Translations under genes and position numbers: made by a program
Notes under the pieces: generated by a model
The model's input: the letters and a program-made list of their open reading frames with translations, nothing else
Databases searched by the model: none
What the model was told of the DNA's origin: nothing
NCBI GenBank assembly: GCA_945883955.1
Contig: CAMCYN010000010.1
Coordinates: 1-36,160, forward strand
From: Akkermansia muciniphila
GTDB lineage: Bacteria > Verrucomicrobiota > Verrucomicrobiia > Chthoniobacterales > Chthoniobacteraceae
DNA: 36,160 bases
Direction: 5' to 3'
Shown: positions 1-36,160 of the stretch, in pieces
Layout of the letters: the number at the start of each line of letters is the position of its first letter
How positions within the stretch are numbered: position 1 is the first letter of the stretch

Positions 1-2
1 GC

Positions 3-608
3 CGGACCGGAGCGGACCTGCTCCTGGCCGACCTCGGAGTTTCCTCGATGCAGCTCGACGACCCCTCCCGAGGGTTTTCCCTAAAAACCAACGGCCCGCT
101 GGATATGCGGATGAACCCCAACAAAGGCCAGCCCGTCTCGGTGTTCCTAGAGGAGTCGACCGAGGAGGATCTGGCTGCCTTGCTTAAGGAAAATGCCGAC
201 GAACCTTTTGCCGACGAACTTGCCCCGGCCCTGGCCGGCCGTCTTTTCAAAGGCACCAACGCCTTGGTCAAAGCCGTGCATCAGGTTTTGCAGCGGATCA
301 ATCCCGAGGAACAGGCCCGCTCGGTCCGTCGGGTATTTCAGGCGCTCCGGATTGCGGTGAATGAGGAGTTTGTCGTGCTGGACACCCTGCTCCGACATCT
401 TCCCACGGCGATGAATCCGGGTGGGCGGATAGCCATTTTATCGTTTCATTCGGGCGAAGACCGGCGTGTGAAAAAGGCGTTCGAAGCGGGGCTCAAAAGT
501 GGAATTTACAGCGCTATCGCCCCGGAAGTCATTCGCCCCAGCCCGGCCGAGCGTAATCAGAACCCGCGTTCGAGCCCGGCCAAATTGCGGTGGGCCATTC
601 GAGCTTAG
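3..608 (+). CDS. rsmH: 16S rRNA (cytosine(1402)-N4)-methyltransferase RsmH, C-terminal part (5' end outside window)
   Basis: Open frame runs back to the window edge (RTGADLLLADLGVSSMQLDDPSRGFSLKTNGPLDMRM); RsmH motifs LGVSSMQLD, GPLDMRM and ILSFHSGEDRRVKKAF. Confidence 0.93.
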   Translation, partial: RTGADLLLADLGVSSMQLDDPSRGFSLKTNGPLDMRMNPNKGQPVSVFLEESTEEDLAALLKENADEPFADELAPALAGRLFKGTNALVKAVHQVLQRINPEEQARSVRRVFQALRIAVNEEFVVLDTLLRHLPTAMNPGGRIAILSFHSGEDRRVKKAFEAGLKSGIYSAIAPEVIRPSPAERNQNPRSSPAKLRWAIRA

Positions 609-754
609 AACCCACAGGCGCCGTTTGCCTCCCGAAATATCCCCAAACAATCGATGGAAGCCCATTTGCCTCCGCCCGCTCGCTCGAAAAAAGAGACCCA
701 GCCTTCCGATACAGCCTATATTGCCACCAGCATTCCGCTGCCTAAAATAACCCC

Positions 755-1042
755 ATGGCCAGTAAGCAACTTTCCCAAAAGCAGTGGATCTACCTCGTGC
801 TCCTCAGCCTCGCGACTTTGGCTTTATGGAAAATTGGTGCCGCCCAGCCGCAATCCCATGCCTCCGGTATCGCCGCTGAAGGCGCGACTCCTGGTTCCCT
901 GACCAACACCGAGGTGAAGAGTTGCTGCGAAAAGCCCCCAAATCGCGCCGCACTGCTTCAAAAAAACCAACAACCCGCCCCGGCAAACCCTCCCTCCGCA
1001 CCGGAGCCAGCCAGTGTTCCAGTCACTGAACCTATCCGATAA
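755..1042 (+). CDS. small membrane protein, hypothetical
   Basis: 95-aa ORF with one N-terminal hydrophobic segment (WIYLVLLSLATLALW) and a Pro/Ala-rich tail; no family recognised. Confidence 0.5.
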   Translation: MASKQLSQKQWIYLVLLSLATLALWKIGAAQPQSHASGIAAEGATPGSLTNTEVKSCCEKPPNRAALLQKNQQPAPANPPSAPEPASVPVTEPIR

Positions 1043-1111
1043 AGCCTTTCTCCGTCCGTTTTTTCCGACTCACTTCCCTGCTGCCTCAGTTCCCCCCAGC
1101 GCCTTTTTCCG

Positions 1112-2269
1112 ATGCTCTTCATCAACGCCAGACTAGTCCTTGCCGACCGCATTCTCACCCGAGGCGCCTTACGCGTCACGGACGGGCGCATCACCGAAAC
1201 CGCCGAACACCTCTCAGCGCAACCCGGGGAAGCAGTCATGGACCTCGCCGGCAAATTCCTGATGCCGGGCTTTATCGACATCCATATTCACGGAGCACGC
1301 AACCGCGACACCATGGAGGCAACGGCCGAAGCTTTCGGCTCCATTTGCCAGTTCCACGCCAGTGGAGGCACTACGGGGCTCGCCCTCACCACGGTGGCCG
1401 CGCCTCAGGAAAACATCCTGGCGGTGTTAAAGACCGCCGGACAAATCGATCCCAACCAAACCGGAGGCGCACGGCTCCTCGGGATTCACCTCGAAGGCCC
1501 CTACTTTTCCCCTGAAAAACCCGGAGCCCATGACACCTCCCTGATCCGGCATCCGGATCCCGCCGAATACGGGCAATGGCTGGAATACCGAGACAGGATC
1601 ACCCAGGTCACGCTCGCTCCCGAACTGCCAGGAGCGCTCGAATTCATCGAAACACTCACCGCCCACGGCATCCGGGCCAGCGGCGGCCACAGCGACGCCT
1701 GGGACGAAGAAGCGGCCGCCGCCTTCGCCCACGGAATGCGCCAGGTCACCCACACCTACAACTGTATGTCCAGCGCACGCCGCCGGGGTCCTTACCGCGC
1801 CGCCGGACTCCTCGAATTTGCGATGGGCGAACCCGAAATCCTCTGTGAACTCATCGCCGACGGATTCCACGTAAGCCCCACCCTGATGCGCGCCCTCTAC
1901 CGGGCCAAAGGACCCGATGGCATAGTCCTGGTCACCGACGCCGCCGGTGGAGCCGGTCTGGCCGTAGGCGAAACCTTTCAAATCGGGCACATCCAGGGCC
2001 GAGTCCACGAGGGGATTGCGCTGACAGCCGACGGCAAAAGCCTGTGTGCAAGTGTCGCCCGGATGAACGAACTGGTCCGCAACATGATCGAAAAAGTGGA
2101 CGTCCCGATGGTGGAAGCCGTCCGGATGGCCACCCTCAACCCAGCCAAGGCCCTAGGACTCGAAGAGCGGATCGGTACGCTCAATCCCGGCGGGGAAGCG
2201 GATCTGGTCGTACTCGACGACCGACTCGACGTCGTGATGACGTTTGTGGCGGGGCAGCGAGTCTTTTAA
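1112..2269 (+). CDS. nagA: N-acetylglucosamine-6-phosphate deacetylase
   Basis: 385 aa; PGFIDIHIHGA, HLEGPYFSPEKPGAHD, GGHSDA, THTYNCMSS and LVTDAAGGAG motifs of the NagA amidohydrolase family. Confidence 0.9.
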   Translation: MLFINARLVLADRILTRGALRVTDGRITETAEHLSAQPGEAVMDLAGKFLMPGFIDIHIHGARNRDTMEATAEAFGSICQFHASGGTTGLALTTVAAPQENILAVLKTAGQIDPNQTGGARLLGIHLEGPYFSPEKPGAHDTSLIRHPDPAEYGQWLEYRDRITQVTLAPELPGALEFIETLTAHGIRASGGHSDAWDEEAAAAFAHGMRQVTHTYNCMSSARRRGPYRAAGLLEFAMGEPEILCELIADGFHVSPTLMRALYRAKGPDGIVLVTDAAGGAGLAVGETFQIGHIQGRVHEGIALTADGKSLCASVARMNELVRNMIEKVDVPMVEAVRMATLNPAKALGLEERIGTLNPGGEADLVVLDDRLDVVMTFVAGQRVF

Positions 2270-2317
2270 GGTAATCCGAGAGAATGGACAGGGTTGGGCC
2301 GAGCCGCCGTCAGGATT

Positions 2318-2809
2318 TTATCTCAAAGCGGCCACGAGGAACCAGACCACCATGACGGTAGCGATGCCGAAACGAACGGCCACGCCGGCGGCCGTTCCGA
2401 CCACAGTTCCCCAGGCAACTCGGACAGCCACAGGAAATTCCTGGCCGGCCACAAGTTCGCCGGCAATGACCCCCAGAGGCGGGCCAAGGATTAAGCCTGG
2501 CAGATTAAAAAAGAGCCCCACAATCAGTCCCACAAATCCGCCAATCATCCCGGAGCGGCTGGCGCCGAACTTTTGCGCCCCCCACACGGCGGAGACGAGG
2601 TCGACCACGTAGGAGAGAACCGTCAGGACGGTTAACCCAGTGAGCGTCACCCAACCGAGGGTGTGACCGGGTTCCGCTAGGACCCATTCATAGAGAAAAG
2701 CGGCACCCAGAATCAGGGCAGCGCCTGGCAGAAGTGGAACGACGGTTCCGACCAGTCCGAGAAGCATTAACGCCACGACCAAAATCCACCACAGGAGCGA
2801 AAGGTTCAT
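2318..2809 (-). CDS. DUF456-type small membrane protein
   Basis: 163 aa, several TM segments, Gly-rich repeats (LVGTVVPLLPGAALILGAAFLYEW; GASRSGMIGGFVGLIVGLFF; GPPLGVIAGELVAG) typical of DUF456. Confidence 0.75.
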   Translation of the reverse strand: MNLSLLWWILVVALMLLGLVGTVVPLLPGAALILGAAFLYEWVLAEPGHTLGWVTLTGLTVLTVLSYVVDLVSAVWGAQKFGASRSGMIGGFVGLIVGLFFNLPGLILGPPLGVIAGELVAGQEFPVAVRVAWGTVVGTAAGVAVRFGIATVMVVWFLVAALR

Positions 2810-2903
2810 TGGAGACGGTATGTTTGCTGTTGCCGGAGGCGCGACCGCCTTCTAAGGGTGCGCGAGCCTTTTCCAGGCACTCAACTTCAACTCTGTTTTA
2901 AAT

Positions 2904-3383
2904 ATGGCAATTCCTGTTGGCACCAAAGCCCCTGATTTCTCCCTCAAAACCAAGACTGCAGAAGGTCTTCAGGACATCCGTCTCTCGGATTACGTCAGCA
3001 AAGGGAACACCCTTTTGCTGTTCTTCCCGCTAGCGTTCACCGGCGTCTGCACGAAGGAAATGTGCGACATCACCAGCGGGCTGAAGGCTTATCAGGATAT
3101 GAACACCCAGGTAATCGCCATAAGCGTGGACAGTCCTTTTGCTCAGGAAGCCTGGGCGCAGAAGGAAAACATCGGCATTCCCCTCGCCAGCGACCTCAAT
3201 AAAGAAACCTCCAAGGCCTACGACGTTCTCCTGCCCGATTTAGTGGGAATTGGGGCCGCCGCCGCTCGCGCCGCGTTTGTCATCGATCGCACTGGAGTCG
3301 TGCGTTACTCGGAACAAACACCGACGCCGCTTGAGCTTCCCTCTTTTGACGCCATCAAGGCCACGCTGACCCAACTGGCTTAA
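2904..3383 (+). CDS. peroxiredoxin (AhpC/TSA family)
   Basis: 159 aa; [25 protein letters not shown] peroxidatic Cys motif, AISVDSPF. Confidence 0.9.
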
Positions 3384-3411
3384 GCCTCCCTTTTTCGAAC
3401 TCTCAGAGAGA

Positions 3412-3441
3412 GCCTCGCACACCATGTGCGGGGCTTTTTTT
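3412..3441 (+). terminator. Rho-independent terminator downstream of peroxiredoxin
   Basis: gcctcgcac-accat-gtgcggggc stem (one wobble pair) followed by T7. Confidence 0.75.
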
Positions 3442-3522
3442 GTGTGCATGACCCGGCACGCGCCCTTCCGAGGCTTGCCGGAGCCTGACAAGTCGGCTTC
3501 TTTGTCCAGTTACGCACACACC

Positions 3523-6246
3523 ATGAGCAACGAATCTTACACAGCGCAGTCGTTCGAACTAGGAAACGGTAAGCAGGGAAAATTCCATTCTCTCCCCGCG
3601 CTGGAGGCTTCCGGAATAGGCCCGATCTCGCGCCTGCCGGTCTCCATCCGGATCGTTCTGGAGTCGGTACTTCGTAATTGCGACGGAAAAAAGGTCACCT
3701 CCGAGGACGTCCGTACGCTGGCCAACTGGAACGCAAAGGCTCCCGCCCAGGTGGAGATCCCTTTCGTGGTAGCCCGAATTGTTTTGCAGGATTTTACAGG
3801 GGTTCCCCTACTAGTGGACTTGGCCGCAATGCGCTCGGCCGTTTCCCGCCTTGGGCGCGACGCCAAAATGATCGAACCGCTCGTCCCCGTGGATCTCGTG
3901 GTCGATCACTCCGTTCAGGTGGATTACTTCGGTTCGGCGACAGCACTCGAGCAGAACCTGGATCTCGAATTTAAGCGCAACCGTGAACGCTATCAGCTCC
4001 TTAAATGGGGACAGCAAGCTTTTCAAACCTTCGGGGTAGTTCCTCCCGGCATCGGCATCGTCCATCAGGTCAACCTGGAGTATCTGGCTAAAGGTGTTCT
4101 CGAACGCGACGGCGTTTATTTCCCCGATACTCTGGTCGGTACCGATTCCCACACCACCATGATCAACGGTCTGGGCGTGGTCGGCTGGGGCGTGGGCGGG
4201 ATTGAAGCCGAAGCCGGCATGCTCGGGCAGCCCGTGTATTTCCTGACTCCGGAAGTCGTGGGAGTTCACCTCACCGGCGCACTCAACGAAGGTGTGACGG
4301 CGACCGACCTGGTGCTGCACGTCACCCAGTTGCTGCGGAAGGCCAAGGTGGTTGGCAAGTTCGTGGAATTTTACGGCCCCGGCGCCGAAGTCCTCCCCGT
4401 GGTCGACAGAGCGACCCTCGCCAACATGGCCCCGGAATACGGCGCCACCATGGGCTTTTTCCCCGTGGACGCACAAACCGTCCAGTATCTGCGCGACACA
4501 GGCCGCACCGACGAACAGTGCTCCAACTTCGAGGCTTACTACAAAGCCCAGAACCTCTGGGGGATCCCCAAGAAGGGCGAAGTGGATTACAGCGTCGACA
4601 TCGAACTGGACCTTTCCACGGTGGTTCCAGGCGTGGCCGGCCCGAAACGGCCCCAGGATCACATCGCCCTGCCCGCTCTCAAAGGCACGTTCGAAGAACT
4701 CTTCGCGAAACCCTTAAAAGAAGGCGGCTACGGAAAATCCACGACCGACCTTCCCACACGGCACGCCGTCCGCCTTAGCGGTGGCAGCGAACCCGCAGCG
4801 GCTGCTTATCAGAGTGCCGATACGACCGTCGGCCACGGCAGCGTCCTGATTGCCGCAATCACGAGTTGCACCAACACCAGTAACCCCAGCGTGATGCTGG
4901 CGGCAGGGTTGCTGGCCAAAAAAGCCGTGGAACGTGGTTTAAAGGTCAATCCGGCCGTCAAAACCTCCCTCGGGCCAGGCTCGCGCGTGGTGGCTGATTA
5001 TCTGGATCGTACCAAACTGCAGCCTTTCCTGGATCAACTTGGATTCCAAGTGGTTGGATTCGGCTGTACGACCTGTATCGGAAACTCCGGCCCGCTTCAT
5101 CCGAAGATCGAAGAAGCCATCACGCAAAACGATCTGGTTGCCGCCAGTGTCCTTTCCGGGAACCGGAATTTCGAAGCCCGTGTTCACCAGAACATCAAGG
5201 CCAACTTCCTGATGTCGCCGCCTTTAGTGGTGGCATTCGCTCTAGCGGGGACAGTCGACATCGACCTCACTCACGAACCGCTCGGAGTCGATTCCCACGG
5301 ACAGCCCGTGTTCCTCAAAGAAATCTGGCCGACTCTGGCAGAAATCCGCGAATCGATGCGCACGGCCACTTCGCCGGAATCTTTCCGTCGCCTTTATACC
5401 GACTTTGCGAGCCTCAATCCGAAGTGGAACGAAATCCCCTCCTCTGTGGGCGATATCTACCAATGGGATGAGGACAGCACTTACATCCAGGAGCCGCCCT
5501 TCTTTAAGAACTTCTCGCTGGAAGCCGGACACATCACTGAAATCAAGGGCGCACGTCCGCTTGGGATCTTCGGAGATTCGGTCACGACCGATCACATTTC
5601 TCCCGCAGGTGCCATCAAGAAGAGCGCTCCGGCAGGGCGTTTCCTGGAAGAACACAACGTGGCGCTCGAAGACTTTAACAGCTACGGGTCGCGTCGTGGA
5701 AATGACCGGGTCATGACCCGTGGAACTTTCGCCAACGTGCGTATCAAGAACTTGATGGCTCCCGGCACGGAAGGCGGCGTGACTGTACATCATCCTTCTG
5801 GGGAACCACTTGCCATTTATGATGCCTCGATGAAATATCAGGCCGAAGGCACTCCTCTGGTGATTTTCGCCGGCCAGGAATACGGCACTGGATCCTCGCG
5901 TGACTGGGCGGCCAAAGGCACAAGCCTGCTCGGCGTCAAAGCTGTGGTCGCTCAAAGCTTCGAGCGTATCCACCGCTCCAATCTGATCGGAATGGGTGTG
6001 CTGGCCCTTCAGTTCCCCGAAGGCACAAACGCCCAAACCCTCGGCCTGGACGGCAGCGAAACGTTCGATTTCCTCGGTCTCGATGATAACATCAAGCCGA
6101 TGAGCACCGTGACTCTCCGGATTCACCGCGCTAGCGGGAAAACCGAGGACGTAGCCCTCAAGAGCCGGATCGATACCGGTATCGAAGTGGACTATTACCG
6201 CCACCGTGGGATTCTCCCCTTTGTGCTGCGTCAGCTTCTCGAGTAG
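3523..6246 (+). CDS. acnA: aconitate hydratase
   Basis: Aconitase/IRP-type protein with [11 protein letters not shown] and [12 protein letters not shown] cluster motifs and [17 protein letters not shown]. Start placed at ATG 3523 ([11 protein letters not shown]) because the longer ORF start at 3424 lies inside the upstream terminator. Confidence 0.95.
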
Positions 6247-6287
6247 TTTCCAAAGTGGCCGGTATTTCTAGTGTTTCCGGCCCATTT

Positions 6288-6316
6288 GCCGGCCCGCAAG
6301 GGCCGGCTTATTTTTT
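6288..6316 (+). terminator. Rho-independent terminator downstream of acnA
   Basis: Perfect gccggccc-gcaa-gggccggc hairpin then ttatttttt. Confidence 0.8.
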
Positions 6317-6886
6317 ATGATCCCAGGTTTTCAGCTTCCGAAAGAACGCCCCCAATCGGCCGAACAAGCCGTCCTGATTACGAACGAGACCCTTCAGTCC
6401 GCCGGGCTGGAGAACGCCAGAGTCATTCTGGTCGAACCCGCCACCGGCCCTGACGGGTTTGCGGGCGCACTGGTCGACGCGATGATTCCCGAACGCGACC
6501 TCGGGGATTTACTCGCACGGGTGGCCGCGACCAAAGCTGCGGAACAGGGGGCCAAAGTCGTAGCCACAGCTTTACAGTTGTCGTCCGGCGGACCGGACTG
6601 CGTGAAACTCTCGACCAGCCTGACCGCAAAAATGATGATGGCTACCATCACTTTACGCCTCGAAGGCGAGATTTTTGTCGCGAATCGACACTCGGTTGGC
6701 GTGAGGAAACTCACGCTGGACCCGGGAACGGGAATGTTTGCCGGGATGGCCTCGGCCTTCGTTCGGCCCAGACTCTTGGAACTGGAAGGCAAAACCATCG
6801 ACGTCGCTGGACTCGCAGGTATGCCCCTCGATATTCGAAGCCTGAATTGCGAGGGTGGCAGCTTAAATATCCGCGTTTCAGCCTGA
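6317..6886 (+). CDS. hypothetical protein
   Basis: 189-aa ORF with coding-like composition; no family recognised. Start codon uncertain (ATG abuts terminator T-tract). Confidence 0.6.
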   Translation: MIPGFQLPKERPQSAEQAVLITNETLQSAGLENARVILVEPATGPDGFAGALVDAMIPERDLGDLLARVAATKAAEQGAKVVATALQLSSGGPDCVKLSTSLTAKMMMATITLRLEGEIFVANRHSVGVRKLTLDPGTGMFAGMASAFVRPRLLELEGKTIDVAGLAGMPLDIRSLNCEGGSLNIRVSA

Positions 6887-6974
6887 CGGGATTGCCATCC
6901 CGAGTGATCCAAATTGAGTAAGGCGTGCTCCGACGCCATTGCCTCAAAGACAGGAGGCCCCTGCCCGGCCACGA

Positions 6975-7019
6975 GTTGTTTTGGCGGGAAGACAGCAAGT
7001 CTTCCTGTCGCCAAACAAC
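6975..7019. repeat. long interrupted inverted repeat between convergent genes
   Basis: gttgttttggcgggaagac / gtcttcctgtcgccaaacaac arms with two small bulges around a short loop. Confidence 0.6.
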
Positions 7020-7042
7020 GAATGGCGGGTAAAGGCTGTACG

Positions 7043-7483
7043 CTATTTTGCGCCGATCGCAGCGCGTAGTTTAGCCACAAGTTCGGCTTCATAGCCGACC
7101 CAGCGTTTGACTTCCTTTCCGCTCGGATCCAGGAGAACCAACGTTGGAAACCCCTGGATCCCGTAGGTTTGCTTGAGCTTGTCGTTCTGGGCCTTTACGG
7201 CGGGAGGCAGCGGACTGCTGTTCGGAAAATCCACGTCCACCAGAACAAGCTGCTCCTTGGCGAAATCCTTAAACTCCGCTTTGGAAAAGACATCCTTGTC
7301 CATCTTGATGCACCAGGAGCACCAGTCCGACCCAGTGAAATCCAGGAAGATATGTTTCTTTTTGGTAGCAGCCTCCGACTTTGCCCTCGCAAAATCCTCC
7401 AGCCAGCCGGCTTTGGACGCAAACAATGGCGACACGGTCAACAAGGAGAGAATCCCAAACAGTAAAGACACTCGTTTTTTCAT
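7043..7483 (-). CDS. thioredoxin-family protein, exported
   Basis: N-terminal signal-like segment ([22 protein letters not shown]), [22 protein letters not shown] redox motif, [19 protein letters not shown]. Confidence 0.85.
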
Positions 7484-7639
7484 AACCCTAAAAAACTAAA
7501 CGATTGGACTGGCGAGGTTGAGCGAAAACGTTCCCCAATCCTGATTCGGATCCGCTCGTCGAAGAGATTGGTTTCTTCACTCTTTTTGATTGCCCAGCGC
7601 GCGGAGCCTCCTATGTTCACCCTTCCTTTTTTTCCCGTT

Positions 7640-7864
7640 ATGAAATCCGATATTCATCCCCGCTACGAAGTCACAGGCATCGCCTGTGCCTGCGGAACCG
7701 TCTACCAAACTCGCTCCACACGTCGGGATCTGAAAATCGGCATTTGCGCCGCTTGTCATCCGTTCTTCACTGGCGAACAGAAGTTTGTGGATACTGCGGG
7801 CCGTATTGAGAAGTTCTCCCGCCGTTACTCAGCCACCCCAACGGTGCGCCGCAAAAAGCTGTAG
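7640..7864 (+). CDS. rpmE: 50S ribosomal protein L31
   Basis: [63 protein letters not shown]: canonical bL31 with paired Cys (CAC / CAAC). Confidence 0.95.
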
Positions 7865-7885
7865 CTTCTCATTTTTAAATTTGCG

Positions 7886-7926
7886 AACGGTGAAGGCGCC
7901 TTGTGCTGCCTTCACCGTTTTGTTTT
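7886..7926 (+). terminator. Rho-independent terminator downstream of rpmE
   Basis: aacggtgaaggc / gccttcaccgtt perfect 12-bp stem followed by a T-rich tract. Confidence 0.85.
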
Positions 7927-7959
7927 TTCCTCACTCAGTCTTTTCCTTTCTCTTGCGCC

Positions 7960-9048
7960 ATGATGGATTTCGGCCCCCTTGTTTCTAAAAAGCAGGAACG
8001 TTTCCGCGAACTGGAAGGCCTTGTGGCCGCGGGAGATCTCTACAACGACCCAAAGCGGGCGCGGGAACTTCTGCGCGAACACACCCGCCTGAAGGAACTC
8101 ATCCACCTCTGGGATACACTTTCCAAAACCCGCATCGAACTGGTCGACTCACAGGAACTCGCTTCCGGAACCGACCCAGACCTTGCAGAAATGGCTCAGG
8201 CTGAAATACCTGAACTCGAAATCCGACTCTCAACCCTCGAGAAGAACCTCCAACTGGCCCTTCTCCCGCCCGATCCTAACGAAGAGCGCGACGCGATCGT
8301 CGAAATTCGCGCCGGTACTGGCGGAGACGAAGCCGCGTTGTTTGCAGGCGATCTGGCCCGGATGTACACTCGGTTTGCCGAAGTCTCGGGTCTGAAAATC
8401 GAGATCCTCGAACAAAGCGCCAACGAACTCGGCGGACTGCGCGAACTCATTTTCAAAGCCACGGGCGACGGAGTATTCCGCAAACTTCGGTATGAAAGCG
8501 GAGTGCATCGTGTCCAACGTGTCCCCGCCACCGAGGCCCAGGGGCGTATTCACACCTCTACGGCCACGGTCGCTGTCTTGCCCGAAGCAGAAGAGGTGGA
8601 TTTTGAATTAAAAGCCGACGATCTCCGAATCGAAGTATGTCGTGCGGGCGGTCCCGGCGGTCAAGGCGTCAACACCACAGACTCGGCCGTTCAGGTCATG
8701 CACATTCCCACCGGAATGATCGTCCGCTGTCAGGACGGGCGCTCCCAGCAGAAGAACAAGGAGAAGGCTCTCCAAATTCTGCGCTCCCGTCTGCTCGAAC
8801 AAAAACAAAGGGCGGAAGCCGAGAAATACGCCGCTCAACGCAAGAGCCAGGTCGGAACCGGCGGGCGTGAGGAAAAGATCCGCACCTACAACTTCCCCCA
8901 AAACCGGGTCACCGATCACCGGATCGGCCTGACTCTGTATAATCTGGACCGGTTTATGGAGGGAGAAATCACCGAGATGATCGTCACGCTTCAGACAGCC
9001 GACATGCAGGATCGACTCGAAGCCGCAAGCCTGGGCTCGGAAGCCTAG
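7960..9048 (+). CDS. prfA: peptide chain release factor 1
   Basis: GGQGVNTTDSAVQ (GGQ motif), EIRAGTGGDEAALFAGDL, RVQRVPATEAQGRIHTS. Start at 7960 because ORF start 7903 is inside the upstream terminator. Confidence 0.95.
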   Translation: MMDFGPLVSKKQERFRELEGLVAAGDLYNDPKRARELLREHTRLKELIHLWDTLSKTRIELVDSQELASGTDPDLAEMAQAEIPELEIRLSTLEKNLQLALLPPDPNEERDAIVEIRAGTGGDEAALFAGDLARMYTRFAEVSGLKIEILEQSANELGGLRELIFKATGDGVFRKLRYESGVHRVQRVPATEAQGRIHTSTATVAVLPEAEEVDFELKADDLRIEVCRAGGPGGQGVNTTDSAVQVMHIPTGMIVRCQDGRSQQKNKEKALQILRSRLLEQKQRAEAEKYAAQRKSQVGTGGREEKIRTYNFPQNRVTDHRIGLTLYNLDRFMEGEITEMIVTLQTADMQDRLEAASLGSEA

Positions 9049-9078
9049 AAACACGCTTTCGCGAATCCCAATCCCGCG

Positions 9079-9915
9079 ATGAAGAGCGTACTCGAAGTGC
9101 TGAAGTCGACTACGGACTACTTCGCCAAAGCCGGGGTGGAAAACCCCAGGCTCAATATCGAGCATTTGCTCGCCCACACCTTGGGCAAACGCCGCATGGA
9201 CCTGTACATGGAGTTCGACAGGCCTTTAGGCGAAAAGGAACTCCATCCCCTTCGCGATCTGGTCCGCCGCAGAGCCGCCGGTGAACCCCTCCAGCATCTG
9301 CTCGGCACGGTGGAATTTATGGGCCGCGTTTTCCGCACCGATTCCCGCGCCCTAATTCCCCGCCCCGAAACCGAACAGTTTGCCGACCGCCTTCTTAAAC
9401 TCCACCCGGTTCCCCCGGAATCGGTCCTGGACATGGGTACAGGCAGTGGAATTCTTGCGCTGACTCTCGCCTCGAGCTGGCCGGCGGCGGAGGTTCACGC
9501 TGTGGACGTATCCGCTGATGCCCTCGCGCTTGCGACCGCCAACGCCCAAAGTCTCGGTCTGACGGAGCGTGTCCATTTTCACCTGGGCAATCTGCTCATT
9601 CCACCCTGCGCCAAGCCCTTTCAGCTCCTCGTAGCGAATCTCCCGTATATTCCCAGCGGGGAGATCGCCGGTCTTTCCCGCGAAGTGCAACACGATCCCA
9701 AACTGGCCCTCGACGGTGGACCGGACGGCGGGGACATCATTCGTGAGCTGATCACCGCCGCCCGTCCACATTTGCAGGGCCTTCTTGCGCTGGAAATCGG
9801 ACACGACCAGTCCGTTTTCCTTTCCGAGGCGCTGGAACAAGCCGGGTACCGCGACATTCGCGCCGAAACCGACTACCAGGGTCGCAGCCGCTTCCTTTTC
9901 GCTTCGTATGGATAA
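9079..9915 (+). CDS. prmC: peptide chain release factor N5-glutamine methyltransferase
   Basis: LIPRPETEQF, LDMGTGSGILAL and NLPYIP motifs; directly follows prfA. Confidence 0.93.
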   Translation: MKSVLEVLKSTTDYFAKAGVENPRLNIEHLLAHTLGKRRMDLYMEFDRPLGEKELHPLRDLVRRRAAGEPLQHLLGTVEFMGRVFRTDSRALIPRPETEQFADRLLKLHPVPPESVLDMGTGSGILALTLASSWPAAEVHAVDVSADALALATANAQSLGLTERVHFHLGNLLIPPCAKPFQLLVANLPYIPSGEIAGLSREVQHDPKLALDGGPDGGDIIRELITAARPHLQGLLALEIGHDQSVFLSEALEQAGYRDIRAETDYQGRSRFLFASYG

Positions 9916-11176
9916 GATTCTCGTGCACGGCGGTCGCCCGCTTTCGGGCTCAGTCCGAATCAGTGGTTCGAAAAACTCGGCCCTCCCTATTCTTGCCGCC
10001 TCCCTGCTCACGCGGGATCGGTGCGTAATCCACTGCGTGCCCGACCTGAGCGACATCCATTACATGCTGCAGATCCTCTCGCATTTGGGAGCGCATGTGG
10101 AACGGGCAAGCGGCACCGTAATTATCCAGGCTGAAAAAATTTCTACCGTCGCGCCTTATGAAATTGTGCGGAAAATGCGCGCCTCAGTCTGTGTGCTCGG
10201 TCCCCTGCTCGGCCGCCATCGCGAAGCCAAGGTTTCCCTTCCGGGCGGATGTGTGATCGGAGACCGCCCGATTGATCTGCACCTGCGCGGGTTCCGTGCG
10301 CTCAATGCCGCCTGCCGGGTGGAAGCTGGTGACGTCAAAGTGTTCGCCGACGAACTTAGGGGATCCACCGTGGATCTCGAAGGAAAACAGGGCCCCACCG
10401 TTCTCGGAACCGACAACGTGATGATGGCGGCGACTCTGGCAGAAGGTGTCACGGTGATTGAAGGTGCCGCAGCGGAGCCTGAAGTGGTCGATCTGGCGCA
10501 CTTTCTCATAAAGATGGGCGCCAAAATCGAAGGCGCCGGAACACGCCGGATCACAATCGAAGGGGTCAAGGAATTACACGGAGCGGAACATTCGGTGATC
10601 CCGGACCGTATTGAAGCAGGCACCTTTTTGGTGGCGGCCGCTCTGGCTGGTACCGAAGTGACGTTGCGGCGAGTGAACTCCGATCACCTGAAAGCGGTGC
10701 TCAATTCACTCACTGATGCGGGATTTCGCATGGACGTGCAGCGCGATCAAATCACCGTCCATGGGAACGGATCACCGCGCCCGTTGGAACTGATCACCGA
10801 ACCCTACCCGGGGTTTCCCACCGACATGCAGGCGCAAATGTGCGCACTCTTAAGCCGGGCCAATGGAGTCAGTCGGGCAACCGAAACGGTGTTTCCGCAG
10901 CGTTTCATGCACGTTTCCGAACTCAAACGCATGGGGGCGGACATCGAACTGGACGGCGCCACGGCCATCATTCGTGGTCCCAGCCAGCTCAGCGGGGCTC
11001 CGGTGATGGCAAGCGATCTGCGTGCGTCAGCGGCCCTAGTACTCGCAGGCCTTGTGGCCAATGGCCTTACGGAGGTCAACCGCGTTTATCACATCGATCG
11101 TGGATACGAATCTATCGATGAGAAACTCGCCGGTTTGGGCGCGCATATCGAGCGAGTCAAAGACCGCTCCCATTAG
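9908..11176 (+). CDS. murA: UDP-N-acetylglucosamine 1-carboxyvinyltransferase
   Basis: [59 protein letters not shown]; start overlaps end of prmC by 8 bp. Confidence 0.94.
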   Translation: [422 protein letters not shown]

Positions 11177-11315
11177 GATGTGGGTTCGCGTGGAGTTCGC
11201 CCAAGGGGTCGGCAGGGTGTAATTGACAAAAAATGGGGGCTACAAGAAACGAATCCTTGGCACATCCCATCCGCTCCTTTTTCCTCACAAGTTCTATTTA
11301 GTGTACGATTTTTCC

Positions 11316-12332
11316 ATGAATTCACGAAAGGGTCTTCTCGCTGGCGGTAATTGGATTGTAGACGCGGTAAAAATGATTGATGTGTGGCCGCAGCAGGACG
11401 CCCTCGCCAACATCTCCTCCGAGACACGCGGCACCGGCGGCTCCCCCTTTAACGTACTGGTGGATCTGGCCCTTCTGGGAGCCCACTTTCCGCTGGAGGC
11501 CGTCGGCCTTGTCGGGAACGACCACAACGGCCGCTACATTCTCAATCTTTGCCACCAGCTCGGAATTCAGACCCAGGCGCTTCATATCACTGAAGACGCT
11601 CCAACCAGTTACACGGACGTGATGACGGTGAGCGGTAACGGTCGGCGCACCTTTTTCCATGCCCGGGGCGCCAACGCGCTTCTGGACGACGGCGATTTTG
11701 ATTTCACCAAATCCAACGCTCAGATTTTCCACCTCGGTTATCTGCTGCTTCTCGATCGCTTGGATCGTCCCTGTGCCACTTACGGAACAGTTGCCGCGGG
11801 CGTACTCGCTCGGGCTCAGGCAGCTGGGTTAAAGACCTCCATTGATGCGGTAAGCGAAGACAGCGACCGTTTCTCCAAAGTGGTCCTGCCTGCACTCAAA
11901 TACACAGACTATTGCATCATGAATGAATTCGAGGCCTCGCACGTGACTGGCCACGAAATTCGCGTTGGCGAAAATCTCGACAAGGGAGCCCTGCGGAAGT
12001 CCATGCAGCAGCTCCTGGAAGCCGGAGTGCGCGAACGGGTGATCGTACATTTCCCGGAAGGCGGATGCGCCCTCAGCAAGGATGGATCGTGGGCGGAACA
12101 CGGCAGCGTTATTTTGCCGGAAGGCTATATCAAAGGAGCCGCCGGTGCCGGTGACGCGTTTACGGCCGGAGTGCTGCTTGGATGGCAAAACGGACTACCC
12201 GTCGAAGAACAACTTCGGCTCGGAGTTTGCACGGCAGCGGCCAATCTTTCCGATGAGACATGCACGGGCGGGATTCGTTCCGCATCGGAATGCCTGGCGT
12301 TGGGCACCCGATTTGGCTTTCGGGCACTTTAG
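11316..12332 (+). CDS. PfkB-family carbohydrate kinase
   Basis: GGNWIVD N-terminus, GGSPFNVLVDLALLGA, VGLVGNDHNGRYI, and GAAGAGDAFTAGVLLGW C-terminal PfkB signature. Confidence 0.88.
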   Translation: MNSRKGLLAGGNWIVDAVKMIDVWPQQDALANISSETRGTGGSPFNVLVDLALLGAHFPLEAVGLVGNDHNGRYILNLCHQLGIQTQALHITEDAPTSYTDVMTVSGNGRRTFFHARGANALLDDGDFDFTKSNAQIFHLGYLLLLDRLDRPCATYGTVAAGVLARAQAAGLKTSIDAVSEDSDRFSKVVLPALKYTDYCIMNEFEASHVTGHEIRVGENLDKGALRKSMQQLLEAGVRERVIVHFPEGGCALSKDGSWAEHGSVILPEGYIKGAAGAGDAFTAGVLLGWQNGLPVEEQLRLGVCTAAANLSDETCTGGIRSASECLALGTRFGFRAL

Positions 12333-12392
12333 AATTCAAACTTGCGGGAAGAACGTTTGACGTCGAGGCGCTTCCGCTCAGAGACTAGTCGT

Positions 12393-12866
12393 ATGCGCTC
12401 TCCCAGACCATCTATTGTATTGAGCCTGATCCTGTGTCCGGCAGCTCTCTCCATAACCTCCTGTAAAACAATCTATTCTGATATGTACTCATATCAGAAG
12501 AACTACTTCGACCCGTACGAGTCGCGTGACTACGACAAGCGCCAGCTCGAAGACGCCAAAAAACAGGCCGAAGTGGCCCGTCTAGCCGCAGAAACCGAAG
12601 CGAAAAAGCAGGCCGACAAGCTCGGCGGCGGTGCGGCGGGCCTGCAACTCGATTCCGGACTCGGCGGACTCGGCGGCATGGGAGGAGGATCCATTCCGGG
12701 CCTCGGATCACCGGGTCCAGCTACCGGTTCTCCAATGTCTTCCATTCCTGGACTGGATGCCGCACCAAGCATGGGAGCTCCAGGTATGGGTGTACCAGCT
12801 GACGCAACGATGGGAGCCCCGGCGGCTACCCCTGCAAAAAACCCGACTCCGCTCCCGGGGCTCTAG
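12393..12866 (+). CDS. putative lipoprotein with Gly/Pro-rich C-terminus
   Basis: Signal peptide with lipobox-like LSITSC; Ala/Lys/Glu-rich helix then low-complexity GLGGLGGMGGGSIPGLG tail. Confidence 0.6.
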   Translation: MRSPRPSIVLSLILCPAALSITSCKTIYSDMYSYQKNYFDPYESRDYDKRQLEDAKKQAEVARLAAETEAKKQADKLGGGAAGLQLDSGLGGLGGMGGGSIPGLGSPGPATGSPMSSIPGLDAAPSMGAPGMGVPADATMGAPAATPAKNPTPLPGL

Positions 12867-12929
12867 GCTCAGTCGGTTCTGTTCCGGCTCGCTGCCCCCG
12901 GAAGCCGAGCCGGATAACAACGTTCCCAG

Positions 12930-14930
12930 ATGTCTGAACTTGAAGCGGACTCGGTCGTATCCTCAGACGGCTCGGATACCAATGACGAGCAATCCCTTTT
13001 TGTAGAAATCCACGTCCTGGTGGGCACCGAATGCGTGACCATCTATCGGGTTCCGCCGGGGGAATATCTGATCGGCCGCGATTCAAGCTGCCACCTGGCC
13101 GTCGACGCGGAAAACGTCTCGCGGATGCACGCGCGGCTAGCATTCCACGGGCATCGGATTCTAGTTGAAGACCTTGAAAGCGCCAACGGGACGCTCATTG
13201 GGGGCATTCGGATCTGTTTGCCCACTCCAATCCAGAATGGGACCGAAGTGCACATCGGAGCCGCTCGTCTCCTGGTACAATTCAACGAGGAGACCCTCTC
13301 CCGAATCAACGCGGCTCTATCCGACCCCAGCCTCGGCTTGGAACCAATCCGTAACGAACTCACCCAGGACCCGTACTTCGTGACGGGTACCATCGCCGAG
13401 GGGGGGATGGGGTTGGTAGTCAAGGCGCGGGACCAGCGAGTACGACGCCTCGTTGCGATGAAGGTGCTCCGGGGCGGCTACGAATACGCTGCCGACAAAC
13501 TCCTTCGCTTTGTTGGCGAAGCCCAACTTACCGGACAGTTGGAGCACCCCAACATAGTGCCAGTTTACCAACTGGGTATTTCCGCCAACGGCCAGACCTT
13601 CTACACGATGAAGTACGTACGGGGGCAAACACTCGAAGAGATCATTCTGTGTTTGCACAATGGCCACCCCGAGACCCTCAAACGCTACTCGCTCTCGAGT
13701 CTGCTGACCATTTTCCAGAAAGTCGGCGACGCCATCGCGTTTGCTCATTCGCGCGGCGTCATCCACCGTGACCTGAAGCCGGCCAACATCATGATTGGCG
13801 CCTTCGGTGAAGTGCTCGTCATGGACTGGGGACTCGCAAAACGTGTCAACGAGGGCAGCCTCGTTACTCCCGCCAAACACCCCCCTCAGGACGACAATTA
13901 CCAACAGGAATCCACCCGCGGATTTTACACACTCGAAGGTGCCGTCGTGGGCACTCCTCCTTACCTCTCCCCCGAGCAGGCCATGGGCGACGGCACGCCC
14001 AATCCCCGTTCTGACATCCACGTCTTAGGATCCATCCTTTACACCTTACTCGCCCTCCGACCCCCGATTCTGACCCACAACGTCGAAGCGGTCATTAGTG
14101 CCGTCGCGCAGAATAAATTCATCCCGTTGCGGGAAATTGTTTGCATGCCGTCCGAGGATGGAACTCCACCTCCGGTTCTGGCGCATTGTCCGGGGGGAAA
14201 GCTGCCCGAAGGCCTCATCGCCGTGGTGGAGAAGGCCATGAAAGCGGACCCTGAAGCCCGGTATGGAACCGTCGAAGAGTTCCAGGCTGACATTAACGCC
14301 TGGCAAAACGGATTTGCCACACAAGCCGAACAGGCCGGCTTTTTCCGCCAACTCCTGCTTCTTCTGGAGCGCCGTCGGCGCGAAGCCACCATTTTAGGCT
14401 TCTTCGCAGTGATCCTGTTCAGCTCACTTGGTTACTTCCTCAAACGTCTCGCCGCCGACCGACAAATCCTCGCCGAAGAACGGGCCGCCTTAGCCGAAAA
14501 CAACATCGAGCTGCAGTCCAGCAACCAGAAATTTGAGTTCCTGCTCAGCCAGTTGCGCCTAACGGCAGAACGAAATTACGTTTCCGCCAGAATTTTGCTC
14601 AAACAAGGTTCCCCCAAGTTTGCCCTCGAACAGATTAACCTCGCCCTGGTTGGAGCCGAGGAGGACTCCCCGTCCAAAGCCGCCTTTCTCATCGTCCGGG
14701 GCCATGCCAATACCGGCTTGGGTTATTATCCCGAAGCACTCGAAGATTATCGGAGCGCCAATAAAATTACCCCAGGTATTGTTCCCCTCGATGTTATTGA
14801 AACCGATTTAACTCAGTCTGAACCCGAGGCTTCCCGGCCTCAGACAGGCTGGGCTTGGGAACAAAACACTCCCACTCCGGATAAAGGATTTCCGCTCCGC
14901 AAACTCCTGAATCCACGCCTCAAGAAATAG
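12930..14930 (+). CDS. FHA-domain serine/threonine protein kinase with TM segment and C-terminal TPR-like region
   Basis: FHA (GEYLIGRDSSCHLAVDAENVSRMHARL...LEDLESANGTLIGG); kinase VAMKVLRGG, GVIHRDLKPANIMIG, VMDWGLAKR, VGTPPYLSPEQA; TM ATILGFFAVILFSSLGYF; YPEALEDYRSANKI. Confidence 0.92.
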   Translation: MSELEADSVVSSDGSDTNDEQSLFVEIHVLVGTECVTIYRVPPGEYLIGRDSSCHLAVDAENVSRMHARLAFHGHRILVEDLESANGTLIGGIRICLPTPIQNGTEVHIGAARLLVQFNEETLSRINAALSDPSLGLEPIRNELTQDPYFVTGTIAEGGMGLVVKARDQRVRRLVAMKVLRGGYEYAADKLLRFVGEAQLTGQLEHPNIVPVYQLGISANGQTFYTMKYVRGQTLEEIILCLHNGHPETLKRYSLSSLLTIFQKVGDAIAFAHSRGVIHRDLKPANIMIGAFGEVLVMDWGLAKRVNEGSLVTPAKHPPQDDNYQQESTRGFYTLEGAVVGTPPYLSPEQAMGDGTPNPRSDIHVLGSILYTLLALRPPILTHNVEAVISAVAQNKFIPLREIVCMPSEDGTPPPVLAHCPGGKLPEGLIAVVEKAMKADPEARYGTVEEFQADINAWQNGFATQAEQAGFFRQLLLLLERRRREATILGFFAVILFSSLGYFLKRLAADRQILAEERAALAENNIELQSSNQKFEFLLSQLRLTAERNYVSARILLKQGSPKFALEQINLALVGAEEDSPSKAAFLIVRGHANTGLGYYPEALEDYRSANKITPGIVPLDVIETDLTQSEPEASRPQTGWAWEQNTPTPDKGFPLRKLLNPRLKK

Positions 14931-15059
14931 CACTGCGCCCTAACAAATCTTGCGTCATCTCTACTTTAGGACTCGAATTAGATTCTTTTCTCTGTCGCCA
15001 AGTCTTCTACTGCAAAACGATCCATCTCCTTAGCCACCCCGCCTTACCGACCCTATCTC

Positions 15060-16670
15060 ATGAGCGATCCGCTCTCTCCTTTTGATCTTAAGTTCCTTCC
15101 CGATTGGCTGAAGGAATCCGCCCCAGCCAACCCTTACGCCAGTCATCCGGGCAGCTCCAATGATGGATTCAGAGACCGTTCCTCCCGAGGACCACGTCCT
15201 CCCGGAAACCGGGACGACCGGGGCCGAGACAACAGGAACAATCGCGGCGGGGGCGATCGCCCGCGTCCAGCAGGTGGCCGTCCAGACAACCGTGGGGGGA
15301 GCGGCAGACCGCCGGAACGTTCCGGTCGTCCGCACCACGAAGGGGAACGCCGCGAAGCCCGCCCCTTGCAGGATACGACCCCCATCAACGTTCGGGTGGA
15401 ATTCATTCCAGAACCCAATGGTGCCAATAGCATCGTAAAACAGATCCGCCAGAGCGCCCGGGCATACCCTCTTTTTGCCACCGCACGCCTCTTTCTGGAA
15501 AAACCGGAGCGCCATATCGTTCGTATCACCTCAAACGACGCCAACCGGCCCCTTTTTCAGATTGGCGACTCCCCGCTAAGCTTTGACCGTTCATTCGTGG
15601 AACGTTCCGCCTTCCGCAATTTCCGCGAGGAGTATTACCGCGAAGAAGTCACCGAGATCGAACCCCCGAAGGGCAACTACACGAGTGTCGCTCGGTGCCG
15701 ATCCACCGGAATCCTTCTCGGACCGACTAGCCACCACGCCTACCAGGTCTCTCTGCGTAAGCTCTACGAAGAGCGTTTTAGTCGGCGCATGAGTTTCCCG
15801 GAGTTTCAGCGTGAGGAGATTGAAGTCGTCTCGGGCGAACAAGCCGTGGCCGACTGGAAAGCCCAACTCAGCAAGCAAACCTTGTTTCACACGACCCAGG
15901 AGGCCGAACCGCTTCAATTTAAGTCGTTGCTGGAGGCGGAAGCCCACTTTCGCAAAGCCTACCTCCCAAAACTGGTCAAGTCGGGTACTACTCTGGAATG
16001 TAATGGCAAAGCCGCTCGGGAACTCCCCGAACGCGCCCTCACCAATGCCGTCCGCGAAGCATTCGAGCGTGAACTGGCTTACCCCTCCAGTCTGGTGCAC
16101 GGCCTGCGCAATTTCCTGTCCGAACAGAACCTCCAGGTTTTCAAACACCGCAAACGTATTCTGTATCTTTCCGTAATCCGTCCAAAACGCTCCGACTCCG
16201 CCCAAGGCTTCTCTGAAGGCCCCGCCACGATCCTCAAAATCGTGGAGGAACATCCCCGGATCTCCAAACGCGAACTCGCAGTCCGGATTCTGGGGCAGGC
16301 AGATGCCGATTCCACCGAGCACTCCGAGCGTAAAACGCAATTAGCAGGCGATTTACACTATTTAGTCCACTCGGGTTTTGTCATCGAGTTTTCGGATGCT
16401 CGTCTGGATTTACCCCTGTCTCCACAGGCCCTCAACCAAACAGGCCCTCAAGCTGAGGAGAGCGACGATTCCGAACCTACAGCTAAAACAAAGCAACCCC
16501 TCGTGGCCGAACAGCCTCCCGTAGCCGAACAGCCCCCCGTGGCCGAACAGCCCCCCGTAGCCGAACAGCCCCCCGTGGCCGAACAGCCCCCCGTGGCCGA
16601 ACAGCCCCCCGTGGCCGAACAGCCTCCCGTGGCCGAACAGCCTCCCGTGGCCGAACAGCCTCCGGTTTAA
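15060..16670 (+). CDS. conserved-looking protein of unknown function, R/G-rich N-terminus and hexapeptide-repeat C-terminus
   Basis: 536-aa ORF; RDRSSRGPRPPGNRDDRGRDNRNNRGGGDRPRPAGGRPDNRGGSGRPPERSGRP region; globular middle; C-terminal VAEQPP x9. Confidence 0.85.
   Translation: MSDPLSPFDLKFLPDWLKESAPANPYASHPGSSNDGFRDRSSRGPRPPGNRDDRGRDNRNNRGGGDRPRPAGGRPDNRGGSGRPPERSGRPHHEGERREARPLQDTTPINVRVEFIPEPNGANSIVKQIRQSARAYPLFATARLFLEKPERHIVRITSNDANRPLFQIGDSPLSFDRSFVERSAFRNFREEYYREEVTEIEPPKGNYTSVARCRSTGILLGPTSHHAYQVSLRKLYEERFSRRMSFPEFQREEIEVVSGEQAVADWKAQLSKQTLFHTTQEAEPLQFKSLLEAEAHFRKAYLPKLVKSGTTLECNGKAARELPERALTNAVREAFERELAYPSSLVHGLRNFLSEQNLQVFKHRKRILYLSVIRPKRSDSAQGFSEGPATILKIVEEHPRISKRELAVRILGQADADSTEHSERKTQLAGDLHYLVHSGFVIEFSDARLDLPLSPQALNQTGPQAEESDDSEPTAKTKQPLVAEQPPVAEQPPVAEQPPVAEQPPVAEQPPVAEQPPVAEQPPVAEQPPVAEQPPV
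16497..16667 (+). repeat. 18-bp tandem repeat (9 units) encoding (P[P/L]VAEQ)n
   Basis: Nine copies of ccccccgtggccgaacag with few substitutions, plus a terminal partial PPV, all in frame in the 15060-16670 CDS. Confidence 0.95.
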
Positions 16671-16699
16671 GCCCCCAGTTCGATTCATCATTCGGTTTT

Positions 16700-16733
16700 G
16701 CGGGCGGCTCCACATTTCGGTGGCGCCGCCCGC
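16700..16733 (+). terminator. putative terminator hairpin
   Basis: gcgggcggc / gccgcccgc stem 30 bp downstream of the 15060-16670 CDS; only a weak T-rich tail. Confidence 0.5.
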
Positions 16734-16865
16734 TCCATTTTCCGGCGCCCGTGGAAACGCAGCATCTTCGCGCTCGATCCATACGACCGCCCTCGGTTCG
16801 AGCGGCGAATCTTTACCAACGGCAAACTGAGTTTTGGTGTGTGTGACTTAGATTGCCGTAAGTTT

Positions 16866-16907
16866 GAGCTGGCGAGATTCCCCCAAATCCCGCCAGCTCT
16901 TTTCTTT
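16866..16907 (+). terminator. Rho-independent terminator-like hairpin
   Basis: gagctggcg / cgccagctc stem followed by ttttctttt; no intact upstream gene identified for it. Confidence 0.55.
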
Positions 16908-16993
16908 TCCCGGATCGCCTCGGCATTTGCCCAACTTCCCACCAATCGCGTCATCCTCCGCATCAACCGCCGGAGCAAGCACCCTAAGGGGAG

Positions 16994-17252
16994 GTGTTTT
17001 ACGAATCAGCAGAGTTGCAAATCTCAAACGACAACAATGAGGAGTTCGGAACGCCTGAAAATCGATGCCTTCAGGTGCGTCTCGTCGCCGGCCGCTGGAT
17101 TGTGGAAGACCCCCATTGGCGAAGCTTTAACCGAAGCCGCCACTCGCGAAGAAGCCATCCTCCAGGCAAGGCAACTCGCCGTGCTTCACCGTTCCAGCGA
17201 AATCCCCGTCCATGACGGCGAGGGCACACTGAGAATGACTCTAGAGGTATGA
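16994..17252 (+). pseudogene. frameshifted small protein, DUF2188-like
   Basis: Frame from 16994 reads ...CLQVRLVAGRWIVEDP; after the C5 run at 17110-17114 the sensible frame switches to IGEALTEAATREEAILQARQLAVLHRSSEIPVHDGEGTLRMTLEV. Deleting one C joins them. Confidence 0.55.
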
Positions 17253-17346
17253 ACTGACGGCTCGCCCCCCAGGATCCACGAAGGTAACCGGGAGAATTAG
17301 CCTGATATAGGCCACCGCTCCCAAAGCCCCTCGAGTTCGATGAATT

Positions 17347-17502
17347 ATGAGGCTCTATGGTTGCAGTTACCCACGCTGGCGCGGGGTCTTTTTCCCGGTG
17401 GGGTGGCCTCAAAAACCCAAGCTCGAATACGTCGCCCAGAGGATGAACTCGGTCGAGATCAACGGCTCCTTTCACTCCCTCCAACGCCCTCAGAATTACC
17501 GA
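17347..17502 (+). pseudogene. N-terminal fragment of a DUF72 family protein
   Basis: MRLYGCSYPRWRGVFFPVGWPQKPKLEYVAQRMNSVEINGSFHSLQRPQNYR matches the DUF72 N-terminus (YPxWRGxFYPxGxPxxxxLxYxxxxxxxxEINxxFxxL); the rest of the ~240-aa family is absent. Confidence 0.65.
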
Positions 17503-17806
17503 CCGGGTATCCCCGGAACGTTCCGAGGAATCCATCACCCGGGAACGCCACCTCTTCGATTACGAAGCCCTCGAAGCCCGCACCCAACTCGAGCAGGCAC
17601 GCAGCCTGGTGCCTGAAGTTTTGCGAGGAAACCTTCTTCCACGAGAACAAGACGAACTGGTGCGCCTATCAGTTTTACTCGATGAATTGCTGACTCGGAG
17701 CGTCGACAATCTCAGTTAGGCCCGCCAACCCATCGCAGCGACTGAGAACCGTGACCTTGCTCGTATAGCGACAATCACGCCCGTAGCTCAAAAAAACGAG
17801 GACGAC

Positions 17807-18430
17807 ATGCTTTCCGCCGGAGCGACCAATGTGGAAAACGCCCGCCGCATGTTACAGACGATGATTTTCGATGTGGTCCAGGAGTACTCTCAAATTGCGC
17901 GCCTCGTTTATCTGGTTTCCAAAATCGCCGCGATCCTCGGAACCCTTTTTTTTCGGCGATTGTCATTCGGAGCCTCATCAGCCCTGTCCGCAACATGATG
18001 CGCGGCATCAATGAAGTTCAGGAAGGAAAGCTGGACGCGAAACTCGAGGTGATTTCTTCCGACGAAATTGGGCCCTTAACCCGCTCGTTTAATGTCATGG
18101 TGGGTGAACTGCGCATGAAGGAGCAGCTCAAGAGCACCTTCGGGAAATCTCTCGCCCCGCGTATCGTGGACACTTTGCTTGCTCAGGTAACCGATCTGGG
18201 CTCGAGACAACGCGAAGTGATGACCGTGTTCTTCAGCGACCCGGTCGGCTTCACCACCATCTCCGAACGCCTCACTCCAAGCGGACTGGTCAACGTCATG
18301 AACCGATATTTCTCGCTCATGTCCGCCCCGATCCGCGCCAACCACGGTCTGATTGATAAATTTGTGACACAGGTTTTGGCGCAATGCATTGTCCCCCGCA
18401 CAGTCCGGCCCCAACCGCCCCGGCTTCGCC
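17807..18430 (+). pseudogene. remnant of membrane-bound class III adenylate/guanylate cyclase (TM-HAMP-cyclase)
   Basis: TM/HAMP segment split by a frameshift at T8 (17946-17953): IAAILGTLFF | SAIVIRSLISPVRNMMRGINEVQEGKLDAKLEVISSDEIGPLTRSFNVMV; then cyclase VMTVFFSDPVGFTTISERLTPSGLVNVMNRYFSLMS...GLIDKF, after which homology is lost. Confidence 0.75.
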
Positions 18431-18432
18431 GC

Positions 18433-18792
18433 TTAACCCATGGGGGTATGGTCGTAGACGACCTCCCGGCCAAAGAACGGTTTGCAAATCGCCACAAACC
18501 GCTGATGAAACTCGGACCCGCTCAGGTAAAACTCGTGGTCGGCCATGTTTTTGAAATGGAGCAAACTCGCGTAATCAAACGAATGATCCGTGGCCGGCCG
18601 CTCCTCAGTCGGGGCGGGTTTTCCGATGCACGAATAGGCGAGATACGGGGCATTCGCCAGCGCCGGAAGCTTCCGCTCGAAGGTGGTCCGCTGCTCGGAC
18701 GAGGGGTCCTGCTTCAGCCAGAAATATACGTTATGAATGATCCTTGGCGTTTGGTGTCGAAATGTTGAACTGCGTTCCGTCGGACTCTCCAT
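18433..18792 (-). CDS. Dabb (stress-responsive A/B barrel) domain protein
   Basis: RIIHNVYFWLKQDPSSEQRTTFERKLPALANAPYL...FDYASLLHFKNMADHEFYLSGSEFHQRFV typical Dabb pattern; start codon uncertain. Confidence 0.75.
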   Translation of the reverse strand: MESPTERSSTFRHQTPRIIHNVYFWLKQDPSSEQRTTFERKLPALANAPYLAYSCIGKPAPTEERPATDHSFDYASLLHFKNMADHEFYLSGSEFHQRFVAICKPFFGREVVYDHTPMG

Positions 18793-18961
18793 CCGGCAGC
18801 GAATTGCCGTCCCTCGGAACGACCCGCGTTACCAAAAACCCTGGCGAAAGGTTGTCTCCCGTTGCCAATATTTGGTCTATTCCTGCCATCCCGCAGCCTC
18901 CGCCAAAGCCCATCCGCTTGAACTCAGGCGCGCTCTCGCCGCTCTCTCCCCGCTCGCTCCA

Positions 18962-19891
18962 ATGATCTTCGCAACATCACCTCTTTGCCCGTCTCATGAT
19001 CCCGGCCCCAATCATCCCGAAAAGGTGGCCCGATACCATAGTGTGCTCGACGCGCTCCAAGCCGCGGACCTTCTCTCCCGATCCACCCGGATTGAGGGCA
19101 AGCCCGCCAGCGAGGAAGACCTTCTGCTGGTACACGACGCCGCCTATATCGAGTTGGCAAAACGCGAGATCCAGTACGGTTACGACCACCTGAGTACGGG
19201 CGACACCCAAGTCTGCGCCGCCTCCTGGAGCGCAGCCCAGGCCGCCGCCGGATGCGCCATCGAGGCGACCGAAGCCGTGGTGAAAGGACCGCACAAAACC
19301 GCCTTCTGTCTGGTGCGTCCGCCGGGACATCACGCCTCGGCGGCCATCGGTATGGGGTTCTGTATTCTTAACAACGTGGCAATCGCCGCCCGCTACGCCC
19401 AGCGGCGTTTGGGTTTGGAGCGTATCCTCATCGTGGACTGGGACGTACATCATGGAAACGGCACCCAGAACATTTTCTATCACGACAGGAACGTCTTCTT
19501 TTTTAGCACCCACCAATCCCCCTGGTATCCCGGGACGGGCCGTGCTTCGGAAACCGGCGAGGGAGCCGGAGTAGGCACCACATTGAATTGCCCCCTGCCC
19601 GCCGGCAGCGGACGCACCGCAGTCTTTTCCTGTTTCGAAAAGCAACTCCTTCCAGCGATGGAAAAGTTTCGGCCCGAACTCGTTTTCATCAGCGCCGGGT
19701 TTGATTCTCGCAAAGGCGACCCCCTAGGAAAATTCGAGCTCTCCGACACCGACTTTGCCGATCTGACAAATTGCGTCCGGGAAATTGCCGCCAAAAACGC
19801 CGACGGACGGGTCGTGAGCGTCCTGGAGGGCGGATATTCCCTCTCGGGCCTCGCCTCGGCGGCGACCGCACATGTAGGCGCGCTGCTGTAA
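18962..19891 (+). CDS. histone deacetylase-family protein (class II-like / acetoin utilisation family)
   Basis: RPPGHHA, GFCILNNVAIAARYA, ILIVDWDVHHGNGTQNIFY, FISAGFDSRKGDPLG, VLEGGYSLSGLA. Start set at ATG 18962 (MIFATSPLCPSHDPGPNHPE). Confidence 0.92.
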   Translation: MIFATSPLCPSHDPGPNHPEKVARYHSVLDALQAADLLSRSTRIEGKPASEEDLLLVHDAAYIELAKREIQYGYDHLSTGDTQVCAASWSAAQAAAGCAIEATEAVVKGPHKTAFCLVRPPGHHASAAIGMGFCILNNVAIAARYAQRRLGLERILIVDWDVHHGNGTQNIFYHDRNVFFFSTHQSPWYPGTGRASETGEGAGVGTTLNCPLPAGSGRTAVFSCFEKQLLPAMEKFRPELVFISAGFDSRKGDPLGKFELSDTDFADLTNCVREIAAKNADGRVVSVLEGGYSLSGLASAATAHVGALL

Positions 19892-20135
19892 TTTCTCACT
19901 TCCGCCACCTTTCAACGGATTGCTCACCAGAGCGTAAACACCAAGGCCAGCGGGATTGACCGGTTTTTAAGGGCAGGAGTTCCCGCTCCAACAACGGGCC
20001 ACACCCGCCCCGGAAGCGATTGAGATTTGGCGAGTGTCATTTCCCGATGGTTTAGTTTTCGGAATTTGAATAGTTATGGGTTAGCTCCCGCATAACTTCA
20101 TCGAACTGGCAACTCCGCCTGTACGGCCAGCTTTC

Positions 20136-21608
20136 ATGCCCTCCTCCCCTTCTATGACTCCAACAGAACACTTCTTCCTTCCGTGGGGATTGGGCCACGG
20201 TTACGAAAACTTTGTCCGCGTGCATTCGATTTTAAAAGACGGAGTTAAACAACGTTTCATCCAAGGCAAGGAGGGTCTCTCGGAAGCTTCCATCCAAGGC
20301 GTCATTAAAAGCCTCGATAAAATCCACATAAAACGACCTTCCTCTGAAAAGAAAACCGAGAGCAATCCCGTGACGCGGGCTTTGCGATATACAGCGAGCC
20401 TCAAGCTTTTAACCCAGAAATACAGCGAACTATTGTCCATGAATCTCAGGTTCCTTCCTGATTTCGACAAAGATCTCCAGATATTCTTAAGCCATCTCGA
20501 TGGTATTTTACGATTACAAAAGAAACCGGAATCCGGGCATGTCGGGGAAATCAACCGTTTCGTGGACAAGGGAAAGTCCCTTCGTTTAAACGAATCTTAC
20601 ATCTACCTCAATGACACCACCAAAGCGCTACTCAATCGCTTTCTAAAGCTATTCATTCGGGTACTCCTATGCGCCGATCTAACAGGACGCTCTTTCTTTT
20701 TCCGCGAATTGTTTTTTAGTGTTATCGGAAACCGTAGAGTGGAGGATCGCTTCGGAAACATTATCACGAATGAAAATGGGGACTCCCTGGCTTATCCACA
20801 CCCCAGTTATTTCGTCGATAAACGCATGAAGGTCTTTGGACCAAAATGTCTGGATGGATTAAAGCCCGAGGCTCTGGAGCGAATCAATCGGTTTATGTTG
20901 AACCCCAAAGCTTCCGCGCCGCGCGAGTTATTTTCGGTTCTCAGATCCAATCTGAAACGAATCGGGTGGCACCGCATTTCAAATGCACGCTATTTTTGCC
21001 TCACCCTCGTCGAAGTCCGTCAACACGGAAGGAAGGAACAAAGGCTGATTTTCAGCTCAAACAGCGATGCACCAAAAGCAATCTTCGACCGCGCGTTAGT
21101 TCGCGAATGCGCCGAGGGAATAGCTTACAAATATGTTTCGGAACTCGTTGCCAAAGGCGTCGATGCCCGCGTGATTTCCCAGGCTCTGTATCGACATCTC
21201 GAAGAAGGCGAGCATCCAAAGCCGGAACGTTTCCTTCCGTGTGACGACTGCCGGAAAAAAGGCTTCCTCGAAGCCGTCACCACCCCGCCGGGGATCTCTT
21301 TTACAGTGTTCGGGCGGGCCGATCATCTCCAGACTATTTTTAACCGGAAAAACAATCCCGGCTTAAGGGAAGTTAATCCCAGATACGAAATCAAAGACGT
21401 TCCAAGCATGGTCCAAATGACGAAATCGAGAATCGATTCCAGACCTATCGCTATGGTACGATACACCAATGAACAGTTATTGGTCAGTGAAGTGATTCGC
21501 ACCAGGCGTCATACCAAAAACAAAACTGTCGAGCTTACCCGGAAAATCCGGCTGTCGTTAAGAACCGACGGCACAGGTCAGGCCGTAAAATCGGGCAGGG
21601 CGCACTAA
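20136..21608 (+). CDS. hypothetical protein, no recognised family
   Basis: 490-aa single ORF with coding-like composition and a lower-GC appearance than its neighbours; alternative start at 20154. Confidence 0.75.
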   Translation: MPSSPSMTPTEHFFLPWGLGHGYENFVRVHSILKDGVKQRFIQGKEGLSEASIQGVIKSLDKIHIKRPSSEKKTESNPVTRALRYTASLKLLTQKYSELLSMNLRFLPDFDKDLQIFLSHLDGILRLQKKPESGHVGEINRFVDKGKSLRLNESYIYLNDTTKALLNRFLKLFIRVLLCADLTGRSFFFRELFFSVIGNRRVEDRFGNIITNENGDSLAYPHPSYFVDKRMKVFGPKCLDGLKPEALERINRFMLNPKASAPRELFSVLRSNLKRIGWHRISNARYFCLTLVEVRQHGRKEQRLIFSSNSDAPKAIFDRALVRECAEGIAYKYVSELVAKGVDARVISQALYRHLEEGEHPKPERFLPCDDCRKKGFLEAVTTPPGISFTVFGRADHLQTIFNRKNNPGLREVNPRYEIKDVPSMVQMTKSRIDSRPIAMVRYTNEQLLVSEVIRTRRHTKNKTVELTRKIRLSLRTDGTGQAVKSGRAH

Positions 21609-21797
21609 ATTTTCGGCTTTGGCGGCCCTAACAACTTATCCCTCATCGGGATTACATCATACGGAATCCAATGCATTGCAATAATCATGTCCGTTAAAAT
21701 GACATAGCCCAAGCCCGCAGGCGAAATATCTCCGGTCCATTAAATTCACTCAAGTGACATCCATCCGCAACACAGCAGTCCCCCGTAAATTATAATT

Positions 21798-22505
21798 ATG
21801 CGTTTCCTCCCCCTGCTCACCTCCCTCATTGCGTTACCGCTTCTGGCCGAAGAAAACCTTGGCACGCTAGTTTTTTCAGATGAATTCGAGCGTATAGAGA
21901 CACAAGAACTAAAGGATGAACCGGGCAATGGCTGGAAAACCAGCAGTTCCTGGAGTGCCAAGGGAAACAAGGAAGTGGATCTCCTCGATGGCGCGCTGCA
22001 CATTTATATTCATCCGGAAGCGATCCACGCCGTGGATGTGGGCCATGATTTTGCATTCATAGACGGCACGGCGACCATGCGTTTTAAATTCCATGAAGAG
22101 AAAGACACTCTCATGTTAAACTTCGCCGATTTATCCTGTAAGGAAGTCCACGCCGGACATCTTTGCGCCGCCAAATTCGCAGCCAAAAATGTCACTTTGC
22201 AAGACATGAAAACAGGCGGGATGTTGTTAAATTATTACAACGCACGGAAAATCGGAACTCTTTCCAAAGAAGACGAGGCGGTCATCAGGAGCAAAGTAAA
22301 GTCTTTCCCGAAAGACATCAGCATAAACACCTGGCATTCACTCAAGGTGACTATCGCAGGCGACACCATAACCGCGTCGGTCGACGGGGATCTCGTTGGC
22401 AGCTTTAGTTCCCCGGGTATTGCCCACGAATCCAAACAAGTTCTCCGACTATTAGTCTCCAATAAGGTCACTATTGATGACGTGAAATATTACAAGCAGA
22501 GATAG
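21798..22505 (+). CDS. secreted protein, likely concanavalin-like/DUF1080-type beta-sandwich
   Basis: Signal peptide MRFLPLLTSLIALPLLAEE; FSDEFER, GNGWKTSSSW, INTWHSLKVTIAGDTITASVDGDLVGSFSSPGIAHESK pattern. Confidence 0.7.
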   Translation: MRFLPLLTSLIALPLLAEENLGTLVFSDEFERIETQELKDEPGNGWKTSSSWSAKGNKEVDLLDGALHIYIHPEAIHAVDVGHDFAFIDGTATMRFKFHEEKDTLMLNFADLSCKEVHAGHLCAAKFAAKNVTLQDMKTGGMLLNYYNARKIGTLSKEDEAVIRSKVKSFPKDISINTWHSLKVTIAGDTITASVDGDLVGSFSSPGIAHESKQVLRLLVSNKVTIDDVKYYKQR

Positions 22506-22868
22506 GCGATCCAGAGAGCGTCCGTCAGTCGACCTTTTGTAGGATTCCCACTGGTTTGTGGCTGTGCTTCGAGCAAATACAATCCGTCCAGTGAGTCGTG
22601 GTCGAACCGATCGCGCCCCCGTCCCTCGCCCGGGGCTGCGCGCCCGGTAAACCCATTCATAGTTATTCGGAGCCAGCCTTTCCGGCCTGAAGACATCGCA
22701 CTTGGGGCTCGATTCCGTCGGATAGTTCTTACGGCAGCGTACCGGCCTCCAGCGTCCCCTTGCGGGATATTGGACGAAACTTGTCCGCGTCAGCCCAAGG
22801 TGAGATGACAGATCTGCAGTCACCGCCTTTTTGATTTTCATCTCAAAAGAGATGACAATGATCCTCGC

Positions 22869-23318
22869 ATGGAAACTCCCATCCAGCGACGAGCGGAACT
22901 GCTCGCGAGTCTATCCGGATTTTCCGAATTACCCCCGGTCGTTCGTAGGGACCTGGCGGATGCGTTGAAAGTGGAGAATTTCCCGGCAGACAGCGTTGTC
23001 GTCGCCGAAAGACAAATGGGCGACCGGATGTACATTATTGAAAGTGGAATCGCCTCAGTCTCGACCATGGGCGCGAATGGCCCTGTGATCCTCGGACAAC
23101 TCTCAGCCGGAGAGATGTTTGGTGAGATCGCCTTGGTTAGCAAAATCCGCCGACGGAAGGCTACAGTCACAGCGCTCACCCCGCTGGTGACGCTGAGTCT
23201 GGCGGCCGAGGCTTTTGAAAAAGCCCTGGCCCCATATCCGGAGGTGTTAGCCAATTTTATTCAGGCCGCAGAGACCTTGATGCGCCGAAAGCTCCAGAAG
23301 CTCTCCGACACCAAATAA
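22869..23318 (+). CDS. stand-alone cyclic nucleotide-binding domain protein
   Basis: ENFPADSVVVAERQMGDRMYIIESGIASVS...LGQLSAGEMFGEIALVSKIRRRKATVTALT; no C-terminal HTH visible. Confidence 0.88.
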   Translation: METPIQRRAELLASLSGFSELPPVVRRDLADALKVENFPADSVVVAERQMGDRMYIIESGIASVSTMGANGPVILGQLSAGEMFGEIALVSKIRRRKATVTALTPLVTLSLAAEAFEKALAPYPEVLANFIQAAETLMRRKLQKLSDTK

Positions 23319-23388
23319 CCCCCCGTTCCCCCGTTCCCTCAGTCCACTCCAGCTCCCAGGCTTCGGCCCCCTCTCCGCACAGCGCCCT

Positions 23389-23886
23389 TTAGGCCGAGCG
23401 ACAAACCGGTTCACACAGTAAATCGGCCACATCCAGAGATCGGGTATCCATCGCCAGACTTCCCGACGAATCGCGCGGCCATACCTCCCTCGGCCGATCC
23501 CAATAGAGTTCAACTCCGTTCTGATCCGGGTCCCTCAAATAAAGCGCTTCACTGACTCCATGGTCGGATGCGCCCTCCAGAGCGATCCCGGCGGAACGCA
23601 CCCGGCGAAATGCGTCCGCCAGATCGGCCCGGGTCGGATACAGGATAGCCAGATGATACAGGCCGGTACAGCGTTGCGGAGGCGGACTGCCCCCGAGGCT
23701 TTCCCACGTATTTAACCCGAGGTGATGATGGTATCCACCCGCAGCGATAAACACCCCATGGGATCCGTAACGCTGGGTCACAGCAAACCCCAATACCCCG
23801 CAGTAGAACTTCAGGGATCGTTCGATATCGGCCACCTTTAGGTGCAGATGCCCAATACGGACACCGTCGCAAATCGGCTCTGTCAT
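23389..23886 (-). CDS. VOC family (glyoxalase / extradiol dioxygenase-like) protein
   Basis: VRIGHLHLKVADIERSLKFYCGVLGFAVTQRYG...GGYHHHLGLNTW...LYHLAILYP...ALYLRDPDQNGVELYWDRP. Confidence 0.88.
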   Translation of the reverse strand: MTEPICDGVRIGHLHLKVADIERSLKFYCGVLGFAVTQRYGSHGVFIAAGGYHHHLGLNTWESLGGSPPPQRCTGLYHLAILYPTRADLADAFRRVRSAGIALEGASDHGVSEALYLRDPDQNGVELYWDRPREVWPRDSSGSLAMDTRSLDVADLLCEPVCRSA

Positions 23887-23999
23887 GAGATAGGCAGTCA
23901 ACTCCAGGGCCCTCCTGTCTGCGGGCCGCAACGGATCCTCACCGCTGCGACTCCGAGCAAGCCGGGAAACCACAGGCCGGGCCCGGCCCTACCAGCCAG

Positions 24000-24023
24000 A
24001 GAGACCGACCAAAATCGGTCTCT
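24000..24023 (-). terminator. hairpin at 3' end of entericidin-like gene
   Basis: agagaccga-ccaaaa-tcggtctct perfect 9-bp stem overlapping the stop codon; no clear T-tract. Confidence 0.4.
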
Positions 24024-24180
24024 ATCGTTTCACGCCAGCTTCAATCTTCTCCCCGGTCCTTTCTACGTCCCGGCCAAACCCACGGACAGTGTTACAGCCC
24101 ACCCCCGCAGTGCAGAGAATAGCCATGCCAACAATCGACAGAATGATACGTTGAGAGCGAGTGAGTGCAGTCGTTTTCAT
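24022..24180 (-). CDS. entericidin EcnA/B-like small lipoprotein
   Basis: MKTTALTRSQRIILSIVGMAILCTAGVGCNTVRGFGRDVERTGEKIEAGVKR: lipobox AGVGC then NTVRGFGRDVERTGEKI typical of the entericidin family. Confidence 0.85.
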   Translation of the reverse strand: MKTTALTRSQRIILSIVGMAILCTAGVGCNTVRGFGRDVERTGEKIEAGVKR

Positions 24181-24309
24181 TGCTATTACATCGCTCGCGA
24201 GCTGAGGCACGGCCCTACGGGCGATCGTTTCCTTCACAACAAACGCACCCGCAGCCCCAAAACCCACTCCAGCCGCTGCCCAACACAACAGGCCACCCCG
24301 CCCGGCGCC

Positions 24310-25473
24310 TTATTTCCGCGAATTTGCCGACCCCGGATGTTCGTCCAAAGGGATCACCCGGCCTTCCCGCAGCCGGACTTCCTTAAGCTCAATCCCTAGC
24401 TCGTCCTGATACCGGCGAACCAGCCGGGTCTCCTGCGCGGTAAACAAAGACGTCGCCGTCCCGCGAGCCCCGGCACGCGCCGTCCGACCCACCCGGTGAA
24501 TGTACGCCTTGCTTTGGGCCGGAGCGTCCAGATTAAAAATATGCGTCACTCCGGGGATATCCAGCCCGCGGGCAGCCACATCCGAGGCAATCATTACCTG
24601 GACGCGACCGCTCCGAAAATCCTCCATCGCCTTCTTGCGTTCGGTTTTATCAAAGGCCCCGTGCAGGTCGGTTGTGAGAATCTTGTGATGCGCCAGTTTG
24701 GCCGCCACCATTTCCGCCGTGGCGTTGCGATGCACAAACACAAGGGCACGCTCAGGATTCATCGCATGCAACATCCGGCGTAACACGTCGGGTTTATCGC
24801 GCTCTTCGCACACGTGGAACAGGTGTTCGATGTTCGTGTTTACCGGAGAAATCTCGGTCTGAAGCACTATGTGATTTGGGGCGAGCAACGCCACTTCGTC
24901 GGAACTACGCGTCTGTTCGGTAGCCGAAGCGAACAGCAACTGGCGGTCCCGCGGCGCGGCAAGCACGATCTTGCGCGTGGATTCCAGACTCTCCTGGTCG
25001 AGCAGCGTGTCGGCTTCATCGAGCACGATCACCTTAAAAGTGTGGGCCTTGAGTTTGCCCATCGCAATCAGCTCCCGGATCCGTCCCGGAGAACCCACCG
25101 CAATATGCGGCTTCTTTTTGAGTTTCTCCACCTGACGCTCCAGCGAAGTGCCGCCAATTAACAGGAGGGTCCGCACGGGCATGCCGGAGTTTTGGGCCAG
25201 ATCACACGCCTGCCTCTGGATCTGAATGGCCAGCTCGTGGGTCGGCGCAATGATAACCACCTGCGTAATATCCTGTTTGAGCTCGAGGCGCCCAAACAAA
25301 GGCAGCAGATAGGCTAGGGTTTTTCCCGAGCCGGTTTCGGCATGGATATACACGTCCTTGCCCTCGGCGATTGCCGGGATGGCCAAAGACTGAATGGCCG
25401 TGGGTGCGCTAATTTTTTGCTTCTCCAAAGCCGCGACGAGCGGAGCCGTGATTCCAAGTTCGCTAAATGTCAT
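24310..25473 (-). CDS. DEAD/DEAH-box RNA helicase
   Basis: PTAIQSLAIPAI, AETGSGKT, VLDEADTLL, SATEQ, ASDVAARGLDIPGV, HRVGRTARAG motifs. Confidence 0.93.
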   Translation of the reverse strand: MTFSELGITAPLVAALEKQKISAPTAIQSLAIPAIAEGKDVYIHAETGSGKTLAYLLPLFGRLELKQDITQVVIIAPTHELAIQIQRQACDLAQNSGMPVRTLLLIGGTSLERQVEKLKKKPHIAVGSPGRIRELIAMGKLKAHTFKVIVLDEADTLLDQESLESTRKIVLAAPRDRQLLFASATEQTRSSDEVALLAPNHIVLQTEISPVNTNIEHLFHVCEERDKPDVLRRMLHAMNPERALVFVHRNATAEMVAAKLAHHKILTTDLHGAFDKTERKKAMEDFRSGRVQVMIASDVAARGLDIPGVTHIFNLDAPAQSKAYIHRVGRTARAGARGTATSLFTAQETRLVRRYQDELGIELKEVRLREGRVIPLDEHPGSANSRK

Positions 25474-25644
25474 TTTTTCTCCTGCTAAGGCCCGAGCATA
25501 TCAGAAACCACCCGACTCAGGTGCAAATGGTTTGGTCCTCAGCCGCCTGAACCTCCGCCCTTCCGGAGATACCCCAACCGTGGCTACAGATACCGCCTAA
25601 GGGCGACTTTACCCACCCACTTATCCTCTCTACACCCACCTCGT

Positions 25645-26298
25645 ATGCACTCCTTCTTACGCCCCGCGTTTTTCACGGCTGCCACCACCGTTTTGATCGC
25701 TCCAGCCACCTTCGCCCTCCCCCTTTTCGACGGCAAAACCCTCGAAGGCTGGCAGGGAGAAACCACCCGTGTCTGGCGAGTCGAAGACGGTGCCATCGTC
25801 GGAGGATCGCTGGAGGGGAACCCGCAAAACGAGTTTCTGACCACCGCCAAAAGCTACCGCAATTTCAGCCTTAAACTCGAATACAAGCTGGTCGGTACCG
25901 AAGGTTTTGTGAATGGCGGCATCCAGTTTCGCAGTCAACGCATCCAGCAACCCCCCAATGAAATGATCGGGTATCAGGCCGATATTGGTGCGGGATTTTC
26001 CGGTTCGCTCTACGACGAATCCCGCCGCAAGAAACTGCTCTCCACCGCGAACAAGGAAGCCATCGCACGCCTGGAAAAGCCGGGAGACTGGAACCAATAC
26101 GAAATACGGTGCGAAAACGGCCGAATCCGGTTGTTTCTCAATGGCGAACTAACCGTGGATTACACCGAAACCGAGCCCGGCATCGCGCAGGAGGGCGTCA
26201 TCGGGCTGCAGATCCACGGTAAATGCAAAGCCCAGATCGCCTACCGCGCCATCACCCTCGAGCCGTTCCCGGACGATCTGCCCCAGGCTGCCAAATAA
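25645..26298 (+). CDS. DUF1080 (3-keto-disaccharide hydrolase-like) secreted protein
   Basis: LFDGKTLEGWQGETTRVWRVEDGAIVGGS...NEFLTTAKSYRNFSLKLEYKL...NGGIQFRSQRI...IGLQIHGKCKAQIAYRAITLEPF. Confidence 0.9.
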   Translation: MHSFLRPAFFTAATTVLIAPATFALPLFDGKTLEGWQGETTRVWRVEDGAIVGGSLEGNPQNEFLTTAKSYRNFSLKLEYKLVGTEGFVNGGIQFRSQRIQQPPNEMIGYQADIGAGFSGSLYDESRRKKLLSTANKEAIARLEKPGDWNQYEIRCENGRIRLFLNGELTVDYTETEPGIAQEGVIGLQIHGKCKAQIAYRAITLEPFPDDLPQAAK

Positions 26299-26492
26299 AT
26301 CCCGAGCCGCTCCGGTAACTCCCCTAGCTGGGTTTTCCACTAAGTAATCTGGGTCGGATGGACGTGATTCTCCGGCGCTATCTCCTGCGCCGCTTTGAGG
26401 CGTTTGATGGCCTCCATTGCCACGTGCACCTTAAACTCGGCACTGTGGTTTCTTCGTAATGGTTTCCTTGGGGTTCCTTGTTTTTTCCCCAA
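26298..26492 (-). pseudogene. relic of an IS3-type transposase OrfA with in-frame amber codon
   Basis: Minus-strand reading: LGKKQGTPRKPLRRNHSAEFKVHVAMEAIKRLKAAQEIAPENHVHPTQIT*WKTQLGELPERLGIYL; RRxHSxEFKxxVAxEAIK...HPTQIxxWKxQLLExLPE is the OrfA pattern, TAG at 26340-26342. Confidence 0.7.
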
Positions 26493-26498
26493 GGTTTA

Positions 26499-27380
26499 TC
26501 AGTTCAGTTTCTCTTCCAATAATTTATGGCGAAACACCAAGGGAGAGCGGCCATTCATTTTTTTGAAAAACCGATTGAAATAGTACTCATCGTTGAATCC
26601 AAAATGCTCTGCGATTTCTCGCATAGACGCATCCGACTCCGTCAAGATCCGGAGGATCTCCTCATTCAATCTCCGGTTGAGGTAAGCTTTCGGGGACACC
26701 CCGAAAAGCCGCCCAAAGGCCATTGAAAAGGCATGAGCACTCAGCCCCTGTGCAGCCGCCACCTCCGACATCCGCAACTGGGCGCTTAGCTTCTTCTCAA
26801 TCAAGGCTAGAGAGGAGCCGAACCGAGAATGGGCGGCCACATGTCGCTGAATGATCTCACGGAGATCCGGCACCGCATCCGCAATCCAGCGGATCAGCTG
26901 CGCTTGCAGCCGCATAGAGGCATTTAAGCTCAGCGGCACAGTCCAATCCGCAATCCATGCAGCTGGATCCCAGGGACCAAGCACCCTGAAGTCCCGACCC
27001 ACCCAATCCAGGAGAAAATCGACCCCGGAAAACCATTCGCATCGGAACGTTAGATAATACGTCTCATACATTTCAGCGCACTCACGTTGGGCCGGCCAGT
27101 TCCCCGGCAGCCAATAAGCGAATCCCGGCTTCAAATCGAACACCCGACCGTCACGCCGAAGGTGGGCCGCTCCGCCAACAACAAAGTTGATGTGGTGCAA
27201 ATAGTCGTTCGCCACCTGGTTGCCCGTGCTCCATTCGGGTCCCACGATTGCATGTCGAAACCCCACAATTGGGAAATTCAACCGCCGCGCCCAGGCCATC
27301 GGATCACTCTCTTGGGCCTCTTGAAATAAGGTCTCATTGAGACGGTACGAGATGGATTCCTGAGAGACGGTCCGTTTCAT
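26499..27380 (-). CDS. AraC-family transcriptional regulator
   Basis: C-terminal HTH: MSEVAAAQGLSAHAFSMAFGRLFGVSPKAYLNRRLNEEILRILTESDASMREIAEHFGFNDEYYFNRFFKKMNGRSPLVFR. Confidence 0.92.
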   Translation of the reverse strand: MKRTVSQESISYRLNETLFQEAQESDPMAWARRLNFPIVGFRHAIVGPEWSTGNQVANDYLHHINFVVGGAAHLRRDGRVFDLKPGFAYWLPGNWPAQRECAEMYETYYLTFRCEWFSGVDFLLDWVGRDFRVLGPWDPAAWIADWTVPLSLNASMRLQAQLIRWIADAVPDLREIIQRHVAAHSRFGSSLALIEKKLSAQLRMSEVAAAQGLSAHAFSMAFGRLFGVSPKAYLNRRLNEEILRILTESDASMREIAEHFGFNDEYYFNRFFKKMNGRSPLVFRHKLLEEKLN

Positions 27381-27479
27381 ACTTCAATCGGCGTTACAAA
27401 AGTACAAGAAAACGTCCTGCATGTCCATTGTTCCGGCGGCTGCTTAAGGGATAATGCCCAACGCAAAAGTTCCCCCCTT

Positions 27480-28928
27480 ATGAAACTTGCCGTTCCCCTC
27501 CTCTTCCTTCTCCTGGCAACCCCTCTCGCCCAAGCCGCGTTTTCGCCCGATTTTGTCGTGAAATCCGACGACGTCACCGTGCTGATGGCCGCCGACGGTA
27601 AAAACCCGGACAACCGGAAGGCCTGGATCAATGACCACCGCCGCCTTCAGGTCAAAGACTGGCCTGTTGGTGGCCAGACAACCTGGGAGGTGGAAGTCGC
27701 AGAATCTGGCGATTACTCCATCAACGTACTGTTCAACCACGGCGTCCAGGCAGACCTGCATATCTCACTTTCCTGCGGCGCCTCCCGTTGCGAAAGCCGC
27801 TCCCAACGCGGCCGAGGCCAGGACTGGAGACGCCATTCCCTCAACGGCACGCTCCCCCTCACCAAGGGAAAACAAACGCTTACCCTCCAGATCACGGCCC
27901 CCGAAGGAAGTCCGGCCGAGAAACTCGAATTGCTCTCCATCGAACTCGTCCGCCCCGAGGTCCAACGCCGCCAGCACGAAGCCGCCCTCCGAATGCGTTC
28001 GGAGGCGGACACCCAATGGTTTCGGAACGCCAATTACGGGCTCATGCTCCACTGGACCTCGGAGGTCACCCCCCGCCATGGAGCGCCCAAACCGTATAAC
28101 GAGGCCGTACGGGATTTTGACCTTCAAACCTTTGTGCGCCAGGTCGTCCGGAGCGGTGCAAAATTTGTGACCCTCACCACGTCTCACGGCCAAATGTTCT
28201 TCCCCGCGCCCCTTCGATCTCTGGACAAAATCCTGCCCGGACGCACCAGCGAACGGGATCTAGTCGGAGAGGTTGCGGACGCCTTAAACGCCCAAGGCAT
28301 CCGGCTCATGCTCTACTACCATCTTGGAGCCAACTCGGACGCCACGTGGCAGCAGGCCTCGGGATTCTTCAAAACGGACACCACCGAATTCTGGAACAAC
28401 TGGACCGCTGTCATCGCAGAAGCCGGGGCGCGTTACGGGAACAAGCTGGCGGGCTGGTGGTTTGATGACGGCACTGCGAACTACTACTATCGGAGCGCCC
28501 CGTGGGAACGGCTCGCCAGCGTCGCCAAAGCAGGCAACCCAAAGCGACTGATTTGTTTTAATCCCTGGATTCTTCCCTCAGCGACCGAGTTTCAGGATTA
28601 TCTCGCGGGCGAAGGCAATACTGATCCCACCTTGGGCGGAGGGTTAAAGCCTGGTGATCACGGGAGGATCTCCTCTGGAGCTTATGCAGGCCTCCAGGCG
28701 AGCGCGGCCATCGTGATGGAAGGAGACTGGAATCACACCAAACGGGACACCGAAATCGGGCCTCCGAAAATGAAGCTCGAACAACTTCAATCCACCTTGA
28801 GCCGGTTCCAGGCGCTCGAAAACGTCCTGATGTTCAACTGCGAAATCTATCAGGACGGCACCATGTCCCCCGCCACGGTGGAGCTGCTCCACAGCCTCAA
28901 TCAAGCGTCAGGAGCCACCGCACGATAA
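27480..28928 (+). CDS. alpha-L-fucosidase-like (GH29) secreted protein
   Basis: Signal peptide; WFRNANYGLMLHW, AKFVTLTTSHGQMFFPAPL, GIRLMLYYHLG, NKLAGWWFDDGTANYYY architecture of GH29-like proteins. Confidence 0.8.
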   Translation: MKLAVPLLFLLLATPLAQAAFSPDFVVKSDDVTVLMAADGKNPDNRKAWINDHRRLQVKDWPVGGQTTWEVEVAESGDYSINVLFNHGVQADLHISLSCGASRCESRSQRGRGQDWRRHSLNGTLPLTKGKQTLTLQITAPEGSPAEKLELLSIELVRPEVQRRQHEAALRMRSEADTQWFRNANYGLMLHWTSEVTPRHGAPKPYNEAVRDFDLQTFVRQVVRSGAKFVTLTTSHGQMFFPAPLRSLDKILPGRTSERDLVGEVADALNAQGIRLMLYYHLGANSDATWQQASGFFKTDTTEFWNNWTAVIAEAGARYGNKLAGWWFDDGTANYYYRSAPWERLASVAKAGNPKRLICFNPWILPSATEFQDYLAGEGNTDPTLGGGLKPGDHGRISSGAYAGLQASAAIVMEGDWNHTKRDTEIGPPKMKLEQLQSTLSRFQALENVLMFNCEIYQDGTMSPATVELLHSLNQASGATAR

Positions 28929-28945
28929 CCGCAACAATTCTTCCC

Positions 28946-31597
28946 ATGCGAGGCTCGCACCTTCCATTGGCCGCGCTTTTCTGGAGCGCCTTCTCCAGTT
29001 TTTCCTCCGGAGCCACGGCTGCCCCCCAAGCCGCTGTGAACACAAAGTACAAAGCATTTTTCAAAGACTACTGCGTGTCCTGCCATGACGAGGAGAAACA
29101 CAAAGGCAGTGTTCGTCTGGATAATCTGTCCTTTGAAATCAACTCGCTGGAAGCGGCAGAGCGCTGGCAAAAGGTGTTGAATTCCATGAACTCGGGGGAG
29201 ATGCCTCCCGAGGACAAGAAGCAGCCGGACAAGGTTCTGAAGACAGATTTCCTCGAGCATCTCTCCCAGGAGATGGTCGTGGCGCGCAAAACCATCGGGG
29301 ATGCAAACGGGAAAATCACCCTGCGCCGACTCAACCGCCGCGAATACAAAAACACCCTCCGCGACCTGCTGGGCGTCGACATCAGTGTGGCAGATCTGCC
29401 GCCGGATGGCAGCCCGGGCACTTTCGACACCGTCGGCTCGAGCCTCTTTATGTCGAGCAGCCAGTTTGAATCCTACCGGCATCTGGGACGCAATGCGGTG
29501 AACGCCGCTTTTGAGCTGTTCGCAACTCCGGTCGCCAACCGAAAGCATCACATCGAGCCGGAAGAGGCCGTCAACAAAACCGTCGAGAAGGAGATGGCCA
29601 GACAGGGGAGTATTCGGAAACGCGTCGCAATGTGGACGAGGGAAGTGGATACCGCCGCTAAACGGCCTGAGAATGCGAACGTAGTGGCTGAAATCCGCGC
29701 GAAGACAAAGACAGAGCCACATCAACTCCACGCCGCCTGGGAAAAGATTGCCGGCGCCCCTGCCCCGACAGAGTTCGGATTTGTAGATGCACAAGACGCC
29801 TTTGGTCACGAAGGCCAGTGGAAGACCTTCATTCCCCCCATCGTGGATTACCTCAGTCTGCCAAAGGTGCGCAGTGGCGCCTATCTGAGCTCGGGAATGT
29901 CCAGCACGACGGCCGCTGCCTGCTCTGTGCCAAACGAGTGGCCCCCGGGCGATTACCTTATGCGCATCCGGCTCGCCTACGTCGGACCTCTTTCTCTGGT
30001 GCCGTCCCGCACTGATTTCAAAGCGATGCCTGCGCCTGAACCCGCGGAAAACCGGCGGTTCCTGGATGTGATTTACGCGGACTCCGAAATCGTACTCAGC
30101 ACCCATCAGGTCACCGGGACCATGGAGGCCCCGCAGGAGCTGGTCGTGCCGGTGAGTATCAAGAAGCCGGGATACCGTTTTTTCAGGCTGCGGGAAACAA
30201 ACCCGGAGGTCAGTCGCACAGACGTCGATAAGAACCCCGCGATTTGGATCGACTGGGTCGAGTTCGAAGGGCCCTTAAACACCACCCGGCCAACACCCGT
30301 TGCCATACAGGCTATCCAGCCTCTCCTGACGAAAGCGTCCAGCACCGACGTGGACGTGCGAAAAACACTGGAGACTTTTGCCGTGCAGGCTTTCCGGGGC
30401 CGGGTTCCCTCGCCAGCCTACCTAGACAAGCTGCTAGCCCTTTATCAAACGCGCCGGGAAGCGGGAGAAAAACCTGAAATCGCCATCCGCACCCCGCTTT
30501 CACTCGTTCTATCTTCTCCTCATTTTCTGTATCTCTCCGAGCCGGTGGCTGAGAAGCAACGCCGCCCGCTCACCGATCTGGAGCTGGCAACCCGCCTCTC
30601 GTACTTCCTGTGGAGCGCTCCTCCCGACGCTCAACTCCTCTCGCTTGCCCAACAGGGGCAACTTCAACAACCCGCCATTTTGAAAAGCGAAGTGGAACGC
30701 CTCCTCGCCAGCGAGAAAGCACGGGAACTGGTCACAGGCTTTACCCGCCAATGGCTCGGAATCGATCGCCTCGATTTCTTTATGTTTAATCCAAAACGCT
30801 TTCCGGCGTTTTCATCAGCCGTGAAAGAGGCGGCCCGGGAGGAGGTCTTTTCCACAGTGGCTTTGCTGCTCAAAAACAACCGCAGCCTCACCAATCTGCT
30901 TACCTCCAGCGAGGTCGTCGTTAACGGGCTCCTCGCCAACTATTACAAGATGGACGGCGTCGCAGGAGACGAATTCCGTCCGGTAACCCTACCCGCGAAG
31001 TCACCCCGGGGCGGCCTGCTTGGCATGGCCGCGATTCTCGCGATGGGAAGTAACGGGGAGCACACCAGCCCCGTGGAGCGTGGAGCTTGGGTTATGAGAA
31101 AAATGCTATTCACGCCGCCTCCACCTGCGCCGCCAAACGTCCCGCAGCTCACCCGACTGGAGGGCCAGCTGCTCACCACCCGAGAAAGGCTGTCGGCTCA
31201 TCAGGAGGATCCTCAATGCGCGAGCTGTCATCGAAAAATCGACCCGATCGGCTTCGGTTTGGAGAACTTCGATGCCGTGGGACAATGGCGAACCCAGGAC
31301 GGTTACGAAAAAGAGGGCGTCGGCAAGAAGACTTGGGAGATCGAGCCCGCCGGAGCTTTCCACAATGGACCGGCGTTCGCGAATTACCTGGAGCTGCGCT
31401 CCCTGATTGCAGCCAAGCCGGAGAACTTTGCACGTGGCTTCACGGAAGCCCTGATCGAATACGGTCTGGGCCGACCTTGTGGGTTCAGTGATCAGGATCT
31501 TGTCCAGGGGATCGTTCAAGCTGCGAGGAAAAGGGATTTTGCGATGCAGGAATTTATCCAGGCTTTGGTCGCCAGCCAGGCCTTCCACACCAAATAA
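28946..31597 (+). CDS. PVC-type cytochrome c / DUF1587-DUF1592-DUF1588-DUF1585 protein
   Basis: YCVSCHDEEKHKGSVRLDNLSF haem c motif, RRLNRREYKNTLRDLLG, ATRLSYFLWSAPPDAQLL, GGLLGMAAILAMGSNGEHTSPVERGAWVMRKML, QCASCHRKIDPIGFGLENFDAVG. Confidence 0.93.
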   Translation: MRGSHLPLAALFWSAFSSFSSGATAAPQAAVNTKYKAFFKDYCVSCHDEEKHKGSVRLDNLSFEINSLEAAERWQKVLNSMNSGEMPPEDKKQPDKVLKTDFLEHLSQEMVVARKTIGDANGKITLRRLNRREYKNTLRDLLGVDISVADLPPDGSPGTFDTVGSSLFMSSSQFESYRHLGRNAVNAAFELFATPVANRKHHIEPEEAVNKTVEKEMARQGSIRKRVAMWTREVDTAAKRPENANVVAEIRAKTKTEPHQLHAAWEKIAGAPAPTEFGFVDAQDAFGHEGQWKTFIPPIVDYLSLPKVRSGAYLSSGMSSTTAAACSVPNEWPPGDYLMRIRLAYVGPLSLVPSRTDFKAMPAPEPAENRRFLDVIYADSEIVLSTHQVTGTMEAPQELVVPVSIKKPGYRFFRLRETNPEVSRTDVDKNPAIWIDWVEFEGPLNTTRPTPVAIQAIQPLLTKASSTDVDVRKTLETFAVQAFRGRVPSPAYLDKLLALYQTRREAGEKPEIAIRTPLSLVLSSPHFLYLSEPVAEKQRRPLTDLELATRLSYFLWSAPPDAQLLSLAQQGQLQQPAILKSEVERLLASEKARELVTGFTRQWLGIDRLDFFMFNPKRFPAFSSAVKEAAREEVFSTVALLLKNNRSLTNLLTSSEVVVNGLLANYYKMDGVAGDEFRPVTLPAKSPRGGLLGMAAILAMGSNGEHTSPVERGAWVMRKMLFTPPPPAPPNVPQLTRLEGQLLTTRERLSAHQEDPQCASCHRKIDPIGFGLENFDAVGQWRTQDGYEKEGVGKKTWEIEPAGAFHNGPAFANYLELRSLIAAKPENFARGFTEALIEYGLGRPCGFSDQDLVQGIVQAARKRDFAMQEFIQALVASQAFHTK

Positions 31598-31607
31598 CCC
31601 CCGATTT

Positions 31608-32891
31608 ATGAGTCTTTTATCCCGTCGTCATTTCCTTCGGAGTGCAAGCGCCCTAATCGCTTTACCTGCATTGGAGTCGTTTGGATTTCGGCGTTTTGCC
31701 TCAGCCGCCTCTCCCGCAGTCCCCGCACCGAAGCGTTTCATATTTCTAGGATTCGGCTTTGGAGTAACCAACGAGACCTGGTTCCCAGACCCGAAAACCA
31801 CAGGCGAAAAGTACCCCCTGCCTCCGGGGTTAGAACCACTGGCACGTCACCAGAAAGACTTCACTGTGGTCCAAGGCTGCAGGCATCGATTTAGCGACAA
31901 TCCACATGGAGGAAGCACGTTCTGGCTCACCGGAGCGAACCCATTTTCCGAACCGGGACAAAGCTTTCACAACACCATTTCAGCCGACCAGATCGCCGCA
32001 GCCCAACTTGGAAAAGAAACGCGTTTCACCTCAGTCCAGCTTTGTAGCAGCGAACCCGCGAGTACCGGACACGGCGCGGGTCTTTCACTTGCCTGGGATG
32101 ACCACGGCAAGCCAATCCCAGGATTCGAAACGCCACTACAAGCGTTCCACAAGATGTTCTCCCCCGAAACCGCTCCTTTGGCACAGCGGAAGGCAATGTT
32201 ACTCCAGGAGCGCAGTATCCTCGACACCGTACTCGAGGATGTAAACGACATCAGTCGCGGCCTCAACAAAACCGACATCGACAAGGTGTCCGAGTATTTA
32301 CAGAGCCTCCGGGACATCGAGACGCGCCTCGAAAAGGAAGAGAAATGGCTCACCGTCGAAAAACCCAAGTCTCCCGTCTCGGCCCCCGGCAACGGACTAG
32401 CCGGGCGCGAGGAAATAAAGGTGATGTACGATCTGTTGGTGGCGGCACTGCAAACAGACATCACCCGTGTGGTGACTTATCGCCAACCGATTAGCTCCCT
32501 GCTCACCAGTATTGGAGTGAAGGTGGCGGCCCACGACATGAGCCACTACTCGCCAGGCGAACGGATGGCAGCTTCCCAAACACGCGACGTGGCCCAAAGC
32601 GAACTGCTGGCCGGTCTGCTGGATAAACTCAAAGCAACCACGAGCCCCGACGGAACGACTCTCTTCGATCACACGACTCTCGTCTTTGGCAGCAACCTCC
32701 GTACGGGCCATTACCTGGATAATTGCCCAACCATCCTAGCTGGGGGCGGAGCCGGGATAAAACTTGGCCAGCATGTGGTGCTCCCGAAAGACACGCCGCT
32801 TTGTAATGTGTGGCTCACGCTTTTGAAGGGATCGGGAATCAGCGTGCAAAGCATCGGTGACAGCACGGGGACACTCACGGCGTTGAGTTGA
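31608..32891 (+). CDS. DUF1552 family protein with Tat signal
   Basis: SRRHFLRSASALIALPALESF twin-arginine leader; GGSTFWLTGANP, SADQIAAAQLG, DITRVVTYRQP, FGSNLRTGHYLDNCPTILAGGGAG. Start at ATG 31608. Confidence 0.9.
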   Translation: MSLLSRRHFLRSASALIALPALESFGFRRFASAASPAVPAPKRFIFLGFGFGVTNETWFPDPKTTGEKYPLPPGLEPLARHQKDFTVVQGCRHRFSDNPHGGSTFWLTGANPFSEPGQSFHNTISADQIAAAQLGKETRFTSVQLCSSEPASTGHGAGLSLAWDDHGKPIPGFETPLQAFHKMFSPETAPLAQRKAMLLQERSILDTVLEDVNDISRGLNKTDIDKVSEYLQSLRDIETRLEKEEKWLTVEKPKSPVSAPGNGLAGREEIKVMYDLLVAALQTDITRVVTYRQPISSLLTSIGVKVAAHDMSHYSPGERMAASQTRDVAQSELLAGLLDKLKATTSPDGTTLFDHTTLVFGSNLRTGHYLDNCPTILAGGGAGIKLGQHVVLPKDTPLCNVWLTLLKGSGISVQSIGDSTGTLTALS

Positions 32892-32994
32892 GCCGCCAAG
32901 TTAACCTCACTTCCTCCAGGTTTCCCCGTAACTCCCTCAAACACAACAAGGCCGCCTTTAAGATGTCACAAGTAATGCGCTTTGACTCCGCGAA

Positions 32995-33219
32995 TTGAGT
33001 ATCCCCGAGGGTGAAGCGGCGCTCACGAAGCTGGCTGCAGTCAAACGCAAACGGCCCGATGCTCAAAAGCTGGCCAGTCAGGCGGGACGTGCGTTGGAAC
33101 AGGTAAAGGCGCACAAATATTTTTCCTACCGGGTGAACGAGGCGGAGCAACGGGAGCTCGGAATTCCATTTCCCGGGAGCGATTTTGGCGGAAAAATCGA
33201 CGGGGCAACTATTGGCTAA
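32995..33219 (+). pseudogene. possible transposase fragment (DDE-type, IS1634/IS4-like)
   Basis: TTG-start ORF ...LTKLAAVKRKRPDAQKLASQAGRALEQVKAHKYFSYRVNEAEQ resembles the linker of such transposases; short, no start or catalytic residues. Confidence 0.3.
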
Positions 33220-33261
33220 CAATTAGCCGTTTACAGCGAATTTAGCATGTAATACGAGGGG

Positions 33262-33328
33262 CGTAGATTACAAATCCCCTCGACATTTGAAGGCATTAAT
33301 TATGTATTAACTTCAAATGAAATCTACG
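33262..33328. repeat. nested inverted repeat
   Basis: cgtagatt...aatctacg (33262-33269 / 33321-33328) enclosing catttgaag...cttcaaatg (33284-33292 / 33311-33319) and ttaat...attaa. Confidence 0.65.
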
Positions 33329-33562
33329 ACGGGCTTCGCTTCGTCAACCGCACAAGCCCATTCGGCGCTTATCTGCCTCCCTTTCGCGATTTAATCGCTC
33401 CCCTCCGGGTTCACCTTCCGGAGCTCATTTCTCGAGTGCGCTGCGCGCGTTCATCCCCCGTCCGCGTGGCACCCTTGTCCCGCCTGGCACAAACGTTCCG
33501 GCGCACGGCAAACACTTTCCATAGGAAACATTCTCCCGCCAGAACACCCAATAGCTCGTATT

Positions 33563-35905
33563 ATGTTACAAACCATCATCCACAGCATTACAGATCATCC
33601 CACTATTAGCCTGCTCGTATTCGGATTTGTTTTCTTTGTATACAACTCCATTACCATTGCCGGCGGGAATGAAATAATCACCCTTGAAAGGCGTTGGCTA
33701 GGCACCCAGATGCCGGACGGACGTACAATAGCACTCAGCAATGAAGTCGGAGTTCAGGCAAGGGTGCTCGGTCCAGGAATCCATCTCCTGATTCCCTTCC
33801 TTTATACCACAAGCAAGAACCGCTTTTTGGAAATTCCTAAATACAAGGTTGGGGTCGTTCGTGCGATTACGGGCGCCCCAATTCCTTCCGGGAATTTTAT
33901 GGCGAAGTCCGTAGCCTGCGATTTATTTCAGGACGGAGAAGCCTTCCTTAGAAACGGCGGCGAAAAAGGGCCTCAACTAAACATTCTACCCGAAGGGGAA
34001 TATAAAATTAACCCACACTTATTTGAAGTCGACATCGTAGACGCCATCATGATTGGCGAATTTGAGGTTGGATGTGTCGAAGCCATCGCCGGAAAGCCGG
34101 TTTCCCGGGCCGGGGGTAACTTTGGGTCCCCGGTAGAATGCGACAGTTTCCAGGACGCCGATGCGTTTATTAATAACGGTGGCCAGAAAGGCCCACAGAT
34201 ATTCTTTCTGGTGCCCGGCTTCTACCGGATCAATACCATTCTGTTTACTGTGATAAAGCACCCGATTACCGAGGTACCGGGGGGTAAGATCGCGTTAATT
34301 GAATCCAGCGACGGAGCTGGGATCCCGGAAGGCCGTCTGTTGGCCGGAAAGGTCAAAGGTCATAACAACTTCTTTGATGGCGAAGCTTTCATTCGCAACG
34401 GAGGCGAAAAAGGACGGCAATCCGACGTATTAATGCCCGGGAAATACCGTATCAACCCGGCTCTCTTTAAGGTGATCAGTATGGTCGACTGGACCAATAT
34501 TGAAGCCGATCAAATCGGGATTATTACCACTCTCGAAGGCAAACCGATCGTGGACTCGACAAAAATCGCCGCCGAAGAACTCCCCATGGAGCTCCACAAC
34601 AACTTCCAGGATCCGGCGGCGTTCCTTGCTGCCGGGGGCCAAAAAGGGCTCCAGATCCCTGTGCTACGCGCCGGGAACTACGTCATCAACCCGTGGTTTG
34701 CCTCCATTGAAAAGGTGGCGATGATCCGGGTAGACATCGGGTTTTGCGGAGTGGTGACCAGCTTCGTGGGCCCCGAAGGAGCCGACCTTACGGACGACGC
34801 GGTCAACGCCAAAATCGTGACCAATGGGAACAAAGGGATCTGGAACGACCCGCTCCAGCCCGGAAAACACCCGCTCAACACCAAGATTCTGAAGGTGGAT
34901 ATAGTACCCACCACCCAGATCCTTTTGAACTGGGCCGACAGCCGTTCGAGCGCCCACGAGCTGGATGCGAACCTCAAAACCATCACACTGCGTACGTCCG
35001 ACGCCTTTAATGTGAGTATGGATGTTAGCGTCATTATTCATATCCCGATGAAAAATGCGCCCAAGGTGATTGCTAACCTCGGTTCGGTTAAGAACATGAT
35101 TTCGCAGGTGCTGGAACCTGCGATTAGTTCCCACTTCCGGAATGCGGCCCAATACATCAAAGCATTAGATCTTTATACCGAAAGAAAGGAATTACAGATT
35201 AAAGCCAAGGAACACATCGATGGGGTGCTGAAGGTGCACCATATTGATTCAAAAGACACCTTGATAGCGGACGTTGTATTGCCGTTGGAGCTTACCAAAA
35301 CCGTTACTGACAGGCAAATCGCTGAACAGGAGAGAAAGACGTTTGCGACGCAGAAAGAAGCGCAGGATGAACGGCGGGCCCTCGAAAACGCCACCGCCCA
35401 GGCTGCCATGCAGCCGAAAGTAGTGGAATCCGAACGTAACGTTGAAATTCAAAAGAATATTGCCGAAGGAAAGGTAAAGGAAGCGGAAGGATCCAAATTA
35501 GCGGCCATTTTACACGCCTCGGGGGAAGCAGAAGCCACAAAGCTAAAAGCGATCGCTCAGGCGGAGGCTACCAAGGTCACTGCCATTGCTAATGCGGAAG
35601 CCACCTCGAAAGTAGGTTCGGCGGAAGCAGAAGTAATTTTGGCAAAAGGTAAGTCGAATGCGGAAGCCTATCGTCTGGAAGTAGACGCCATGGGCCAGGA
35701 CGTATTCGGACAAATCCGGGTCATAGAAAAAATCGCGGCCAGCAATCTGAAACTTATTCCCGAAAACCTTGTGATGGGCGGCGGGGGCGAGGGCGGCGGC
35801 ATGATGAACGGTTTCTTTGGAATAAGCCTGCTCGAAAAAATGACAGGCCGCAGCTTCGGAGCGAAGAGTGATAAACAGATGAAACTCGAGAATCCAATCT
35901 CGTAA
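33563..35905 (+). CDS. membrane-anchored SPFH/Band 7 (flotillin-like) protein with five tandem N-terminal modules
   Basis: N-terminal TM ISLLVFGFVFFVYNSITI; repeated xxVGVVxxxxGxP...FQDxxAFxxNGGxKGxQ...PGxYxINPxLFxV; SPFH core LRTSDAFNVSMDVSVIIHIP...VLEPAISSHFRNAAQYI; long Ala/Glu-rich helix ASGEAEATKLKAIAQAEATKVTAIANAEATSK. Confidence 0.9.
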   Translation: MLQTIIHSITDHPTISLLVFGFVFFVYNSITIAGGNEIITLERRWLGTQMPDGRTIALSNEVGVQARVLGPGIHLLIPFLYTTSKNRFLEIPKYKVGVVRAITGAPIPSGNFMAKSVACDLFQDGEAFLRNGGEKGPQLNILPEGEYKINPHLFEVDIVDAIMIGEFEVGCVEAIAGKPVSRAGGNFGSPVECDSFQDADAFINNGGQKGPQIFFLVPGFYRINTILFTVIKHPITEVPGGKIALIESSDGAGIPEGRLLAGKVKGHNNFFDGEAFIRNGGEKGRQSDVLMPGKYRINPALFKVISMVDWTNIEADQIGIITTLEGKPIVDSTKIAAEELPMELHNNFQDPAAFLAAGGQKGLQIPVLRAGNYVINPWFASIEKVAMIRVDIGFCGVVTSFVGPEGADLTDDAVNAKIVTNGNKGIWNDPLQPGKHPLNTKILKVDIVPTTQILLNWADSRSSAHELDANLKTITLRTSDAFNVSMDVSVIIHIPMKNAPKVIANLGSVKNMISQVLEPAISSHFRNAAQYIKALDLYTERKELQIKAKEHIDGVLKVHHIDSKDTLIADVVLPLELTKTVTDRQIAEQERKTFATQKEAQDERRALENATAQAAMQPKVVESERNVEIQKNIAEGKVKEAEGSKLAAILHASGEAEATKLKAIAQAEATKVTAIANAEATSKVGSAEAEVILAKGKSNAEAYRLEVDAMGQDVFGQIRVIEKIAASNLKLIPENLVMGGGGEGGGMMNGFFGISLLEKMTGRSFGAKSDKQMKLENPIS
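33842..34920 (+). repeat. five degenerate coding repeats (~73-77 aa each) in the SPFH protein
   Basis: Module starts at 33842, 34061, 34283, 34508 and 34739 (spacings 73, 74, 75, 77 codons); modules 1-4 share FxDxxAFxxxGGxKGxQ, module 5 lacks it. Confidence 0.85.
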
Positions 35906-35919
35906 CAACAAACTAGAAG

Positions 35920-35977
35920 CGCCCGCTTTCGTCCGGATCGCTTATGGCTAAGGATCCGCGGAAGCGGGCGTTTTATT
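35920..35977 (+). terminator. Rho-independent terminator downstream of SPFH gene
   Basis: cgcccgctt (35920-35928) / aagcgggcg (35962-35970) stem with inner cggatc/gatccg pairing, followed by ttttatt. Confidence 0.85.
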
Positions 35978-36160
35978 ATTTCGCCGACAATTGTTAGTAA
36001 ACGACGCTAAAGCCTAGGAGCCTGTCGGGCTTGAGGGGATCATCGATGGCAATCTGGGTTTCGTATCTTTGACTGCTTCGTAAAAAAGCCGTCCTGGTGT
36101 AGCTTTCTCTAAATTATCGTTTGCGGCTGGCTGTTTTTATACGCATTTCAGGCCAACTTT

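What the first reader, a model, noticed from the sequence alone, without database searches (positions are those of the whole stretch)
33563..35905. SPFH protein with a tandem-module arm: vault-like architecture in a bacterium
The sequence shows a TM helix, a half-module (EVGVQARVLGPGIHLLIPF, from 33740), five tandem modules spaced 73-77 codons apart, an SPFH core and a long Ala/Glu-rich helix. Classical flotillins and stomatins have only one or two such beta modules before the helix. The order repeat array, SPFH-like shoulder, long helix is the known domain order of eukaryotic major vault protein. Modules 1-4 also carry an insertion, F(Q/F)DxxAFxxxGGxKGxQ, that I do not recognise. Inference: this may build an elongated membrane-anchored cage or barrel, either a vault relative or an independent elaboration of SPFH cages such as HflKC or flotillin.
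Basis: partly seen in the sequence, partly recalled or inferred. Interest (0 to 1): 0.75.

Follow-up and report, generated by a model that had tools for sequence, protein, structure and literature searches.

The report
Membrane SPFH protein with vault-like arm
This bacterial gene makes a membrane-anchored protein of the flotillin/stomatin (SPFH) kind whose N-terminal part is a row of six repeated beta modules predicted to fold like the repeats that build the wall of the eukaryotic vault particle; related proteins with three to six modules occur in several bacterial phyla and in very large phages, so arm length looks adjustable, but no assembly or function has been tested.

Summary
The arm folds confidently (pLDDT 88.7). 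Its 15 best PDB matches are all major vault protein (MVP), including isolated R1-R7 crystals; SPFH1 domains of prohibitin, HflC and stomatin come next. Sequence methods show no MVP link. They also fail on a true SPFH/MVP-shoulder pair, so they cannot separate common ancestry from convergence. Window modules M1-M3 arose by triplicating one module of the four-module form. Six-module orthologues (76-84% identical, saturated synonymous sites) are under strong purifying selection. Most likely this is a cytoplasm-facing, membrane-anchored SPFH cage whose wall was lengthened by module duplication. It works like a membrane-bound half-vault but fails the MVP membership tests. I found no earlier description in the open-access library searched.

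The parts
33563..35905 (+). whole gene, 780-aa multi-module SPFH protein
   Evidence: orthologues 76-84% identical; purifying selection
33599..33649 (+). N-terminal transmembrane helix (residues 13-29); K/R excess on its C-terminal side suggests a cytoplasmic arm
   Evidence: models; charge count
   Evidence: HMM 39 bits; strands
33833..34054 (+). module M1 (91-164), B-type
   Evidence: HMM 108 bits; module tree
33926..33976 (+). FQDGEAFLRNGGEKGPQ motif of M1 (residues 122-138)
   Evidence: helix 125-130
34055..34273 (+). module M2 (165-237), B-type extra copy
   Evidence: HMM 101 bits; groups with B modules (98% support)
34148..34198 (+). FQD motif of M2 (residues 196-212)
   Evidence: helix 199-204
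34274..34495 (+). module M3 (238-311), B-type extra copy
   Evidence: HMM 98 bits
34370..34420 (+). FFD motif of M3 (residues 270-286)
   Evidence: helix 273-278
34499..34726 (+). module M4 (313-388), C-type
   Evidence: HMM 90 bits; groups with C modules (93%)
34604..34654 (+). FQD motif of M4 (residues 348-364)
   Evidence: helix 351-356
34730..34918 (+). module M5 (390-452), which is the SPFH1 subdomain itself
   Evidence: HMM 60 bits; overlaps the Band_7 match; groups with all m5 (100%)
34832..35365 (+). SPFH / Band 7 core (Pfam match, residues 424-601)
   Evidence: PF01145 E 1.8e-22
35285..35692 (+). long Ala/Glu-rich helix, CC1-like (residues 575-710)
   Evidence: residues 579-711 match flotillin-2
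35696..35797 (+). C-terminal short helix and IAASNLKLIPENLVMGGG stretch, cap-like end (residues 712-745)
   Evidence: conserved; resembles the AIASNSK linker of erlins quoted

Best explanation
It is a membrane-anchored SPFH scaffold protein with an extended arm. Shown by sequence and prediction: a TM helix, then six copies of an SPFH1-type / MVP-repeat-type beta module (the last being the SPFH1 domain itself), then SPFH2, a helix of about 136 residues and a cap-like tail. Shown by comparison: the arm is of variable length in the wider family (3, 4, 5 or 6 modules), and the six-module form arose by triplicating the first FQD-bearing (B) module of a four-module form. Inferred: like other SPFH proteins it assembles, through SPFH2, CC1 and the cap, into a closed ring or dome on the membrane. 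The modules stand between membrane and dome as a tall wall, so that the whole works like half a vault whose waist is replaced by the membrane. The arm probably faces the cytoplasm. With a 136-residue CC1, the published CC1-length regression (PMC12624060) would give about 34 copies; that is a prediction, not a result. The likely job is to fence off a patch of membrane and its proteins with a deeper lumen than flotillin or QmcA offer. A single gene without a partner suggests a homo-oligomer.
For: Band_7 match. Six significant modules. Arm model pLDDT 88.7, pTM 0.73. Arm-only Foldseek: MVP E 3e-6 to 2e-4, TM mostly 0.25-0.44, including R1-R7 crystals 3gng/3gf5 at 0.40-0.42; SPFH1 of prohibitin/HflC/stomatin at E 0.01-0.1; unrelated matches have probability about 0. 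Full-length Foldseek: MVP 8.6e-15 first, then prohibitin, HflC, erlin, stomatin. BFVD: SPFH/band 7 proteins on top. Module counts 3-6. Module tree: M1-M3 with B 98%, M4 with C 93%, M5 with m5 100%. Charge bias C-side of the TM, 0.2 v 2.1 K/R in phage forms and 0.7 v 2.3 in six-module forms. No conserved gene neighbour beyond close relatives. Known SPFH complexes form rings or domes (PMC12624060).
Against: No oligomer was modelled and no experiment exists. TM-scores to MVP are moderate (about 0.4 at best) and rmsd about 7 A, so curvature differs or is poorly predicted. The full-length model is weak in places (pLDDT 71.6), with regions below 50 in M1-M3 that become confident only in the arm-only run. 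Topology rests on a crude charge count. The long helix is predicted at modest confidence, so the copy-number estimate could be about 22 if CC1 ends at residue 643.
Confidence: 0.62

Rival explanations
1. True vault kin: the arm modules and the MVP repeats R1-R9 descend from one ancestral repeat array, so MVP is a soluble, eukaryotic (and phage) offshoot of multi-module bacterial SPFH proteins, or the reverse.
For: Same domain order; MVP is the best structural match to the arm alone, ahead of every SPFH1 domain; huge phages carry both kinds, MVP proper in the 735-kb LR756501 and 462-kb LR756500 and the four-module SPFH protein in the 642-kb LR756502.
Against: No sequence signal: no Vault Pfam hit to E 10, none in PDB sequence searches, MVP no better than shuffled sequence with the module HMM, hhalign P at least 0.1 against an MVP profile. 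The module tree shows local duplication within the window clade, which proves that arms can grow independently. The window protein keeps a TM helix and lacks an MVP shoulder match.
Confidence: 0.25
2. The arm faces the periplasm, as in HflK/C, and the protein works as a cage around an inner-membrane protease or channel there.
For: HflK/C have the same TM-SPFH-helix layout and are periplasmic (PMC12624060); HflC is among the structural matches.
Against: K/R excess lies on the arm side of the TM in phage and six-module forms. No HflK/C family match above cut-off (PRK11029 14.9 bits v 427).
Confidence: 0.2
3. The modules are a ligand- or partner-binding string rather than a wall; ring formation is incidental or absent.
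For: The FQD/GGxKGxQ motif is conserved in every middle module, as expected of a binding element; assembly was not tested.
Against: Motif residues sit in a predicted helix-turn that could simply be structural; the fold match is to a wall-forming array.
Confidence: 0.15
4. Ordinary flotillin: an already catalogued SPFH2-type protein with nothing special in its arm.
For: Relatives in Rhizobium plasmids are named 'flotillin family protein'; the long helix matches flotillin-2.
Against: FloT model NF058507 scores 15.3 against a cut-off of 700 and only in the helix; single modules match no Pfam family; the 'giant SPFH2' proteins of Hinderhofer 2009 owe their size to coiled coil, not modules (PMC2636767).
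Confidence: 0.05

Closest known systems
Major vault protein (MVP), eukaryotic vault particle
   Same: Order repeat array - SPFH-type shoulder - long cap helix - cap; repeats are small antiparallel beta sheets; best fold match of both the full-length and the arm-only model.
   Different: TM anchor; modules about 74 residues with an FQD helix insertion; six modules instead of nine; no Vault or MVP_shoulder Pfam match; no detectable sequence similarity.
SPFH / Band 7 proteins (prohibitin, stomatin, HflK/C, erlin, QmcA)
   Same: Band_7 core, TM helix, long helix, cap-like tail; the module is the SPFH1 fold.
   Different: They carry one SPFH1 module; here there are five more in front of it.
Bacterial flotillin FloT/YuaG (SPFH2)
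   Same: SPFH core and long Ala/Glu-rich helix.
   Different: Scores far below the FloT cut-off; multi-module arm not part of FloT as known.
Four-module SPFH proteins of huge phages and other bacteria (L033-L091, L003-L006, Rhizobium L109)
   Same: Same protein family, 29-46% identical, same module types M0, B, C, M5.
   Different: One B module instead of three.

Membership tests
SPFH / Band 7 superfamily | Band_7 (PF01145) domain above gathering score | tested here: met
   80.7 bits v 23.6, residues 424-601
SPFH / Band 7 superfamily | SPFH1-SPFH2 fold followed by long CC1 helix | tested here: met
   model and Foldseek to prohibitin, HflC, erlin, stomatin
SPFH / Band 7 superfamily | assembles into a ring or dome | not testable with these tools
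   no multimer prediction offered; needs EM
Major vault protein | Vault repeat / MVP_shoulder Pfam domains (PF01505, PF17795, PF11978) | tested here: not met
   no such match up to E 10, while the same library finds MVP_shoulder in phage MVPs at 1e-28
Major vault protein | tandem N-terminal antiparallel beta repeats of MVP fold | tested here: met
   arm-only Foldseek, top 15 all MVP
Major vault protein | sequence homology to MVP | tested here: inconclusive
   no signal; the known SPFH-core/MVP-shoulder pair also fails in hhalign, so the test lacks power
Major vault protein | soluble, no membrane anchor; two halves joined at the waist | tested here: not met
   N-terminal TM helix in the six-module and phage members; waist joining not testable
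Flotillin FloT (NF058507) | score over family cut-off | tested here: not met
   15.3 v 700 bits, helix only
HflC (PRK11029) | score over family cut-off | tested here: not met
   14.9 v 427 bits
HflK/C | hetero-oligomer encoded by an adjacent gene pair | tested here: not met
   no SPFH partner beside the orthologues; neighbours not conserved; the window contig ends 255 bases downstream, so the window itself is blind on one side

The most novel reading that the evidence does not exclude
Bacteria and huge phages build membrane-bound half-vaults: closed, many-subunit barrels standing on the inner membrane whose height is set by the number of MVP-type repeats (3-6), and this family, which also travels in huge phages, is the prokaryotic stock from which the vault protein came.
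Probability: 0.2. Interest if true: 0.88.

Novelty: new variant of a known kind. Interest (0 to 1): 0.6.

Why it matters
Vaults are the odd member of the SPFH cages: huge, soluble, with nine repeats, and of unknown origin and function. A widespread prokaryotic and phage family with the same architecture but a membrane anchor and a variable number of repeats gives a natural series for asking how arm length sets cage height, and makes the origin of the vault wall testable. It also gives a name and borders to a repeat module that Pfam lacks, and shows that huge phages carry such proteins as a regular gene, next to a NAMPT gene and, in two phages examined, near capsid genes.

Tried and rejected
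Recent horizontal transfer of the six-module gene between phyla (first idea from 76-84% identity of Verrucomicrobiota and Acidobacteriota proteins with no shared neighbours) was rejected: synonymous sites are saturated and dN low, so the protein is old and strongly conserved; ancient transfer or loss remains open, and the Oligoflexus copy may be a binning error. Phage vehicle for the six-module form: no viral contig carries it and no phage DNA match exists. hhalign of the family against rat MVP and against an MVP profile: no signal, and the control also failed, so discarded as evidence either way. Module profile against PDB sequences and Pfam: nothing. Vault Pfam PF01505 in 145 genomes of the phylum: none, but the control did not ring either.

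Full report
What is there. The window's last gene, 33563-35905 on the + strand, is an intact 780-codon frame, and the contig ends 255 bases after it. A module HMM built from the gene and its close relatives finds six units: M0 35-90, M1 91-164, M2 165-237, M3 238-311, M4 313-388, M5 390-452. M1-M4 resemble one another far beyond shuffled sequence (z 14-29); M5 and M0 less so. M0 is not half a module but a complete one without the FQDxxAF insertion. M5 is the SPFH1 part of the Band 7 domain that Pfam finds at 424-601 (E 1.8e-22). A helix of about 136 residues and a cap-like tail follow.

Is it a real gene. Orthologues of the same length and module number, 76-84% identical, lie in about ten Verrucomicrobiota and Acidobacteriota (Geothrix, Holophagaceae) metagenome genomes. 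Against the window gene their synonymous sites are saturated (pS about 0.77-0.81) while dN is 0.12-0.16, in the arm as in the core. This is strong purifying selection and old divergence. No neighbour is shared outside very close relatives.

The fold. Two predictions were made, using only window and the search for related loci sequences. The full-length model is middling (pLDDT 71.6). The arm-only model (residues 1-389) is good (pLDDT 88.7, pTM 0.73) and shows the same strands in every module, plus a short helix at each FQD motif. Foldseek of the full-length model against the PDB ranks twelve MVP chains first (best E 8.6e-15), then prohibitin, HflC, erlin and stomatin. The arm alone, with the SPFH core removed, still ranks fifteen MVP chains first (E 3e-6 to 2e-4), among them crystals of the isolated R1-R7 repeats. 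SPFH1 domains follow at E 0.01 and above; after these nothing has a meaningful probability. In the viral library the best matches are SPFH/band 7 proteins, with E about 0.002 and above. So the module has the common fold of SPFH1 and the MVP repeat, and the array is most like MVP's. Published work describes MVP as nine antiparallel three-stranded beta repeats, an SPFH-like shoulder and a cap helix (PMC13347060).

Sequence does not settle ancestry. No Vault-type Pfam model matches to E 10, no MVP chain is found by phmmer or profile search of PDB sequences, and the module HMM scores MVPs no better than shuffled MVPs. hhalign gives nothing, but it also fails to score the SPFH core against the MVP shoulder, which is a true relation, although it finds the right register. 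The negative is therefore weak.

The family. The arm is not unique. In a sample of the phylum, 94 of 289 genomes carry some relative at E 1e-3 (some of these match only in the SPFH core); 41 of 247 Acidobacteriota genomes carry one at E 1e-30; 61 IMG/VR contigs encode a relative, many of them 100-500 kb; and so do Rhizobium, Streptomyces, Novosphingobium and Paraburkholderia plasmids. Module counts are 3, 4, 5 (several Acidobacteriota) or 6. Six modules were found only in the orthologue group. A tree of single modules puts M5 with every m5 (100%), M4 with the third module of four-module forms (93%), and M1, M2 and M3 with their second module (98%). The window form thus arose by tripling that second, B, module. 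Single modules match no Pfam family.

Mechanism. Step 1, membrane anchoring: predicted TM helix, with K/R excess on the arm side in phage and six-module forms, which favours a cytoplasmic arm. Step 2, ring assembly through SPFH2, CC1 and cap: inferred from all solved SPFH complexes (PMC12624060). With CC1 = 136 residues the published regression gives about 34 copies; if CC1 stops at 643 it gives about 22. Step 3, the modules stack as a wall between membrane and dome: inferred from the MVP match. Step 4, enclosing membrane proteins in a deep lumen: inference by analogy only. Confidence that the modules have the MVP/SPFH1 fold: about 0.9. In a ring with a module wall: about 0.65. In cytoplasmic orientation: about 0.7. 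In shared descent with MVP repeats: about 0.25.

Literature. Ten full-text searches found SPFH reviews and vault papers but no description of a bacterial SPFH protein with an MVP-type repeat arm. The 2009 classification of prokaryotic SPFH proteins mentions giant SPFH2 proteins enlarged by coiled coil, which is a different thing. Subscription papers and preprints are mostly not held, so absence here is not proof.

Limits. No multimer prediction, no Foldseek residue ranges, moderate TM-scores (about 0.4 at best), a shallow alignment for M2 and M3 (about ten sequences), and metagenome genomes that may hold misbinned contigs (Oligoflexus copy L031, truncated L032).

Noticed in passing
L111:3374-5803 (LR756501.1, 735-kb phage) and L112:2558-5041 (LR756500.1, 462-kb phage); also L113, L114: Huge phages encode genuine MVP-like proteins of 809 and 827 aa: MVP_shoulder E 1e-28 / 5e-27 and Vault_3. 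Rat MVP tblastn E 2e-16. The 2020 huge-phage paper's main text does not mention vault or SPFH.
   Followed up: partly
L033-L091 (IMG/VR), L108 (LR756502.1, 642 kb): Huge phages carry the four-module SPFH protein. One neighbouring gene family, upstream in 28 of about 60 loci, contains the L072 gene that matches NAMPT (phrog_448); a gp23-type capsid gene lies nearby in L033 and L072.
   Followed up: partly
L015, L016, L018, L019, L020, L102: Several PVC genomes have two SPFH genes with about three modules side by side, some with overlapping stop/start, which suggests a hetero-oligomer pair like HflK/HflC.
   Followed up: no
L120-L124, L130-L133: Five-module forms in Acidobacteriota, whose last module/SPFH1 matches the module HMM only weakly and in several is set off by a spacer.
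   Followed up: no
L110 (Vibrio phage 1.244.A, 160 kb): A three-module relative, annotated only as TMhelix protein, between ribonucleotide reductase and cpn60 chaperonin genes.
   Followed up: no
L031:5878-7101, Oligoflexus MAG: A 408-aa copy with 80% overall identity (88% over the match) that begins inside M5, after an unrelated leader; truncated gene, assembly join or binning error.
   Followed up: partly
window 28946-32891: A DUF1592/1588-type cytochrome-bearing protein (883 aa) and a DUF1552 (HXXSHH) protein side by side, upstream of the finding.
   Followed up: no
window 18737-19891: A histone-deacetylase-family gene (PF00850, E 7e-97) in a bacterium; probably an ordinary acetylpolyamine/acetoin-type deacetylase.
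   Followed up: no
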